From the NCBI GenBank assembly GCA_945869735.1, contig CAMBPQ010000012.1, forward strand, positions 1 to 64,000: a stretch of 64,000 bases of DNA, read 5' to 3'. This document shows, piece after piece, positions 1-64,000 of the stretch (positions are counted from its first letter, which is position 1; the number at the start of each line of letters is the position of its first letter). The position numbers and the translations under genes are program-made. The notes below the pieces were generated by a model, which worked only from the letters and a program-made list of their open reading frames with translations, did no database searches and had not been told where the DNA came from. The DNA comes from Planctomicrobium piriforme. GTDB taxonomy: Bacteria > Planctomycetota > Planctomycetia > Pirellulales > UBA1268.

Positions 1-165
1 CTTGGGGCTTCCTGACGGGAGGCAAGCTGCACGGATGATCGAACCGATTCTTGATCGTGAGGAGCCGGCGGCGAGCATGTCACCGCCGGTGAACCAATCC
101 GGCACCGTTTCGCCCGCGACCCCACGGGCGCACTGCATGGGCAACCCCACGCCCACAAAGTTCCC
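1..165 (+). repeat. Family B intergenic repeat, left-truncated copy
   Basis: This copy begins inside the conserved right arm (CTTGGGGCTTCCTGACGGG) and continues with the GATCGTGAGGAGCCGG and GGCGAGCATGTCACCGCCGG modules found in the other family B copies near 33.6, 47.4, 56.9 and 59.9 kb. The window edge cuts it. Between about 166 and 337 I see no gene or recognisable element. Confidence 0.75.
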
Positions 166-337
166 CGAAGGACCAAAGACTTTTCGAAGCGACGCTGCTC
201 GCAATGCTCTCGCGGATGGCCCGACTGGGACGGCCGATCTGCCGCCCCGCTTACGCCGTGGGGTCTTTCAAAGGGCAGGTCCACCAAGTAGTCGCTGCAA
301 CTTTTCGGTCGAGTGACGCTCCGAAGATGGATGCGTC

Positions 338-1111
338 CTAGTCCCGGCTCCTGAGCTTCGACAGGAGCCGCAGGATCTCCATGTAGAGCCAGACGAGCGT
401 GACCATCAGGGCGAAGGCGCCGTACCACTCCAGGTATTTTGGTGCCCCGCGCTCGGCCGCCTGCTCGATGAAGTCGAAATCCAGCACCAGATTTAGGGCC
501 GCGATCACGACCACGACGAGACTGAAGCCGATGCCAATCGGGCCAGCGGCGTGGATGTAGGGAATCGGGAATCCGAAGAAACTCCCAATCATGGAGATCA
601 AATACACGAGGCACACCCCGCCCGTCGCCGCCACGATGCCGAGCTTGAAGTTCTCTGTCGCCCGGATGAGCCCAGACTGGTAGGCGAGCAGGAGGCCGCC
701 CAACGTGCCGAACGTGCCGCCGACGGCCTGAATGACGATTCCCGGGTATTGGGCTTCCAGCGATGCTGACACGCCACCCAGAAACAGCCCTTCAGCTAAG
801 GCGTAGACAGGGGCCAGTGCAGGGGCCCAGGTGTGCTTAAAGCAGATCACAAGGCCCGTGATCGCTCCGACAAGGAGGCCACCGAAGACCCACGGCATCG
901 CGGCAGTCGGGTCAGCTTCGACGGCCGAGAAAGTCTTCGACCATGTGAAGCAGGCAGCCCCCATCGCCAACAGAAGCAGGAACGTGGTCTTCTGGGCGGT
1001 TCCATTGATCGTCATCGTGCCGGCCGGTGATTGCTCGGCGGAGAGATCCCGGCCGTAGACGCCAAAGTTCTCGAACGTCTTGTCGTTCAGAGCGGGATTG
1101 CCGGTTCGCAT
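338..1111 (-). CDS. Bax inhibitor-1/YccA family membrane protein
   Basis: A 257-residue inner-membrane protein with about seven hydrophobic segments and a hydrophilic N-terminus of the kind seen in bacterial BI-1/YccA members (RTGNPALNDKTFENFG). In E. coli, YccA modulates the FtsH protease, and other family members behave as pH-sensitive calcium leak channels. The role here is inferred from the family only. The C-terminal part keeps an acidic FDFIEQAAERGAPKYLEWYGA region before the last helix, as is typical. It stands alone upstream of an ABA4-like gene on the same strand, with a gap of about 100 bp. Confidence 0.88.
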   Translation of the reverse strand: MRTGNPALNDKTFENFGVYGRDLSAEQSPAGTMTINGTAQKTTFLLLLAMGAACFTWSKTFSAVEADPTAAMPWVFGGLLVGAITGLVICFKHTWAPALAPVYALAEGLFLGGVSASLEAQYPGIVIQAVGGTFGTLGGLLLAYQSGLIRATENFKLGIVAATGGVCLVYLISMIGSFFGFPIPYIHAAGPIGIGFSLVVVVIAALNLVLDFDFIEQAAERGAPKYLEWYGAFALMVTLVWLYMEILRLLSKLRSRD

Positions 1112-1213
1112 CGAGGTCTCTCCTGGCGTGGTGGGAGCGGCGACAGGCTTTTAAGGTAGCACAACCGGAGGGGGCGACGGGAATGCTCTCCCGGCCCGCC
1201 TGATGTCGGTGCG

Positions 1214-1648
1214 CTACTCGACGCTGGCCATTCGCCGCAGCACTCCCCGAGCCAGCAGGTGCACGAGCAACCCCACGGGCCCAGACACAAACGTGAGCAC
1301 GAGCGCCACCGTTCGGAGGAGCCAGGGCATCCCGAGCCTCACGCTATCCCTGGCGATCCAGGCCCCCACGACCATGTCGAAGACCAGGTAGTGGGCCCAC
1401 GCGGCGGCGAAGACCCAGTCGTCGCGGAACACTTCCCGCAGGCCCCCGAGCGTCATGACGTCACCCGGCGGCGGGCCATTCGAGGCGAGTTTCCAGCCGA
1501 TCACACCGGCATACGACAAGGCGAGGAGCCCGGGAACGACCACGGCACAGAGCACGCCTGACACGAGCCTCTTGGCCGGAAAGAGCACTAAGGCAACCCA
1601 GGCTACGAGGGCCAGCGTGTTGGTGACTTGGAAGAATGTCTCTGCCAT
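1214..1648 (-). CDS. ABA4-like family membrane protein (DUF4281)
   Basis: 144 residues with four predicted membrane helices. The motif region AAWAHYLVFDMVVGAWIARD, with its conserved His and Asp, is characteristic of the ABA4-like family, named after the plant neoxanthin-synthesis protein. Bacterial functions are not established. I chose the ATG at 1648 because the longer frame upstream is low-complexity and overlaps the divergent small gene. The two start codons lie only about 23 bp apart, so any promoters must overlap. Confidence 0.75.
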   Translation of the reverse strand: MAETFFQVTNTLALVAWVALVLFPAKRLVSGVLCAVVVPGLLALSYAGVIGWKLASNGPPPGDVMTLGGLREVFRDDWVFAAAWAHYLVFDMVVGAWIARDSVRLGMPWLLRTVALVLTFVSGPVGLLVHLLARGVLRRMASVE

Positions 1649-1671
1649 GGGAGAGAGCCTACACTCTGGGC

Positions 1672-1902
1672 ATGGACATCCAAGGTTCGCTCCCACAGTC
1701 CGGTCATGCCTGCGCCACGTGCCTGCACTGGCAGCCGGAGAAGGTCGGAGAAAAGACTCTTGGTTGGGGCCAGTGCCGGCGCATGCCGCCCGCGATGCCA
1801 CCGATCCAGGACGACAAGCTGGTGCATGTCGGTCTCTGGCCCCACACACGCGACAGCGACTGGTGCGGGGAGTGGCAGGCCAGCTGTGTTGATTCAGCTT
1901 GA
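1672..1902 (+). CDS. Small Cys-rich putative zinc-binding protein
   Basis: 76 residues with a CATC pair, a second GQCRRMPP motif and a terminal DWCGEW motif. The pattern CxxC...GxCRRxPP...WCGEW recurs in small, probably metal-binding proteins of unknown function. It starts at the ATG at 1672, 23 bp from the divergent ABA4-like start. Its end overlaps the convergent sulfotransferase/glycosyltransferase gene by about 9 bp. No function can be assigned. Confidence 0.6.
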   Translation: MDIQGSLPQSGHACATCLHWQPEKVGEKTLGWGQCRRMPPAMPPIQDDKLVHVGLWPHTRDSDWCGEWQASCVDSA

Positions 1903-3975
1903 AATGGAATCACGTGAGGGCGTCTGATCCAGATTGCGTGGTGCTCGAACATGCTCGCGGAGCACGGCCGCGTACACGTCCTCGGCCAGCCCGCTCCACA
2001 CGGGCCACCCCATGCGTTTGAGCAGCGCCGCGTGCGCCGCCTCGCCCATCCGCTGCCGGAGCGACGGGTCGTCGAGGAGACGGTCAAAGGCCCTCTCCCA
2101 CTCACCGGTATCCGCCGCGAGGAAGCCGGTCGCGCCGTCGATCAGTGCGGCACGAAGAGGCGCCGTCGGCGACGCCACCGTGGGCACTGCAACGGTTGCC
2201 GCCGTCGTGCACCGGATCGGACTCTTCGCCTCGCAGAATGGATTGCCGACTTCGAGAGGAGCCAGGTTGATGTCGAACCGCGCCACCTCCTCAGGCAGCC
2301 GGTCAAACAGCACATGCGGCCGCAACTCGATGCGATCCGCATAGTCGCCGAGCGCCGGGAACGCACCGATATCGAGATGCCCGACGATGGTGAGCAGCGG
2401 CTCGGGCCGAGACATGAACAAGCGGGCGAGGGCCGGTGCGATCACCGCGAAATCTCGCTGGTGCGTCGGTGTGCCGCTCGCGAATCCAAGCCGCGGCCTG
2501 CCATCGACCGCTGAGGGCTTCGGGATGGAGCGGGCCACCGCCGCGGCTGCGAACATGGCGGGTGAATGGGCATTGGGCAGCACGGCGACCCGCGGGCAGT
2601 GCGGCTGAGCCGCTGCCGCGAGCGGAGGCGTTGTCAGCACAGCGGCGTCTGCTTCGCAGAGAGCCCGACGGTAGTCGGCCGCCACGGCGATCCACCGTCG
2701 CCGTTCGACGTCTGGAAGCGTGTCGAGGTAGCCAAACGCGCCTGCCTCCATCAAGTTGGGCTCGAAGATCAGGTCGTCGATGTCGTGAACAACGGGGATG
2801 CCCCGCAGCCGACACGCGGCGACGATGGCCCCCAGTGCGGGGATCCATGGGCAGCGAAAGACCGTCACAAGGTCGGTGGTTTCGAGCCTGGTGAGGGCAG
2901 CGGGTGAGTCGACGGGCAGCCACGCGGTTCGCCAGCCATGCTCGGCGAGCGCCTGCAGCGGGTGGAGCACACGATACACGTGGCCGATGCTATGTGGGCT
3001 TCCCGAGAGGAAGAGAATCGACCGACCCGTGCGCGGCAAGGCGGGATAGGCCGTTTCCATGCCGGCGAGAATCGCCGCGGCTCGGGTGTCGCCAGCGACG
3101 TGCGGTTCGCGGTCAGTTTGCGCCGAGGAATGCAGGAGGCTGAGCCTGTCGAGGTCGGCCCGTGCCGCATCGCATGCGGCAGTTGCCTGCTCGGGCCTGC
3201 CTTTCATTGCCTCGTGCAGCGACCTGAGCCGAGCGAGCCCGGGCGGTACCGTCCCGCCTTCGCGGCCCGTGTCGTCGCGGACCTGTCGCCGGAGCGTCGG
3301 ATCGAGAAAGGCGTCGATGGTGGCAGTCGTGTCGGCCGGGAGCCGGGAGAGGCCCGCGATGCCGCGCAGTGGCTCGAGGGTCGTCCGCCAGTCCCGGAGC
3401 AGATCGGCGTAGTCGATCACGTGTCGCGTGAGTTCGCGACTATGCTGTTCCGCGTCGAGCACGTAGCGCAGCCAGAGCAGCAGCCCCCGTGCAGAGTCGG
3501 GGATCGCAGCGGGGCTGAACGCCGGGTCTGCCGCCCGGGCCGCGAGGGATCGGGCCACCTCGAGCGGATCGCGAAGCGCGAGCACGGCCCGCGTCTCGAA
3601 GCCCGCGGCGTCGAGCACCGTCTTCCAGAACGGGATCAGCCGGCAGATGCGGGGATCCTTGAGCACGATCGAGGGGGCCGCGGCGAACTCGTCCGCGAGC
3701 AGGGCGATCGCCTCCTCACGGTCGCCGGCTCGGCAGGGGTCGGCGAACCATTCCGGCGGGATCGCCGCATCGTTACTCCAATCAGTGCCCGCCGACTCGA
3801 GGAGACGGTTGTTGAGGCGGGCGATGCGCTGCGATTCCCAGTAGCCCTGGGGATTGTCCGCCGTGGGGGGCATCGGATCATGTGGCAGCGCGGCACCCAT
3901 CAGACCAAGCACCCGCGTCAATGCGGACGTGCCGCTACGGTGCATGCCCAGCACGAGGAGGGCGTGGCGTGTCAC
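1894..3975 (-). CDS. Sulfotransferase-glycosyltransferase (GT4-like) fusion
   Basis: 693 residues. Residues about 1-270 form a sulfotransferase-like domain with a PAPS 5'-phosphosulfate loop (LGMHRSGTSALTRVL), LKDPRICR and ALRDPLEVARSL. Residues about 320-690 form a GT-B glycosyltransferase with DIDDLIF, a Rossmann second half (LGFASGTPTHQRDFAVIAPAL) and the NPFCEAKSPIR region expected of the nucleotide-sugar site. The GTG start at 3975 overlaps the stop of the upstream GT2 gene as GTGA, which indicates translational coupling. The protein probably both adds a sugar and sulfates a glycan; substrates are unknown. This fusion is the last gene of a leftward run. Confidence 0.82.
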   Translation of the reverse strand: MTRHALLVLGMHRSGTSALTRVLGLMGAALPHDPMPPTADNPQGYWESQRIARLNNRLLESAGTDWSNDAAIPPEWFADPCRAGDREEAIALLADEFAAAPSIVLKDPRICRLIPFWKTVLDAAGFETRAVLALRDPLEVARSLAARAADPAFSPAAIPDSARGLLLWLRYVLDAEQHSRELTRHVIDYADLLRDWRTTLEPLRGIAGLSRLPADTTATIDAFLDPTLRRQVRDDTGREGGTVPPGLARLRSLHEAMKGRPEQATAACDAARADLDRLSLLHSSAQTDREPHVAGDTRAAAILAGMETAYPALPRTGRSILFLSGSPHSIGHVYRVLHPLQALAEHGWRTAWLPVDSPAALTRLETTDLVTVFRCPWIPALGAIVAACRLRGIPVVHDIDDLIFEPNLMEAGAFGYLDTLPDVERRRWIAVAADYRRALCEADAAVLTTPPLAAAAQPHCPRVAVLPNAHSPAMFAAAAVARSIPKPSAVDGRPRLGFASGTPTHQRDFAVIAPALARLFMSRPEPLLTIVGHLDIGAFPALGDYADRIELRPHVLFDRLPEEVARFDINLAPLEVGNPFCEAKSPIRCTTAATVAVPTVASPTAPLRAALIDGATGFLAADTGEWERAFDRLLDDPSLRQRMGEAAHAALLKRMGWPVWSGLAEDVYAAVLREHVRAPRNLDQTPSRDSISS

Positions 3976-4907
3976 GAGCCGTGTCCGACAGTGGCTGGCC
4001 GCTCCGCCAGCGCCCGCTCCGCCGACAGCGCGAGAAACGGCAGGCACTGGGGCGGCACCGTGCCGAGGTAGCACGCCCGCGTTGACGGCGCCGCGAACGC
4101 CTCGCCGCGGATGCGGACGTATTCGGCGTGGAAACGTTGGTACGGATGGCGGTCTTCGGGAACGTTGGTCGCCACGCCGCCGTGGTACTGGTGAAACGTG
4201 CCCTCGCCGATGAGCAGCGCGAGGTCGCTGGTGGCCTCGCAGGCCCGCCGGTAGAAGTCGTGCCCGACGAGGCCTCCGCCCGCCTCATGAAACCGCTCGT
4301 CGAACCCGCCGAGTCGGTCGTAGGTGCCGCGACGCACCGTCAGAAAGTTACTCTCGGCGATCGGCAGGAACCAGCCGCCTGAGTACGATCCCGCGAGGCA
4401 CGACACAGTGAACAGCTCGTAGCCGTCGCCGCGCCAGTCGATCGACTCCAACAGCCGGTCCTCGACCGACTGGTCATAGCCCTCGAGCATCGAGTGGTTT
4501 TGGAGCTTGGGTCCAAGGTGCCACGCGAGCGTTGCGACCACGGGATCGACGAAGGCCTCGAGCGCCGCGAGCGTGAAGCGCACGATCCCGGGGCTGAGCA
4601 TCCGTGCTCCGTCGATGCAGACAGCGATGGCGTCACCGGCCGAGTCGGCCGCCGCGGCGTTGATCGCGGCGGCCGGTGACGTCGGAACGGTGCCTAGGGT
4701 ATGGGTGACGAGCCGGAAGTTGGGGCCGTGAGACCGGACCATCGCCGGATCGAGCGGTTTGGATGAACCGTGGTCGATCGCGATCACCTCGTAGGCGTTC
4801 GCCGCGACGCCGCGCTGGTAGCGGCAGGAGAGCGTGTGGAGCACGCGAGCCGCTTCGCGGCCCATGTTGTGGAAGTTGACGATGATCGACAATCGGGGGT
4901 GGTGCAT
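3972..4907 (-). CDS. Family 2 glycosyltransferase
   Basis: 311 residues. The N-terminus LSIIVNFHNMGREAARVL, followed by EVIAIDHGSSKPL, is a GT-A nucleotide-sugar fold. VCIDGARML lies at the DxD position, and GGFDERFHEAGGGLVGHD resembles the GGxDE/ED region of galactosyltransferase-type GT2 enzymes. Its stop codon overlaps the start of the fused sulfotransferase/GT gene by 4 bp, so the two are coupled. Probable cytoplasmic assembly of a surface glycan; donor and acceptor unknown. Confidence 0.8.
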   Translation of the reverse strand: MHHPRLSIIVNFHNMGREAARVLHTLSCRYQRGVAANAYEVIAIDHGSSKPLDPAMVRSHGPNFRLVTHTLGTVPTSPAAAINAAAADSAGDAIAVCIDGARMLSPGIVRFTLAALEAFVDPVVATLAWHLGPKLQNHSMLEGYDQSVEDRLLESIDWRGDGYELFTVSCLAGSYSGGWFLPIAESNFLTVRRGTYDRLGGFDERFHEAGGGLVGHDFYRRACEATSDLALLIGEGTFHQYHGGVATNVPEDRHPYQRFHAEYVRIRGEAFAAPSTRACYLGTVPPQCLPFLALSAERALAERPATVGHGS

Positions 4908-4997
4908 GCTTCCTTCCTTCGGGGCGATGCCTGCCCGCGACTTCTGGCATGGTATCCGCGGTCAGCGGCCGCGAGCAATGCGGCCGCCGTCGACCAC

Positions 4998-5924
4998 TCA
5001 AGGGGCGAGCGGCACGAGCATCCGGAAGGCCCGCTTGAGCCGGTCGAATAGCCCGTCCGACGTCGCGGTCTGCGCGTGATCCTCGATGCCAAGCGCGATC
5101 TCGCGGCGGGCGGCCACCTCAAAGTCGCAGAGCAGCGCGGCGAACGCCTCATCGTCGAGTTTCAACGACGCGATCAGGGCTACGGCCGCGAGGTGTGTCT
5201 GGGGGGAAGCCATGGTGCCGCCGTGGGCGACGATCTCCATGACACGCAGCGTGTACGACAACAGCACCGCCGGCGTGCCGGCGAACTTGGCGGCGGAAAC
5301 GCCCTCCTCACCCGTGACGATGTCCGGAAAGGAGCGGTCGGTTCCGATCGCCAGCAGCCGCGCCGTCATCTCGGGCCGCGGCACCGTCTCGAGTTGCGGC
5401 AGCACGGCCCCGAGCCGCTGGAAGAACTGCTCTTCGCCCTGCTTTTGCGCCGCGAACATCCGGGCCCAGGCCCGCAGGTCGTGCTCGAAGCCGTGCAGGA
5501 AACCGGCCTGGTTGTGGAGCCGCTGCACCATCATCGAATAGGCCGCCGCTGGGAGCGACCGCTTCATGTAGATCAGCCGGCACTCGCTCCGCATGCCGTG
5601 GCGAATGCGACGGACGACCTGCGCCAGCGGCACAGAGACCCGCTTCGCCGAGAAGCCTTCGCTCGAAAGGAAGACGGTGTGGCAGCCTCGATCCTCCGCC
5701 GTTTGGCGGGTCTCCTGGAGCCAGTCCCAGAACTCGCTCGTCTTCCCGCGGGCGAGCAGACTCGTCAGGGCGGCGTGGCTGGTGAAATGCTCGGCGCCAG
5801 GCAGCGTTGGCGGATAGAGCACGCCATCCCTCAGAAGCCGGTCGCGATTCGCGTGCAGCGTTACCTGCACGCTGGTCGTGCCGGTCTTGTGCGGGCCGAC
5901 GTGAAACACGAAACGCACGGACAC
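4998..5924 (-). CDS. Sulfotransferase-family protein
   Basis: 308 residues. The N-terminal FHVGPHKTGTTSVQ is the PAPS-binding loop of sulfotransferases, and IYMKRSLPAAAYSMM lies near the expected 3'-phosphate-binding region. The GTG start at 5924 is preceded by a GAGGAGAG ribosome-binding site on the minus strand. It lies about 90 bp upstream of the GT2/fusion pair and is divergent from a second sulfotransferase gene at 6038. Likely sulfation of a glycan. Confidence 0.75.
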   Translation of the reverse strand: MSVRFVFHVGPHKTGTTSVQVTLHANRDRLLRDGVLYPPTLPGAEHFTSHAALTSLLARGKTSEFWDWLQETRQTAEDRGCHTVFLSSEGFSAKRVSVPLAQVVRRIRHGMRSECRLIYMKRSLPAAAYSMMVQRLHNQAGFLHGFEHDLRAWARMFAAQKQGEEQFFQRLGAVLPQLETVPRPEMTARLLAIGTDRSFPDIVTGEEGVSAAKFAGTPAVLLSYTLRVMEIVAHGGTMASPQTHLAAVALIASLKLDDEAFAALLCDFEVAARREIALGIEDHAQTATSDGLFDRLKRAFRMLVPLAP

Positions 5925-6037
5925 AATTACTCTCCTCGGGCAAGGCTGCGACGGGGCTGCTCATGTGGCGCGGCGGTCCGCACCACCAGGTCCTTCGCAA
6001 CGGTGTGATAGCATCTTACGAATCAGACGTGGCGGCA

Positions 6038-6940
6038 ATGAAGACGCGGTTGACGACGCGAAGGGATTGGGTCGTGCGAGAAGACGACGCGACGGGGCCA
6101 ATGGCCCTTCTAGGGAAGCATGACGACCCGGTCGTCGTCGGCGGCGTGGGGGGCAGCGGCACGCGGCTGATCGCCGCGCTGCTCCTTGAATGCGGATATT
6201 TCATCGGGGAAGACCTCAATGCGGCCCTCGACAACCGCTGGTACAGCCTGCTGTTCAACAGGCCAGGAATCCAGGAATGCCCCGACGACGAGGTCGACCG
6301 GCTGCTCGGCATCCTGGTGCAGCGGATGGTGGGCGACGTCCGGTTCGAGCGGGCGGACGTTGCACTGATCGAGGAGATAGCGAGGCACGATAACCCGCCG
6401 CACTCCGCCGAGTGGATGCAGGAGCGGGCTGCGACGCTGCTGGCCGAGCGGAGCGGCCCTCTGCCCGCAGGCCGCTGGGGCTGGAAGGAGCCCAACACGC
6501 ATGTCGTGCTGCCGCGGCTCGCCCGTGCGCTGCCGCGGATGCGATACGTCTTCATGAGTCGAAACGGGCTCGACATGGCCTACAGCGTCAACAGCAACCA
6601 GGCAAGAAGGTGGGGGCAGTCCTACCTGGGCCGCCCGTTCGAGCCCACCCCCCGGTACATGCTCAGTTTCTGGTGCGCCTCGCATCGCCGCGTGCTCGCC
6701 GCGGCCGCCGTCATGCCGTCGCGATTCCTGTTTATCAAGCTTGAGGAGCTCTCCGGCGATCCCGCCGCTGGCATTCACACCCTCTTCGAGTTCCTGGGCA
6801 TGCCTGGGCAGCCATCCGCCAGCCTGATCGGGCGCGCGGAAGCGCCCGAGTCGATCGGCCGCTTCCGCGCGCACGGTCTCGACCACTTCGATCCCGATGA
6901 TGTCGCCTATGTCGAGTCGTTAGGATTTCCCGTCGCCTAG
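6038..6940 (+). CDS. Sulfotransferase-family protein
   Basis: 300 residues from the ATG at 6038; an internal ATG at 6101 is an alternative start. VVVGGVGGSGTRLIAALL is a P-loop variant of the PAPS site, and YVFMSRNGLDMAYSVN matches the RxxxDxxxS-type 3'-phosphate region. It is the only rightward gene inside the leftward glycan cluster. A family A repeat begins directly after its stop codon. A role in sulfating the same glycan is inferred from the neighbours. Confidence 0.72.
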   Translation: MKTRLTTRRDWVVREDDATGPMALLGKHDDPVVVGGVGGSGTRLIAALLLECGYFIGEDLNAALDNRWYSLLFNRPGIQECPDDEVDRLLGILVQRMVGDVRFERADVALIEEIARHDNPPHSAEWMQERAATLLAERSGPLPAGRWGWKEPNTHVVLPRLARALPRMRYVFMSRNGLDMAYSVNSNQARRWGQSYLGRPFEPTPRYMLSFWCASHRRVLAAAAVMPSRFLFIKLEELSGDPAAGIHTLFEFLGMPGQPSASLIGRAEAPESIGRFRAHGLDHFDPDDVAYVESLGFPVA

Positions 6941-6941
6941 A

Positions 6942-7096
6942 CCGCATCCAACGTATGTGGAACGCCGGCTCAGGGGCGGCAAAAGTCTCGTCGCTGGAGC
7001 GAGGATACGCCCGAGGCTCCTCGAGCATTCGCCGACCCCCTTGCCTACCTCCTCCAAGGTGAGATCTCGCCGCTGTAAAAAAACGGATGCGCTCGA
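6942..7096 (+). repeat. Family A dispersed intergenic repeat (copy A1)
   Basis: About 155 bp starting CCGCATCCAACG and ending GGATGCGCTCGAGG, so the ends form a short inverted repeat (CGCATCC/GGATGCG). It shares the internal modules GGGGCGGCAAAAGTCTCGTC, GGATACGCCC and GCTCCTCGAGC with copies near 18.2, 27.1 and 38.8 kb. It sits between two convergent stop codons. No coding frame with family features was found in it. Confidence 0.75.
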
Positions 7097-7158
7097 GGCC
7101 TTCTACGGCCTCCGGCTCAGGAAGCGTAACCGCGTGAGCGACGCGTGGAGCTTCGCCC

Positions 7159-8163
7159 TCAGCCTGCGGACGCGGCGCGGCGGGCCTCGAAACGCAGCCG
7201 TTCCCGGTCGAGCCATCGATCCTGCGCCTCGCGCTGCGTCTGCTTTGCAGCCGCTGCCAGCGGCTGCATCCGGGCCAGCGCCTCGGCGACGGCCGGTGCA
7301 TCGCACCACCCGTCGTGCACGAGTGCCCGAAGGAGCATGTCGGGCAGGACCTGGAACGGGGCGGCATGCAGGAGCGGTGAGAGGGCCGGTGGCCGGCACG
7401 TAGCCGCGAGTACGTCGCCATAGATCGCGCGGCCCTCGGCGAGGGTTCGGGCGAACAAGGGCAGGATGCCTATGGAGGCCGCGAAGTCGTCCCACTTGAA
7501 GGGGACGTCGACGTGCCCCGAATCGAAAAATGCGAAGGGCACGCCGTAGGCACAGGCGGCGATGGCGGCATGCAACGAGCCGCTGAGCACGAAGTCGGCG
7601 CCAGCGATCAGCCGGATGATCTCGCGGAGGTGCGGCAGCAACGGGGGGATGGCCGCCGAGACGACGTCATCGACGCCAGTCTGTGATTTGATGTCCGCGG
7701 GCAGCCGAGGCTCGTGGAAGTGGGTGACGCAGACCGTGCGCCCGTGGCCGACGGACGGCTTCTCCACGAGCAGCGGAAGGAGTAGACCGGGATCACCGAT
7801 GACCGTGTCGGTGGGGAGAGCCAGCGCATCGCGGGTGAGCGGTCCGCGGACGCCAAAGAAGGTTGCTCGCGACCGGCCCTCCACCGACAACCCCTCGGGG
7901 CCGCGCAGGCCACATCCCCAGAACGCCACGCTGCCCCTGTCGAGGTCGACGTGGAGCTCGGCGAGTGTGCGGCGGATTCGCTGATCACGGATCACGCTGC
8001 CGACGAGGTAGTAGGCATCGGCGGGCCACGAGGGCAGGACGAAGAGCTCTTCCAGGAATAGTTCTGTCAGGTAGTCGCCGAAGTTCTGCGGGCCGGCCAC
8101 ATCTTCCTGCCGCCAGTACCGCACGGGATGGTAGGCGGCGCCGGCCGCGTCTGGTGGCTGCAT
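7159..8163 (-). CDS. Polysaccharide pyruvyl transferase family protein
   Basis: 334 residues. AGPQNFGDYLTELFLEEL is the GxxNxGD-type N-terminal motif, GVRGPLTRDAL is the conserved VRG/S region, and LSGSLHAAIAACAYGVPF is the C-terminal S(L)H motif of CsaB/WcaK-like pyruvyl transferases. The family transfers pyruvate from phosphoenolpyruvate to sugars as ketals. The start could also be the GTG at 8169, which overlaps the upstream stop as GTGA. The last about 50 residues are charged and look coiled. Encoded with a GT4-like and a GT2 gene. Confidence 0.82.
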   Translation of the reverse strand: MQPPDAAGAAYHPVRYWRQEDVAGPQNFGDYLTELFLEELFVLPSWPADAYYLVGSVIRDQRIRRTLAELHVDLDRGSVAFWGCGLRGPEGLSVEGRSRATFFGVRGPLTRDALALPTDTVIGDPGLLLPLLVEKPSVGHGRTVCVTHFHEPRLPADIKSQTGVDDVVSAAIPPLLPHLREIIRLIAGADFVLSGSLHAAIAACAYGVPFAFFDSGHVDVPFKWDDFAASIGILPLFARTLAEGRAIYGDVLAATCRPPALSPLLHAAPFQVLPDMLLRALVHDGWCDAPAVAEALARMQPLAAAAKQTQREAQDRWLDRERLRFEARRAASAG

Positions 8164-8165
8164 CG

Positions 8166-9200
8166 TCACACGACCTCGTCGATAAAGGAACACAACTCCG
8201 CGCCGATCGGTCCCCATTCGTAGGCCGAGAGGTCACACCGGCCGCCGTCGTGACTCCGGAGAAGGGCGACGAACGACCCGAGCGTGGCCGGAGTGAGGTC
8301 GCCATCGTAGAGTCGCAACCAGTGGTCACCGACACGGTTTTGGATTTCCTGCAGACCGCCCAGTCTTGGTGCGAGGACGGGCCGATCGCGGGAGAGCGCG
8401 AGAAGCGCCGAGCCGCTGTTGAGAATGCACCGATACGGCAGGACGAGTGCGTGGCAGTCGTCGATCGCGGCTTCGAGTTCGGGTTCGGACAGAAAGCTGC
8501 TCCTGAGGTCGAGGCGGACGTCCGCCCGGCCGGCGGCCAGCGCCTCGACCTTCGCCGCATAGGCCTCGTCGTGACGGAAACCCGCGATCATCATTCGGAG
8601 GTCGGGCACGGCGATCTCTGCCGAGCAGGCGAGCAGGCTCTCGAGATTCTTGTAAGGACGTACGCGACCGACATAGCCCAGTCGGATCCCGGAATCACGC
8701 GACGGCCACGGGCGGACCGGCGTTACAAATAGATCGCGGTAGTGGCCGTGTCGCGTGACCAACTCCCACGCGACGGCCGGTCGATGGGCGGCGTCGATCG
8801 CGTCGCGGGAGTCATGCGACAGATGGATGATGCCGTCGAGGCAGGCGATGAAGTCGCGGGTGAGGGCATGGCGTTGCGGTGCCGAGTCATGCGGATGCAC
8901 ATTGTGGGCAACCCAGAGAAACCGCGTGCCCGCGGCGCGGGCCGATCGCCACGCGGCAAGCAGTTGCTCCGCCGCTTCTGCCGCAGCGTCCGACGCGGGT
9001 GCGAAGAACCGGTTGGGCCAGTGGAAGATCACGACGTCGGTGCCGGGTGGGAACTCCGGCTCGTAGCCATAGGCGACGGTGTCGAATCCGCCGGCACGCA
9101 GACACTCAGTGAACGCCCGCACGAAGGTGTTAGCGCGGACCTCAAGCGGGGCCAGCGCGATCCGGACGCCCGAGCGCTTGTCGCCTGTGATCATCGTCAT
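8166..9200 (-). CDS. Glycosyltransferase, GT4-like
   Basis: 344 residues. The N-terminal half has VVIFHWPNRFF and FLWVAHNVHPHD, typical of GT-B enzymes. The C-terminal half has LGYVGRVRPYKNLESLLA and LVLPYRCILNSGSALLALS, the nucleotide-sugar binding region. The ATG at 9200 overlaps the upstream GT2 stop as ATGA, and its own stop is linked to the pyruvyl transferase, so three genes form a coupled set. Substrate unknown. Confidence 0.8.
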   Translation of the reverse strand: MTMITGDKRSGVRIALAPLEVRANTFVRAFTECLRAGGFDTVAYGYEPEFPPGTDVVIFHWPNRFFAPASDAAAEAAEQLLAAWRSARAAGTRFLWVAHNVHPHDSAPQRHALTRDFIACLDGIIHLSHDSRDAIDAAHRPAVAWELVTRHGHYRDLFVTPVRPWPSRDSGIRLGYVGRVRPYKNLESLLACSAEIAVPDLRMMIAGFRHDEAYAAKVEALAAGRADVRLDLRSSFLSEPELEAAIDDCHALVLPYRCILNSGSALLALSRDRPVLAPRLGGLQEIQNRVGDHWLRLYDGDLTPATLGSFVALLRSHDGGRCDLSAYEWGPIGAELCSFIDEVV

Positions 9201-10015
9201 GTGGCGCCGCCGACTCTGGCCGCCGGGTCGAGCACATGCTTCGTCCGCGGATGCCTTGGGCAAAGAGGCTCGCCGGGCCGGCGTTCCTTGAGTTGGGTCG
9301 CCGCCGGGAGGCAGATGTCCTCGGGCGTGAGCCGTGACCGCCAGCGATGCCAGCCCTTGGCGATCATCGCCGGATCGTATGTTCGCGTCTCGATAAACTT
9401 CTCGACGGCATGGGCCGCGCTCAAGAACATGTAGTGCTCAAGAGGGAGCGACTCCGGGTGCATGTGCAGGCCGGAGAAGCTGACCTCATGGCCGGCGCAG
9501 TCGACGAGATTCACGGGCGTGTCCTGCCGTTTCCAGGCATTGAGGCGATGGGGAAACCTGGGAAGAAACGGGTAGTACCACCGCATGGTGTCGCGAAACC
9601 GGGGGTGGTCGTGGTCGGGCGCTTCCTGCGTGGGCGTGAACGTGAACTCCAGGAAGTTCACGGCGTTGGCCCCCGCGGCATCGGCCTCGGCGAGTGCGGC
9701 GGCGAGGGTCTGGCCGGGCTTCGCCCCCGTGCGGATTTCGTCGGCATCGTGGTGGATGAACCAGTCGGCATCGAGCGTCGCGGCGAGTTCCTGCTTGCGG
9801 GTGAGCACCCGCTGCAGGCTGAAGTATTCCGTCCGCTTGAGCGACTCCATGCCGACGAGCCCATGGCCAAGATAGCGGCGGGCGATCTCGGCGGTGTCAT
9901 CGGTCGAGCCGTTGTCGATCACGTAGGCCTCCACCCCCTGCGCGAAGAGGTGCTCGAGGCAGCCGGCGATGAAGCGGCGTTCATTGAAGACGGCGATGAG
10001 GGCGACGATTCGCAT
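9197..10015 (-). CDS. Family 2 glycosyltransferase
   Basis: 272 residues. It starts MRIVALIAVFNERRFI, continues AYVIDNGSTDDTAEIARRYL, and has a metal-binding DADWFIHHDADEI stretch; this is a GT-A fold of the Glyco_tranf_2_4 type. The C-terminal part, with HVS-like VSFSGLHMHPESL and YPFLPRFPHRLNAWK, is common in bacterial members. The start at 10015 was chosen because the upstream extension is antisense-like and lacks motifs. It is translationally coupled to the GT4-like gene downstream. Confidence 0.8.
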   Translation of the reverse strand: MRIVALIAVFNERRFIAGCLEHLFAQGVEAYVIDNGSTDDTAEIARRYLGHGLVGMESLKRTEYFSLQRVLTRKQELAATLDADWFIHHDADEIRTGAKPGQTLAAALAEADAAGANAVNFLEFTFTPTQEAPDHDHPRFRDTMRWYYPFLPRFPHRLNAWKRQDTPVNLVDCAGHEVSFSGLHMHPESLPLEHYMFLSAAHAVEKFIETRTYDPAMIAKGWHRWRSRLTPEDICLPAATQLKERRPGEPLCPRHPRTKHVLDPAARVGGAT

Positions 10016-10058
10016 GCTCGTTCCAGCGCGAGACCGGCGACTGCCGGAAAGAAGCTGA

Positions 10059-12281
10059 TTATGACAGAGCCGGCCGCGGCGCCGCACCGCCGCTTGGCGT
10101 CTCAGGGCAGTTGTCGGGTGGAAAGTCTGTGTCGAGCCGCACCCGCGCGGCCACGCCACTGCCGACCGGCGTCACGCCGAGCAGCACGAGGCCGCCCCGC
10201 TCCTCCAGCGTGCGGCCGTCGAAGGTGATGAATACGGACGCCGCGGCGTCCGACGACAGGACCACGTCGTGGAGGAGGTCGCCGGCTACGGAGAAGACGA
10301 GCCGCGCGGCCCCCGGCTCGGCCAGGCTCACGTTCACCACGAATCGGCCACCGGCGAACCGGCCGATCTCAAGGAGCAGCTCGGCCGCATTCGTCGGGCA
10401 TGCGATCGGGCCACTGAGCGGCAGGATGGGAACCGTGAGCCCACGCGCCTCGAGGCTTTGGGTGGAGGGGACAGAGCGGCGCCACTCCAGGGGCAGCCGC
10501 GCCGGCGTTGCGAGCCGCACCCGCGCCGCCTCGTCGGGATCATCGATCACGGGAAACGCAGTTCGGCCGGTTCCGAGATAGTAGTCCTCGAACTTGGCGA
10601 ACGGCTCCGATGCCGGGGGCCGCAGAAGCACCGCCGGCACGCCCAAGGCCTCTGCCAGGATGATGCCGTGCAGGGAACTGGAGACGACCAGTTCGGCCGC
10701 GAGCATCTCGCGAAGCATCACGTACAGATCGCAGTCGACGCTGCGGAAGCGACGGTCGACCGCACTGAATCGGTCGAGCCACACGGCCGTGTCTTTGTAG
10801 TGCGGGACGAGCAGCAGTCCGCGGGGCGGCGGCGATGCCCGGCGGCAGGCGGCGATTTCGTCGGGAAGGATCTCCCCCACGAGCTGGCCGGGATCAAAGA
10901 AGGGCACGTCGGGCGGCACTGCGACACCGTTTCGGGAGAGATACTCCGCCGTCAGTGGGCCACGGACCGCGCGAACCTCGATCGACGCCTTCTCAGCTTC
11001 GGTCAGGGCGAGCGGCTGATCCTTGAAGCCGCTGCCCCAGATCACGTCGCCGGGCTGGGCGCGATGAGCGATCGAGCCGGCGCCAAGGAGCCGCCGCGAG
11101 CCCTGCTCGGCATGGAGGGTGTGCATCCCAAAGAGGGCGGCGGTGAGGTGCCGCTGAAGCGAGTCGCCTACGTTACCAAACACGAAGCGACCGGAGTCGA
11201 GTTCGGCGGGAGTGCCGAGGATGGCCCGGCGAGGTTGCCAGTGGAACGTGCGCACTGCGGCCGATCTGGGCATGGGGACGGCGGGTGGTGCGTGCAGTTC
11301 GCGAACACCAGCGATGCGGGTGAGCGGCACAAGCCGCTTGAAAACATCCGCCGCGTCGTAGGTGCGATACCCGCAGGCCAAGTCGTTGATGCCATAGGTG
11401 ATCGAGAACCGGCCGATTCCCGGGCCGGCGACGAGACCCGCCGGATAGAGGCAGTGCGTTACGCGGGCGTTGAGCTTGTGATCCGGTTGCATTCGTCGCT
11501 CCTCGTCGTCGAGGGCGAACAGCGGCCATGGTCCGGCGGCCAGGGGGGCGAACGGCGCTCCGGGCTCGAGTTCCAGCATGTTGCCGGCATATTCGAAGCC
11601 GTCGTCCCCGCGGCTGCGACTCTGGAAAACGGTGACGAGACGGCCGTCGAGCATGCACGGAGACGAGCCGCCATGGAGCGGGCCGAAGGGCGAGCGGATG
11701 TGGTCGGCCAGCCAGTCGTGCCGCCAGGCGGGCTCGCAGACGAGGCGGCCTTCGACGAACGTGCAGGCCAGGATCTCGAGCGGGTCGAGCGTGTAGATCG
11801 CGAACAGCCGGTCGCCGCAGGGAAAGAATCCCCAGTTTTTCTCGATCAAGCGTCGGCCTGTCGGCAGGTGCACCGGCAGCGGAGCCGCGGTCGGCCGGCC
11901 CGCGTCGTTGACCTCGACCACGAACAGTTCGTTGGGTCGTCGGCTGTGGCCCGTGTTGAAGGTGACGAACTGTTTGCCTTGAAACGAGAACGCTCGCGGG
12001 TCGGCGACCCAGGCCGGCGCTTCACCCCGCGCCGCCAGTTCCGCCGTCCAGTCGACGGGCACACCGATGGGCCGAAAGTCTTCCGCAAGTTCGCAGCGAA
12101 ACACCCGCCGCGTTCCGTCGGCCGACACGCCACGAAACAAGCAGACAACGCCGGTGGAGGAACGGAAGACGGTCGGGTTGAAGAGATGATCGCAGGCCGC
12201 GGCAGGGGCCGCGAATGAGAGCAGTCCCGCGGAGGCCGGACCGGGCAGGGGCAGTGATGAGAAAGGCATCGTGGCGGCCAT
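10059..12281 (-). CDS. Propeller-domain and polysaccharide pyruvyl transferase fusion
   Basis: 740 residues. Residues about 1-350 resemble a five-bladed glycosidase-type propeller: repeated blades include AWVADPRAFSFQGKQFV, LIEKNWGFFPCGDRLFAIY, GPLHGGSSPCMLDGRLV and YGINDLACGYRTYD, similar in layout to GH130/GT108-like proteins. That assignment is an inference. Residues about 390-640 are a pyruvyl transferase domain with FVFGNVGDSLQRHL, VRAVRGPLTAEYL and SSSLHGIILAEALGVPAVLL. A further C-terminal region of about 100 residues is beta-rich and unrecognised. The ATG at 12281 is preferred; a second ATG is at 12269. It lies 31 bp after the GT34 gene. Confidence 0.75.
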   Translation of the reverse strand: MAATMPFSSLPLPGPASAGLLSFAAPAAACDHLFNPTVFRSSTGVVCLFRGVSADGTRRVFRCELAEDFRPIGVPVDWTAELAARGEAPAWVADPRAFSFQGKQFVTFNTGHSRRPNELFVVEVNDAGRPTAAPLPVHLPTGRRLIEKNWGFFPCGDRLFAIYTLDPLEILACTFVEGRLVCEPAWRHDWLADHIRSPFGPLHGGSSPCMLDGRLVTVFQSRSRGDDGFEYAGNMLELEPGAPFAPLAAGPWPLFALDDEERRMQPDHKLNARVTHCLYPAGLVAGPGIGRFSITYGINDLACGYRTYDAADVFKRLVPLTRIAGVRELHAPPAVPMPRSAAVRTFHWQPRRAILGTPAELDSGRFVFGNVGDSLQRHLTAALFGMHTLHAEQGSRRLLGAGSIAHRAQPGDVIWGSGFKDQPLALTEAEKASIEVRAVRGPLTAEYLSRNGVAVPPDVPFFDPGQLVGEILPDEIAACRRASPPPRGLLLVPHYKDTAVWLDRFSAVDRRFRSVDCDLYVMLREMLAAELVVSSSLHGIILAEALGVPAVLLRPPASEPFAKFEDYYLGTGRTAFPVIDDPDEAARVRLATPARLPLEWRRSVPSTQSLEARGLTVPILPLSGPIACPTNAAELLLEIGRFAGGRFVVNVSLAEPGAARLVFSVAGDLLHDVVLSSDAAASVFITFDGRTLEERGGLVLLGVTPVGSGVAARVRLDTDFPPDNCPETPSGGAAPRPALS

Positions 12282-12312
12282 CGGCGTGGCGGCTCCCGGC
12301 CGCGGTTCACAG

Positions 12313-13026
12313 TCACACCGACTCGTCGGACTTGGTGGGCTCGACGATCCGTAGCTGTGAGAGCCAACTTTCCGGCGTGAGGTAGCGGTTTGCGCTGAGT
12401 CGCGTGGCGAACTCCTCCATCGACTGCTGCTTGGTGCGGCCCGCGAAGTGGACGAGAAAATGCTCGTCGAGCGACGCACGGTACTCGAAATCCCGGTTGT
12501 TGAAGCAGTTGTGGTCGAGGATGCGGCAGAAGTTGCCGCCAAACCGTGGATCGGTCTCGACGAGGTGCACCATGGCGTCCTGCTCGCTGCGGGTGAAGTA
12601 GCCCAGGTCGTCACGCCACGCCGCCTTCACGGCCGCGAGATCGACCGCCAGCACTCCGCGGAGGAAATCATGGCCCCGGGGTGTGTTTCTCAGGAGGAAC
12701 GATCCCGACGTGAACTTCGTGAACAGGGTCTTCGTCGAGGGGCTCTTGCAGATCACCAACTCGGCGTCCGGGGCGGCCTCAAGGAATCGCGTCAGTGGAA
12801 TGCGAAAGTCGGTGAAGTAGGCGTCGTCGTCGATCCAGAAAATCCAGTCGAACGGGTCGAAGTAGCGGAGGATCGTCTCGATCTTGCTGAAGTAACGCCG
12901 TCGGTCGCGCTCCGGAGAGCTGTTGAAGATGTACTGGTAGCCGTGGCAGTCGGCGTAGCACTTGTGATTGATCTGCGAGTTGAAGCGGACGCCGGGATAG
13001 TGTCCCGAGAGGATTCCAAGCTTCAT
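12313..13026 (-). CDS. Glycosyltransferase family 34-like (GMA12/MNN10 type)
   Basis: 237 residues. FDPFDWIFWIDDDAYFTDF carries the DxD metal-binding motif, and LITH-like GSFLLRNTPRGHDFL plus SEQDAMVHLV match the galactosyl transferase GMA12/MNN10 pattern. HFAGRTKQQSMEEFA near the C-terminus fits the conserved HFAG motif. First gene of the leftward glycan run; the upstream 430 bp separates it from a divergent sigma-54-type unit. Confidence 0.82.
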   Translation of the reverse strand: MKLGILSGHYPGVRFNSQINHKCYADCHGYQYIFNSSPERDRRRYFSKIETILRYFDPFDWIFWIDDDAYFTDFRIPLTRFLEAAPDAELVICKSPSTKTLFTKFTSGSFLLRNTPRGHDFLRGVLAVDLAAVKAAWRDDLGYFTRSEQDAMVHLVETDPRFGGNFCRILDHNCFNNRDFEYRASLDEHFLVHFAGRTKQQSMEEFATRLSANRYLTPESWLSQLRIVEPTKSDESV

Positions 13027-13342
13027 GTCGACCCTCGTGTCCTGTTCCGTGTTCGTGCGTTGCCCACGGGCCAGGAAAGATTAGGGGGCCGCGTGAGGAT
13101 GCTTCAAGGCCCGGGCCCATTTGCCCCACCATGCTGGTGAGCCCTCATCGGGACGGTGAGGAGCCGCGCAAAGCCCTGGAAAACAGCTGTTTCCCAACGC
13201 TGGACCGGCTTTTTCGCGAGCCGAGGGGCACCAGTGTGGTGAGGCCCGCCGCATGCCTGCAACCGACGGCAAAAAAGTTTTTTAGCGGTTTTGAACCGTG
13301 ATTTTGGCCTCGTTTTGCGAGCCGCACGTTCGTCGCGGCGAT
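13027..13342. other. Intergenic region without recognisable gene
   Basis: This stretch lies upstream of the leftward GT34 gene and the rightward receiver-like gene. It contains an A6-G-T6 palindromic run around 13272-13286. Reading frames through it show no family features. It must carry the promoter of the leftward glycan genes, but I cannot point to a convincing sigma-70 site. Confidence 0.4.
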
Positions 13343-13360
13343 TTGGCACGCGGACTGCAA
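13343..13360 (+). promoter_or_regulatory. Sigma-54 (RpoN) promoter, -24/-12 elements
   Basis: TTGGCACGCGGACTGCAA matches the YTGGCACGrNNNTTGCW consensus except for C in place of the first T of the -12 box and C at the r position. The invariant GG (13345-13346) and GC (13357-13358) are 12 bp apart, as required. The predicted start near 13370 gives a 5' leader of about 90 nt before the receiver-like gene. An enhancer-binding activator would be needed; none is encoded in the window. Confidence 0.72.
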
Positions 13361-13447
13361 CTGATCCCTCTTGTCGCGAGCGATCGCGGATGCCTGACGG
13401 CGAAGGCCGTGCATCACGAGATCGCCCGTGTTCGTTCGGTCGCAAAT

Positions 13448-13456
13448 AAGGAGGTG
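13448..13456 (+). promoter_or_regulatory. Strong ribosome-binding site
   Basis: AAGGAGGTG, a near-perfect anti-16S match, lies four bases before the ATG at 13461 and fixes the start of the receiver-like gene. It is much stronger than the average leader in this window. Confidence 0.8.
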
Positions 13457-13460
13457 TGAA

Positions 13461-13946
13461 ATGATGGTTGTTGCCGTTGGGATCACGTCGGATGAAGTGC
13501 GGTCGCTGGCGAGTCAGGCTCCCGCGTTCCGTGCCGCACGTGGTTCGGTGCTCAAGAGCCTTGTGGTGTCGGGCGACGCGGTCCTTCGTGGCCGGCTCGG
13601 CACGATGTCCGAACTCGGTGGATTTTCCGCCTGCGACATGCCCGCCGATGCCTCCGACTTCAGGTCGGTGATCGATGGGGACTACCAGCTTGTGATCGTC
13701 GACATCGCCCGTCCGTTGGGCGATCGCGTCAGTGACACGGTGGAGATCGCCGAAGAGTTCGCCGGCCGGCCCGGCACGCTGCTGGTGGTCTGCGGATCTG
13801 ACGACAGCGTTGACGAGGAACTCTGGGCCCGCCAACTCGGTGCCTGGGTCTACCTGCCGGGTGTTTCGGGTGGCGACGCCCTCATGTCGCTGTTCGCCGA
13901 GGCCCGCCGAGTCGCCGAACGTCGGGGTGTCTTTCAGTACGTCTGA
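13461..13946 (+). CDS. Degenerate response-regulator receiver-like protein
   Basis: 161 residues. The alternating pattern YQLVIVDIARPLG, TLLVVCGSDDS and GAWVYLPGVSGGDALMSL resembles beta3, beta4 and beta5 of a receiver domain. The Asp of VDI could be the acceptor, but the Lys after beta5 is missing (YLPG instead of YLxKP). There is no output domain. A signalling or scaffold role is inferred only. Preceded by a sigma-54 promoter and a very strong Shine-Dalgarno sequence; followed at 14097 by the PEP-CTERM gene, probably in the same transcript. Confidence 0.6.
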   Translation: MMVVAVGITSDEVRSLASQAPAFRAARGSVLKSLVVSGDAVLRGRLGTMSELGGFSACDMPADASDFRSVIDGDYQLVIVDIARPLGDRVSDTVEIAEEFAGRPGTLLVVCGSDDSVDEELWARQLGAWVYLPGVSGGDALMSLFAEARRVAERRGVFQYV

Positions 13947-14096
13947 GGATCGAGCGCGGCTCATGCCGCGTCGGTCCGCCAAGGAATCGTGAGCGAGTGA
14001 ATCAAGTGTCCGTTTCCGGCCGTTCGGTCGGCGGACGAGCGTGAATCGGAAGTCATCAAAACGCCCCTCAGGGCTCAAAAGCGAAGGAACAGTGTC

Positions 14097-15350
14097 ATGA
14101 GCGCAGTTGTGGAATCCCATCGTAACGATTTGGATGTGAGCTATGCGGTCGACTTCAGTCGAGATCGCGAGCCAGTCAAGCAGCGGAGCCGGTTCCCCGA
14201 ATATCGCCGCACGGGCAGTGCCCCGGCCCGGGTGAACGGCATGCACTGTCGCCGCAGCAAGCGGTGGACGTGGGGCAGCGGCCGCGGAGCCCGGATGCAG
14301 AACGCGAGGGCCTTTGCCGGCTGTCTCGCCGTCGCCCTCGCGAGCGTCTCCGCCAGCGTACTGGGCGTGACGATCGATTACGCTCCGGTCAATAACGCGG
14401 GTAACCCTGCCAACCCCGCCACGGGCCTTGGAGCTGTCTCGAGTTTGTTCAACATCTCAAAGTACGAGACGACGAACTCCCAATACGCCGACTTTTTAAA
14501 TAGCGTGGATGCTGCGGGCACCAACCCCAACTCTGTCTACCAGCCGTCGGCCGTCACCAGCGGAACGACGTTCTTTAACCCGATCACCTTCAACGCGGGC
14601 GCATCGAGTGGGGCGAAATATTCGGTCGGCGGGGGCAACGCCACCAAAGGAGTGACGTTTGTGAGCTGGTTCTCAGCGGCTCGGTTCGCCAACTGGCTCA
14701 ACAATGGCCAGCAGTCAAGCTCTGCCTCAATGGAAACTGGTGCCTACACGCTCAGCAACCAGACCTCCGGGGCAGCCGTCGCTCGCAATCCTGGCGCCAG
14801 CGTCTTTCTGCCAAATGCCGACGAATGGACCAAGGCGACCTTCTTCAACGCCGCGACGGTCAACTATCGACAGTTTCCGTACAAGGGTGGCGGCACGGCT
14901 CCGACCGCCGTCACCTCGGGCACCGGGGTGTTGGGGACAAACGTCGCCAACTACGGTGCGGCTCAGGGCCAGACGACCGGCCTGACTAACGTCGGCCTCT
15001 ACGCCAACGCGAAGTCGTGGTACGGCCTCTACGACGCCTTCGGCAACGCCGGCGAGTTCACCGAGACTGCCAGTGCCACCTCCCCAGCCGACCGGGTGAT
15101 GTTGCTCGGCTCGAGCTGGCGGCTCGGAACGGGTGGCGTCGGGAGCTGGACGTCGAACACGGCCTCCAACACTTACCTCACCAGCAACTTCTCGGATTCG
15201 ATGGGCTTCCGCGTCGCAGCGGTCCCCGAGCCGGCCACGATCGCCCTCGCTGGAGTGGGAATCGTGAGTCTGGCGGGCCTCGACTGGCTGAAGCGGCGGA
15301 AGCGGAAGGCTGTCGCCCAGCAGGCCTCCGTCTCCCAGATCACTGCCTAG
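14097..15350 (+). CDS. Exported SUMF1-fold protein with PEP-CTERM anchor
   Basis: 417 residues from 14097. A signal peptide (FAGCLAVALASVSASVLG) sits at residues about 73-90, so translation may really begin at 14241 or 14295; the 14097 start has a GAAGGA site. Residues about 95-375 follow the formylglycine-generating-enzyme fold (SKYETTNSQYADFL, VSWFSAARFANWL, FLPNADEWTKATFF, GNAGEFTE, LLGSSWRLG, SMGFRVAAV). The mature part has no cysteine, so sulfatase-activating chemistry is unlikely. The C-terminus VPEPATIALAGVGIVSL plus LKRRKRK is a PEP-CTERM signal for exosortase processing. No exosortase gene is in the window. Confidence 0.85.
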   Translation: MSAVVESHRNDLDVSYAVDFSRDREPVKQRSRFPEYRRTGSAPARVNGMHCRRSKRWTWGSGRGARMQNARAFAGCLAVALASVSASVLGVTIDYAPVNNAGNPANPATGLGAVSSLFNISKYETTNSQYADFLNSVDAAGTNPNSVYQPSAVTSGTTFFNPITFNAGASSGAKYSVGGGNATKGVTFVSWFSAARFANWLNNGQQSSSASMETGAYTLSNQTSGAAVARNPGASVFLPNADEWTKATFFNAATVNYRQFPYKGGGTAPTAVTSGTGVLGTNVANYGAAQGQTTGLTNVGLYANAKSWYGLYDAFGNAGEFTETASATSPADRVMLLGSSWRLGTGGVGSWTSNTASNTYLTSNFSDSMGFRVAAVPEPATIALAGVGIVSLAGLDWLKRRKRKAVAQQASVSQITA

Positions 15351-15381
15351 TTGGCACGTCTTGAATATCCGGACAATCGAG

Positions 15382-15416
15382 CCCCGCCCCTCGCCCACGC
15401 GAGGGGCGGGGTTTTT
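15382..15416 (+). terminator. Rho-independent terminator
   Basis: A perfect 13-bp GC-rich stem (15382-15394 pairing with 15399-15411) with a 4-nt loop, followed by TTTTT at 15412-15416. It closes the receiver-like/PEP-CTERM unit 31 bp after the stop codon. It is the clearest intrinsic terminator in the window. Confidence 0.9.
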
Positions 15417-15486
15417 CGTGCGCGAACGGGCAACGCAGCCGGGGCGGCGATTGACCTGCCGCTGATGGCGGTGTTAGGGTCGGCTT

Positions 15487-17697
15487 ATGCCTGAATCCAA
15501 CGACCCAACCGGCCCGGATTCGCGGTTCGCCGGCCCTCCTTCGCGTGGGCAGAAGAGCGCCGACGACGCGACCGTGATCTCCCGCGGCGAGCCGGCCGCT
15601 GCATCCTGGAGCGGCTCAGCCAGCCCGCTGGCCGGCGGACCCGCCACCTCCACCGAGATCGGCCGGTTGCTCGAGGGATCGATGCTCGGGCCGTATCGGC
15701 TCGACCGGTTTATCGGTGGCGGCGGCATGGGGGCGGTGTTTCGCGCGCTCGACACGACGCTTGATCGGGTCGTCGCCGTCAAGGTTCTCGCCGGCCGGCA
15801 GGGCGACGACGAGGAGATGCTCAAGCGGTTTCGAAACGAGGCCCAGTCGGCGGCCCGACTCGACCACGAGAACATCGGGCGGGTGCACGCGGTCGGCAGC
15901 AACGGGGGCTGGCACTACATCGTCTTCGAGTTCATCGAAGGCACCAACCTCCGCGACCTCGTCCGTGAGGAGGGACCGTTTGACCTAACGCGAGTTGTCG
16001 ATGTGGCGATCCAGGTTGCCGATGCGCTGGAGCACGCCTCCGAGCGCGACGTGGTGCACCGTGACATCAAGCCATCCAACATCGTGATCACCCCGACGGG
16101 CCGGGCACGCATCGTCGACATGGGCCTGGCGCGTCTGCATCACGTAGCGGACGACCGTGATCTCACGGTCAGCGGCATGACGCTGGGAACATTCGATTAC
16201 ATTTCCCCCGAGCAGGCCCGCGACCCCCGCGCCGCCGATGTCCGCAGCGATCTCTACTCGCTCGGCTGCACGATTTTTTTCATGCTTGCGGGTCGACCCC
16301 CGTTCGCCGAAGGCACCATGGTGCAGAAACTCCTGCAGCATCAGCAGGCCGCCCCTCCACCGCTTTGCGAGGTGCGGCCCGACGTGCCCCAGCAGTTCGC
16401 CGACATCGTGTCGCGGCTGATGGAGAAAGATCCACTCGATCGCTACCAGCGGCCGGCCGTGCTCGTCGCCGACCTGGTCGCCTTCGCGGACGACCACCGG
16501 CTCGCGCTGGCACAGCCGCGGACCTTTCAGGTGGCGGCCGTGCCAGCGCTACGGCCGCTCGACACGCGACTGACGTGGCTGCTGCCCCTCGTGGGCTTGG
16601 CCGCGGTGGTGGGGCTGATGTGGATGCGGGCATCGGCCGATCGGCGCCGCGCCGCACAGGGCGACACCGCCGAGCGGGTGGCCGCGGACGCGCCGCCCGC
16701 TGCAGACTTCGTGCGGGTGGTCGCCACGCCAACCTTGCCCGGCGACGTTGCCACGCTAGGCGAAGCGATTCGTCTGGTCGCGGACGGCGGGGTGATCGAG
16801 TTGGCGGATGACAGCGAGCGGCGGCAGCCACCGGTGTCGCTCGAGCGAAAGCGGCTGACGATTCGCGGCGCGGCTGGTGCTCGCCCCGTCGTCGCCTTCA
16901 CCGGCGTTCAGCCCGCGGGGGATGGGTGGCAGGCGGCCTGTTCGATCGGCGATGGGGAACTCACGATCAGCGGCGTCACGCTGAGGCTGGTCGGGGAGCC
17001 GTCAGACGGTGCGCCGTCGGCCCTCTTTGCCGTCGGTTCCGGAAGGCTTGTCTGCGACGACGTGGTGCTTCGCATGCCCGGATCTCCGGAGGATGGTGGC
17101 ACCATGATTCGCCGGGGGCGGAACGCGTTTATCGCAGTCTCCTTGGCCGCCGGTCAGTCCGGGGCCGCGTGCGCGGTGCTGTTGGGCAGTTGCCGTGCCG
17201 CCGGGGATGCGGTCCTCCTCGACGCAGCAGCCGAGGAGGCGGGCAGGATCGTGCTCCGGTGGACGGGGGGCGCGCTGGTCACGCCACGCCGATTGCTCGT
17301 CGCCGAAGGTGCGCGGAGCGGTGCAGGTCTCGACATCGCCTGCGATCTCACTGACGTCGCTGTGGCCTGTGGTGAAGGTGTGGCGGCGCTTCGTGACTCG
17401 CCCGCACACCCGGTCGCCCCGCGACTGGAGTTTCGGGCCAGCGACTGCAGGTTCGTCGTCGGCGGTGCCCAGCCGTTCGTCGAACAAGCGGGGCGCGGCA
17501 ACGCCGACGACTACCGAGCTGCGTGCGTCTGGCTCGACGAGCAGGGGCGTTACGAGGGGGCCGGGGTATTTCATCGGATCGACGCGGCCGACGGGCGGAT
17601 CGACATCGATTTTTCCGATCTCGAACCAGAGTTGGTGCACGAGCCGCGCGCTGGCCGCCCGCCCGACCCGGCCGCATGGAACAGTTGGGGGAGTTGA
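15487..17697 (+). CDS. Transmembrane Ser/Thr protein kinase
   Basis: 736 residues. The kinase domain covers about residues 65-340: GGGGMGAVF glycine loop, VAVKVL lysine, HRDIKPSN catalytic loop, DMG in place of DFG (common in planctomycete kinases), and YISPEQARD. A membrane segment follows at about 360-378 (LTWLLPLVGLAAVVGLMWM). The remaining about 350 residues would be outside the cytoplasm and show repeated short beta-strand patterns (VIELADD, LTIRGAAGARPVVAF, LTISGVTL) suggestive of a right-handed beta helix. It is probably a receptor kinase; ligand unknown. Confidence 0.88.
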   Translation: MPESNDPTGPDSRFAGPPSRGQKSADDATVISRGEPAAASWSGSASPLAGGPATSTEIGRLLEGSMLGPYRLDRFIGGGGMGAVFRALDTTLDRVVAVKVLAGRQGDDEEMLKRFRNEAQSAARLDHENIGRVHAVGSNGGWHYIVFEFIEGTNLRDLVREEGPFDLTRVVDVAIQVADALEHASERDVVHRDIKPSNIVITPTGRARIVDMGLARLHHVADDRDLTVSGMTLGTFDYISPEQARDPRAADVRSDLYSLGCTIFFMLAGRPPFAEGTMVQKLLQHQQAAPPPLCEVRPDVPQQFADIVSRLMEKDPLDRYQRPAVLVADLVAFADDHRLALAQPRTFQVAAVPALRPLDTRLTWLLPLVGLAAVVGLMWMRASADRRRAAQGDTAERVAADAPPAADFVRVVATPTLPGDVATLGEAIRLVADGGVIELADDSERRQPPVSLERKRLTIRGAAGARPVVAFTGVQPAGDGWQAACSIGDGELTISGVTLRLVGEPSDGAPSALFAVGSGRLVCDDVVLRMPGSPEDGGTMIRRGRNAFIAVSLAAGQSGAACAVLLGSCRAAGDAVLLDAAAEEAGRIVLRWTGGALVTPRRLLVAEGARSGAGLDIACDLTDVAVACGEGVAALRDSPAHPVAPRLEFRASDCRFVVGGAQPFVEQAGRGNADDYRAACVWLDEQGRYEGAGVFHRIDAADGRIDIDFSDLEPELVHEPRAGRPPDPAAWNSWGS

Positions 17698-17836
17698 ACC
17701 GTCTCCGTCGGCCGCCGTTCCGCGCCGCCATGTACGATTGCTTGACGCTGGCGATGCGGCGTTGTCTAGTGTGATGGTCGGCGAATGGACGACCCGCTCG
17801 AGGGTGTCCTGCTGGCAATCCTCCCGGAGTTGTTCG

Positions 17837-18223
17837 ATGATCCGTACAAACAGGTATGCGTGGCTGGTTGGCGTTGGGATGGCCATGGTCGCCGGCGGCT
17901 CTGCACGCGACGCCTTCGCGATCAAACAGTTCTCCGACGAGTTCAAGGCGATGTACGTCAAGGAGGGTACGCCCCTGGCGGCCGCCGTCGAGACGGCGAA
18001 GTGCAACGTCTGCCACGTGGGCAAAAGCAAGAAGGATCGCAACGTCTACGGCGAGGCCCTGGCCGAGCGGCTTGACAAGAAGGAAGACGCCAAAAACGTC
18101 GAGAAGATCAAGAAGGCCCTCGAGGAGGTCGCGGCCCTGTCGAGCGATCCTGCGAAGGCCGATGCCCCGACGTTTGGCAAACTCATCGAGGAAGGCAAAC
18201 TGCCCGGCGGTGAACCACAGTGA
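17837..18223 (+). CDS. Small exported c-type haem protein
   Basis: 128 residues with an N-terminal signal peptide (LVGVGMAMVAGGSARDAFA) and a single CNVCH haem-c attachment motif at about residues 56-60. The rest is Lys/Glu-rich and helical. A possible distal Met is at residue 39. It resembles small planctomycete proteins of unknown role carrying one CxxCH. The ATG at 17837 is preceded by CCGGAG. It stands alone, followed by a composite A/B repeat. Confidence 0.72.
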   Translation: MIRTNRYAWLVGVGMAMVAGGSARDAFAIKQFSDEFKAMYVKEGTPLAAAVETAKCNVCHVGKSKKDRNVYGEALAERLDKKEDAKNVEKIKKALEEVAALSSDPAKADAPTFGKLIEEGKLPGGEPQ

Positions 18224-18234
18224 TGCGGGGGCAT

Positions 18235-18345
18235 TCCCGGAGTGCATCCGACTTTGGTGGAACGCCGGCTCGGGGGCGGCAATAGTCTCGTCGCTCTATC
18301 GCCGAGGCGGCTCAGGCGCTCCTCGAGCGTTCGCCGACCCCCTTT
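18235..18345 (+). repeat. Family A intergenic repeat, right-truncated copy (A2)
   Basis: It shares GTGCATCC, GGAACGCCGGCTCGGGGGCGGCAA, GTCTCGTCGCT and GCTCCTCGAGCGTTCGCCGACCCCC with copy A1. The alignment ends at the CCCCCTTTGC position, where a reversed family B arm begins. It lies between convergent stop codons. Confidence 0.7.
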
Positions 18346-18405
18346 GCATCCCGTCAGGAAGCCCCAAGCGCAAGTGTGGGGAATGCGGGTCGCACCCCAC
18401 CCCGC
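18346..18405 (-). repeat. Family B arm, reversed fragment (B8)
   Basis: On the minus strand it reads as GCATTCCCCACACTTGCGC followed by TTGGGGCTTCCTGACGGGATGC, i.e. the right end of family B. It abuts the truncated family A copy, making a composite element. Confidence 0.65.
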
Positions 18406-18428
18406 TCCACACCGCTGCGAGCTCTCGA

Positions 18429-19796
18429 TCAGCGTCGGGAGACGTTGAAACCTGCATCGTCGATAGCCGTGAGCAGCAGCGTCTCGAAGTCCTCACAGCC
18501 GGCGAGTTCAGTGGCCGTGTCCGCAGGAGCGAAGATGCGGACCCGCTTCACGAGGTCGTCGAACTGTTCGTGGGCTAGGCTTCGAACGACGGGTGACAAG
18601 TCCTCAAGTTGCTGCCAGCGGCGCGGCGCGTCGGCGGCATGCCGTGCGGAACGCCCGCGGACCTGCAGCCGAAACTCGACCTCGCGTTGAGCAGGGGGCG
18701 CGTCGACGAGCAGCAGATCCGGGTCGACGCGGCGGCCGATGCGACGCGACATCCGCTCCGCCAGCCGGGCTGAAACCACGACCATCTCCGTGTAAGTCCT
18801 GCCCGCCAGCGCCGCGTGGATCGTGGGCTGGTGGGTCGTATCGAACGTGGCGACCCGCTTGAACAGCCGGCGCTCCAGACCGAAGAGCCCGGCGACCAGC
18901 GGTGCCGCGGCGGTGCCGTCGGCTGCCACGGTGAGCCAGGCCACGAAAGCCGCGTCGTCGTAGCGGACGAGCCGAGCGGGATCGATTTTCGAGCGCACCA
19001 GCCACACCGCGCGCTGCAACATGCCGGTGGCGGCCCGGACGGCATGGTGCCAGTAGACCTCGCTGAACATGACGTAGCGGGCAAACACCATGAGTTCGGC
19101 CGCAGTTCGACCCTTGTCGGTGATGGCCAGTGATTCGCCCCGTTCGTCGACGCACAGGCTCGCGAGCAGTCGTGGCTGATCGAAGTTGCGGCCGTAGGGT
19201 ACGCCGGCATGAAGGCTGTCGCGGGCCAGATAGTCCATCTTGTCGACGTCGATGGGGCCGGAGAGGAGGGAGTGGAGGATGCGGCCCGCGGGGTCGGTCG
19301 CTGCGCCCGTGATCAACCCGGCGATGCGTGCCGGGGAGATCTGCCACTGCGTCGCGAGCACCGTGGCGATCGGCCCCGTCGAGATCAGATCCTGGACAAG
19401 CGATTCGTGCCGCGGCACCTCCGGGAGACCCATGTCCTCGAGCGGGTGACAGTAGGCCCAGTGCCCGATGTCGTGGACGAGTGCCGCGGCCAGAAACGCG
19501 GAGGCATCGTTGCCGTCGACCACGGCGGTGAAGCGGGGATCGTTTCGTAGCCGCCGCAGAAACTCTACCGCCAGTCGGTAGACCCCGAGCGAGTGCTCGA
19601 ATCGCGAGTGCACGGCCCCAGGGTAGACGAGGGAAACAAGGCCGAGTTGCGACACTCCTGCAAGCCGCCGCATGTCCGCGGTGTCGAGGATCGCGCGCAC
19701 GCGGGGCGTGACCGGCGCCGTTTCGTCCGGGGGGATGCGAATGCCCTCGCTCGTCGAGTCGAGCGCGGTGATTTCGGGGAGGCTGGAGAGCGACAT
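18429..19796 (-). CDS. HD-domain phosphohydrolase (dGTPase-like/YdhJ type)
   Basis: 455 residues. HSRFEHSLGVYRLAVEFL, ALVHDIGHWAYCHPLED and DVDKMDYLARDSLHAGV give the H...HD...D metal ligands of HD-superfamily phosphohydrolases related to dGTP triphosphohydrolases. Nucleotide hydrolysis is a family-based inference. The start at 19796 was chosen because upstream residues are shadow sequence. The C-terminal about 150 residues are a helical extension common to this group. Confidence 0.82.
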   Translation of the reverse strand: MSLSSLPEITALDSTSEGIRIPPDETAPVTPRVRAILDTADMRRLAGVSQLGLVSLVYPGAVHSRFEHSLGVYRLAVEFLRRLRNDPRFTAVVDGNDASAFLAAALVHDIGHWAYCHPLEDMGLPEVPRHESLVQDLISTGPIATVLATQWQISPARIAGLITGAATDPAGRILHSLLSGPIDVDKMDYLARDSLHAGVPYGRNFDQPRLLASLCVDERGESLAITDKGRTAAELMVFARYVMFSEVYWHHAVRAATGMLQRAVWLVRSKIDPARLVRYDDAAFVAWLTVAADGTAAAPLVAGLFGLERRLFKRVATFDTTHQPTIHAALAGRTYTEMVVVSARLAERMSRRIGRRVDPDLLLVDAPPAQREVEFRLQVRGRSARHAADAPRRWQQLEDLSPVVRSLAHEQFDDLVKRVRIFAPADTATELAGCEDFETLLLTAIDDAGFNVSRR

Positions 19797-19815
19797 CACG
19801 TCGGCCCTTGCATGT

Positions 19816-20487
19816 TTAGAGCGGAGGCAGGCCCAGCAGCCAGCGAAGAAACGCGGTGAACATCGCATAGAACGAGAAGTGGGCCACGGCCGCGCCCCAG
19901 TCGAGGTCGAGCGTGGCCAGGGCAGCGATGGCACCTGAGACCACGAACATCGGCCCAAGATAGACCCACTGCCACATCTCTGCCGTCGCCTCAGGAGGCA
20001 GCAGGCCCTTGACCGCCCACAACCCCGCGTAGACGGTCGCACAGATCAACGACCGTAGCAGGAACGACTGGCCCCGGTAGGCCTCGAGTTCGCGGTCACG
20101 GACGGCCACGTAACCGAGCATGACGCATGGTATGGCCACAAAAAATGCCGTGGACAAAAGCAGCCACGCCGGCGGAAACGCGGGCCGGAGCACACGGCCT
20201 GTGACGAAGGCGGCGGCGGCCAATGCAACCGCCGCGCCCGCGGTGGCCGCAAAGGCCAGGGGCGGGATCGGCCTCTCCATGCGTCGGATGGGAGCCGTGG
20301 GCGCGCGGCCCGCGGCCGTTGATGACGTGACCGGGGCTTCCGGTTCGTGGATCGTCACCGCCTTGACGGCGAGTGCCGGGATCTTGATCGGCTGTTTGCA
20401 CTTGGGGCAGGGGCCCGTGCGGCCGGCGAACTGGTCGCTGACCGCAAAGCGTGACTTGCAGCCGGGGCAGATAATGGGAATAGGCAT
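19816..20487 (-). CDS. Zinc-ribbon membrane protein
   Basis: 223 residues. The N-terminus has CPGCKSRFAVSDQFAGRTGP followed by CPKCKQPIKIP, a four-Cys ribbon of the type widespread in planctomycete proteins. Five or so hydrophobic helices follow from about residue 75. No enzymatic motif is visible. It is upstream of and co-directional with the HD protein (19 bp gap), and divergent from another zinc-ribbon gene at 20646. Confidence 0.7.
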   Translation of the reverse strand: MPIPIICPGCKSRFAVSDQFAGRTGPCPKCKQPIKIPALAVKAVTIHEPEAPVTSSTAAGRAPTAPIRRMERPIPPLAFAATAGAAVALAAAAFVTGRVLRPAFPPAWLLLSTAFFVAIPCVMLGYVAVRDRELEAYRGQSFLLRSLICATVYAGLWAVKGLLPPEATAEMWQWVYLGPMFVVSGAIAALATLDLDWGAAVAHFSFYAMFTAFLRWLLGLPPL

Positions 20488-20645
20488 GCTGGATTCCGGC
20501 CGCAGGCGGAAAGACCGCGTGAGTGGCGGCAGTTTCAGACGGGGCTGGGGCTGCGTCAAGGGACGGGGCCGTGGGTACACTGTTGTTGAACGAACACGGC
20601 CCCGTGGGCCAGAGCCGCACCGTCGCATTCGGGACCCAAACGAGC

Positions 20646-21431
20646 ATGGACGACGACAAGACCCGCACCCTTGGTGCGGATGAAGCAACTACCCGGATCC
20701 TCCCCGCCGCGGCGATCCAGCCGACGCGGGAGTTGCCGGAGCCGCGGGTCGAGGACGGACGCATCATCTTCCATTGCTCCGCCGGCCATCGGCTGATCGT
20801 GCCGCAGGCCCAAGCGGGGAAGCGGGGCAAGTGCAGCAAGTGCGGCGTGCCGCTCCAGATTCCCGATCTCGCTGCGGCGGCCGAATCGGCTGAGCCGGAG
20901 CTCGTGCCGGAGCCGGAACCAGTGCCGGAACCAGAGGCCGAGATCGCATCGCCGATGCCCGCGGTCGAGGCCGTTTCCGAAACATCGCCACGAGCCGCTG
21001 CTCCCGCCCCGGCTCCCGCTTTGCCGTCGGCTCCTGGGACCGTTGATGACGGCGAGTGGACCTTTATTTCAGGGATTGATCAGCCTACGCGGCCCACCGC
21101 TGACACCGGAGCTGCGTTCGGTGAGGCGGCCTGGCCTCCTGCCGCCCCAGGCACCGGACCAGTCGGCGGCGATGTCGGCAATCCCATGGCCCGGCTTCTG
21201 ACCAGGCTGTGGGCGGAGCGTGAACACGGCGGCATCGTCGAGATTCATCTCAAGGGCGGGAACGTGATCCTTCCGGAGGAGTTCGCCGCACGATGGTCGG
21301 GAGGAAGCCACGGCCTTTTCGCAAGTCAGGCTGCCGATGGCACGGTGACGCTCACCGCCGTGGCCTGGGAAACGGTGCAGCGAATCGTCGTGCGACACCT
21401 GTCGGCTGTACCCGGCGACATGTTTGAGTGA
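20646..21431 (+). CDS. Zinc-ribbon/Pro-rich hypothetical protein
   Basis: 261 residues. A partial ribbon (FHCSAGHRLIVPQAQAGKRG, then KCSKCGVPLQIP) is followed by a Pro/Glu/Ala-rich linker (about 80-140) and a C-terminal domain of about 90 residues (NPMARLLTRLWAEREHGGIV onward) with no recognised family. Its ribbon is of the same type as that of the divergent neighbour, which suggests related origin. Function unknown. Confidence 0.65.
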   Translation: MDDDKTRTLGADEATTRILPAAAIQPTRELPEPRVEDGRIIFHCSAGHRLIVPQAQAGKRGKCSKCGVPLQIPDLAAAAESAEPELVPEPEPVPEPEAEIASPMPAVEAVSETSPRAAAPAPAPALPSAPGTVDDGEWTFISGIDQPTRPTADTGAAFGEAAWPPAAPGTGPVGGDVGNPMARLLTRLWAEREHGGIVEIHLKGGNVILPEEFAARWSGGSHGLFASQAADGTVTLTAVAWETVQRIVVRHLSAVPGDMFE

Positions 21432-21447
21432 CCGAGGCCCGGCACGG

Positions 21448-21948
21448 TCACTCCTCCTCGCCGAGATCACCCTCGGTGATCATCGTGAAGCCCTTGTTGC
21501 TCAGGGTTTCCAGGCCCATCTCGGTATTGTCAACCATCAGGGCCACCGCCGGCCGGCCGCGGGGCCTCGCGAGGATGGGGTAGGCCTGGATGATGTTGAC
21601 CTCGGCCTGCAACAGCGCGGTGCAGATACGGAGCAGCGGTTGGTGGTCGTCGGGCAGTTCAACGCCGATCAGATCGCTCTCGATGATTGCGAGACCGGCA
21701 CGCTCGAGAATCTCCCGGCCCTGCTCTGGATGGCTCAGGAGGAATCGCGCGAAGGCACACTCCCCCGAGTCGTTGATCGAGAGCGCGACGATGCGGACTT
21801 GCGAGCCCTCGAACCTGCGGACCACCTCGAGGAGTTGCCCCACGCGGTTTTCCAGGAACACGGTGAACTGCCGAAGCGTCGGCCAGTTGCGACCGCGGGC
21901 CGTCGCAAACCCGATTCCCGAGTTCTCGCCAGCGTCGCCGTGACTCAC
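21448..21948 (-). CDS. ACT-domain protein
   Basis: 166 residues with two ACT-type regions: RQFTVFLENRVGQLLEVVRR starting about residue 20, and ELPDDHQPLLRICTALLQAEVNIIQAYPIL at about 95-125. ACT domains bind amino acids or other small ligands. No catalytic domain is attached, so a regulatory role is likely. The start is a GTG at 21948 preceded by GGAG. Only 16 bp separate its stop from that of the convergent zinc-ribbon gene. Confidence 0.75.
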   Translation of the reverse strand: MSHGDAGENSGIGFATARGRNWPTLRQFTVFLENRVGQLLEVVRRFEGSQVRIVALSINDSGECAFARFLLSHPEQGREILERAGLAIIESDLIGVELPDDHQPLLRICTALLQAEVNIIQAYPILARPRGRPAVALMVDNTEMGLETLSNKGFTMITEGDLGEEE

Positions 21949-22140
21949 GGTGGATACTCCGGTCGTGGATGCAAACCCTCGGGACGGGCGCGGCCCGATT
22001 GGCGGTCGGACGTGTCCGATTTTGCAGTCTTCGCCGAGGGAAGGATAGAGTCTTGTCCGCGGTCCGGTCAACGAACAGCCCGCCCGCGGCCAGGTGGCGG
22101 ACCACCGCCCCGACCGCCAGCGCCCGCCGCAGGAGCAACC

Positions 22141-22524
22141 ATGTCCGCCGTTCACGAGATTGAGATCCGCGTCCGCTACCAGGAGACGGACGGCCAGCGG
22201 CGGGTGCATCACGCCAACTTCCTCACCTACTTCGAGATGGGCCGGACCGAGATGCTACGGGCACACGGCCACACCTACCGGCAGTTCGAGGACGATGGAC
22301 TTTTTATGGTGGTGTCGGAGGCGCACGTCGCATATCGCGCCCCGGTGGACTACGACGACCTGCTCGTGCTCCGCACGCGGGTGGAGAAGATCGGGGCGGC
22401 CCACATCAAGCACGCCTACGAGGTGATCCGCGGCACGCAGATCCTGGTCACCGGTTCGACCACGGTCGTCTGCGTCGACCGCGAGGGAAGGGTTCGGCGG
22501 CTACCTGACTGGATGCTGGCCTGA
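22141..22524 (+). CDS. Acyl-CoA thioesterase, YbgC/4HBT family
   Basis: 127 residues in a hotdog fold. IRVRYQETDGQRRVHHANFL has the family's conserved Asp/Glu-His region (normally YxETDxxGxVYH), followed by YFEMGRTEML. It likely hydrolyses short acyl-CoA or aryl-CoA thioesters. The variant TDGQRRVHH replaces the usual TDxxGVVYH. Start at 22141 with GGAGCAACC upstream. It is convergent with the FHA gene, 22 bp apart, and lacks its usual tol-pal neighbours. Confidence 0.85.
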   Translation: MSAVHEIEIRVRYQETDGQRRVHHANFLTYFEMGRTEMLRAHGHTYRQFEDDGLFMVVSEAHVAYRAPVDYDDLLVLRTRVEKIGAAHIKHAYEVIRGTQILVTGSTTVVCVDREGRVRRLPDWMLA

Positions 22525-22546
22525 CACGATCCGGTCCGTGGCGGAC

Positions 22547-23290
22547 TCAACGGGTCAGTGGCTCGAATACAAACCGCTGTTCGCCACACAAGAACTGCGA
22601 CGGCGCCATCATCCGAACCGGTGCGTCGATCCGCACCCAGAGTCCGCTGGCACCGGCGTTGTCGATTCGCCACCCGCGGGACGTGCGGTGAACCTCGGCG
22701 TGCAGCGGGCTGACGAAGGGGTCGTGCAGACAGACTCCGCATCCGCTCCCCACCCTGCCGACCGTGGTCGTCGGCGCGTGGCACTCGTGGCGGTGACCGC
22801 GGCCGGCCAGCGTCACGTCGACGAGCCATGCCTCGGTCACGTCGACCGCGTGGAACTGCAGCACGGTGCCGCCAAGCCGGAACATGCCGCCATCCTTGAG
22901 GCGGGCGCTGGTCACCCGCACGAACGTGCCGCTGGAACTGCCGAGGTCGGAGAGTTCCCACGCCGCGTCTGCGAGCCTCTCGATCCCGGCATGTCGGGGC
23001 GACATGGAAATGTCGTGCGGCACGATCACCTCGCCCTCGCTTCTACCGATGACGAGGCGATCGCCCCGCATGCGGACCTTCTCACCGTCGTCGCGGCCGT
23101 CGTCGACGATGTGCAGCAGTGCCATCGGCCGCCGGAGCAGGGGGCGGAAGGGAGGAGACTCGGGCAGCGGCACACGTGTCTCGCCAGTGGTCGCCGGCCG
23201 CAGGCTATGCTCCCAGTCGTCAAATAACTCGATGCGAGGCTGCGCGTCAGAGCCTGGTGCCGCGACGAGATGCTGGTCGGATCCTGACAT
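22547..23290 (-). CDS. Tandem FHA-domain protein
   Basis: 247 residues. Two forkhead-associated domains are seen: residues about 75-155 (LVIGRSEGEVIVPHDISMSP RH..., then LSDLGSSSGTFV) and about 175-245 (TTVGRVGSGCGVCLHDPFVS..HAEV, then IDNAGASGLWV). FHA domains bind phosphothreonine, so it may read the output of Hanks-type kinases such as the one at 15487. No other domain is present. Confidence 0.82.
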   Translation of the reverse strand: MSGSDQHLVAAPGSDAQPRIELFDDWEHSLRPATTGETRVPLPESPPFRPLLRRPMALLHIVDDGRDDGEKVRMRGDRLVIGRSEGEVIVPHDISMSPRHAGIERLADAAWELSDLGSSSGTFVRVTSARLKDGGMFRLGGTVLQFHAVDVTEAWLVDVTLAGRGHRHECHAPTTTVGRVGSGCGVCLHDPFVSPLHAEVHRTSRGWRIDNAGASGLWVRIDAPVRMMAPSQFLCGEQRFVFEPLTR

Positions 23291-23552
23291 GAAGTGACAT
23301 CCGTTTGCCCCGGACGACTCTCCAGTCTAGCCGACCGCGAGTGACCGGCGAAGGACTGGCTGTCGGGGCGACGTGTCCGGCGGCCTCGCCAGCGTATTCC
23401 TGGACCATGTTTGACCCCGCGGTGCGGATCGACAACTGTTTGCCGGGACGTTCGCACGATTCGCGACGCAGTTCTCCAGGGCGGGAGACGGGCCCGATTC
23501 CCCGTACGGCCGCCGACAGATGGCGGCCCAGCCCTTTAAGGAGAACACAACG

Positions 23553-23804
23553 ATGACGCTTGCAGCCGAGCGGGAACTTGCCCACATGGGAGAAACATGC
23601 GGATGCTCCGATCACGACCACGATCTGGTCCATGAACTCAGCCGACGTCTCGACGCCCTTTGGCGGTATGACCAGTACATTGCCAATGCCGAGTGGCGAG
23701 ACGACCTGCGGCAGTTCTGGCGCGACGCCAAGGCCATGGAGCAGCAGGCGATCCAGCGACTCAAGGAACTGATCGCTCAAGAGGTCCGCAACGACTGTTT
23801 CTGA
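23553..23804 (+). CDS. Small conserved-looking hypothetical protein
   Basis: 83 residues. ETCGCSDHDHDLVHEL has clustered Cys and His residues suggestive of metal binding. The remainder is helical and charged (RRLDALWRYDQYIANAEWRDD). The ATG at 23553 is preceded by AAGGAG nine bases upstream, supporting translation. It shares a divergent 260-bp upstream region with the FHA gene. Function unknown. Confidence 0.6.
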   Translation: MTLAAERELAHMGETCGCSDHDHDLVHELSRRLDALWRYDQYIANAEWRDDLRQFWRDAKAMEQQAIQRLKELIAQEVRNDCF

Positions 23805-24018
23805 CGTCGGCCCCTCGGCTGCGGCGCTCTCTGGAAGCACAACGCGATCGTGCGGTCGGGCAGGGATGCCGTGCCGCCTCCCCCGGGGCGTGGTCGGATC
23901 CAGTCCCAGGACGTGGTCGGATTGAGGCAGTCTGTGTTACCCTCCTCCGACGTCGGCGAAGGTCGGCCGGTCCGGCATGTTCCCTCGCGCAAGATTTTGT
24001 ACGTCATGGAAAGGCCCA

Positions 24019-25362
24019 ATGACCAAGATCGGGCAGCTTACGGTCGGTTCATTGATGGGGCGGCTGTCCGGTGCGGGCCGGCGCCGCGAGGTGGCGGAGA
24101 CCAGTTTCGCGACTGCTGGGCTCGAGCCGCTGACGGAGCGGCTGTCGCGGCATAAGGTCACGCGGATCGCCCTCTCCTTCCTCGATGCCAACGCGGGTCT
24201 CCACCTCAAGGATCTGCTGCTCGACGCGGCGACCGACGACCGTCGTGTTGTCATCGACGGCCACACTGTCTGGAACTTCGGCTCGGATAGCTTCCTGGGT
24301 CTCGACCGGGATCCCCGCGTCCACGAAGCGATCCGCGACGCGCTGCCGGAATGGGGCGCCCATAACGGCGCCTCGCGGGCCTTCTCGAGCCCGGTACTCG
24401 TGGACGAGGCGGAGGAAAAGCTCGCCCGCTGGCTGGGTGTGCCCGACACCTTCATCTTCCCGAGCGTGACGCTCGCCAACATCGGACTCCTGCCGGCGAT
24501 CACCCAACCCGGAGACCTGCTCGTCGTCGACCGTGAGTCGCACGACAGCGTACACCAAGGCGCCAAACTGGCCGCCGCCGCGGGCGCGCGGCTGGAGGTT
24601 CTGGCAACTCCCGAGCCGCAGGCGCTCGAGAAACTCGTCGTGCAGTCGGGCTGTCGCGGTGGCGTCGTGCTGGCGATCGACGGCGTCTACAGCATGTCAG
24701 GCCGCACGCCCCCGCTGGCGGAGCTCGATACCACGATTCGTAGGCTCGGGGGGATCATGTACGTGGACGACGCCCATGGCACCGGCGTCGTGGGGCCGCG
24801 GGGCCGGGGGGCGGCCGCGGCGGCGCTCGGCACGCTCGACAACGTGCTGATGGTGGGCTCGCTCTCGAAGGCGTTTTCCTGTCTCGGTGGCTTTGTGACC
24901 TGCACGCCGGAACTCAAGACGGTGCTCAAGATTCGGTCGAGCACGTTCATTTTCGGCGGGCCGGTGCCGCCGCCGTATCTGGCAGCAATCTCGGCGGTGT
25001 GCGACATCATGATGTCGGAGGAATACGACCTCTTGCTCGCCTCACTCCACTCGCGGATCCGGCGGTTCACCGAGGGGCTCGACAGCCTCGGCATCGAGCA
25101 TCACGGCGGCGATTCAGCGATCGTTTCGCTCGTGGTGGGCGACCTCGAGAAGACGTTTCAGACGGGCCGCAGCCTCTTCGACCGCGGTTTCTACGCACAG
25201 TCAGCGACCTACCCGGCTGTGCCGATCCACGCCGGGATGCTCCGCGTGCAGATCAACGCCAACCATCCGCTGGAGGCGATCGACGGGTTGCTCAACTCCC
25301 TCGCCGACGTCTGGCAGGAATCACGGCTACCGCGGCGGGGCAGGGCAGTCTCCGGGAAGTAG
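24019..25362 (+). CDS. AONS/serine palmitoyltransferase-like PLP enzyme
   Basis: 447 residues of the alpha-oxoamine synthase family, which condenses an acyl thioester with an amino acid with loss of CO2. Visible features: NFGSDSFLGLDRDPRV, HNGASRAFSSPVLVDEAEEK, YVDDAHGTGVVGPRGRG, and the PLP lysine in VGSLSKAFSCLGG. The amino acid used (Ser, Gly, Ala, cysteate) cannot be read from sequence alone. An SDR follows on the opposite strand 4 bp away; a sphinganine- or sulfonolipid-type base is possible, but biotin-type KAPA synthesis is less likely without bio genes nearby. Confidence 0.82.
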   Translation: MTKIGQLTVGSLMGRLSGAGRRREVAETSFATAGLEPLTERLSRHKVTRIALSFLDANAGLHLKDLLLDAATDDRRVVIDGHTVWNFGSDSFLGLDRDPRVHEAIRDALPEWGAHNGASRAFSSPVLVDEAEEKLARWLGVPDTFIFPSVTLANIGLLPAITQPGDLLVVDRESHDSVHQGAKLAAAAGARLEVLATPEPQALEKLVVQSGCRGGVVLAIDGVYSMSGRTPPLAELDTTIRRLGGIMYVDDAHGTGVVGPRGRGAAAAALGTLDNVLMVGSLSKAFSCLGGFVTCTPELKTVLKIRSSTFIFGGPVPPPYLAAISAVCDIMMSEEYDLLLASLHSRIRRFTEGLDSLGIEHHGGDSAIVSLVVGDLEKTFQTGRSLFDRGFYAQSATYPAVPIHAGMLRVQINANHPLEAIDGLLNSLADVWQESRLPRRGRAVSGK

Positions 25363-25366
25363 TCGC

Positions 25367-26158
25367 TCACGCATCGGGCGGAGCCTGCTCGAGGCGGGGC
25401 TGGCTGCGGAGGATCCAATCGCGAACGGCGGTTGGCAGTGATCGTGCGAGTCGCGCGGCGAGCCACGTCCGCCGCGGAAACCAGATCTCGGTGCGGCCCC
25501 GTTCAATCGCCCGCAAGATCGTCGTGGCTGCCGCCTCGGCGGTCATGAGCGTGCCCGTGGCCCGCTCCGCGTCGGTCACCATCGGGGTATTGACGACACC
25601 CGGGCAGGCAGTGGAGATGCGAACGCCACGCGGGCCACAGTCGAGCCGCAGGCTCTCGAGAAACGCCACCAGGGCCGCCTTACTCGCGCAGTAGGCCGCG
25701 TTGCCCGGCAGGCCGACGACCGCGGCGATACTCGCAACGCCACAGATATGGCCGCGGCGCCGAGCCAGCATGCCCGGAAGCACCGCTGAAATGAAGTTAA
25801 TCGACCCCTTCACGTTGACGTCAATCACGGTGTTGGCAGCCTCCGCATCGAGCGGCCACGACGTACGGTGGATGCCGGCGCAGGCGATCGCCACATCGCA
25901 CGGGCCGAGCCGATCCTCGAGGACCGTCACGGCCGATCGGAGTGCTGGGCCATCGACGACGTCGCAGGAAATGGTCTCGACGATCGCCCCGGTGGCACGC
26001 AACTGCGACTGGGTCGCTTCGAGAGATGCCTGCCGGCGGGCGATGATACCGATCCGTGCCCCCGCGGCCCCCGCCGCCAGACATGCCTCCCGGCCGATCC
26101 CGCTCGAGCCGCCGGTGACCAGAACCGATTTGCCGTGCCAGAATGTGTTCGAAATCAT
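25367..26158 (-). CDS. Short-chain dehydrogenase/reductase
   Basis: 263 residues. VLVTGGSSGIGREACLAAG is the NAD(P) motif, IACAG the NNAG-like motif, and the S-Y-K triad appears as GVASIAA then AAYCASKAALVAF. The arrangement next to the AONS-like gene suggests a 3-keto reductase, as in sphingolipid or sulfonolipid pathways, but this is inference. An earlier start at 26188 adds 10 residues. Convergent with the AONS-like gene, 4 bp apart. Confidence 0.85.
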   Translation of the reverse strand: MISNTFWHGKSVLVTGGSSGIGREACLAAGAAGARIGIIARRQASLEATQSQLRATGAIVETISCDVVDGPALRSAVTVLEDRLGPCDVAIACAGIHRTSWPLDAEAANTVIDVNVKGSINFISAVLPGMLARRRGHICGVASIAAVVGLPGNAAYCASKAALVAFLESLRLDCGPRGVRISTACPGVVNTPMVTDAERATGTLMTAEAAATTILRAIERGRTEIWFPRRTWLAARLARSLPTAVRDWILRSQPRLEQAPPDA

Positions 26159-26209
26159 GATGGTGGGCCCGCGATCCATCCCGGGCATCTAACGGGGTTC
26201 CCATCCGAA

Positions 26210-27097
26210 ATGCAACAGGCGACGAAGCGAGTGCTCCTAGAGGTCGACGGCCACCTGGTCGCGGCCGACGTGCATCTCCGCGACGACCCGCGGCCACCGG
26301 TCGCGTTCGTTCATGGCGTGATGACGTCGCTGACCATCAGCCGCGAGCTGTTCGTCGATCCGGAGACCGAGTCATGGATCGGACTGAGCCTTCCGGGACA
26401 CTCTCCAGGGGCGTTTTCAAACGGGGTACCACCGCGGACGATTGATGCAGAACTCTTTGCCGCGCTCGCCGAGGGGGCGCTTGAGCAGCTCGTCGGCGAC
26501 CGGCCGGTGATCGCGGCGGGCTGGTCGAGTGGAGGCTTCGCCGCCGTGAATCTTGCGATCCATCAGCCACGCCGGGTGGCGGCGGTCGCGAGCCTCGCAG
26601 GTTTCGCCGGCGGCCGGCCTACGGGTCTGGTCGGCTGGCTCCAGTGGCTGGCCCGAGGCCGCGTCGGTAACGGCTGTCTCCGGGCAGGGCTTTGGTTGGG
26701 GGGGCGGCTACCGCCCCTCCACGACGCGATTCTGCGTTCCTGCGCTGCCGATCGAGTGGCGGCGGCTGCGGTGCCGCACGTGCTGGTGGAGCGGCTGCGG
26801 GATGAGTTTCGCCGGCACGACCCCGCAGCGCTGGCAGCGGTGCTCGCCGCCCTGCACGAGATCGACATCGGCGACCGACTGGGCGAGATCCGTGTGCCCG
26901 CGTGGATCGCCTGCGGGGGCCGTGATCCGGTGATCCCGTTCACCGAGACCACGCGGCTGGCTCATGGCATCGCCGGCGCCGAACTGCGTGTCTACGAGGC
27001 GGGCGGGCATTTGTTCTTCAGCGAGTGGCCCGGCGTGCGGGAAGACTTCGCGGCCTGGCGGCGAGGCCTCGCTCCCGTGGGGCCCGAATCGGCGTGA
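26210..27097 (+). CDS. Alpha/beta hydrolase
   Basis: 295 residues. VAFVHGVMTS is the oxyanion-hole region, AAGWSSGGFAAVNLAI holds the nucleophile Ser in a GxSxG elbow, and CGGRDPVIPF and AGGHLFFSEWP supply the Asp and His of the triad. Substrate unknown; an ester or thioester in the neighbouring lipid-like cluster is plausible. It is divergent from the SDR gene. Confidence 0.82.
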   Translation: MQQATKRVLLEVDGHLVAADVHLRDDPRPPVAFVHGVMTSLTISRELFVDPETESWIGLSLPGHSPGAFSNGVPPRTIDAELFAALAEGALEQLVGDRPVIAAGWSSGGFAAVNLAIHQPRRVAAVASLAGFAGGRPTGLVGWLQWLARGRVGNGCLRAGLWLGGRLPPLHDAILRSCAADRVAAAAVPHVLVERLRDEFRRHDPAALAAVLAALHEIDIGDRLGEIRVPAWIACGGRDPVIPFTETTRLAHGIAGAELRVYEAGGHLFFSEWPGVREDFAAWRRGLAPVGPESA

Positions 27098-27124
27098 CGG
27101 ACAGACCGGGCCTGAAACTCGCTC

Positions 27125-27280
27125 GAGCGCATCCAACGTACGTGTATCGTTGGCTCGGGGGCGGCAAAAGTCTCGTCGCCGGGGCGAGGATACGCCCGAT
27201 GCTCCTCGAGCGTTCGCCGATCCCTTGCCTTCCTCCGCCAAGGTGCCTTCTCGCCGCTAGACCAAAGGCAGATGCGCTCT
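27125..27280 (+). repeat. Family A intergenic repeat (copy A3)
   Basis: About 156 bp bounded by GAGCGCATC and GATGCGCTC, a perfect 9-bp inverted end pair. Its internal sequence is clearly alignable with A1 (GGGGGCGGCAAAAGTCTCGTC, GAGGATACGCCC, GCTCCTCGAGCGTTCGCCGA). It sits between two rightward genes. Confidence 0.78.
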
Positions 27281-27308
27281 AAGATGACGAGTCCTTCGCC
27301 ACGGGCGG

Positions 27309-28679
27309 ATGACCACGGATCGTCAACTGGAAGCCACCACCATGTTGCGGACGCCCCTGCCGGACGTGCTCGACGCCTGCGTCATCGGCGCGGGTGGCTC
27401 AGGTCTCGCCGCCGCGAAGGCCCTCCATGACCGCGGCCTCGCGTTCGAGTGTTTCGAGCGCGGATCGGGCGTCGGCGGGCTCTGGCGGTACGACAACGAC
27501 AACGGCATGTCGTCGATCTACAAGTCGCTGCAGATCAACACCTCGCGCGACAGGACCTCGTTCGCCGATCATCCCATGCCGAAGGACTACCCCGACTTCC
27601 CCCGGCACGAGCAGATCTGCGGGTATCTCGACGACTACGTCGATTACTTCGGCTTCCGTGATCGGATCCGGTTTCGCACCACGGTGGAGCGGGTCGTGCC
27701 GCAGGCCGACGGCACGTTTGCCGTGACGGTCCGGACCACGGGCGGCGAGCCCGAGACCCGCATCTGTCGCAGTGTGCTCGTGGCCAGCGGTCATCACTGG
27801 CTGCCGCGGATGCCCGATCTGCCCGGCACGTTCTCCGGCCGCGTGCTTCATGCCCACGACTACCGCACCCCTGACGGCTTCGGGAATGGGCGGGTGCTCG
27901 TCGTGGGGATGGGCAACTCGGGCTGTGACATCGCCTGCGACCTCGCACGGGTGGCCGACCGCACGCTGCTCTCGACCCGCCGCGGCGCCCACGTGATTCC
28001 GAAGTATCTCTTCGGCATTCCACTCGACACCGTCTGTCCCGAGTTCATCTGGCGGTTCGCGCCGATGTGGCTCTTCCGTCCGGCCTTCAGCACGGTGGTG
28101 TGGATGAACCGCGGCACGCTCGGCCTCTACGGCTTGCCGCGACCGGGACACAAGGTGCTTCAGGAACACCCCACGATCTCGAGCGACCTCCCGAGCCTCG
28201 TTCGCGAGCAGCGGATCGTGATCAAGCCCGATATCGAGCGGCTCGACGGCGACGGCGTGCGATTCGTAGACGGCAGTCGCGAGCCGGTCGACACACTGAT
28301 TCTCGCGACCGGCTACAGGATCGTATTTCCCTTTCTCGACGCGTCGGTCATCGCGCCGGAGGAGAACGAGGTGCGGCTCTACCGGCACGTGGTGCATCCC
28401 GACGTGCCCGGGCTGTTCTTTATCGGCCTGATCCAACCGTGGGGGGCGATTTTTCCGCTCGCCGAGGCCCAGTCGGCCTGGGTCGGCGACCTGATCCAGG
28501 GCCGCTGCCAGTTGCCCGACCGTGCGGCGATGCAGCGGGTGATCGATGACGACATCGCGGTGATCCGCCGCCGCTATGTGAAGTCTCCGCGGCACACGAT
28601 CCAGGTCGACTTCCACGCCTACAGGGCCCTCATGCGGCGTGAGCGCCGCCGCGGCCGCGGCTGGCACGTACCGGGATGA
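27309..28679 (+). CDS. Flavin-containing monooxygenase
   Basis: 456 residues. The FAD motif CVIGAGGSGLAAAKAL is at residues about 24-40, the FMO fingerprint FxGxxxHxxxY as FSGRVLHAHDY at about 178-188, and the NADP motif VLVVGMGNSGCDIACDL at about 196-212. ILATGYRIVFPFL matches the C-terminal ATG motif. These enzymes oxygenate N or S atoms, or act as Baeyer-Villiger oxidases. Its stop overlaps the epimerase start as ATGA, so the two are co-translated. Confidence 0.88.
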   Translation: MTTDRQLEATTMLRTPLPDVLDACVIGAGGSGLAAAKALHDRGLAFECFERGSGVGGLWRYDNDNGMSSIYKSLQINTSRDRTSFADHPMPKDYPDFPRHEQICGYLDDYVDYFGFRDRIRFRTTVERVVPQADGTFAVTVRTTGGEPETRICRSVLVASGHHWLPRMPDLPGTFSGRVLHAHDYRTPDGFGNGRVLVVGMGNSGCDIACDLARVADRTLLSTRRGAHVIPKYLFGIPLDTVCPEFIWRFAPMWLFRPAFSTVVWMNRGTLGLYGLPRPGHKVLQEHPTISSDLPSLVREQRIVIKPDIERLDGDGVRFVDGSREPVDTLILATGYRIVFPFLDASVIAPEENEVRLYRHVVHPDVPGLFFIGLIQPWGAIFPLAEAQSAWVGDLIQGRCQLPDRAAMQRVIDDDIAVIRRRYVKSPRHTIQVDFHAYRALMRRERRRGRGWHVPG

Positions 28680-29671
28680 CGACGATTGCAGTCACGCCCG
28701 CCGCCCCCGACCGGATCGCGATCACCGGCTCCTCCGGCCTCTACGGACGGTCGCTCGTGCACGAGATCCGTCGTAGCCTGCCGGATGCCCGCATCCTCGG
28801 GATTGATTGCCGCACCGCCACGAAGCACGAATCTGACGACTTCTGGCAGGGGGATATCTGCGATCCGCGGATGGCCGACGTCCTCGGCGACTTCGACCCC
28901 GACACGGTGATCCATCTCGCCTACGCCGTGCAGCCGGGACGCGACATCCAGGCGATGCGGGCCGCCAACGTCGACGGCACGCAGCGGCTCCTTGACGCCG
29001 CCGCCGTGTGTACGGCGCGGCGGGTGCTCGTGGCCAGTAGTGCCACGGTCTATGGCGCCTGGTCCGACAACCCGCCGGTCTGCGACGAGTCGACGCCGGT
29101 GCGGCCGCGGCCCGAGTACTACTACTCGGAGCACAAGGGGCACGTGGAGCGGCTCGTCCAGGATTTCGCCGCGGCTCATCCCGGGATCGCCGTGAGTTGG
29201 ACTCGGCCGGCGATCGTCTGTGGCCCCGGCGTGAGCAACTTTCTCAGCGACATCTTCCTCAGTATGCCGTTCGTGTTTCTACCCGACGGCAACGACACCC
29301 CGCTGCAGTTCGTTCATCAGGACGATCTGGCCCGGGCTACGCTCGCGATCCTGACAGCGTCGGCCCGGGGAGCGTTCAACGTGGCACCGGCCGACGCGGT
29401 CACGCACCGCCAGATCGCGAGGCTGCTCGGCGTGGCAGCGGTGCCAATGCCGTTTTTTCTGATGGCGGGCATGAGCCGCCTCTGGTGGACGCTGCGGCTG
29501 CCGTGGTTCACCACGCCCCCGGGGCTCGTCAGGTATTCGCGGCACCCGTGGGTGATGAGCTCGGAACGACTCCGACGAGAACTCGGCTTTGAGTTCGAAT
29601 ACTCGTGCGAGCAGGCGTTTCGGGAGTTGCTCGTCAGGGAGGACCAGGCAGAGGGTAGCCGTACCGAGTGA
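28676..29671 (+). CDS. NAD-dependent epimerase/dehydratase family protein
   Basis: 331 residues. IAITGSSGLYGRSLVHEI is the dinucleotide motif, VASSATVYGAW supplies the Ser, and YYYSEHKGHVERL the YxxxK of an extended SDR. Similar proteins act on nucleotide sugars or as 3-beta-hydroxysteroid-type dehydrogenases. Coupled to the FMO gene by a 4-bp overlap. The 3' end overlaps the convergent sulfotransferase gene by 38 bp. Confidence 0.84.
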   Translation: MTTIAVTPAAPDRIAITGSSGLYGRSLVHEIRRSLPDARILGIDCRTATKHESDDFWQGDICDPRMADVLGDFDPDTVIHLAYAVQPGRDIQAMRAANVDGTQRLLDAAAVCTARRVLVASSATVYGAWSDNPPVCDESTPVRPRPEYYYSEHKGHVERLVQDFAAAHPGIAVSWTRPAIVCGPGVSNFLSDIFLSMPFVFLPDGNDTPLQFVHQDDLARATLAILTASARGAFNVAPADAVTHRQIARLLGVAAVPMPFFLMAGMSRLWWTLRLPWFTTPPGLVRYSRHPWVMSSERLRRELGFEFEYSCEQAFRELLVREDQAEGSRTE

Positions 29672-30743
29672 GCATTTCGGCAAGGTCCACTACGATCCGC
29701 CCGCGGAGCCGCTCGTCGGTGGGAAGGTCGTTGCGACGGTAGGCGTGCTCGTCGGCGAGGTGCCGCCGCCAGTGGGGCTCCGCGGCGTCGGCTCCAGGCC
29801 AGCCGAAATGCGCGTAGATGCTCCGCAGCACCCCGATCGGCTCAGCGACCAGATCCTCGTACCGCGTGCGATAGCGGTGCCCGGTTGGAATGGCATCCCA
29901 GGTCGCGTGTAGCCTTCGATCCATCCTCAGGATCGATGCGAAGACCCGGTCTTCGAGCCCGGCTGCCGTCGGCCGCTGGAGACCATGCGCCTCGGAGATC
30001 CGCCGCCAGAAATGGAGGCATGAGGGGACCATGTCATATGGGTCGCGGACGAGGTGGATGAAGTCGGCCGCGGGAAACACGCTGCGGATCGCCGGCACGC
30101 GGCAGGTGTGCAGCGGGTTCTTGAGCACCAGCCGGCCGGGGTGCTCGAACTGGACGGCCCGCAGGAATCCCGTCCAGGTCGCGAGCCAGCGGTCTCGGTC
30201 GCGGTCGGAGAGTCCGTCGAGATCCTCGTAGAGTGGATCAGGTGGAGGCTCGTTGGGAAAGGCGACGGTCCACCAGGGGCTCGGCATCCCGAGATTGCAA
30301 AGGGCGAGTTCATCTTCCTGAGGGCGACTGAAGCCGAGCCGCATCGCGTCCATCGGCCGCCGCTCAGGCAACAGCCAGGCGAGCCGTTCGCGGGCGAACT
30401 CCTCGGAGAGCACGAAATGACTCGGTACCGCGCACTGGATCGTGTTGGGGGCGACGAGCCGCGGATCACGGGCGAGGAGTTCGTGGAGGAAGGTGGTGCC
30501 GCTCCGCCAGTGGCCGAGGATTACGATCGGATCGACCTCGAGGCGGGCGGCGCGGAGTCCGCGTCCCCAGATCGCCAACTGAATGGCGGTGAGCAGTTCG
30601 TTGCCGAGGCTTGCGACCGTGATGCCGACCGCCCGTGGGATCCGCGCCGGCGACACGCGGAACCCGTGGCGGGCGAGCACCCGCAGCCACGGCACGAACC
30701 GCACGCCCGTCCACATCGGCAGTTCGAAGCGTCGCGGACGCAT
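29634..30743 (-). CDS. Sulfotransferase family protein (Sulfotransfer_3 type)
   Basis: 369 residues. ILGHWRSGTTFLHELLARDP is the 5'-phosphosulfate loop, and LVLKNPLHTCRVPAIRSVFP plus FIHLVRDPYDMVPS form the 3'-phosphate-binding region. A hydrophobic N-terminal stretch at about 35-60 may associate with membrane. Together with the adjacent lipid-like genes, sulfation of a lipid or small molecule is possible. Confidence 0.84.
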   Translation of the reverse strand: MRPRRFELPMWTGVRFVPWLRVLARHGFRVSPARIPRAVGITVASLGNELLTAIQLAIWGRGLRAARLEVDPIVILGHWRSGTTFLHELLARDPRLVAPNTIQCAVPSHFVLSEEFARERLAWLLPERRPMDAMRLGFSRPQEDELALCNLGMPSPWWTVAFPNEPPPDPLYEDLDGLSDRDRDRWLATWTGFLRAVQFEHPGRLVLKNPLHTCRVPAIRSVFPAADFIHLVRDPYDMVPSCLHFWRRISEAHGLQRPTAAGLEDRVFASILRMDRRLHATWDAIPTGHRYRTRYEDLVAEPIGVLRSIYAHFGWPGADAAEPHWRRHLADEHAYRRNDLPTDERLRGRIVVDLAEMLTRYGYPLPGPP

Positions 30744-30791
30744 CAGCCGCTCACCTCGATCTCGATCGGGCTGCCGGGCAGCACTCCTGCC

Positions 30792-32036
30792 TCATCGGGG
30801 CTCATCGCTCACGACGCGGCCGTCGATGACCACGCCGGTGCAGTGCGTCGTATATTCAAAAGGATCGCCGTCGAAGATCGCGACATCGCCATCGAGCCCA
30901 GCCTGAAGCGAGCCCACGCGGCCGTCGATGCCGAGGATCTTTGCCGCATCGCTGGTGATCGTCGCGAGGGCCTGCTCGGTCGTGAGCCCGTTGGCCGCCG
31001 CGATCGCCGCCTCGAAGAGGGCCACGCGGGTCTTGGGCACGTAGCCCTCGAAGCCGCTCTGCAGGGCGACGGGGATGCCCTTGGCCCGGAGCGTGGCCGC
31101 AGTTTCGAAACTGATGTTTTCCGTTTCGCCCATGCCGCCGCGCCGCATCGAGGGGTGGAGGATCACCGGCACGCCCGCCGCTTTGATTTGGTCGGCCAAG
31201 AGATACGCCTCGGCCGCCGAGTCGAGGACGATTTTGATGCCAAACTCCCTGGCAACCCGCAGGGCGGCGTCGATGTCGGTGGCCCGGTTGACGGTCACGA
31301 GCAGCGGGAGCCTGCCACGGAGCACGTCGGCGAAGACCTCGCGGCGAAGGTCGCGATCGGGACGTTTGTCGGCATCGGCGAGATTCTGCTTGCGGAGATA
31401 ATCCTGCGTCTTCACCAGTTCTCCGCGGAGCATCGCGACCGCTTTGCTGCGGGTGCCGGGCGACTTCTTGTCGTCACCGGGGCGGGCGTCGTTGCCCAGC
31501 GTGACGGTGACCATCGCCACCGGCAGGATCACCGCCTCATCGACCGTGCCGCCCACGGTCTTCGCGATCATTGTCTGGCCGGAGACGAGCGCGCCGGGCG
31601 CGTGGCCCGTGTGGATCGTTGTGATCCCGAAGCCGCGGACCCACTCGATCAGCCGCTCCCGCGGATTGTAGGAGTCGATGGCCCGGAGCTCGGGCTGAAT
31701 CGGCTCTCCCTTGTCGAGCTGGTCCTGATCCTGTTCCTGATTGAGAAATCCGGTGAGGCCGACGACGGTGTGGGCATCGATGAGCCCTGGCGTAACCACG
31801 CTGCCCTTCAGCACGCGGGTAGCGGGGGGGATGGGGATGTCGAGGGCGGAGCCAACGAACGTGATTTTGCCGTCCGCGATCAGCACGACGCCCTTTTCGA
31901 TCGGCGGCCCGGCCATCGTGTGCACCGTGTCGCCGAAGATTGCCAGCAGTTGATCGGCGGGTTCGGCGGCGGGCAGCACCGTAATCCCGCTGAGCAGCAT
32001 CAGAGTGAGCCATGGGCTGCGGTGGAAAGCCTGCAT
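30792..32036 (-). CDS. Exported amidohydrolase-like protein lacking metal ligands
   Basis: 414 residues with a signal peptide (WLTLMLLSGITVLPAAEP). The amidohydrolase composite-domain edges are present (KITFVGSALDIP, GSLQAGLDGDVAIFDGDP). The metal motif HxH is reduced to GLIDAHTVVG; where the neighbour has VHHHAHRAD, VLHHASEAW and IHTDDP, this protein has VTVNRATDI, VLDSAAEAY and LQSGFEGY. It is therefore probably catalytically inactive as a metallohydrolase. The start at 32036 overlaps the upstream stop by one base (TGATG). Confidence 0.8.
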   Translation of the reverse strand: MQAFHRSPWLTLMLLSGITVLPAAEPADQLLAIFGDTVHTMAGPPIEKGVVLIADGKITFVGSALDIPIPPATRVLKGSVVTPGLIDAHTVVGLTGFLNQEQDQDQLDKGEPIQPELRAIDSYNPRERLIEWVRGFGITTIHTGHAPGALVSGQTMIAKTVGGTVDEAVILPVAMVTVTLGNDARPGDDKKSPGTRSKAVAMLRGELVKTQDYLRKQNLADADKRPDRDLRREVFADVLRGRLPLLVTVNRATDIDAALRVAREFGIKIVLDSAAEAYLLADQIKAAGVPVILHPSMRRGGMGETENISFETAATLRAKGIPVALQSGFEGYVPKTRVALFEAAIAAANGLTTEQALATITSDAAKILGIDGRVGSLQAGLDGDVAIFDGDPFEYTTHCTGVVIDGRVVSDEPR

Positions 32037-33352
32037 CACTTGGTCTCCGAGAGCCGGGCGTCGGTGCAGCAAGCGTGGGCCTTCTGCTCGCGTCCTGCGC
32101 CGTAGCCGCCCACCGCGAAGAGCCTGTCCTCGGGATCGTCACGGTCGAAGACCTTCTTCCCCTCGACCCATGTCTCGAGCACCTTCGTCTTCACGCTTAA
32201 GGGATCCCCGGAGAGCACGATCAGGTCCGCGTCCTTGCCGACGTCGAGCGAGCCGGTCCGGCCGTCGAGTTCGAGCATCTTTGCCCCGGCCAGCGTGAGG
32301 GCCTCGAGGGCCTTCTCCCGCGACATGCCGGCCCGCACGGCGAGGCCGGCCGTCCGCAGGAAGAGCCTTGAATCGGTAACCGGATCGTCGGTATGGATGG
32401 CGCACGGCACCCCTGCTTTTTCCAGCACGGCGCCGGTCGCCAGCGAGAGATCCATCGCCTCGATCTTGCCCCCAGGGCTGTCGACCACGATCACCGAGCA
32501 GGCTGCACCCGACTTGGCCAACTGGTCGGCGATCTTCCAGGCCTCGCTGGCATGGTGCAGCACGACCTTGAAACCGAACTCGTCCCGCAGCCGCAGCACG
32601 GTCATCAGATCGTCGGCACGATGGGCGTGGTGGTGGACCACCACGCGGCCGTCAAGCACGTCGAGCAGGCCCTCCATTTCCAGGTCGCGGTCGGGCAGTT
32701 TCTCGGGGTCGTCCTTCGCGTCGGCGACCTTGCGGCGATACTCCTGGGCCTTGAGAAACTTCTGCCGCACGAGGGCCGCCGACTTCGACCGGGTGCCCGG
32801 GAAGGGGGCTTCCTTTTGCGAGTTGGTACCGTTGGCCATCTTCATGCCGCCGAGCGGCTTGCCCGCGGCATCACGGATGAAGAAGTCGTCGATCGTCGAG
32901 GCCTTCCGCAACTTGGCATAGACCGTCTGGCCGCTGAGCAGGTGGCCCGATCCGGGCATGATGTTGAGGGTGGTCAGACCTCCGGCGCGTGCCTTACGGA
33001 ATCCGACGTCGCGGACGTTGATCGAGTCGAGGATTCGCACGTCGGGCTGGATGGGAGCGCTCGCATCGCCCCCCCAGCCGTCACCGACGTGGCTGTGGGT
33101 GTCGACGAGGCCGGGCATGAGCACCCTGCCGCGGCAATCGTGCCGCTCGGCAGCGGCGGGGACGGGCGTCGTGGCGGCCGGCCCGATGGCGGCAATCTTG
33201 CCGTCGGCCACGACGACGACGCCGTCCGGAATCGGCGGCCCTGAAATCGGCAGCACCTCAGCGCCCACGAAGGCGAGCGGTGGGTCCTGCGCCAGCACGG
33301 TGCCAGCGAACATGCCAAGTGCGGCGGCGACCGCGATCATGAGTGCGTGCAT
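32036..33352 (-). CDS. Exported amidohydrolase (imidazolonepropionase-like)
   Basis: 438 residues with a signal peptide (IAVAAALGMFAGTVLAQDPP). Metal-binding residues are in place: GLVDTHSHVGDGWG, VVHHHAHRADD, VLHHASEAW and CAIHTDDPVTDSRL, with DADLIVLSGDPL at the C-terminus. It is probably a periplasmic cyclic amidohydrolase; substrate unknown. The start at 33352 is set by the signal peptide, because the longer frame runs into the tRNA gene. Coupled to the degenerate paralogue downstream. Confidence 0.85.
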   Translation of the reverse strand: MHALMIAVAAALGMFAGTVLAQDPPLAFVGAEVLPISGPPIPDGVVVVADGKIAAIGPAATTPVPAAAERHDCRGRVLMPGLVDTHSHVGDGWGGDASAPIQPDVRILDSINVRDVGFRKARAGGLTTLNIMPGSGHLLSGQTVYAKLRKASTIDDFFIRDAAGKPLGGMKMANGTNSQKEAPFPGTRSKSAALVRQKFLKAQEYRRKVADAKDDPEKLPDRDLEMEGLLDVLDGRVVVHHHAHRADDLMTVLRLRDEFGFKVVLHHASEAWKIADQLAKSGAACSVIVVDSPGGKIEAMDLSLATGAVLEKAGVPCAIHTDDPVTDSRLFLRTAGLAVRAGMSREKALEALTLAGAKMLELDGRTGSLDVGKDADLIVLSGDPLSVKTKVLETWVEGKKVFDRDDPEDRLFAVGGYGAGREQKAHACCTDARLSETK

Positions 33353-33391
33353 GAAAACAAGTTTACCAGCAGCACTCACGGGTGATTGCAG

Positions 33392-33465
33392 TGGGCGACG
33401 AGGGACTCGAACCCCCAACCCCCTCGGTGTAAACGAGGTGCTCTGACCAATTGAGCTAGTCGCCC
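33392..33465 (-). tRNA. tRNA-Val (anticodon TAC)
   Basis: On the minus strand the molecule begins GGGCGAC and closes with GTCGCCC plus discriminator A. The D arm has AGCTCAATTGGTCAGAGC, the anticodon stem CTCG/CGAG frames loop TTTACAC (anticodon TAC), and the T arm includes GGTTCGAGTCC. CCA is not encoded. It lies 39 bp upstream of the amidohydrolase start. Confidence 0.95.
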
Positions 33466-33619
33466 GGGCGGAAGATCAGAAGTATAGCCGTTCGATTTCT
33501 CCGACTGCTGAGGAGCCGGACGGGAGGGCCCGCTTCAAGACCCCAACGCGGTCAGGCCTAGGAATGTGCGTGCCAGACCGCATGGCCCCGGCCGGCTGCG
33601 GGACGGCATGAGGTTCCTC

Positions 33620-33965
33620 AAGAAGCCCGGAGCGCAAGCGATGGGAATGTGGGTGGCGACCGGAGCAGTGGTGCGGAGCGAAACAAAGCGGAGGACGTAT
33701 TCCCCGCGCTCGCGCTTGGCGATTCCAGACGAGAGGCATACCGCACGCATGACCGCAACGATTCCCGATCGTGAGGAGCCGGTCGGGGGCACGCGCAGAC
33801 GCCGGGGAATGTTTGCGACTCACGAGCGACGTCCCGTCGGCCGCGTGGGCATCCTGCAGCAAAATCCCCCGGCGGCGAGCATGCCACCGCTGGCGAACCA
33901 ATTCGGCACCGCATTGATGCCACCCGCATTCCCCGCGCTTGCACGTGGGGCTTTTTTGCGGGAGG
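33620..33965 (+). repeat. Family B intergenic repeat (copy B2)
   Basis: It begins with the left arm AAGAAGCCCGGAGCGCAAGCG, passes GTATTCCCCGCGCTCGCGCT, the CGATCGTGAGGAGCCGG and GCGCAGACGCCGGGGAAT modules and GGCATCCTGCAGCAAAATCC, and ends with a second, altered right arm near 33940-33965. It occupies most of the 533 bp between tRNA-Val and aspS. No gene is seen in this stretch. Confidence 0.8.
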
Positions 33966-33998
33966 CGTCGAGCAGCGCTTTCAAAAACGAAGACGTCT

Positions 33999-35777
33999 CT
34001 ACGCTGGCTTTGGTGGGGGTACGACCGTGCGGATGCCGAGTTCGACGAGCTGCTTCGTGTCGACCGTCGACGGTGCACCCGTCATCAGATCGCTCGCCTT
34101 CTGCGTCTTCGGGAAGGCGATCACGTCGCGGATACTATCGAGCTTTCCGAACAGCATCACCCAGCGGTCGATGCCCAGTGCGATCCCGCCGTGGGGCGGG
34201 GCGCCACTGCGCAGCGCGTCGAGCAGAAAGCCGAATCGCTCGCGGGCGGTCTCGGCCGAGATGCCGAGGAGTTTGAAGACCTTCTCCTGCGTGGCGCTAT
34301 CGTGGATCCGGATCGTGCCGCCGCCGGCCTCGGAGCCGTTGATCACGAGATCGTAGGCGACGGCGCGGCAGGCCGCGGGATCGGCCTCGAGGATCTCGAC
34401 GTCGGCGGGCCTCGGCGCCGTGAACGGGTGGTGCATCGATGCCCAGCCGCCGGTCTCGACGTCCGCTGCGAACATCGGGAAGTCGACGACCCACGAGAAG
34501 TGCATGGCGTCGCGGTCGTAGAGTCCGAGCGCCGCCCCGAGCCGCTTGCGAAGCATGTGAAGTGCCTTGCACGTGACGTCGAACGAATCCGCCACGATCA
34601 GGGCGAGGTCGCCGGGCTCGCAACCGAGCGCTGCCTTGAGGGGATCGGCCACGCCCGTGAGGTTCTTGGCCACCGGGCCCACCCACGAGCCATCGGCCTC
34701 GACCTTGAGCCACACGAGCCCCTTCGCCCCGCCCTCCACAGCTACGGCCGTGAGCTCGTCGAGGTCCTTGCGGGAGAACTTCGCCGCCGCCCCCGGCACG
34801 CGGACGCCGCGAATCCGTCCGCCACTCTCGACGGCACCACGGAAGACCCGGAAATCGCTCTCGCCGGCGATGGCGGTGAGGTCCACGATCTCGAGGCCAA
34901 ACCGAAGGTCGGGGGCGTCGTGGCCAAACCGCTCCATGCACTCGTCCCACGTGAGCCGCGGCAGCGGCAACGGCACGTCGATCCCGAGGATCTCCCGCGC
35001 TGTTCGCTTCACGAGCCCCTCGATCACGCCGATCACGTCATCCGCCTCGACGAACGACATCTCCACGTCGAGTTGCGTGAACTCGGGCTGGCGATCGGCC
35101 CGGAGATCCTCGTCGCGGAAGCATTTCGCGACCTGCACGTAGCGGTCGAAGCCCGCCATCATCAGGAGCTGCTTGTAGAGCTGGGGCGACTGTGGCAGTG
35201 CGAAGAACGATCCATGGTCGAGCCGGCTCGGTACGAGGTAGTCGCGGGCCCCTTCGGGCGTGCTGCGGCCGAGCATCGGGGTTTCGACGTCGATGAAGCC
35301 GAGCTCATCGAAGTGGTCGCGCATGATCTTCACGATCCGGCTCCGCAGGAACATGTTGTCTTGCATAGCGGGCCGACGGAGATCGAGCCAGCGGTGCTTG
35401 AGGCGAACCTCCTCACCGGGGAGCTCCGTCGCCCCCGGCTGGAAGGCCGGCGTCTCGGCCTCGTTGAGTACGTCGAGTTCGCGAACCACGACCTCGATCT
35501 CACCGGTGACGAGCTTCGGGTTGGTGGTGCCGGCCGGGCGGGCACCCACCGCCCCGCGGGCTCGGATGACCCACTCGGCCCGCACCGCCCGCGCCGCAGC
35601 GAGGACGGCCGGCGGGCTTTCAGGGCCGACGACGAGTTGCGTGCGTCCCCAGCGGTCACGGAGGTCGATGAAGATCACGCCCTTGTGATCACGGACGCGG
35701 TCGACCCAGCCGCAGAGGGCCACCTCGCTTCCGAGGTCGCTCGATCGAAGTTCGCCGCAGGTGTGGGTTCGAAGCAC
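33999..35777 (-). CDS. aspS: Aspartyl-tRNA synthetase
   Basis: 592 residues from the GTG at 35777, which gives the usual VLRTHTCGELR start and has a GGAAAGG site. An upstream GTG at 35843 overlaps the preceding stop by one base but adds 22 unmatched residues. Domains are an OB-fold anticodon domain (1-120), class II motif 2 (FRDEDLRADRQPEFTQLDVE), the bacterial insertion domain, and motif 3 (GGIALGIDRWVMLF). It charges tRNA-Asp, possibly also tRNA-Asn if the genome lacks AsnRS. Confidence 0.96.
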   Translation of the reverse strand: MLRTHTCGELRSSDLGSEVALCGWVDRVRDHKGVIFIDLRDRWGRTQLVVGPESPPAVLAAARAVRAEWVIRARGAVGARPAGTTNPKLVTGEIEVVVRELDVLNEAETPAFQPGATELPGEEVRLKHRWLDLRRPAMQDNMFLRSRIVKIMRDHFDELGFIDVETPMLGRSTPEGARDYLVPSRLDHGSFFALPQSPQLYKQLLMMAGFDRYVQVAKCFRDEDLRADRQPEFTQLDVEMSFVEADDVIGVIEGLVKRTAREILGIDVPLPLPRLTWDECMERFGHDAPDLRFGLEIVDLTAIAGESDFRVFRGAVESGGRIRGVRVPGAAAKFSRKDLDELTAVAVEGGAKGLVWLKVEADGSWVGPVAKNLTGVADPLKAALGCEPGDLALIVADSFDVTCKALHMLRKRLGAALGLYDRDAMHFSWVVDFPMFAADVETGGWASMHHPFTAPRPADVEILEADPAACRAVAYDLVINGSEAGGGTIRIHDSATQEKVFKLLGISAETARERFGFLLDALRSGAPPHGGIALGIDRWVMLFGKLDSIRDVIAFPKTQKASDLMTGAPSTVDTKQLVELGIRTVVPPPKPA

Positions 35778-35842
35778 GAGTGTGCGCCTTTCCGCGAGGC
35801 CCGGCCCCGCCGGCTCCCGCTGGCGGAACAGGGCCTCGAACA

Positions 35843-36046
35843 CTAGGAATCGGAGGAGAATGCCGAAATGACCAGGAGGGTGACCGCCAAGAGGATCGCG
35901 ATGGCGAGCAGCGGGACCGCCCCATAAAACACAAGCGGGCGGGCCGAGTCTCCCAAGGAGTCGCCTGCGAAGATCGCCGTCATCATCAGGATCGCGAAGA
36001 GCAGGGCTGTGGCGAGCGACGACCAGGCGAGCACTTTGGGAAGCAT
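35843..36046 (-). CDS. Small two-helix membrane protein
   Basis: 67 residues made almost entirely of two hydrophobic helices (LAWSSLATALLFAILMMTAI and VPLLAIAILLAVTLLVISAF). It lies between dcd and aspS on the same strand with a 9-bp gap from dcd. No homologous family is recognised; it may be coupled to an alternative aspS start. Confidence 0.55.
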   Translation of the reverse strand: MLPKVLAWSSLATALLFAILMMTAIFAGDSLGDSARPLVFYGAVPLLAIAILLAVTLLVISAFSSDS

Positions 36047-36055
36047 GGCGGGAAT

Positions 36056-36670
36056 CTACCTCGCCACCCGCGGGGCCGCCAGCGCGGCGGCCCGGGCTGC
36101 CGCGGCGTCGCTCCCAAACTCCAGATGCATCTGTTGCATAGCGTCGGCGTCACGGCCCAGCTCACGAAACAGCATGCTCGGCTGGATGTCACGGTTGTGC
36201 TGGTATTTTTCACTTGAATATTCGGTGATGTCGCCGTAGATCTGGTGGAAGAAGATCTGGCAGATCGGCACGCCCGGATAGATTTTCACCGGCTGCACTG
36301 CGAACATCTCGAGCGTCCAGTAGCCGCAGAAGCCGACGTCGCCGAACCCCGCAGTGACATGCACGAACAGGCCCAGCCGGCCGATCGAACTACGGCCCTC
36401 GATCATCGGCACAAGGTTGTGCGTCTCGGTCCGTTCGACCGTGCGGCCGAGGTAGAGCTGGTTGGGCGTCAGGACCAGCCCGTCTTCGGGGATCGAGATT
36501 CGCTCGACGCGGTTGCTCTTCCGCATGTCGAGCACAACCTCCTCGTAGACGAGCAGTTCGTCGTGCAAGGAAAGGTTGTAACTGTTGGGGTTGAGCCGGC
36601 TCTCGTCGAACGGCTCGATAATGACGTTGCTGCCGAGTTGCTGCCGAATCTCGTTGCCAGAGAGGATCAT
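36056..36670 (-). CDS. dcd: dCTP deaminase
   Basis: 204 residues. It starts MILSGNEIRQQLG, then has LNPNSYNLSLHDELLVY, the active-site GRSSIGRLGLFVHVTAGFGD, and TLEMF. The enzyme deaminates dCTP to dUTP for thymidylate synthesis; the AGFGDVGFCG variant resembles members that may also hydrolyse dUTP, but I cannot decide. The start at 36670 follows the family N-terminus. Confidence 0.93.
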   Translation of the reverse strand: MILSGNEIRQQLGSNVIIEPFDESRLNPNSYNLSLHDELLVYEEVVLDMRKSNRVERISIPEDGLVLTPNQLYLGRTVERTETHNLVPMIEGRSSIGRLGLFVHVTAGFGDVGFCGYWTLEMFAVQPVKIYPGVPICQIFFHQIYGDITEYSSEKYQHNRDIQPSMLFRELGRDADAMQQMHLEFGSDAAAARAAALAAPRVAR

Positions 36671-36790
36671 GACGGCTCCCGTACGGTGGCGAAGGACGGA
36701 CGGCTCGAAGCGAACGGGCGAGCAACAGAGCAAGAGTCTATGCGGCTTCCCGTATTCCTGCCCATGGGCCGACGTGGCGGCCGCTCAAAC

Positions 36791-37546
36791 TCAGTGTCTT
36801 GGTCGCGGCGGCTTCACGCCGAGCCGGGGGCAGAGGTCGGCCAGCGGGCATTCGCCGCAGCGGGGTGCCCGGGCCGTGCAGACCGTGCGGCCGTGCTCGA
36901 TGAGCCGGTGGCTGAAGGCGATCCAGTAGGTTTTGGGTAGAGCGGCCGAGAGGTCGCGTTCGGCACGAACGGCGTCAACGTGTCGCGTGAGCCCGAGCCG
37001 ACGGGAAATCCGGCCCACGTGGGTGTCAACGACGACACCCGAAGCGATCCCGAAGGCCGAGCCCATCACGACGTTGGCGGTCTTGCGGCCGACGCCAGGG
37101 AGGCGGACAAGCTCCTCCAGAGTCTGCGGAACCTCGCCATCGTGACGATCGACCAGCGCCTGGGAACAGCCGAGGAGGCTCTTCGCCTTGGCCCGAAAGA
37201 AGCCCGTGCTCCGGATGACAACTTCGAGCTCGCGGGGCGGTGCCGCGGCGAGGGAGGCCGGATCAGGCCAGCGGCCGAAGAGCTGCGGCGTGACCATGTT
37301 GACTCGTTTGTCAGTGCACTGGGCCGAGAGGATGGTTGCGATGACGAGTTGGAATGGCGAAGCGAAGTCGAGCGAGCAGTCTGCCCGCGGATAGGCCCGG
37401 GCCAGGGCTTCGGCGATCGCGGTGGCACGGGCGGATCGTGCCGCCGCCGATTCCCGCCGGCCGACGAGCGGCGGCGGCTTCGACTGCCCCTCGAGGCCCT
37501 TGCTGCTACGATTCAGAGTGATCCTCCCGGACTGCGGCCATGGCAA
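36791..37546 (-). CDS. nth: Endonuclease III
   Basis: 251 residues. The helix-hairpin-helix LVRLPGVGRKTANVV, catalytic Asp in VVDTHVGRISRRLGL, active-site Lys in TILSAQCTDKRVN, and the C-terminal 4Fe-4S set (C-x6-C-x2-C-x5-C) are all seen. It removes oxidised pyrimidines from DNA. The N-terminal about 30 residues are extra and the TTG start at 37546 is uncertain; a shorter start is possible. Confidence 0.93.
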   Translation of the reverse strand: MPWPQSGRITLNRSSKGLEGQSKPPPLVGRRESAAARSARATAIAEALARAYPRADCSLDFASPFQLVIATILSAQCTDKRVNMVTPQLFGRWPDPASLAAAPPRELEVVIRSTGFFRAKAKSLLGCSQALVDRHDGEVPQTLEELVRLPGVGRKTANVVMGSAFGIASGVVVDTHVGRISRRLGLTRHVDAVRAERDLSAALPKTYWIAFSHRLIEHGRTVCTARAPRCGECPLADLCPRLGVKPPRPRH

Positions 37547-37584
37547 CTCATCGCGGGGGATGGTGCGAGGAAGAAGGGCTGGGC

Positions 37585-37983
37585 ATGACGACGGCAGGCG
37601 AAGACTACGATGGCCTCTATCTCGCTGGCATCGAGAAATTCAACGAATGCGATTATTACGAAAGCCACGAGATCTGGGAGGAACTCTGGACGGAATATCG
37701 TGGGCCGGCTCGAAAGTTTTATCAGGGACTCATCCAGGCCGCCGTCGCGCTCTACCATTTCGGCAACGGCAACATCCGCGGAGCCCGCAAGCTTCATGGC
37801 AGTGCACACGGGTATCTCGAGCCCTACGCGCCGCGTCATCTGGGGCTTGACATCGAGAAGTTCCTCCGGGAGTTCGACGCCTGCCTCGCCGAGGTCGCCG
37901 CCAGCACCGACGCGTTCCCCGAGATCCCTTTGAATCCCGACCTGCTTCCTGAAATCCATCTCGACCCGCCTCCGGCGGCCTAA
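37585..37983 (+). CDS. DUF309 family protein
   Basis: 132 residues. FNECDYYESHEIWEELWTEY is the signature helix pair of DUF309, followed by FYQGLIQAAVALYHF and RGARKLHGSA. The family is small, helical and of unknown function. The start at 37585 follows AAGG; an earlier ATG at 37540 adds 15 residues and overlaps the divergent nth start. Confidence 0.85.
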   Translation: MTTAGEDYDGLYLAGIEKFNECDYYESHEIWEELWTEYRGPARKFYQGLIQAAVALYHFGNGNIRGARKLHGSAHGYLEPYAPRHLGLDIEKFLREFDACLAEVAASTDAFPEIPLNPDLLPEIHLDPPPAA

Positions 37984-38015
37984 CGCGACGCCCCGCCGCA
38001 CCGGAAACGACTGCC

Positions 38016-38705
38016 ATGTCTGAAGAACCACTCGCTTTCTCACCCGACCAGTTCTCCGGGCATGCGCGTCTCTTCCCGCTGCCGAATCTGGTGATGTTCC
38101 CGCATGTGATGCAGGCATTGCACGTGTTTGAGCCGCGCTACCGGGCGATGTTCGAGGAGGCGATCGAAGACGACCGGCTCGTGGCGCTCGGGTCGCTGGC
38201 ACCGGGCTGGGAGCAGAACTACGACGGCCGGCCGCCGCTGCGGCCCCATGCCTGCCTGTGCCGCATCGCCACCCATCAGCGAACGAGCGACGGCACCTAC
38301 AACGTGCTCGTGCTCGGCGTGCGGCGGCTGCAACTGCTACGGGAACTCCCCCCGAAGAAGCTCTTTCGCGTGGTTGAGTCGGAGATCATCGACGACGTCG
38401 AGTCGGACGACACCGGTGCTGGTGCGGCCGTCCTCCAGAGGCAGTTGCTCGAAGCGTTCAAAGGATCGATGCCCCGCGTGCCCAACGCCCACGAGCAGCT
38501 CGACCAGTTGCTCGGCAGCCAGATCACGCTCGGGATGCTCACCGACATCGTGGCCTACACGATCGATCTCGATCTCGAGACAAAGGTCCGACTGCTCGCG
38601 GAGTGCGACGTTTTCGAGCGAGCGCGGATGCTACTCGTGGCGATCGCCTCGCGTCCCGCCGCCGGCCCGGCGCGAACATTTCCGCCCGACTTCAGCATGA
38701 ACTGA
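38016..38705 (+). CDS. LON substrate-binding-domain protein
   Basis: 229 residues. ARLFPLPNLVMFPHVMQALH, HVFEPRYRAMFEEAI and LVLGVRRLQLLREL match the N-terminal substrate-binding domain of Lon proteases. No ATPase or protease domain follows, so it is a stand-alone LON-domain protein, perhaps an adaptor. It is 32 bp after the DUF309 gene and probably co-transcribed. Confidence 0.86.
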   Translation: MSEEPLAFSPDQFSGHARLFPLPNLVMFPHVMQALHVFEPRYRAMFEEAIEDDRLVALGSLAPGWEQNYDGRPPLRPHACLCRIATHQRTSDGTYNVLVLGVRRLQLLRELPPKKLFRVVESEIIDDVESDDTGAGAAVLQRQLLEAFKGSMPRVPNAHEQLDQLLGSQITLGMLTDIVAYTIDLDLETKVRLLAECDVFERARMLLVAIASRPAAGPARTFPPDFSMN

Positions 38706-38724
38706 GCCGCGGCCCCCGGCCATC

Positions 38725-38907
38725 AGAGCGCATCTGCCTTTGGTGGAGCGGCGAGAAGGCACCTTGGAGGAGGGAGGCAAGGGGGTCCGCGAACGCTCGA
38801 GGAGCCTGGGGCGTATCCGCGCCCCGGCGACAATCCGCAGGACCGCGCAGCGGCGACTTTTGCCGCCCCCGAGCCGGCGAATCACGAAAGTCGAAGGCGC
38901 TCGTCGG
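38725..38907 (-). repeat. Family A intergenic repeat, inverted copy (A4)
   Basis: Read on the minus strand it contains GCCGGCTCGGGGGCGGCAAA, GGATACGCCCCAGGCTCCTCG, GTGCCTTCTCGCCGCT and ends GGCAGATGCGCTCT. It has an insert of about 25 bp around 38826-38852 relative to A1 and A3. It fills most of the 330 bp between the LON-domain gene and folE; the rest of this gap holds nothing recognisable. Confidence 0.75.
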
Positions 38908-39035
38908 CTTCGCCCGCCCCCGGCTCCCGGTCTCCGTTTTCAGGAAGCCCAACAGCGTGGGCCGTGGGCATGCCCGGTGGCCGTGCCTCCTTGATGGCCT
39001 GTATGTCGTGATTCTGGTTGGTACAGTGGGTTGAC

Positions 39036-39641
39036 ATGAGCACACCCCATCACATGAGCACACCCCATCATCAGGTCGACCATGCCCGCATCGAGCGGGC
39101 CGTCCGCGAAATCCTTGCCGCCGTGGGCGAGGATCCGGACCGCGAGGGGCTGCTCGAGACGCCCGCCCGCGTGGCGCGGATGTATGCCGAAATGTTCAGC
39201 GGCCTCCACCAGGATCCGCGGATGCACCTCACGAAGGCCTTCAACGAGAAGTACGACGAGATCGTGCTGGTGCGAGACATCGCCTTCAACAGCGTCTGCG
39301 AACACCACCTGCTGCCGTTCATGGGCCACGCCCACATCGGCTACATGCCCGACGGTCGTGTGCTGGGCCTGAGCAAGCTGGCTCGCGTGGTCGAGGTGGT
39401 GTCGCACCGGCCACAGGTGCAGGAGCGGATGACGGAACAGATCGCCGACCTTCTGGAGAACGATCTGGGCGCCAAGGGCGTGGCCGTCGTCGTGGAGGCG
39501 ACCCACACCTGCATGACGATCCGCGGTGTGCGTAAGCCGGGTAGCCTGTGCGTGACGTCGGCTATGAAGGGACTCTTCCGTGCGAACGTCTCGAGTCGCG
39601 CCGAGGTGATGTCGCTCATCTACGGCAGCCGCAGGCAGTGA
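39036..39641 (+). CDS. folE: GTP cyclohydrolase I
   Basis: 201 residues. [20 protein letters not shown] holds the zinc Cys and the catalytic His residues, and [17 protein letters not shown] the second zinc Cys and substrate-binding residues. It makes dihydroneopterin triphosphate for folate or related pterins. The start region is an 18-bp tandem duplication (MSTPHH twice), so translation could begin at 39036 or 39054. Confidence 0.95.
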
Positions 39642-39687
39642 GCCGCGGGCCACAACGGCCGCGGGCGACACCCGCGGAGGAGAGGGC

Positions 39688-40407
39688 ATGAGGCTGCTCG
39701 TCGACTTTCTGTGCCGGTTTGGCTGGGGCATGGCGGCGGCACTGGCGGCGACGCCGGCGTCGATGGTGCCGGCCGGCTTCTACCGGGTGAATCTGCTCGT
39801 CGTCCTCGGGCTCACGAGCGTGGCAGCCTTTCTTGCCCGCATCGAGGTTCCGGGGATCGTCTGGGGGCTCGCCGGCGCCGCGGCGGTGACCGCGTGGGTC
39901 GGCAGCGTGGCCTGGTTTGGCGAACGTGTGCGTGTCGGGCTCACCTGCTGCGTGCTGTGCGCGGCACTGCTGGCGGCCGCGACGGTGCTCGTCCAGGATC
40001 GGCCCGGTGTGGCGGTCGCCGGCGAGGCGCTGGTGTCGGGGCTCGTCGTGGGGCTCACCGTGCACGCGATGCTGCTGGGCCATTGGTATCTCAACGCACC
40101 CGGCATGCAGGTCGACGCACTTCGGCGGATGATCGACGTAGCGCTCCTGGCATGGGGCGTGCAACTGGCCCTGGCGCTCGCTGGCGTCGTGGCGGTGGGA
40201 GGGTGGGGGGTGGCCAGTGACACCACCACGGGGGCGCTCCTCTCGCTCCGCTGGCTTGCCGGTCTGGTGGGCCTGCCGGTGCTCCTGTTCATGAGCCGTA
40301 AGACACTCGACATTCCCAACACGCAGAGCGCTACGGGTATCCTATATGTCGCGTGCCTCGCCGCGATCCTTGGTGAACTGACAGCACAACTCCTCCGAGC
40401 CGCCTGA
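39688..40407 (+). CDS. Polytopic membrane protein of unknown function
   Basis: 239 residues with about seven hydrophobic segments and a conserved-looking HAMLLGHWYLNAPGMQ between helices 4 and 5, whose two His residues could bind metal or haem. The GGAGGAGAGGGC leader supports the ATG at 39688. Four bases separate its stop from the zinc-ribbon gene that follows. Confidence 0.65.
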   Translation: MRLLVDFLCRFGWGMAAALAATPASMVPAGFYRVNLLVVLGLTSVAAFLARIEVPGIVWGLAGAAAVTAWVGSVAWFGERVRVGLTCCVLCAALLAAATVLVQDRPGVAVAGEALVSGLVVGLTVHAMLLGHWYLNAPGMQVDALRRMIDVALLAWGVQLALALAGVVAVGGWGVASDTTTGALLSLRWLAGLVGLPVLLFMSRKTLDIPNTQSATGILYVACLAAILGELTAQLLRAA

Positions 40408-40411
40408 CATC

Positions 40412-40942
40412 ATGCGCATCACCTATGCCTGCCCCTCCTGCGAGGCCACCGTCTCAAGCGACGACGCCGAGACGAAGCCGGTGCTCGTCTGCCCGCAGTG
40501 CACAGCGGCGTTCGATGTGCCCGGCGATGCGTTCGGCTGGAGCGGCCCCGGCGGGGAGCCAGTGGCCGCTGGCGAGGGCGTGCCACGGCTGCGGCGGTGC
40601 ATGGTCTGCCCGGGCAACGAGCTCTTCACACGCAAGGATTTCCCGCAGCGGCTTGGCGTGGGCATTGTGGTCGCCGGGCTTGCAGCGAGCTGCGTGACCT
40701 GGGCCTGGCGGCTCCTCGTGCCCACGTTCGCGATCTTGTTTGGCACGGCGCTCGTCGATGTGGTCCTTTACCTGCTGATGCCGGAGTGCCTGACCTGTTA
40801 TCGCTGCGGGGCGCGCTACCGCGGCGCCGGCGGCCCGTTCGGCGGCTTTGACCTCGAAACCCACGAGAAGCACCGGCAGCAGCGGATCCGCCTCACGCAG
40901 CGGGCGGCTCCGGGCCGGCCGCCGGCCTCCCCCGTCTCCTAA
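40412..40942 (+). CDS. Zinc-ribbon membrane protein
   Basis: 176 residues. The N-terminal CPSCEATVS then CPQCTAAFDVP form a ribbon. A second Cys set (RCMVCPGNELFTRKDFPQRL) precedes two hydrophobic segments, and CLTCYRCGARYRG follows them. This layout recurs in planctomycete proteins of unknown role. It lies in a tight rightward run with the membrane protein upstream and the dehydrogenase 17 bp downstream. Confidence 0.7.
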   Translation: MRITYACPSCEATVSSDDAETKPVLVCPQCTAAFDVPGDAFGWSGPGGEPVAAGEGVPRLRRCMVCPGNELFTRKDFPQRLGVGIVVAGLAASCVTWAWRLLVPTFAILFGTALVDVVLYLLMPECLTCYRCGARYRGAGGPFGGFDLETHEKHRQQRIRLTQRAAPGRPPASPVS

Positions 40943-40959
40943 CGCCGTCGGACCACCGC

Positions 40960-43950
40960 ATGGATCTCGAGCGGAAGCGGATCGAGGAGGACCTCAAGGG
41001 CGTCGTCTCGGGCGATGTCCTCTGCGACGACGTCGGCCGGGCCCTGTATGCCACCGACGGCAGCCTGTTTGAGGTCTGGCCGCTCGCCGTCGTCCGTCCC
41101 CGATCGGTCGACGACGTGGCGGCGACCGTCCGCTGGGCGGCGGAGCGGGGCGTGCCGGTGCACGCCCGGGGCGCGGGCTCGAGCGTTGCGGGCGGCCCGC
41201 TCGGGCCGGGTGTCGTCATCGACTGCTCGCGGTTTATGCGGCGGATCGTCGAGACTCACGACGACACGGTGCGGGTGCAGCCCGGCGTCGTCGCGGCCCA
41301 GTTGGAGGACCATCTCGCCCAGCGCCAACGGATGTTCGGCCCCGATCCCGCCAACGCGGTGACAACGACCGTCGGCGGCATGATCGGCCGTGATGGTTCG
41401 GGAAGCCGGTTCCTGCGTCATGGGGCCGTCCGGGGCCGTCTCGCGTCGGCCGAGGTTGTCCTGGCCGACGGGTCGATCGTGGAGCTCACCCCGACGACCG
41501 CGCCGTCCGCCGGCGAGCCGGCCGGCACGGCTGCGGCGCTCGCCGCCGGCATGCAGGCCATTCTGGCGGAATCGCGCAGCGTGATCGCGCGGTTTCAGCC
41601 GGCGACGCGGGCCACGCATGGCGGCTACCGCCTCCACGACCTCGAGCATGACGGCCACGTCGATCTGCCGCGGCTGCTCTGCGGAGCGGAGGGCACGCTC
41701 GGGATCGTGACAGCCGCGACGCTGCGGACAGTGCCGGCGGACATAGCGACGGCGGTCGGGCTGCTCCTCTTCGACTCGCTTGAGGTGGCTGCCGATGCGG
41801 CCGTCCGTCTGCTGCCGCTCGGGCCCAGCGCCTGCGACCTCTTTGATCGGCGGCACCTGGCGCTTGCCCGGGGCACGAAGCCGTCTTTCGAACTCCTTAT
41901 CCCTGCCGTCGCAGAGGCCGGACTGCTTGTGGAGTTTACGAGCGACGAGCCCGCCGCGTGCAGTGAACGGCTCGATCAGGCGACGGCCCTCGTCCAGCGC
42001 GGCCGCTCGGCCTGCATCGACATGCGGCGCGCGGAAGACGCGTTTGATGCTGCGTTCTTCTGGGAACTGTCCCGCAACAACGTCTCCACGCTGCACGGGT
42101 TGCGGGCCGGGATGCGGCCCGTCCCGTTCCTCGAAGACATCGTGGTGCCACCGGCGGCGCTGCCCGACTTCCTGCGGCGGCTCCAGGAAGTGCTCAAGCG
42201 GGAGCAGGCGACCGCCATGCTCTTCGGTCATGCAGGGCACGGTCAGCTTCACCTACGGCCACACGCGGAGCCCCGCAGGCCCGGGGAACGGGCGCGGCTC
42301 GAGTCGCTCGCCGAGGCCGTCTATGCGGAGGTCGTCGCCGCCGGCGGAACGATCGGCGGCGAGCAGGGTCTCGGTCTTTCGCGAACGCCGTTCTTTCACC
42401 GGATGTTTCCCGAACTCAGCGATGTGTTTGGCGCCGTCAAACGGCTCTTCGATCCGGCCGGCATCCTCAATCCGGGGCGGCTGGCGCCGCCGGTCGACTC
42501 CGCGGCCATCGATTCCAACTCGTGGGCGGTCTTTCGGCCTTCGCTGACCCCACCCGAGGTGGCGGCCGGTGCGGCCGAGGGCGACGCCGCGCCCCGCGTC
42601 GTGCCGCTGCCGGTGCTCTCGTGGGACCATGCCCGGCTCGCCGTCGAGACCGACGCCTGCAACGGCTGCGGCAGTTGCCGCAGCCTGTCACTCACCTCGC
42701 GGACCTGCCCACGGTACCGGGAGAATCCCTGCGAGGAGGCGTCGCCCCGCGCGAAGGCCGACGTCATGGCCGCCGTACTCTCCGGGGCACTCGATCCGAA
42801 GACGCTCTCCTCGGAGGCGGCACGCAACCTCGCCGACACCTGCTTCAACTGCCACCAGTGCCGCACCGATTGCGCGGCGGGCATCGATATTCCAGCGCTC
42901 GTCATGGAACTCAAAGCTGCGCATCATGCGGCCAACAGTATCGACCTCGGTCGCTGGCTCCTGTCACGGGTTGACGGGCTCTCTGCCACGGCCGGCCGGA
43001 TGAAGCCGCTGGCCAACTGGGCGATCGCCAATCCGCAGGCGCGGTGGCTCATCGAGAAGACGCTCGGCATCGCCCGCGGCCGCAAGCTGCCTGCCTTCAC
43101 GGGCCGACAGTTCATGAACTGGGCCGCCCGCCGTGGGATCACGCGGCCCAGCCGCCGCAGCGGCCCACGGGTGCTCTATTTTCTCGACACCTACGCCCGG
43201 TGGCACGATCCACTGCTCGCGCAGTCGTTCGTGAACGTGCTGGAGCGGAATGGCATCGGCGTGTTCGTTGACCCGCGGCAAGTGGCCTCCGGCATGCCGC
43301 TGGTGTCGGAAGGGGATATCGATGGCGCCCGCCGGTTGGCCCGCCACAACCTCCGCATTCTCGCCGAGGCCGTGCGGCTCGGGTACCGCATCGTGTGCAC
43401 CGAGCCTTCGACCGTGACCTGCATCACGCACGATTATCCGCTGCTGCTCGACGACGAGGACATGCCGCGTGTGGCGGCCGCGACGTGCGATTCGATGACG
43501 TTTCTCTGGGAACTTCACCGCGAGGGAAAGCTGCGACTCGACTTTAAGCCCGTGGCTTCGCGGCTCCTCTACCACGGGCCGTGTCATTCGCGGATTGGGA
43601 CCGGCATGACGCCGGCCGAGCACCTCCTGCGGCTCATCCCGGGGCTCGCCCTCGAGGCCGCCGACCGGGGCTGTTCGGGGATGGCCGGCACGTTCGGCCT
43701 CTCGCGGGAGCACTACCGCACAAGCCTCCGCGTGGGGCGCGGGCTGGTGTCGGCGATGCGAGCCGGCGGCGTCGAGGCGGGTGCTACCGAGTGCAGTGCC
43801 TGTCGGATACAAATGGAGCAGGGCACGACGAAGCCGGCCGTCCATCCGGTGAAACTGCTGGCCCAGGCCTACGGGCTCCTCGACGGGCCTGCCCCGCACG
43901 GCCTCGACGGCCTACTCTCCGCGACGAGCGGCCGGCTCACGACCACCTGA
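40960..43950 (+). CDS. FAD/4Fe-4S D-2-hydroxyacid dehydrogenase (YdiJ-like)
   Basis: 996 residues. Residues about 1-225 are a PCMH-type FAD domain (ARGAGSSVAGGPLGPGVVID); about 225-510 the FAD-oxidase C-terminal domain (HAGHGQLHLRPHA); about 560-640 two Cys clusters (CNGCGSCRSLSLTSRTCPRY and TCFNCHQCRTDCAAG); and about 720-980 the CCG domains (YHGPCHSRIG, CSGMAG, CSACRIQM). This GlcD-GlpC fusion oxidises D-2-hydroxyacids such as lactate or 2-hydroxyglutarate and passes electrons to the respiratory chain. Normal length for the family. Confidence 0.9.
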   Translation: MDLERKRIEEDLKGVVSGDVLCDDVGRALYATDGSLFEVWPLAVVRPRSVDDVAATVRWAAERGVPVHARGAGSSVAGGPLGPGVVIDCSRFMRRIVETHDDTVRVQPGVVAAQLEDHLAQRQRMFGPDPANAVTTTVGGMIGRDGSGSRFLRHGAVRGRLASAEVVLADGSIVELTPTTAPSAGEPAGTAAALAAGMQAILAESRSVIARFQPATRATHGGYRLHDLEHDGHVDLPRLLCGAEGTLGIVTAATLRTVPADIATAVGLLLFDSLEVAADAAVRLLPLGPSACDLFDRRHLALARGTKPSFELLIPAVAEAGLLVEFTSDEPAACSERLDQATALVQRGRSACIDMRRAEDAFDAAFFWELSRNNVSTLHGLRAGMRPVPFLEDIVVPPAALPDFLRRLQEVLKREQATAMLFGHAGHGQLHLRPHAEPRRPGERARLESLAEAVYAEVVAAGGTIGGEQGLGLSRTPFFHRMFPELSDVFGAVKRLFDPAGILNPGRLAPPVDSAAIDSNSWAVFRPSLTPPEVAAGAAEGDAAPRVVPLPVLSWDHARLAVETDACNGCGSCRSLSLTSRTCPRYRENPCEEASPRAKADVMAAVLSGALDPKTLSSEAARNLADTCFNCHQCRTDCAAGIDIPALVMELKAAHHAANSIDLGRWLLSRVDGLSATAGRMKPLANWAIANPQARWLIEKTLGIARGRKLPAFTGRQFMNWAARRGITRPSRRSGPRVLYFLDTYARWHDPLLAQSFVNVLERNGIGVFVDPRQVASGMPLVSEGDIDGARRLARHNLRILAEAVRLGYRIVCTEPSTVTCITHDYPLLLDDEDMPRVAAATCDSMTFLWELHREGKLRLDFKPVASRLLYHGPCHSRIGTGMTPAEHLLRLIPGLALEAADRGCSGMAGTFGLSREHYRTSLRVGRGLVSAMRAGGVEAGATECSACRIQMEQGTTKPAVHPVKLLAQAYGLLDGPAPHGLDGLLSATSGRLTTT

Positions 43951-43980
43951 CAACTCACGCTGCGACAGACCAGCGACCCG

Positions 43981-44253
43981 ATGCACAGTCACCACCATGC
44001 GCCGGACGGCGCCACGCTGCGAATCGCACTCTTTGCCGGCATGGTGGAGATCGCAGGGGCGCGGCATGTGGAGGTGCCGTGGGCTGGTGGCACTGTGGCC
44101 GACGCGCGGCGGCTCGTCCGCGCTGCACATCCGACGCTGGCCCCACTGCTTGACCGCAGCGCCTTCGCGGTCGGCAGCCACTACGTGGCCGACGACGCGG
44201 CGCTCGTCGTCGGCGACGACGTTGCGATCATTCCACCGGTAAGCGGAGGCTGA
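43981..44253 (+). CDS. moaD: Molybdopterin synthase small subunit
   Basis: 90 residues in a ubiquitin-like fold ending VAIIPPVSGG; the terminal Gly-Gly is adenylated and thiocarboxylated to carry sulfur. A His-rich leader (MHSHHHAPDG) precedes the fold and is unusual. One base separates its stop from moaE, so the two subunits of molybdopterin synthase are co-expressed. Confidence 0.88.
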   Translation: MHSHHHAPDGATLRIALFAGMVEIAGARHVEVPWAGGTVADARRLVRAAHPTLAPLLDRSAFAVGSHYVADDAALVVGDDVAIIPPVSGG

Positions 44254-44254
44254 C

Positions 44255-44734
44255 GTGGTGAAGCATCCAGCCGGTTATGCAGATGGCGTGCTGAGCGGCG
44301 TCGCGATTCAGCACACGCCGATCGACCCGGTGGCCCTGCTGGCTGCGGTGGGAGACATCGCCGCCGGAGGCAATGTGCTCTTCGTGGGCACGGCCCGGGG
44401 GATCACCGACGGGGTGATCACGAAGTCGCTGGCCTACGAAGCGCATGAGCCGCTGGCGTGGGAGACATTGGAGGCCGTGCGGCGGCAGGCCATCGCGAGG
44501 TTCTCGCTTACCGCCTGTGGCATCGTGCACCGGCTGGGGCTGGTTGTGGCCGGCGAGGCGAGCGTGGCGATCGCCGCAAGCGCGCCACATCGCCGCGAGG
44601 CCTTCGCCGCGGCCGAGTGGCTCATGGAGCGGATCAAGATGGACGTGCCCATCTGGAAGTGCGAGGAGCAGGACGACGGCGGCCGCTCGTGGGTGCATCC
44701 CGTCGGAGCGGGGCGGCCGGGGGGTGTGCCATGA
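44255..44734 (+). CDS. moaE: Molybdopterin synthase catalytic subunit
   Basis: 159 residues. GNVLFVGTARGITDG, LAYEAHEPLAWETLE, IVHRLGLVVAGEASVAIAAS and the catalytic Lys region MERIKMDVPIWKCE match MoaE. With MoaD it converts cyclic pyranopterin monophosphate to molybdopterin. The GTG start at 44255 is directly after moaD; its stop overlaps moaA as ATGA. Confidence 0.92.
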   Translation: MVKHPAGYADGVLSGVAIQHTPIDPVALLAAVGDIAAGGNVLFVGTARGITDGVITKSLAYEAHEPLAWETLEAVRRQAIARFSLTACGIVHRLGLVVAGEASVAIAASAPHRREAFAAAEWLMERIKMDVPIWKCEEQDDGGRSWVHPVGAGRPGGVP

Positions 44735-45729
44735 GTCGATCCGGCCTGCTCGTCGACGGATTCGGTCGGATCCACACCGACCTACGGATCAGTGTCACCG
44801 ATCGCTGCAACCTGCGGTGCACCTACTGCATGCCGCTGGAGGTGACCTTCAAGCCCCGGGAGGAACTACTCACCTACGAGGAGATCACCCGCGTGGCCCG
44901 CGTGGCGGCGGGGCTGGGCATCCGCACGATCCGGCTCACCGGCGGCGAGCCGCTCCTGCGGCGCGACCTCGCCCAGCTTGTGCGGCAGCTGGTGGCGGTG
45001 CCGGGAATCACGGAGGTGGCCCTGACGACGAACGGCCTCCTGCTTGCGGATCAGGCAGCGTCGCTTCGTCAGGCGGGGCTCACCCGGCTCAACGTGAGCC
45101 TCGACAGTCTGCGGGAGGACGTGTTTGAACGGATCGCCAGACGATCCGGGGTCGATCGGGTGCTCGCAGGGCTCGCGGTTGCCAGGAGAGAAGGGTTCGA
45201 TGACATCCGCATCAATGCTGTCTCGATCAAGGGGCTCACTGAGGGCGAGATCGTGCCGCTGGCGCGATTCTGCCGCGCCGAGGGATTCCACCTCCGGTTC
45301 ATCGAGTTTATGCCGCTTGACGCGGAGCACGCCTGGGAGAAGTCGCAGGTGCTGTCGGGGGCCGACGTACGGGCGCTGCTCGAGGCGCAGGTCGGCCCGC
45401 TCGTGGCGGTGACGGCAGCCGACGCCGGCCAGCCGGCAGTCGATTACCGATGGGGCGACGGCACCGGCCGGGTGGGTTTCATCGACCCCGTGAGCCATCC
45501 CTTCTGCGACCGGTGCGACCGCCTCCGGCTCACGGCTGACGGGCAGTTGCGCAACTGCCTCTTCTCAACGGTCGAATGGGACGTGCGGCACGTGCTTCGC
45601 ATCGCGGGCGACGACGCCGAGATCGTGTCCCTGCTGCGCGAGTGCGTGGCGGCGAAGCGGGCAGCGCATGGAATCGACACGCCCACCTTCGAACGGCCCG
45701 CCCGCGCGATGTACCAGATCGGAGGCTGA
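44731..45729 (+). CDS. moaA: GTP 3',8-cyclase
   Basis: 332 residues. The radical-SAM cluster is in DRCNLRCTYCMP, with TGGEPLLRRDL and LRFIEFMPLD following. A second cluster is in FCDRCDRLRLTADGQLRNC. The essential C-terminal Gly-Gly is present (MYQIGG). It catalyses the first step of molybdenum cofactor synthesis from GTP. moaC is not in the window. Confidence 0.95.
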   Translation: MSRSGLLVDGFGRIHTDLRISVTDRCNLRCTYCMPLEVTFKPREELLTYEEITRVARVAAGLGIRTIRLTGGEPLLRRDLAQLVRQLVAVPGITEVALTTNGLLLADQAASLRQAGLTRLNVSLDSLREDVFERIARRSGVDRVLAGLAVARREGFDDIRINAVSIKGLTEGEIVPLARFCRAEGFHLRFIEFMPLDAEHAWEKSQVLSGADVRALLEAQVGPLVAVTAADAGQPAVDYRWGDGTGRVGFIDPVSHPFCDRCDRLRLTADGQLRNCLFSTVEWDVRHVLRIAGDDAEIVSLLRECVAAKRAAHGIDTPTFERPARAMYQIGG

Positions 45730-45731
45730 GC

Positions 45732-46883
45732 GTGTCGCACGGATTGCCGAGTCGACGCTATCTCGACAACGCCGCCACGTCGTGGCCGAAGCCGGAGGTG
45801 GTATTTGCGGCCTGGAACGACGCGGTCCGCCGCGTCGGGGCAACGGCGGGCCGGGCTGCCTACCGCGAGGCGGCCGAGGCCGATGCGATTCGTGAGCGGG
45901 CCCGCGCTGCGGCGGCCCGGCTGCTGGGTGGCGTCGATCCGCAGCGTGTGGCGTTGCCGGCCGGCTGCACGCTGGCCCTCAACATGGCGATCCACGGGCT
46001 CGTGAAACCAGGCGATCACGTGATCGCGACGGCTGCCGACCACAACGCGACGCTGCGGCCGCTCCATGCGCTGGAGCGACGAGGCGTGATCACGCTGTCA
46101 ATCGTGCCGTGTGACGGCCTTGGCCGCGTCGATTCCGCAGATATCGCGGGGGCATGGCGGCCTGCGACGCGGCTGGTGGTCGTGAGTCATGCCTCGAATG
46201 TCTCCGGTGCGGTCCAAGACGCGGCCGCGATCGGTCGGGTGGTCCGCGAACGAGGCGGCCTGTTTCTCCTCGACGCGGCGCAGTCGCTCGGCCAGGTGCC
46301 TTGCGACATGACCGGCTTCGGGGCCGACGTGGTCGCGGCGCCGGCCCACAAGTGGCTGCTCGGCACGGGCGGTGCTGCGATCCTCTGGGCCCGGGAGGGC
46401 GTTGAGCCCGAGGCCTTCATTCAAGGGGGCACGGGATCCGCGAGTGATTCACTCGACATGCCCACACGGTTTGTCGAGCGCATGGAGGCCGGCACGCCCG
46501 ACGTGCCGGCCCTGGCCGCCCTCGCCGCCGGCGCTGCCTGGCTCGAGGAGCGGTCGGTGGCTGAGGTCGGCCGCACTTGCCGTGCCCTCGCTGCGGCCTG
46601 CGCCGCGGGCCTCCGCGATCTGCGCGGCGTGCGGGTGATCGCGGCGGAGGGGGGTGCGCCGATTGTGAGTTTCACGGTCGAGGGCTATGCTCCCGCCGAA
46701 GTCTCCGTGCTCGTCGAGCAGATCGCGGGCGCTCAGACACGGTCAGGCCATCATTGTGCGGCCCTGGTCCACGAGTGCCTCGGCACCCGGGATGGCGGCA
46801 CGGTGCGGGCGGCCTTCGGGCCCTTCAACGTGGCGGACGATGTCGATGCTCTCGTGGCGGCGGTCCGATCGATCGTCGAATGA
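45732..46883 (+). CDS. Cysteine desulfurase (class V aminotransferase fold)
   Basis: 383 residues from a GTG with a GGAGG leader. YLDNAATSWPKPEVV, LLDAAQSLGQVPCDM, the PLP lysine in APAHKWLLGTGG, and the persulfide-bearing Cys in TRSGHHCAALVH are seen. It lies two bases after moaA, so it could supply the sulfur loaded onto MoaD. That link is inferred from position; a more general Fe-S role is also possible. Confidence 0.86.
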   Translation: MSHGLPSRRYLDNAATSWPKPEVVFAAWNDAVRRVGATAGRAAYREAAEADAIRERARAAAARLLGGVDPQRVALPAGCTLALNMAIHGLVKPGDHVIATAADHNATLRPLHALERRGVITLSIVPCDGLGRVDSADIAGAWRPATRLVVVSHASNVSGAVQDAAAIGRVVRERGGLFLLDAAQSLGQVPCDMTGFGADVVAAPAHKWLLGTGGAAILWAREGVEPEAFIQGGTGSASDSLDMPTRFVERMEAGTPDVPALAALAAGAAWLEERSVAEVGRTCRALAAACAAGLRDLRGVRVIAAEGGAPIVSFTVEGYAPAEVSVLVEQIAGAQTRSGHHCAALVHECLGTRDGGTVRAAFGPFNVADDVDALVAAVRSIVE

Positions 46884-46928
46884 CACAGGACCTAGTGTTG
46901 ACGGCTCGGGTGAGTCAGGGAGGTGACG

Positions 46929-47354
46929 ATGGCAGGGATCCCCAAGGATGTTTGGTATGCCGGTGGGCTGAGGTTCGAGTGCACGCAGTGTGGTGACTGC
47001 TGCTCCGGGTCCGAGGGTTACGTCTGGGTCAACCAGGCCGAGATCGACGCGATGGCCGCCCGCAAAGGGATGACGACAGCCGCCTTCGAGGCAGCCTATG
47101 TGAAGCGGGTCGGCGTGCGGCGGTCGCTTAAGGAGCGGTCCGGGGGCGACTGCGTGCTTCTTGACGAAACAACTCGGAAGTGCACCGCCTACGAGGACCG
47201 GCCGCGGCAGTGCCGCACGTGGCCGTTTTGGGACTCAAACCTCTCGAGCCCCGCGGCCTGGGCCGAAGCCGCCGAGGCCTGCCCTGGCTGCAACAAGGGC
47301 AATCTCGTGCCCCTCGAGCGAATCGTCGAGCAGGCAGCGAAGATCAGGATCTGA
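46929..47354 (+). CDS. YkgJ-family cysteine cluster protein
   Basis: 141 residues. FECTQCGDCCSGSEGYVWV, CVLLDETTRKCTAYEDRP and RQCRTWPFW form the CxxCxxCC...C...C pattern of the YkgJ/Fe-S or zinc cluster family (UPF0153). GGGAGG five bases before the ATG at 46929 fixes the start. Function unknown; next to Mo-cofactor genes and possibly co-transcribed. Confidence 0.85.
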   Translation: MAGIPKDVWYAGGLRFECTQCGDCCSGSEGYVWVNQAEIDAMAARKGMTTAAFEAAYVKRVGVRRSLKERSGGDCVLLDETTRKCTAYEDRPRQCRTWPFWDSNLSSPAAWAEAAEACPGCNKGNLVPLERIVEQAAKIRI

Positions 47355-47380
47355 GCGACCTAGCAGCCCCAGGTGCCCTC

Positions 47381-47700
47381 AAGAAGCCCGGAGCGCACGC
47401 GATGGGAAAGCGGGCGGTGACCGTGGCGGTGGTGGGGAGCGAGACGAGGTGGCGGGCGTATTCCCCGCGCTCGCGCTGGGGGCTTCCTGACGGCGAGGCA
47501 CGCCCGCACACGCTCCCGATCGTGAGGAACCGGGGGTGGCACGCGCAGACGTCGGGGAATCTTTGCGACTCACGAGTGATGTTCAGTCGGCCAAGCGGGC
47601 ATCCTGTAGCAAAATCCCCCGGCGCCGAGCATGCCACCGCCGGTGAACCAATCTGGCACCGTATCAATGCTACCCGTATTCCCCGCGCTCGCGCTGGGGG
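47381..47700 (+). repeat. Family B intergenic repeat (copy B3)
   Basis: Full-length copy: left arm AAGAAGCCCGGAGCGCACGCG, first right arm near 47461-47490, then the CGATCGTGAGGAACCGGG, GCGCAGACGTCGGGGAATC, GGCATCCTGTAGCAAAATCC and GGCGCCGAGCATGCC modules, and a second right arm running into 47700. Located between convergent YkgJ and lipoprotein genes. Confidence 0.82.
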
Positions 47701-47816
47701 CTTCCTGACGGGATGCAGAGCCCAACTCGAGTGCAGTCGTACGGCTCACGCCGTTACGCTTCCTGACGGGATGCAGAGCCCAACTCGATGGCAGCCGTAC
47801 GGCTTACGACGTTGCG
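47701..47816 (+). repeat. Tandem 58-bp direct repeat
   Basis: Two units of exactly 58 bp (47701-47758 and 47759-47816) that begin CTTCCTGACGGGATGCAGAG and end near GTTACG/GTTGCG, with a partial third start at 47817 (CTTCCTGG). They extend the right arm of family B copy B3 and contain the imperfect inverted pair CGTACGGC around their middle. Confidence 0.75.
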
Positions 47817-47843
47817 CTTCCTGGCTGGAGGCGCTGCGTGCGG

Positions 47844-48062
47844 TTAGAGGATGCCGCCGTGCGTCCGCCAGGGCGTCATGTGAGACGGCTGGTCGAGGAA
47901 CCAGATCCGCTCCCACTCGTCGGTGATCGCCCGCAGATCTTCCGATGTGTAGATCAACTGCTGAGCGCGGCGGACCGGATCACCGGAATACATCGGGATG
48001 AGGCAGCCTGTGCTGGTCGCCAGCAGCGCCGCAGCACACATGAGCCAGCAAGACTTCCTCAT
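47844..48062 (-). CDS. Small lipoprotein
   Basis: 72 residues with a signal peptide and lipobox (MRKSCWLMCAAALLATSTGC; Cys at position 20). The mature part is 53 residues, acidic and helical (LIYTSEDLRAITDEWERIWF). GGAGG precedes the ATG. It lies downstream of the HU gene on the same strand. Function unknown. Confidence 0.72.
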   Translation of the reverse strand: MRKSCWLMCAAALLATSTGCLIPMYSGDPVRRAQQLIYTSEDLRAITDEWERIWFLDQPSHMTPWRTHGGIL

Positions 48063-48244
48063 CGCATGGTCCTCCTGACCCTCGTTTGAATCATCCTTGA
48101 TTTCGTTCGCATGCTGGATCGCCCGAGGGCGCCACTCTTTCAAAAAGCGGAAATACCCGATCGATTCCAGCGGTGCGAGAGTGACTCTCGCCATTATGCG
48201 GGGCCGGGGGGCCCGTTGGTTGCCAGGTTCGCCCAGTCTGTGCC

Positions 48245-48619
48245 TTATCCTTGGCTTGGCTGGTCGGGCTGGCTCGTCTCCGTCGTGTTCGGTGTGGGGG
48301 GAGGCTGGTGAGCTTGGGGTTCTGCGGTGGCCTGCTGCCGGTCGAGATCCCTGACCCGTTCCTCCATCTCCTTGCCTGGCTTGAATGTCACCACGCTCTT
48401 GGCCTGTACGGTCACCCGTTCGCCAGTCCGCGGATTGCGTGCTACCCGCGCCTCGCGCCGCTTGATCTGAAAGACCCCGAAGTTCCGCAGTTCGATTCGC
48501 CCCTCTCGCACGAGCGCTTCGATCAGCGCGTCGAACGTCCGCTGGACCAGTTCCTTCGTGCGAAGCTGGGGGAGATCGATCTGTTCGGCGATCGTCCGGA
48601 CGATGTCTTTCTTGGTCAC
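48245..48619 (-). CDS. HU/IHF-family DNA-binding protein
   Basis: 124 residues. [20 protein letters not shown] and [20 protein letters not shown] followed by [20 protein letters not shown] are the HU core with its DNA-binding arm. A Gln/Pro-rich tail of about 30 residues ([16 protein letters not shown]) is added. It bends and compacts DNA. A candidate promoter lies about 85-105 bp upstream. Confidence 0.92.
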
Positions 48620-48701
48620 GGCTCAGACGCTCCGACCGCGGTGCCGACCGCTCAGCACGGGGCTGGAGGGACCGGAAACGGGGAGGACAACTCGTCCGAA
48701 G

Positions 48702-48728
48702 CCTATAGCTGGCAAGCACTAATGTCAA
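48702..48728 (-). promoter_or_regulatory. Candidate sigma-70 promoter for the HU gene
   Basis: On the minus strand, TTGACA (48728-48723) is followed after 15 bp by TATAGG (48707-48702). The -35 box is perfect but the spacing is short. The remainder of the 337-bp gap up to pyrD holds no gene; a second TTGACA at 48800-48805 on the plus strand lacks a good -10 partner. Confidence 0.4.
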
Positions 48729-48956
48729 CCAGCGGCCGCCGAGGCTCGCCGGCTCAGAAGTCCCTGCTCCCTCTCAGTATCGGCGGCATAATCGCCAAAC
48801 TTGACACAATCGGATCGGTCCACGGGCCAGCCCGTCCGGCGGACTTTTCGCCACGCCCGCAGCCTTGCGGGAGCGGTTCAGCGATGCTTGGGGCTCTGGG
48901 AAAACCCACTACACTCGACCATGTTCCGCCGACCTTCTTTTCGCGTCTTGAGCTCC

Positions 48957-49952
48957 ATGTCGCATCCCGCCGGGCTTCCGCCGTCGCCGCCCGATCTGTC
49001 AGTCACGCTTGGTAGGCTCCGGCTGCCCAATCCGGTGCTTGTGGCCTCGGGCACGTTCGGCTACGGCCGCGAGATGGCCGGCATGGTTGACCTCAAGCGG
49101 CTGGGCGGGATCGTGCCGAAGACGATCACGCAGCTGCCGCGAAAGGGCAACGTGCCGTGGCGGACCGTGGAGACCTCGTCGGGGCTGCTCAACTCGATCG
49201 GCCTCGACAACGACGGCGTCGATTCTTTTCTCGCCAAGCAACTTCCTTGGTTGCTCGGCTGCGGAGCCCCCGTGATCGTGAGCATCGCCGGTGCGACGCT
49301 GGACGACTTCGTGGAACTCGCCCGTCGGCTGGATGACGTGCCTGGGATCGCGGCGCTCGAGCTCAATATCTCCTGCCCCAACGTGAGCCACGGAGTCGAT
49401 CTGGGGAACGACCCTGGGATGTGCCAACGGGTGGTGGCGGGGGTCCGCGCGGCCACCGCGCTGCCGGTGCTTGCCAAGCTCACGCCCAATGTGACCGACA
49501 TCGTGGCCGTGGCCAGGGGCGCTCAGGACGGCGGGGCCGATGCGGTGACCGTGATCAACACCTGCCAGGGGATAGCGGTCGACTGGCGTCGTCGCCGTCC
49601 GCTCCTCGGCAACGTGATCGGAGGCCTAAGCGGCCCGGCGATCAAGCCAATCGCGCTTCGGTGCGTCCACCAGATCCGTCGGGCTGTCGACATCCCGATC
49701 GTGGGCGTCGGTGGCATCATGACGATCGACGACTGCATGGAGTTTTTCGTCACGGGCGCGTCGGCCGTCCAGATTGGCACGGCCAACTTCGCCGAGCCGG
49801 TCGCCTCCGCCCGCCTGCTCGACGAACTGCCGGCGGCCATCGCCGAACTGGGGGCCGCGAGCCTCCGCGAGATCATCGGCACGCTCCAGCTTCCCGCCGC
49901 GCTTGCCGCCTGCCAGTTGTCCACCGCGAGCCCCGCCCATCATGCCACCTGA
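48957..49952 (+). CDS. pyrD: Dihydroorotate dehydrogenase (class 1B type)
   Basis: 331 residues. [26 protein letters not shown], the catalytic Cys in [33 protein letters not shown] and [20 protein letters not shown] match NAD-linked class 1B enzymes. It oxidises dihydroorotate in pyrimidine synthesis. A PyrK partner is not in the window. Its 3' end overlaps trpS by 11 bp. Starts at 48921 are possible. Confidence 0.92.
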
Positions 49953-50997
49953 TGCCACGCCTCAGCCGTCGCGGGCCCTGTCGGGCATCCAGCCCACCGG
50001 CCGCTTCCACTGGGGCAACTATTTCGGGGCGATCCGCCAATACATCGACCTCCAACCGGGTGCGCATCAGGCGGCCGACGAGGCCTATTACTTCATCGCC
50101 GACCTCCATGCATTGACGACGGTCCGCGACCCGGACCGACTGCGGTCGCTGGTCCACGCGGCGGCTGTCGATCTCGTCGCCCTGGGACTCGATCCGGAGC
50201 GGGCGGTGCTGTTCATCCAGTCGGACGTGCCCGAGGTGACGGAACTCTCCTGGCTCCTGATGACCGTCACGCCCATGGGCCTGCTCGAACGGTGTCATGC
50301 CTACAAAGACAAGAAGAACCGGGGACTGCCGGCCGACGCCGGCCTGTTCACCTATCCGGTGCTCATGGCCGCGGACATCCTGGCCTACGACGCCACGGTG
50401 GTCCCCGTTGGCGAGGACCAGGTGCAGCACATCGAGGTCTGCCGCGACCTCGCCGGCACGTTCAATCATCTCTATGGCGAGGTCTTTACGCTCCCGAAGC
50501 CACGGCTCGTCGAAGGTGGCGCCAAGGTCCCTGGCACCGACGGCCAGAAAATGAGCAAGAGCTACGAGAACACGATCGAGGTCTTCGAGGATCCATCCGC
50601 GCAAAAGAAGAAGATCATGCGGATCACGACCGATTCGCGGCCCATGGAGGAGCCCAAGGATCCCGTGGGCGACCACCTCTTCGAGCTCTACTCGCTGATG
50701 GCCTCGGAGGCCGATCGCACGCGGATGGCCGAGCTCTACCGTCGCGGCGGGTTTGGCTACGGCGAGGTGAAGAAGGCGCTCGTGGAGGTATCGGCGGCCT
50801 GCTTTGCCGATGCCCGGGACCGGCGGGCGGCGCTCGAGTCGGATCGGGGCCGGATCGAGGCGATCCTTGCCGCTGGTGCGGCGAAGGCGCGGGCCCGGGC
50901 GGGCAAGGTGTTGGCCCGGGCAAAGCGGGCCTGTGGATTGTCGCGTGGCGAGACCGTGGCACCTGCGGCAAACGCGGCGAAAGGAAAGCAGGCATGA
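49942..50997 (+). CDS. trpS: Tryptophanyl-tRNA synthetase
   Basis: 351 residues. [20 protein letters not shown] carries the HIGH-like HWGN, and [18 protein letters not shown] the [23 protein letters not shown] is also typical. A basic Ala/Lys-rich tail of about 40 residues ([17 protein letters not shown]) extends beyond the usual C-terminus. Starts inside pyrD and ends overlapping acpS as ATGA. Confidence 0.95.
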
Positions 50998-51413
50998 ACG
51001 TCCTGGGGATCGGCACCGACATCACCGAAGTGCTCCGCATCGCGCAGATGATCGAGCGGCACGGTGAGCTCTTCGTCGATCGTGTTTATACCCCGCTCGA
51101 GATCGAATATTGCCGGTCGCGCAAGATGGCAACGCAACACTTTGCCGGCCGCTGGGCCGTGAAAGAGGCAGTGCTCAAGGCGCTCGGCACCGGCTGGCGG
51201 CGGGGCATCAGTTGGCGCGACATCGAGGTGACCAACGGCGCCGGCGGGAGGCCGCAGGCCTTCCTCAAGGGGGGCACGGAGGAGATGGCGGACAAGATGG
51301 GGATTCGCTGCATCCTCGTCAGCATTTCCCACTGCCGCTCCCACGCGACGGCCTACGCAGTCGCGCTCGATGAAACACCGAGCACCTTTACCAGTGACAT
51401 GCCGTGGCTGTGA
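50994..51413 (+). CDS. acpS: Holo-[acyl-carrier-protein] synthase
   Basis: 139 residues. [14 protein letters not shown] has the metal-binding Asp, and [18 protein letters not shown] the Glu and Lys of the active site. [15 protein letters not shown] closes the fold. It transfers 4'-phosphopantetheine from CoA to ACP. Translationally coupled to trpS by a 4-bp overlap; last gene of the pyrD-trpS-acpS set. Confidence 0.94.
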
Positions 51414-51424
51414 GAGGGGGCATG

Positions 51425-51575
51425 AGGTGCCCTCAAGAAGCCCGGAGCGCAAGCGATGGGAAAGCGGGTGGTGACCGTGGCGCTGGTGGGGAGCGAGACG
51501 AAGTGGCGGGCGTATTCCCCGCGGTTGCGCTTGGGGCTTCCTGACGGGGACGCACCGCCCAACTCGAGGGCAATC
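51425..51575 (+). repeat. Family B intergenic repeat, short copy (B4)
   Basis: This minimal copy shows the inverted arms best. Left arm 51435-51455 (AAGAAGCCCGGAGCGCAAGC, then G) matches the reverse complement of 51522-51542 at 17 of 21 positions, enclosing about 66 bp. Located between convergent acpS and topA. Confidence 0.82.
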
Positions 51576-51610
51576 GTACCGGCGAACGAAGCGGAAAGGT
51601 GGGACCGGGA

Positions 51611-54394
51611 TCAGGCCTCGAACTTTTGGAGTTCGGCGATGCCGCCGGGGAGCGTGAGTTGGGTGAGGGGCGTGCCTTCCGGAACGGGCGTCGCGCCGTC
51701 GCGCCGGGTGAGGGCGAGTCTGGTCTGGAGCTTGAGGTGCTTTTCGAGATCCTTCGTGAAGGCCGCCTGGCGGTCTTCAGCGAGCTTTGTGAAGGCCTCG
51801 CGGCCACGGCACTTGGGGAAGGCGCGGCAGCCAAGCCATGGGCCCCGCTTGCCATCACGGAGGTTCATCAGGTCGCCGCACTTGGGGCAGGCGATGTCGG
51901 TGACCAGCGGCGGCGTCGAGGGAAACTTGAGGTTGCCCTTACGGTCGAGGTTGAGGATGAACGGCGGCGGCTCGGCAGCCGCGGCCTCCTTGGCCTTCTT
52001 GCCCTTCGGCTTGACCGGCCGCGGCTTGTCCTCGACGAGGAAGTCGCCAAACCGGCCCGTCCGCTTCACCATCGGCACGCCTGCCGGCGAGAGGAGGTCG
52101 ATCTGCTCGGGGAGCAGCGGCCGCCGCTGCCGGTCGACGGGCATGGCGTAGGAGCAGGCCGGCCGTTCCTTTGGTTTGGCCACCCGCTTCGGCTTTTTGC
52201 CCTTGGCGGTCAGCGCCGGAACTGGGGCCTCCTCGATGATCTTTTCGTTGTAGCCGCTGCAGGAGAGAAACTCCCCCTTGCCGCCGAGGCGATAATCCAG
52301 CCGGCGACCACACTCCGGGCAGGCGTAGGGCGACGGATCCGACTTGGCCTTCTCGTGCGGCTCCTCCAGAGCGGTCTCAAGCTTGGGCGAGAGCTCGGCG
52401 TGGAACTCGTGGAGCATGTCAGTCCACTTCTTTTTGCCCTGCGCCACCTGGTCGAGTTCCCGCTCGATCTCCCTCGTGTAGCCGATCTCGATGAACTGGT
52501 CGTGAAATCCCCGCTTGAGGAAGCCGGTCACGGCCTCGCCGATTGCCGTGGCGTGGAACCGCCGGTCCTGCTGGACGACGTAGCCGCGGTTCTCGATGAC
52601 GTTGATGATGCTCGCGTAGGTCGATGGACGGCCGATGCCCTCTTCCTCCATTTTCTTGACGAGCGTCGCCTCGGTGTATCGTGGCGGCGGCGCCTGGAAC
52701 TTCTGCCGGGGCTCGATGTCAAAGGGGGCGAGTTGCGTGCCCTTGTCGAAATCGGGAAGCACCTGGTCTCCGTCGTCCTTGGGTGTGCCACTAATGCGAT
52801 AGAACCCATCGAAGCGGAGCACGCGGCCGTTGGTCTTGAAGACGGCGCCGGTGTCGCGGTCGCTACGCCGCATGCGGACGCTCGTCGAATCCCACTCGGC
52901 GTCGGTCGCCTGGCAGGCCACGAAGCATTGCCAGATCAGCCGGTAGACCTTGAGCTGCTCGTCGCTGAGCGCCGAGGCGATGCTGTCGGGCTCACGGGAG
53001 GCGTCGGTGGGCCGGATCGCCTCGTGGGCCTCCTGGGCGCTCTCGTTGGAGCTCGAATACGTCCGCGGCTTCTCCGGAACGTAGGCGTCGCCGTGCCGCT
53101 TCTTGAGATAGCCGCGGGCCATTTCGATCGCCTCCCGAGAGAGATTCGTCGAGTCGGTCCGCATGTAGGTGATCAGGCCCACCCGGCCCTCGTCTGGCAG
53201 ATCGATGCCTTCGTAGAGCTGCTGGGCGATCCGCATCGTCCGGTCGGTCGACATGCCGAGCCGGCTGCTCGCGGCCTGCTGGAGCGTGCTGGTGATGAAG
53301 GGGGGATAGGGTTTTGACCGTGTCCGCGTCACGTCGATCGACTCGACGGTGTAGCGGGCCTTCTGGTCAGGACGACCCGTCAGGCGGATCACGTTCCTGC
53401 CACGGCCTTTGCCCGCGTCGTCGGTCTCACGGGAGATGGCGATGTCGAGCAGGCCCGCCGCCTTGGCCGCGGACTCAACGGCCCCGGACAGATCGGCCGG
53501 CGACGTGTTTTCCGCCTCGATCTTCAACGACTTGCCGCCGACCTCGACCAGGTCGCAGACGAGCGAACGATGGTCGGTCAGCCACGCCATGCGATCGCGA
53601 ACAAGCGGCGGCCGCCCGCGCTCGTCGCGGCGGGCCATGAACTCGGTCCATTCCTTGTGGAGCGCGGCGCCGGCGCCGACGTCAAACGCCATGCAGGCCG
53701 AGATCTCCCATGACTCTGACGGGGTGAAGGCCCGAATTTCCTGTTCCCGATCGACGACGATCCGCGTGGCCACGCTCTGGACGCGGCCCGCACTCAGGCC
53801 GCCAGCCACCTTCTTCCAGAGGATCGGCGACACCTGGTAGCCGACGATGCGGTCGACGATGCGGCGGGCCTGCTGGGCTTCGACCCGCGGCATGTTGATG
53901 GCCCGGGGCGACTGGAAGGCCCGCTGGACCTCCGATTTCGTAATCGCATCGAACGTCACCCGCTTGGCATACGTCGGGTCGACTCCGAGCACCTGCGTGA
54001 GGTGCCAGGCGATAGCCTCCCCCTCGCGATCCAAGTCGGTCGCGAACCAGATGTCGCTCGCGCTCTTCGCCAGACGGCGGAGTTCGGTGACCGTCTTCGC
54101 CTTGTCGCCGTCGATCTCATACGTGGGGGCGAAATCATGGTCCATGTCGACACCCGGCACCGGCTGCCGCGAGCCCTTGGGGGCCTTGCTCGGGAGGTCG
54201 CGGATGTGGCCGATCGAGGCCTTGACCACGAAGCCGGCGCCCAGGTACTTCTCGATCGTCTTGGCCTTGGCTGGGCTCTCGACGATCACCAGTTGGTAGT
54301 CCCCCTTCGGCAGGGCGGAGCCCCGGGGGCTGTCCGATCCCTTGGGGGCGGTGCCGCGGCGCGTCGTTGCTCGCTTGGACGTCTTCTTGGCCAT
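51611..54394 (-). CDS. topA: DNA topoisomerase I
   Basis: 927 residues. The Toprim domain starts LVIVESPAKAKTIEKYL and contains FATDLDREGEAIAWH; SAGRVQSVATRIV and the active-site Tyr in GLITYMRTDST follow. At least two C-terminal zinc ribbons are visible (CPECGRRLDYRLGGKGEFLS and CPKCGDLMNLRDGKRGPWLG), plus a degenerate one between them. It relaxes negative supercoils. A basic N-terminal leader of about 30 residues precedes Toprim. Confidence 0.96.
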   Translation of the reverse strand: MAKKTSKRATTRRGTAPKGSDSPRGSALPKGDYQLVIVESPAKAKTIEKYLGAGFVVKASIGHIRDLPSKAPKGSRQPVPGVDMDHDFAPTYEIDGDKAKTVTELRRLAKSASDIWFATDLDREGEAIAWHLTQVLGVDPTYAKRVTFDAITKSEVQRAFQSPRAINMPRVEAQQARRIVDRIVGYQVSPILWKKVAGGLSAGRVQSVATRIVVDREQEIRAFTPSESWEISACMAFDVGAGAALHKEWTEFMARRDERGRPPLVRDRMAWLTDHRSLVCDLVEVGGKSLKIEAENTSPADLSGAVESAAKAAGLLDIAISRETDDAGKGRGRNVIRLTGRPDQKARYTVESIDVTRTRSKPYPPFITSTLQQAASSRLGMSTDRTMRIAQQLYEGIDLPDEGRVGLITYMRTDSTNLSREAIEMARGYLKKRHGDAYVPEKPRTYSSSNESAQEAHEAIRPTDASREPDSIASALSDEQLKVYRLIWQCFVACQATDAEWDSTSVRMRRSDRDTGAVFKTNGRVLRFDGFYRISGTPKDDGDQVLPDFDKGTQLAPFDIEPRQKFQAPPPRYTEATLVKKMEEEGIGRPSTYASIINVIENRGYVVQQDRRFHATAIGEAVTGFLKRGFHDQFIEIGYTREIERELDQVAQGKKKWTDMLHEFHAELSPKLETALEEPHEKAKSDPSPYACPECGRRLDYRLGGKGEFLSCSGYNEKIIEEAPVPALTAKGKKPKRVAKPKERPACSYAMPVDRQRRPLLPEQIDLLSPAGVPMVKRTGRFGDFLVEDKPRPVKPKGKKAKEAAAAEPPPFILNLDRKGNLKFPSTPPLVTDIACPKCGDLMNLRDGKRGPWLGCRAFPKCRGREAFTKLAEDRQAAFTKDLEKHLKLQTRLALTRRDGATPVPEGTPLTQLTLPGGIAELQKFEA

Positions 54395-54592
54395 GGTGGG
54401 GTTCGCAGGGGGGCGACGGAAGCGGTTCGTGGTGACGCGAAGGGCACATCGGGATTGGCGCAGGAAGCCCCAGCGCTACAATCGGCGACCTACTGCCGCT
54501 TCGTTCGCGGCCTCCCAGCGTTACCCTCCGCGCTCTTTCCTTGTCAAGCCTCGGCGGTTTCGCCGTCGGGCAAACAGCTTATAGGCGGTGCT

Positions 54593-56785
54593 ATGGCCGG
54601 CTCTTTCGGAATCTTTCGCCAGTACGAGAAGACCGCCTTGGCCGGTCTCGCGATCATGGCGATGCTTGCTTTTTTCGTGCTGCCCCCGATTCTGCAGATG
54701 GGCGCAGGGGCCGGCGGCTCCGACCCGCTGGTGGTCGCCTGGACGGGGGGCGGTCTCCGCGAAAGCGGCCTCCAGAGGGCCGTCATCATGCGGAAGGTGA
54801 TGAATCAGTTCCTCGTCGAGACGATGGCGGCGGCCGGCCAGGATCCGTCGCGGATGAGGCTCACCGACGATGAAAAGGACGTCGTCGACACACTTCTCCT
54901 CGCGAAGGAGGCTGAGGCGAATGGGATCGTGGTGAGCAACACCGCGATCAATCAGTTCCTCTCCGAGTGGACCAACGACCTCGTTCGGCCGGACCAGTTT
55001 GACGAGATTGTGTCGCGGATCGGCGGCCGCATGGGAATCTTGCAGCAGGACGTTTTCGAGGCCCTGCGAACTGTGCTGATGGCCCGGCGGATGGAGACGC
55101 TGCTCCTCGGAGGCGTCGGGTTCGAAGGCACCACGCCGGGCATGCGGTGGGACTACTACCGTCGTCTTGAGCAGGGGGCAACGATCGAGGCGGTGCCGGT
55201 GGTGGTGGAGACGTTCATCGACAAGCTCCCCGAGCCGTCGGAAGCCACGCTGCGATCCTTCTACGACTCGTACAAAGACGATCTCCCTGCGGCCCGTAGC
55301 GCCGAGCCGGGATTCCGGCAGCCGCATCGGGTGAGGTACGAGTTCCTCGTCGCCAAGGCGGGTGTGTTTCGCGACGAGGAGGAGAAGAAGATCACCGCCG
55401 AGCAGATCAAGGCCTTCTATGAGGATCGCAAGGCAGCCCTCTACAAGGTTAAGTCGGCCGATGCCGCGGCGAAAAAACCAGCCGCTGAGGCGGCCGTGAA
55501 GGGAGAGGGTGAGTCCAAGAGCGAGGCCGCAAAACCGGCCGCTGAAGACAAAGCCGAACCCGTCGACAAAGCCGAGCCGGCCAAAAAATCCGAACCTGCG
55601 CAGGATGAGAAGTCGGGCGACAAACCAGCCGCGAAGGCGGACGGTGCCTCGCTGCGCCTCGGTGCGATGCGGCAGGTGGCGTTCCGGCAGCCGGCTGCAG
55701 AGGGAGCCAAGGCGGATGAAAAGCCTGCAGAGAAACCTGCAGAGAAACCGGCAGACGCCCCGGCCTCCGCCGGCGATGCCGCCGTGAAGCCTGACGAGCA
55801 AAAGCCCGCCGCGGCCGAGTTCGAGCCGCTCGATAAGGTGGAGGACGACATCCGCAAACGGCTCACCGACGAGGCCGTCGAGAAGCGGATCACTGCGATC
55901 TTCGATGCCGCCAAGACCGACGTGGCCAAGTATGGAGAGTCGCTCGCCCTCTGGCAGGTTGCGGGCGACGGGGCTGGCCCCGCTCCCGTGGCACCCGACG
56001 TGAAGAAGATGGCCGAGGTTCAGGGCTTGGAAGGCGGCCGGTCCGACCTGATCAATGCCACACAGGCGTTTGCTGCGGGCGGCATCGGCGGAAGCTTCGA
56101 GTTTGCGCTCTCTCGCGAGTTTGGCATGCGGCAGCAGCGCTGGATCGACATGATCTTCGGCCCGGGCGCCCCGATGCTCCAGGCCGTCACGTCCCGCGAT
56201 GTCGAAGGAAACCGCTACACCTCGTGGAAGACGGAAGACCAGCCCGAGTTCACGCCGTCGTTTCAGTCGGCCCGCGAGGACGTGCTCCGTGCCTGGCGAA
56301 TCGTCGAGGCCCGTCCACTCGCGGGGAAGGCGGCAGAGGAGATCGCCGCAGAGGTCAAGGGCGAGAAGACGCTCGAAGAAGTAGCCAAGGCTCGCGGTTC
56401 GCTCGAGGTGGAGAAGGTCGGCCCGTTCACTTGGATGACGCGGGGCACCGCCCCGTTCGGGTCGGCGCCCGTGCTCTCGCAACCCGACGGCCTCGCGATG
56501 CCGGGCGAGGAGATCATGCGGACGGTATTCGCGCTCGATCCCGGCCGAACGGCGGTCGCCTTCAACGAGCCGAAGACGGTCTGCTATGCCATCCGCCTCG
56601 CGGGTCTCGAGCCCGAGCAGGCCCAACTCGAGGAGCGTTTCCTGGCCGCCTCGCAGGATCCGCGTCGGCTCGCGGTGGTCGCGGAAGACGACACCCGCGA
56701 GGTCTATGACCGCTGGATGAAGTCGATTGAGGAGAGACACGCCGTCTCCTGGAAACGCGAGCCCCGCGGCCCCGAGTTGCGGTAG
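54593..56785 (+). CDS. SurA/PpiD-like membrane-anchored chaperone
   Basis: 730 residues. A membrane anchor (LAGLAIMAMLAFFVLPPIL) is at about 16-34, followed by a SurA-N/PpiD-like helical region (about 60-210) and a Lys/Ala/Glu/Pro-rich linker (about 290-410) with repeated KPAEKPAEKPA-type units. A C-terminal helical region contains LEEVAKARGSLEVEKVGPFT, resembling the end of PpiD proteins. A parvulin catalytic domain is not clear. Probably folds exported proteins. Confidence 0.7.
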   Translation: MAGSFGIFRQYEKTALAGLAIMAMLAFFVLPPILQMGAGAGGSDPLVVAWTGGGLRESGLQRAVIMRKVMNQFLVETMAAAGQDPSRMRLTDDEKDVVDTLLLAKEAEANGIVVSNTAINQFLSEWTNDLVRPDQFDEIVSRIGGRMGILQQDVFEALRTVLMARRMETLLLGGVGFEGTTPGMRWDYYRRLEQGATIEAVPVVVETFIDKLPEPSEATLRSFYDSYKDDLPAARSAEPGFRQPHRVRYEFLVAKAGVFRDEEEKKITAEQIKAFYEDRKAALYKVKSADAAAKKPAAEAAVKGEGESKSEAAKPAAEDKAEPVDKAEPAKKSEPAQDEKSGDKPAAKADGASLRLGAMRQVAFRQPAAEGAKADEKPAEKPAEKPADAPASAGDAAVKPDEQKPAAAEFEPLDKVEDDIRKRLTDEAVEKRITAIFDAAKTDVAKYGESLALWQVAGDGAGPAPVAPDVKKMAEVQGLEGGRSDLINATQAFAAGGIGGSFEFALSREFGMRQQRWIDMIFGPGAPMLQAVTSRDVEGNRYTSWKTEDQPEFTPSFQSAREDVLRAWRIVEARPLAGKAAEEIAAEVKGEKTLEEVAKARGSLEVEKVGPFTWMTRGTAPFGSAPVLSQPDGLAMPGEEIMRTVFALDPGRTAVAFNEPKTVCYAIRLAGLEPEQAQLEERFLAASQDPRRLAVVAEDDTREVYDRWMKSIEERHAVSWKREPRGPELR

Positions 56786-56841
56786 GTCGGGCGAAGGCAC
56801 GCGCGACGCTCCGTGCCTCGAGGCTGCCCGTCTACCCTGCG

Positions 56842-57180
56842 CTCGCGCTTGGGGCTTCCTGAAACGGGAGCAGCCGTAACGCTCACGCCGTTGCGCTTGC
56901 TGACGGAAGCGCGTTGCACGGACGATCGAACCGTCTCCCGATCGTGAGGAGCCGGGGGAGGCACGCGCAGACGCCGGGGAATCTTTGCGACTCACGAGCG
57001 ACGCCCCGTCGGCCACGCGGGCATCCTGTAGCAAAATCCCCCGGCGGCGAGCATGTCACCGCCGGCGAACCAATGCGTCGCCGCATCGATGCGACCCGTA
57101 TTCCCCGCGCTCGCGCTTGGGGCTTCCTGACAACCCGGCGGCGAGCATGTCACCGCCGGCGGATCCCCGGCGGTCACGAG
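56842..57180 (+). repeat. Family B intergenic repeat (copy B5)
   Basis: It contains a right arm (CGCTCGCGCTTGGGGCTTCC), the CGATCGTGAGGAGCCGGGGG, GCGCAGACGCCGGGGAATC, CGGCCACGCGGGCATCCTG and GGCGGCGAGCATGTCACCGC modules, and a second full right arm at 57100-57130, followed by a partial module duplication up to about 57170. The 412 bp between convergent genes contain nothing else. Confidence 0.82.
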
Positions 57181-57197
57181 CGACGGCTTTCGTGCGG

Positions 57198-59081
57198 TCA
57201 GCGGCGTGGCTTGAGCACGACGGTTGCGAGGGGCGGGAGGGTGAGCGTGACCGAGAAGTCGCGACCGTGGTGTGGGTGCGGCTGTGCCTCGAGTGCGCCC
57301 GCGTTGCCGAGATTGCCGCCGCCATACCACGCCGAATCGCTGTTGAAGACCTCGTCGTAGATGCCGCCGTGGGGGACTCCCAGACGGTAGCCCTCGCGGG
57401 GCACTGGCGTGAAGTTGGAACAGGAGATCACGAAGTCGTCCGGGTTCTTCGCCTTGCGAATGAAGGAGAGGACGCTGTCTTGCCAGTTGTGGCAGTCGAT
57501 CCACTCGAAGCCACGGCCGTCGAAGTCGAGTTCATGGAGCGACCGCTCGCGGCGAACAAGTGCATTGAGGTCGGCGATGGACCGGGCGAGGCCCTTGTGC
57601 TTCTCCCATTGGACGAGGTGCCATTGCAGGCTCGTGTCGAAGTCCCACTCGGACCACTGCCCGAACTCGCATCCCATGAAGAGCAGTTTCTTGCCGGGGT
57701 GGCACCACATGTAGGCGTACAGGAGGCGGAGGTTGGCGAACTTTTGCCAGTCATCGCCCGGCATCTGACCGATCATCGAGCCCTTGCCGTGGACGACTTC
57801 GTCGTGCGAGAACGGCAGGACGAAGTTTTCATGGAAGGCGTAGATGAGGCTGAAGGTGAGTTCGTCGTGGTGGTATTTGCGGTGCACGGGCTCGTGCCGC
57901 ATGTACCGCAGCGTGTCGTTCATCCAGCCCATGTTCCACTTCAGGCTGAAGCCGAGGCCGCCGAGATACGTGGGCCGCGAGACGCCGGGCCAGGCGGTCG
58001 ATTCTTCGGCAATCGTCAGCGTGCCCGGAAACCGCTCGTGGACCTGGACATTGAACTGCTTGAGGAACTCGATTGCCTCGAGGTTTTCGCGACCCCCGAA
58101 GCAGTTGGGCTCCCACTCCCCCTCCTTGCGGCTGTAGTCGAGGTAGAGCATGGAGGCCACGGCATCGACCCTGAGGCCATCGACGTGGTAATAATCGAGC
58201 CAGAACAGTGCGCTCGAGATCAGGTAGTTGGCGACCTCGTTTCGGCCGTAGTTGAAGATCAGCGTGCCCCAGTCGGGGTGTTCACTCTTGCGCGGATCAG
58301 CGTGCTCGTAGAGCGCCGTGCCATCGAAGCGACGCAGTCCATGCGCGTCTTTGGGGAAGTGGGCCGGGACCCAGTCGATGATCACGCCGACGCCGGCACG
58401 GTGCAGGGCGTCGATCAACGACATCAACGCCTGGGGCGGGCCGAATCGACTGGTGGCGGCGAACAGGCCGATCGTCTGGTAGCCCCAACTGGCGGAGAGC
58501 GGATGTTCGGTGGGGGGTAGGAACTCGACGTGCGTGAACCCCATCTCGACCACATAGGGCACGAGTTCCCGCTCGAGGTCGGCGTAGCTGAGCCAGCGGT
58601 ACGGGTCGTCACCCGGCCGCCGCCAACTACCGAGATGAACCTCGTAGATGTTGAGCGGCGCGGACAGCGAATTGCTGGCGGCACGCCCGGCCATCCAGTC
58701 GCCGTCGCCCCACTCGTAGGCCCTGAGATCGACTACCTGAGAGGCCGTCCGCGGTGGCACCTCGGCCCCGAAGCCGTAGGGGTCGGTGCGGTCGCTTTGG
58801 CCGTCGGCGGTGTCAACGCGGTATTTATAGATCGTGCCGGCAGCGAGACCGGGGATGAACAACTCCCAGACGCCGGACGGAATCCGCTTGTGCATCCGGT
58901 GGGCCGCGCCCTCCCAGCCGTTGAAGTCGCCGACGACCGACACGCCCTCGGCGTTGGGGGCCCAGACGGCGAAGTTCACTCCCCGGACGCCGTCGTGCGT
59001 CTCGAGGTGCGCGCCAATTTTTTCGTAGCTACTCCAGTGCTGGCCCTCGCCGAGCAGATGAAGATCGTAGTCGGTGAGCAT
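57198..59081 (-). CDS. glgB: 1,4-alpha-glucan branching enzyme
   Basis: 627 residues. N-terminal CBM48 (VNFAVWAPNAEGVSVVGDFN), GH13 catalytic region with WVPAHFP, nucleophile Asp in VDGLRVDAVASMLYLDYSR, acid Glu in GTLTIAEESTAWPGVS, and PFSHDEVVHGKGS. The C-terminal beta domain ends LPPLATVVLKPRR. It makes alpha-1,6 branches in glycogen. Start at 59081 fits the family (MLTDYDLHLLGEG). No other glg gene is adjacent. Confidence 0.96.
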   Translation of the reverse strand: MLTDYDLHLLGEGQHWSSYEKIGAHLETHDGVRGVNFAVWAPNAEGVSVVGDFNGWEGAAHRMHKRIPSGVWELFIPGLAAGTIYKYRVDTADGQSDRTDPYGFGAEVPPRTASQVVDLRAYEWGDGDWMAGRAASNSLSAPLNIYEVHLGSWRRPGDDPYRWLSYADLERELVPYVVEMGFTHVEFLPPTEHPLSASWGYQTIGLFAATSRFGPPQALMSLIDALHRAGVGVIIDWVPAHFPKDAHGLRRFDGTALYEHADPRKSEHPDWGTLIFNYGRNEVANYLISSALFWLDYYHVDGLRVDAVASMLYLDYSRKEGEWEPNCFGGRENLEAIEFLKQFNVQVHERFPGTLTIAEESTAWPGVSRPTYLGGLGFSLKWNMGWMNDTLRYMRHEPVHRKYHHDELTFSLIYAFHENFVLPFSHDEVVHGKGSMIGQMPGDDWQKFANLRLLYAYMWCHPGKKLLFMGCEFGQWSEWDFDTSLQWHLVQWEKHKGLARSIADLNALVRRERSLHELDFDGRGFEWIDCHNWQDSVLSFIRKAKNPDDFVISCSNFTPVPREGYRLGVPHGGIYDEVFNSDSAWYGGGNLGNAGALEAQPHPHHGRDFSVTLTLPPLATVVLKPRR

Positions 59082-59216
59082 GGGGCGGGGCCTGGCGGCA
59101 CGGGGGAAAACCGTACAATCGTGCCACACGGCAGGGCTTCACGCGACCGCCGGCGACTCAAACGACGGCGGGTTTGTTGTCGGTCGTGACGGATGCGACG
59201 GTGGAGGCCGGCGACG

Positions 59217-59864
59217 ATGGGCTACGAACGATTTGCTCCCGTGGATCGCGTAATCGACGTCTGCGGCACGTCGTTTACGTTTTGGCTTCCCCCGGACTTC
59301 GAAGCGCTCATCGATGTGGAGGCCTTCGAGCGGGACGAACGGATTCCCTATTGGGCCAATGTCTGGGAGTCGGCCGTCGTGCTCGCCGAGGATGTCGCCG
59401 CCATGGAGGGCTGTGGCCGCCGGTTTCTCGAACTCGGCTGCGGCCTGGCGTTGCCAGCCATGGTGGCCCAGCGGCGTGGCTTCCAGGCAGTGGCCAGCGA
59501 CTACGAGGAGGATGCTCTGGAGGGCGTCCGGTTTAACGCCGACCGGAATGGGGCCGAGGGCCTCCAAATGCTCCTGCTCGACTGGCGGTGCCTGCCCGAT
59601 GATGTCCCCACGTTCGATCTCGTCGTGGCGGCCGACGTGCTCTACGAAAAATACCATGCCGACGCGCTCGCCGGCGTGGTGGCTCGCGTGCTCGCCCCGC
59701 ACGGCGTGGCGCTCGTCGCCGATCCCGGTCGCGCCCGGGCGGTGAACTTCGAGCCGGCCATCCGCGCGGCGGGCCTGGGTGTGGTGAAGCAGCAGCCTCG
59801 CCGGCCCCGGGGCGTCGCGACCGGCCCCGAGATCGACATCTACCGCGTCACCCATCCTGCGTGA
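59217..59864 (+). CDS. SAM-dependent methyltransferase (METTL21-like)
   Basis: 215 residues. PYWANVWESAVVLAEDV, FLELGCGLALPAMVAQRRG (motif I), VASDYEEDALEGVRFNA and FDLVVAADVLYEKYH match the lysine-methyltransferase-like family 16. Substrate unknown, possibly a protein lysine. The GGAGG nine bases before the ATG at 59217 supports the start. Divergent from glgB. Confidence 0.84.
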   Translation: MGYERFAPVDRVIDVCGTSFTFWLPPDFEALIDVEAFERDERIPYWANVWESAVVLAEDVAAMEGCGRRFLELGCGLALPAMVAQRRGFQAVASDYEEDALEGVRFNADRNGAEGLQMLLLDWRCLPDDVPTFDLVVAADVLYEKYHADALAGVVARVLAPHGVALVADPGRARAVNFEPAIRAAGLGVVKQQPRRPRGVATGPEIDIYRVTHPA

Positions 59865-59874
59865 CGCGCTACAC

Positions 59875-60115
59875 CTCCGGGAGGATGCACCCGCATCCTC
59901 CCGTCAGGCATCCTCCCGATCGTGAGGAGCCGGGGGTGGCACGCGCAGACGCTGGGGAATCTTTGCGACTCACGAGCGATGCCCAGTCGGCCAAGCGGGC
60001 ATCCTGGAGCAACATCCCTCGGCGCCGAGCATGTCACTGCCGGCGAACCAATCCGGTGCCGTATCGATGCGACCCATATTCCCCGCGCTCGCGCTTGGGG
60101 CTTCTTGACGGCAGG
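59875..60115 (+). repeat. Family B intergenic repeat (copy B6)
   Basis: It contains CCCGATCGTGAGGAGCCGGG, GCGCAGACGCTGGGGAATC, CAGTCGGCCAAGCGGGCATC, GCCGAGCATGTCACTGCCGG and a terminal right arm (CCGCGCTCGCGCTTGGGGCT). A small hairpin GGAGGATGC/GCATCCTCC precedes it at 59880-59899. It fills the 314-bp gap between two convergent genes. Confidence 0.82.
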
Positions 60116-60178
60116 CACCGTCCCCCGCGGCCCCGGGTGAGGATTCACCCGAGGGCTGCGGGACGAACGGATGAGCGG

Positions 60179-60925
60179 CTACGCGACGAGCCTCATGGCG
60201 GGCTGCTCGCCCGTGATACCGATCACGAACTCCTCGAAGATCTTCACGTCGAGTGCCGAAGCGTTCTCGGCCTCGGGGTGGAACTGCACGCCGAGGGCTG
60301 TCCAGTTTTCGACGGCACTCTCAATCGCCTCGATGACGCCGTCCGGGGCGCGGGCGGTCACGCGGAAACTCGCGGCCACGTCGTCGATTGCCATGTGATG
60401 CATGCTGTTGACCCGGATCTCACCGTCGCCGTAGACGCGTTCCATTGCCGAGCCCGGCTCCACGACGAGGGCATGCCGGTGGGCGAGGTCAGTCGGGTCC
60501 TTGTGTGGGATCGCCTTCGGCAGGTCCTCGGGGATGTGCAGGAAGAGGGTGCCGCCCTCTGTGACGTTGAGCAGTTGCATACCGCTGCCGATCGCGAGCA
60601 CCGGCATGTGACGGGCGCAGATGTGCTTGGCGAGCAGACGGTCGAAATCCTCGCGACGGGTGTCCATCGGGCGGACGGACGGATGGGGCATGTAGCCGTC
60701 GCGACGGGGGTCGAGGTCGGCTCCACCCACCATCACGACGCCGTCGAGCAGGTCGAGCAGGCGGACGACGTCGTCCTCATCGCCCAAGGGGGGGAGGATC
60801 ACCGGGATGCCGCCCGAGGCGGTGATGCCGTCGTAGTAGCCGGCGGCGACGAACGATAGGGCGGCGTGCTCCTTGCGGGTGGAGCGATAGTCGGTGTTGA
60901 TGCCGATGAGGGGTTTGGCTGCCAT
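60179..60925 (-). CDS. Class I amidotransferase-like (peptidase C26) protein, Cys replaced by Ser
   Basis: 248 residues resembling gamma-glutamyl-GABA hydrolases (PuuD). GVVMVGGADLDPRRDGY and the His-Glu of GVQFHPEAENA are kept. The nucleophile elbow, usually GICRGxQ, reads LAIGSGMQLLNV, so the catalytic Cys is Ser (codon AGC on the minus strand). Either it uses Ser, or it has lost hydrolase activity and binds a ligand. Start at 60925; no partner gene is obvious. Confidence 0.82.
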   Translation of the reverse strand: MAAKPLIGINTDYRSTRKEHAALSFVAAGYYDGITASGGIPVILPPLGDEDDVVRLLDLLDGVVMVGGADLDPRRDGYMPHPSVRPMDTRREDFDRLLAKHICARHMPVLAIGSGMQLLNVTEGGTLFLHIPEDLPKAIPHKDPTDLAHRHALVVEPGSAMERVYGDGEIRVNSMHHMAIDDVAASFRVTARAPDGVIEAIESAVENWTALGVQFHPEAENASALDVKIFEEFVIGITGEQPAMRLVA

Positions 60926-61297
60926 GGAAACGAGATCCTCCGTGAGGGTTCAGCCGGCTTCCCTGCCGGCACGGGGGCGAAGGTATCGGTCGCAAGGGCA
61001 GCCGCAAGGATTTTTCTGATTTTGTGGTGCGGGCAGGGGTGCCACCACAAGATCAAGTGCTAGCACCGGTAGTGCTAGCATCGGAGGGCGGCCGGAAGAC
61101 GGGGCTGGGCAGGTTTTTCGGGCGTGCCCGGTTTCGTGTTGGCAAGGGAATGCCCCTGCCATGTCGCCGGACGTTCGCTACGGCCTTCCGGGCCTCCACT
61201 CACTGCGTGCCTGGCCGTGCTCCGCCATCCATGGCTCCGCTTGCCAGCAAGCCCGGCTCCACGGCAGGGGCATTCCTTTGTGCTCTTTGCTTGCGAT
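60926..61297. other. Structured intergenic region
   Basis: No gene was recognised in these 372 bp. It holds a hairpin TTGTGGTG/CACCACAA (61022-61029 and 61043-61050), a 10-bp perfect palindrome GTGCTAGCAC (61057-61066) with a second TGCTAGCA 15 bp on (61073-61080), and a widely spaced 14-bp inverted pair GGAATGCCCCTGCC (61147-61160) and GGCAGGGGCATTCC (61263-61276). These could be operator or mobile-element remnants. Confidence 0.6.
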
Positions 61298-62299
61298 CTA
61301 GGCGGCGATCCATGTGGCTCGTTTGAAGCTGCGGAACCACGTGAGCTGCCTTTTGGCGAGCTGGCGGGTTCGTTGCTGCGTGCGGCGGATGGCCTCGGTA
61401 CGGTCGATCCGACCTTCGATGAGGTCGATCGCTTCCGTGTAGCCGGCGGCCTGGCGAGCCGTTGGGCCGATACCGCCGGGGAGAGCGAGTGCGGCGTGGG
61501 TCTCCTCCACGAGCCCTCCGGCAAACATCCGTTCCACGCGACGGTCGATCCGGTCGTGGAGCGTGGCTCTTGGCAAGTCGACGATCAGGAGTCGCTCCTC
61601 GAAGAGCGGGTTTGGCTCGGAGTGGAGGGCCGACGACAGGGGCTGTCCGGTGGTCGTCGCCACTTCCAGCGCCCGGATGACCCGCCTCGCGTCCCGGGGG
61701 TGGATGCGGGTGGCAGATACGGGGTCGATCTCCGCGAGCCGGCGGTGCAGGGGCTCAGGGCCGCAGGTTTCGGCCTCCGCCGCGAGCCGACCGCGGAGGG
61801 CGGGATCGGCCGGCGGCAGCGACGCGAGGCCGTCGCGGAGGGCCCGGAGGTAGAGCGGCGTGCCGCCGACGAAGAGGATGCCGCGGCCGCGGGACCGGCA
61901 GTCAGCCACGGCGCGGGTCGCCCCCTCCAGCCACGTCGCCACGCTGTAGGGGGCCGCGGCGGCCGCTACGTCGACGAGGTGGTGGGGCACGAGCTGCCGC
62001 TGCTCCAGGGTGGGCTTGGCCGTGCCCACGTCGAGCCCGCGGTAGACGGCCATCGAATCGACGCTCACGATCTCAGCGGCGAGCCGGCGGGCCATTCGCA
62101 CCGCCAAAGCCGATTTTCCGGAGGCGGTGGGGCCCGATAGGAACCAGCAGTCTTCCCTGAGTGGCGGGGCGGGGTGGAACGAGCCTCCGCCAGGCCATGC
62201 TAGAGTTGAAGGCCCCGCGGTCGGCGGCCCGGAGCCCTCCGGCCGGCCGGTGGGGGAGTCATCGGGAGTCGTTGGAACTCGTGTCGGATTCTCGAACAT
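61298..62299 (-). CDS. miaA: tRNA dimethylallyltransferase
   Basis: 333 residues. P-loop LSGPTASGKSALAVRMARRL, VSVDSMAVYRGLDVGTAKPT, GGTPLYLRAL and the C-terminal TRQLAKRQLTWFR match MiaA, which adds the dimethylallyl group to A37 of tRNAs reading UNN codons. About 45 extra Pro/Gly-rich residues precede the usual start, but no closer start codon exists in frame. The start overlaps the divergent hisE start by 19 bp. Confidence 0.93.
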   Translation of the reverse strand: MFENPTRVPTTPDDSPTGRPEGSGPPTAGPSTLAWPGGGSFHPAPPLREDCWFLSGPTASGKSALAVRMARRLAAEIVSVDSMAVYRGLDVGTAKPTLEQRQLVPHHLVDVAAAAAPYSVATWLEGATRAVADCRSRGRGILFVGGTPLYLRALRDGLASLPPADPALRGRLAAEAETCGPEPLHRRLAEIDPVSATRIHPRDARRVIRALEVATTTGQPLSSALHSEPNPLFEERLLIVDLPRATLHDRIDRRVERMFAGGLVEETHAALALPGGIGPTARQAAGYTEAIDLIEGRIDRTEAIRRTQQRTRQLAKRQLTWFRSFKRATWIAA

Positions 62300-62649
62300 C
62301 GGCCCGCCGCTGTGGCGAAGTCCTGGAGACGCTGGAGGGCGTGATCGCCTCGCGGAAGCGCGACCCCTCCTCCCGATCCTACACCACCAAACTCCTGGCC
62401 GGCGGCCCCGAGGCCGCTGGCGCAAAGGTCACCGAAGAGGCCGCCGAGCTTGTCCAGGCCGCCCGCGGCGAGACCGACGACCGTGTTGTCTCCGAAGCGG
62501 CCGACCTCATCTATCACACGCTCGTGCTCCTGGCCTGCCGCAACGTGCCCCTCGCCAGGGTCGAGGACGAACTGGCCCGGCGGTTCGGCATGTCGGGGCT
62601 CGAGGAGAAGGCGGCACGGCAGGGCGGCGGACAAGGAGCTACGACATGA
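62281..62649 (+). CDS. hisE: Phosphoribosyl-ATP pyrophosphatase
   Basis: 122 residues from the GTG at 62281; an ATG at 62197 would add 28 residues and overlap miaA more. YTTKLLAGGPEAAGAKVTEE and ADLIYHTLVLLACRNVPL match the MazG-like HisE fold. It removes pyrophosphate in step two of histidine synthesis. It is separate from HisI and overlaps hisG by 4 bp (ATGA). Confidence 0.9.
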   Translation: MSDSRTSARRCGEVLETLEGVIASRKRDPSSRSYTTKLLAGGPEAAGAKVTEEAAELVQAARGETDDRVVSEAADLIYHTLVLLACRNVPLARVEDELARRFGMSGLEEKAARQGGGQGATT

Positions 62650-63515
62650 GCGAGGACGGCAAAGAACGGCTTCTACGGATTGGCATTCCCAGTAAGGGTC
62701 GGCTTTCGGAACTCGCGGCGCAGCTGCTGGCCGACGCGGGGCTCTCGTTTCGCCGCACGGAGCGGAGCCTCTTCGCCCGCTGCAAGGACATGCCCGTGGA
62801 GGTCACGTTCCTCCGCACCGACGACATCCCGGTGCTCACCGCCGAGGGGGCCATTGATCTGGGGATCACCGGCGCCGACCTCGTGGCGGAGAGTGGCGCC
62901 GAGGTGGTGCACCGGCTCGATCTTGGCGTAGGTACCTGTCGACTCGCGCTCTGCGTGCCCGACGATGCGACGGTCGACGACCCTCGCAAACTCGCGGGTC
63001 GCCGCGTGGCCACGAGCTTTCCGCGGATCACCCGCCGCTGGCTGGCTGACCGCGGCGTCGAGGCCCACTTCGTCGAACTCTCCGGAAGTGTCGAGGTGAT
63101 GATCGCCTTGGGCGTCGCCGACGCGATCGTCGACCTCGTCGAGACCGGCAGCACGCTCGCGGCCAACCGGCTCCACGTGCTCGACGAGATCGGCCGCTAC
63201 GAGACAGTGCTCGTGCAGCATCCGGGCCTCGCCGCCACCGCCCTCGCCGATCGGATCGTGCGGCGGCTGGAAGGGATCGTGATTGCCCGCAGTTGGACGC
63301 TCCTGGAATACAACGTGCCCCGCACCCGGTTGGCCGATGCCGAGAAGATCACGCCTGGGTTCAACTCCCCGACCGTGATGTCGCTCGAGGATCAGGCATG
63401 GTGTGCGGTCCGTGCCATGGTGAAGCTTGGCGACGTCCACGCCGTCATGGAGCGGCTGGAGGCGATCGGCGCCACCGCCGTGATCGAGACGCGGATCGGC
63501 AACTGTCGGCTGTAA
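62646..63515 (+). CDS. hisG: ATP phosphoribosyltransferase, long form
   Basis: 289 residues. LRIGIPSKGRLSELAAQLL, DLGITGADLVAESG, ATSFPRITRRWLADRGV and DAIVDLVETGSTLAANRLHV are the catalytic PRPP/ATP-binding motifs. The C-terminal about 75 residues (VIARSWTLLEYNVPR, GFNSPTVMSL) form the regulatory HisG-C domain, so it is the long form that does not need HisZ. First step of histidine synthesis; coupled to hisE. Confidence 0.95.
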   Translation: MSEDGKERLLRIGIPSKGRLSELAAQLLADAGLSFRRTERSLFARCKDMPVEVTFLRTDDIPVLTAEGAIDLGITGADLVAESGAEVVHRLDLGVGTCRLALCVPDDATVDDPRKLAGRRVATSFPRITRRWLADRGVEAHFVELSGSVEVMIALGVADAIVDLVETGSTLAANRLHVLDEIGRYETVLVQHPGLAATALADRIVRRLEGIVIARSWTLLEYNVPRTRLADAEKITPGFNSPTVMSLEDQAWCAVRAMVKLGDVHAVMERLEAIGATAVIETRIGNCRL

Positions 63516-63589
63516 GACGGGTCACGCGTGAGCCTGAGGCGTCTTTGCGGGGCACAGTTCCACGCCCCGGCCGTACCGCGGCCGCGATG

Positions 63590-63640
63590 ACGCCCCAATC
63601 GCGAGCGCGGGGAATACGCCCGCCACCTCATCAAGGCGGG
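63590..63640 (-). repeat. Family B arm, reversed fragment (B7)
   Basis: Read on the minus strand: GAGGTGGCGGGCGTATTCCC followed by CGCGCTCGCGATTGGGGC. This is the first right arm of family B with its upstream flank. It begins where the IS3-type transposase similarity stops. Confidence 0.7.
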
Positions 63641-63842
63641 GCTCGTCATCTGGAACATGCCGCTGCCGTCGCTGCGTGTTCCTTGACTGTCCCATCACAA
63701 GACATGCCCGACGTTCGCTCAGTCGATCAAGGCCAAGAGCACTTTTTGCCTCCTCGACGGTCTTGGCTCTTCCCGCCTCGACCTCGACCTCCCGAAGCTT
63801 GGGGATGATTTGCTCAGCCTGTTCCTTCTTTCCGCGTGGCAT
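63636..63842 (-). pseudogene. IS3-family transposase remnant (orfA-orfB internal deletion)
   Basis: From 63842, MPRGKKEQAEQIIPKLREVE followed by AGRAKTVEEAKSALGL matches the N-terminus of IS3-type OrfA. It is then joined directly to LSERRACLVMGQSRNTQRRQ and VPDDEPRL, which resemble the N-terminus of OrfB. The HTH rest of OrfA, the frameshift region and the DDE domain are missing. Similarity stops at the family B arm. Upstream, TGACACCCGACCC (63993 leftward) could be the element's end. It is a decayed insertion sequence. Confidence 0.65.
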
Positions 63843-64000
63843 TGATTGCCACCCTTGGGTTGCTCCACGCCCAGATTCTCGCTCTGGAAGTGGTGCCCTT
63901 GAAAGGGGGTCCTCTGCACAGCCCACGTACCTGATTGGGTGATGGTCTGATCGCCAACTTGCACAGTTTGGGTGAAAACAGGGTCGGGTGTCAGCCTTAA

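Follow-up and report, generated by a model that had tools for sequence, protein, structure and literature searches.

How is an operon that joins a degenerate receiver-like protein to an exported PEP-CTERM protein controlled in a member of the Pirellulales, and what could a receiver of this kind be doing in it? These questions are raised by a locus within a window of 64,000 nucleotides (the whole stretch of DNA analysed), which belongs to a 3.17-Mb draft genome assembled into 128 contigs. We followed the locus from its promoter to its products, and then weighed the readings that could account for them.

The promoter region and its upstream dyads

An earlier note on this DNA had described a site fitting the RpoN consensus with correct GG-GC spacing, a Shine-Dalgarno sequence and a strong terminator, and all three were found again:

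13344-13359, plus strand: sigma-54 -24/-12 promoter TGGCACGCGGACTGCA, agreeing with 11 of the 12 specified bases of TGGCACGNNNNTTGCW, with GG-N10-GC spacing
13448-13456, plus strand: Shine-Dalgarno sequence AAGGAGGTG, recognised from its sequence and similar in orthologs
15379-15414, plus strand: intrinsic terminator hairpin followed by a T run (-38.8 kcal/mol, z = -5.3)

Within the 64-kb window, TGGCACGCGGACTGCA is the sole exact match to TGGCAC-N6-TGCW. Genome-wide, exact matches to the -24/-12 pattern number 16, against 39 for the reversed pattern, and, as there is no enrichment, the site could not be judged alone and conservation had to decide. A -24/-12 site with 10 to 12 of the 12 specified bases, located at most 300 bp upstream of the receiver gene, was present in all 24 orthologs of the window's family with upstream sequence (some of them close relatives, so that the independent cases are fewer), where the chance of such a site, estimated from first-order Markov shuffles, is 1.7% per locus. 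As the remaining upstream DNA of these orthologs has diverged to approximately 40-49% identity (69% in the closest relative) and is otherwise unalignable, retention of the site in every one of them indicates that it is not there by chance. Moreover, the other families also carry a sigma-54 site upstream of the operon's first gene, often with the canonical TTGC, reaching at least 10/12 in 14 of 23 loci and at least 9/12 in 21 of 23. The rpoN gene, whose absence the earlier note had named as fatal to its reading, is present in the window's genome. Overall, control of the operon by sigma-54 is strongly supported, and we infer that the receiver-like gene and the fused gene that follows it (described below) are co-transcribed.

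The earlier note saw this promoter but missed three dyads, spanning positions 13125 to 13243, which resemble CTCACCA-N3-TGGTGAG and carry no strand:

13125-13141: enhancer dyad UAS1, CCCACCATGCTGGTGAG, 13/14 to the motif, at -219 from the -24 element, a position kept in orthologs
13144-13160: enhancer dyad UAS2, CTCATCGGGACGGTGAG, 11/14, at -200 from the -24 element
13227-13243: enhancer dyad UAS3, GGCACCAGTGTGGTGAG, 12/14, at -117 from the -24 element

A spaced-dyad search recovered CACC-N5-GGTG upstream of the promoter in 19 of 20 family loci, with shuffled sequences giving at most 5 for any dyad. The full motif occurs in up to three copies per locus, at distances from the -24 element that hardly vary (close to -220, -200 and -118 for the window's family), and UAS1 to UAS3 are three of the five best dyad matches in the 64 kb. 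Since the window's family alone had served to define the motif, the other families represent an independent test; in them, the dyads lie mostly near -196/-177/-106 or -207/-188/-116. A score of at least 11/14 was reached by 22 of 24 family loci and by 18 of 20 other-family loci, the formal count for the latter having taken the 17 loci with a sigma-54 candidate, as compared to about 1% of shuffles. In addition, the only match without mismatch to TCACYA-N3-TRGTGA in the Lacipirellula limnantheis genome falls within the upstream region of its receiver operon. At the level of sequence, the test supports the conserved dyads as putative enhancer sites of an activator.

The receiver-like protein, the small protein and the exported cargo

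The coding part of the operon comprises the following features:

13461-13946, plus strand: degenerate receiver-like protein, 161 aa
14097-15350, plus strand: fused gene, 417 aa (small protein, signal peptide, SUMF1/FGE-like domain and PEP-CTERM)
14097-14273, plus strand: small-protein domain, residues 1-59, with NGMHCRRSKRWTW at its end; other genomes encode it as a gene of its own
14442-15218, plus strand: FGE-sulfatase/SUMF1-like domain (PF03781)
15219-15287, plus strand: PEP-CTERM sorting motif (PF07589), VPEPATIALAGVGIVSLAGLDWLKRRKRK

That the first product is receiver-like and lacks the conserved Lys, as had been claimed, holds: its AlphaFold2 model (pLDDT 82) shows the CheY (beta-alpha)5 fold, with the NtrC1 receiver (4l4u) as the best PDB match, and Gly134 stands at the position of the Lys of receivers. 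Within the family, Asp81 is invariant, the acidic pair is absent and the block EEIWARQLGAWLYLPG is conserved, so the protein is predicted to be unable to signal as a canonical phospho-receiver. A profile search gave no Pfam match. Of 60 related genomes, 33 contain a homolog, and among named assemblies there are 46 loci with one, Lacipirellula limnantheis being represented; the nearest relatives in public databases are metagenome assemblies of uncultured planctomycetes, part of which bear the label Pirellulales. Outside Pirellulales, the receiver profile returned weak matches only, many of which are activator receivers.

The downstream product had been described as a PEP-CTERM protein of the SUMF1 fold, which PF03781 and PF07589 substantiate, but its residues 1-59 had gone unrecognised as a fused small protein. 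Elsewhere, this small protein (57-67 aa) has a gene of its own, which lies on one side or the other of the receiver gene and is present one to three times, and the stand-alone version ends exactly in NG[IMLV]HRRRxKRxxW. Residues 1-59 represent a new family of approximately 60 aa with a basic motif at the C-terminus. Searches of Pfam, NCBIfam, PHROGs and the PDB gave nothing usable for it, and no convincing member was found outside the order among 292 genomes of the phylum, of which few candidates per genome were scored. At one locus (L105:1423-2130), a single receiver gene is followed by three small-protein genes in a row, each with the NGIHRRR...W terminus.

In at least 12 family loci, the small-protein frame continues through the linker GSGRGAR into a signal peptide, PF03781 and the PEP-CTERM tail, and paralogs of the exported part come without the N-terminal piece; in the window's genus, the small protein is fused to the exosortase substrate. 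In eight family loci the small gene is separate and has no PEP-CTERM gene next to it, which means that the cargo is not obligatory. In 14 of 23 loci of the other families, the same strand carries a PEP-CTERM ORF downstream, generally of another type, so the pairing of receiver-like and PEP-CTERM genes, for which the earlier note had proposed a search in relatives, recurs across Pirellulales.

The fused protein carries a PEP motif, a TM helix and a basic tail, and the exosortase gene that was to be looked for is present in the genome; we infer that the product is exported and sorted by exosortase. Its AlphaFold model is poor (pLDDT 53), with a low-confidence N-terminus and two hydrophobic helices. 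The catalytic cysteines of a formylglycine-generating enzyme are missing, as no Cys occurs after the signal peptide, and hence the fused protein is not an enzyme of this kind acting by the known mechanism. Regarding the neighbourhood, a Ser/Thr protein kinase gene (PF00069; 15487-17697) lies downstream of the fused gene and is kept in approximately ten family loci. On the other side, a cluster of glycosyltransferase and polysaccharide pyruvyl transferase genes (7159-13026, minus strand) adjoins the operon, which fits the usual link between exosortase and exopolysaccharide.

The probable activator E1 and the competing readings

The candidate for the enhancer-binding protein, E1, is a sigma-54 activator of approximately 330 aa. 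In six loci of other families (L102, L104, L112, L113, L117 and L118), its gene precedes that of the receiver by 1-2.5 kb. The only parts of E1 are PF00158, together with the lid, and an HTH of the Fis type (HTH_8), and the absence of any sensor or regulatory domain gives it the architecture of a group-4 bEBP. Sensor-less activators of this group are regulated by protein binding in trans (PMC7175178), and E1, having no sensor domain, would likewise be expected to be controlled in trans, as is PspF. In the window's genome, one clear E1 ortholog with 62% identity (the next best activator has 41%) is found at G000:C52:14629-15696, not adjacent to the operon. Among relatives outside the window's genus, 17 have both receiver and E1, one has the receiver only, two have E1 only and 18 have neither (Fisher p = 2e-7, uncorrected for kinship). 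Several genomes of the window's genus (eight by count) have E1 without a close receiver, which implies either that E1 has other targets or that the drafts are incomplete. E1 is probably the dedicated activator of the operon, and synteny and co-occurrence suggest that it binds the CTCACCA-N3-TGGTGAG dyads.

The regulon of E1 in the window's own genome was probed with one exact pattern, the CACCA-N3-TGGTG core, which occurs in nine places; a strong sigma-54 site accompanies it only at the receiver operon and on contig C13 (G000:C13, locus L006:1501-2752). There, a sigma-54 promoter stands before a short ORF, MMVVAHGITSEEVVWTRR, that agrees with the beginning of the receiver gene until it reaches a stop; a PEP-CTERM gene comes next, and a perfect dyad lies approximately 260 bp downstream of the promoter, not upstream. 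This locus looks like a decayed copy of the receiver operon. Furthermore, an E1 paralog with 51% identity (G000:C23:36745-37731) lies approximately 1.5 kb from another FGE-domain gene (39253-40353), and the two may form a further pair of activator and cargo. At L074:1090-1450, in a relative that lacks a close homolog of the receiver, a PEP-CTERM gene of the FGE type carries a 12/12 sigma-54 site, but its upstream repeats read GGGGCGAATCGCYCCAC and hint at a different activator.

We consider it quite probable that the locus is an enhancer-dependent sigma-54 operon, belonging to a Pirellulales-specific module of sigma-54 and a group-4 activator with a receiver-like protein, small proteins and, usually, exosortase cargo. 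The promoter, enhancer array, gene order, fusion, conservation and co-occurrence are what the DNA itself shows. E1, through its AAA+ domain and Fis-type HTH, would bind the three dyads, which precede the -24 element by approximately 220, 200 and 118 bp, and contact RNA polymerase-sigma54 by DNA looping, with transcription starting near 13370; the messenger would span the receiver-like gene and the fused gene, and end at the terminator. The signal peptide would then direct the export of the fused product, and the exosortase of the genome would sort it via the PEP-CTERM tail. The fact that the small and the exported proteins are separate elsewhere and fused here suggests that they may act together, the small protein in a role that is hypothetical. 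Because of its fold, synteny and co-occurrence, the stand-alone receiver-like protein is the best candidate for the trans partner of E1, which would create feedback; such control is a tentative hypothesis, to which we assign a rather low probability. With equally modest confidence, the arrangement may be read as a naturally split NtrC, in which a stand-alone receiver that works independently of phosphorylation, the product of the operon's first gene or of one adjoining it, would control a sensor-less sigma-54 activator in trans, and a new small protein with a conserved basic motif at its C-terminus would link the switch to the exosortase cargo, having become fused to that cargo in one genus.

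There is close to an even chance that sigma-54 and E1 do control the operon, with the receiver-like protein acting not on E1 but downstream, for example together with the small protein, the export machinery or the adjoining Ser/Thr kinase. The recurrence of the kinase gene is in agreement with this, as is the fact that small and receiver genes remain linked also at loci with no E1 beside them; however, the kinase gene accompanies the fused version only, and both the strong co-occurrence of E1 and receiver and the expected need of E1 for a trans partner favour the receiver as a regulator of E1. A different question is whether the small-protein part is translated separately, with the PEP-CTERM protein starting at the internal Met67, directly after which a plausible signal peptide begins. 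This is improbable, as orthologs have Val, Ile or Gln in place of that Met, the GSGRGAR linker shows conservation at the protein level, and the fused orthologs keep an open frame that no separate stop interrupts.

Regarding the promoter, the base before TGC is mostly G and not T in the window's family (20 of 24 sites), bringing the -24/-12 site near a short dyad, GCAC-N5-GTGC, which could be the palindromic operator of a dimeric repressor, with the promoter itself unrecognised. Such a reading is very unlikely: the flanks are conserved asymmetrically (TTTGG / ATTTC), the other families have the canonical TTGC, the enhancer dyads lie at distances typical of bEBPs, and no sigma-70-like promoter was found in the region. 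The least probable reading of all is that the proteobacterial PrsK/PrsR two-component system drives the operon. Sigma-54 promoters and an enhancer motif ending in TTTACA precede proteobacterial PEP-CTERM genes and were matched to PrsK, PrsR and PrsT (Haft, PMC1569441), and pepA of Aquincola is RpoN-dependent (PMC9850573), so the logic of sigma-54 and enhancer before exosortase substrates is shared; yet the suggestion of PrsR found no support, as none of the ten strong sigma-54 activators of the genome reaches the TIGR02915 cut-off of 502.6 bits, the two best, of response-regulator type, attain 371 and 357 bits and score higher on NtrC or AtoC models, and the proteobacterial motif 1, reported only in Proteobacteria at a mean of 63 bp from the promoter, is unlike the window's dyad, with no TTTACA in the operon's upstream sequence.

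Relation to known systems

The preferred reading, an E1-activated sigma-54 operon, resembles the PrsK/PrsR regulon (TIGR02916/TIGR02915) in placing exosortase substrates under sigma-54 promoters with upstream enhancers, but differs from it in enhancer motif and spacing, in the lack of a receiver domain in E1, and in encoding a stand-alone degenerate receiver and a small protein. As in the PspF/PspA phage-shock system, whose activator belongs to group 4, an activator made of AAA+ and HTH would be expected to be controlled in trans, and something encoded in the operon that it activates might feed back on it; nevertheless, PspA is a coiled-coil membrane protein, whereas the candidate partner here is CheY-like, and E1 remains below the TIGR02974 cut-off. 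The receiver model, with its best match in the NtrC1 receiver, and the many distant hits that look like activator receivers recall NtrC/NtrC1-type activators. In those, receiver, AAA+ domain and HTH form one chain, whereas here receiver and AAA+ are separate proteins, and the Lys and the acidic pair have been lost. Moreover, the fused protein shares the PF03781 and PF07589 architecture of planctomycete exported SUMF1/FGE-like PEP-CTERM proteins, from which it differs by the small protein at its N-terminus.

Haft and colleagues, in 2006, found the motifs confined to Proteobacteria and stated that other regulators and DNA motifs were still to be found (PMC1569441), and a survey of predicted sigma-54 regulons that includes Planctomycetia mentions neither PEP-CTERM nor exosortase (PMC12316311). 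Among open-licence papers, our literature search returned no description of a Pirellulales module of receiver, small protein and PEP-CTERM protein. The locus provides a concrete planctomycete case, with a promoter, a three-site enhancer and a named candidate activator, and a cultured species, Lacipirellula limnantheis, also carries the operon. Two protein families for which neither Pfam nor NCBIfam has a model are defined by the locus as well, the receiver-like and the small protein, the latter tied to an exported protein by gene fusion. Altogether, the switch looks like the Pirellulales' own equivalent of a control system that had until now been known from Proteobacteria alone.
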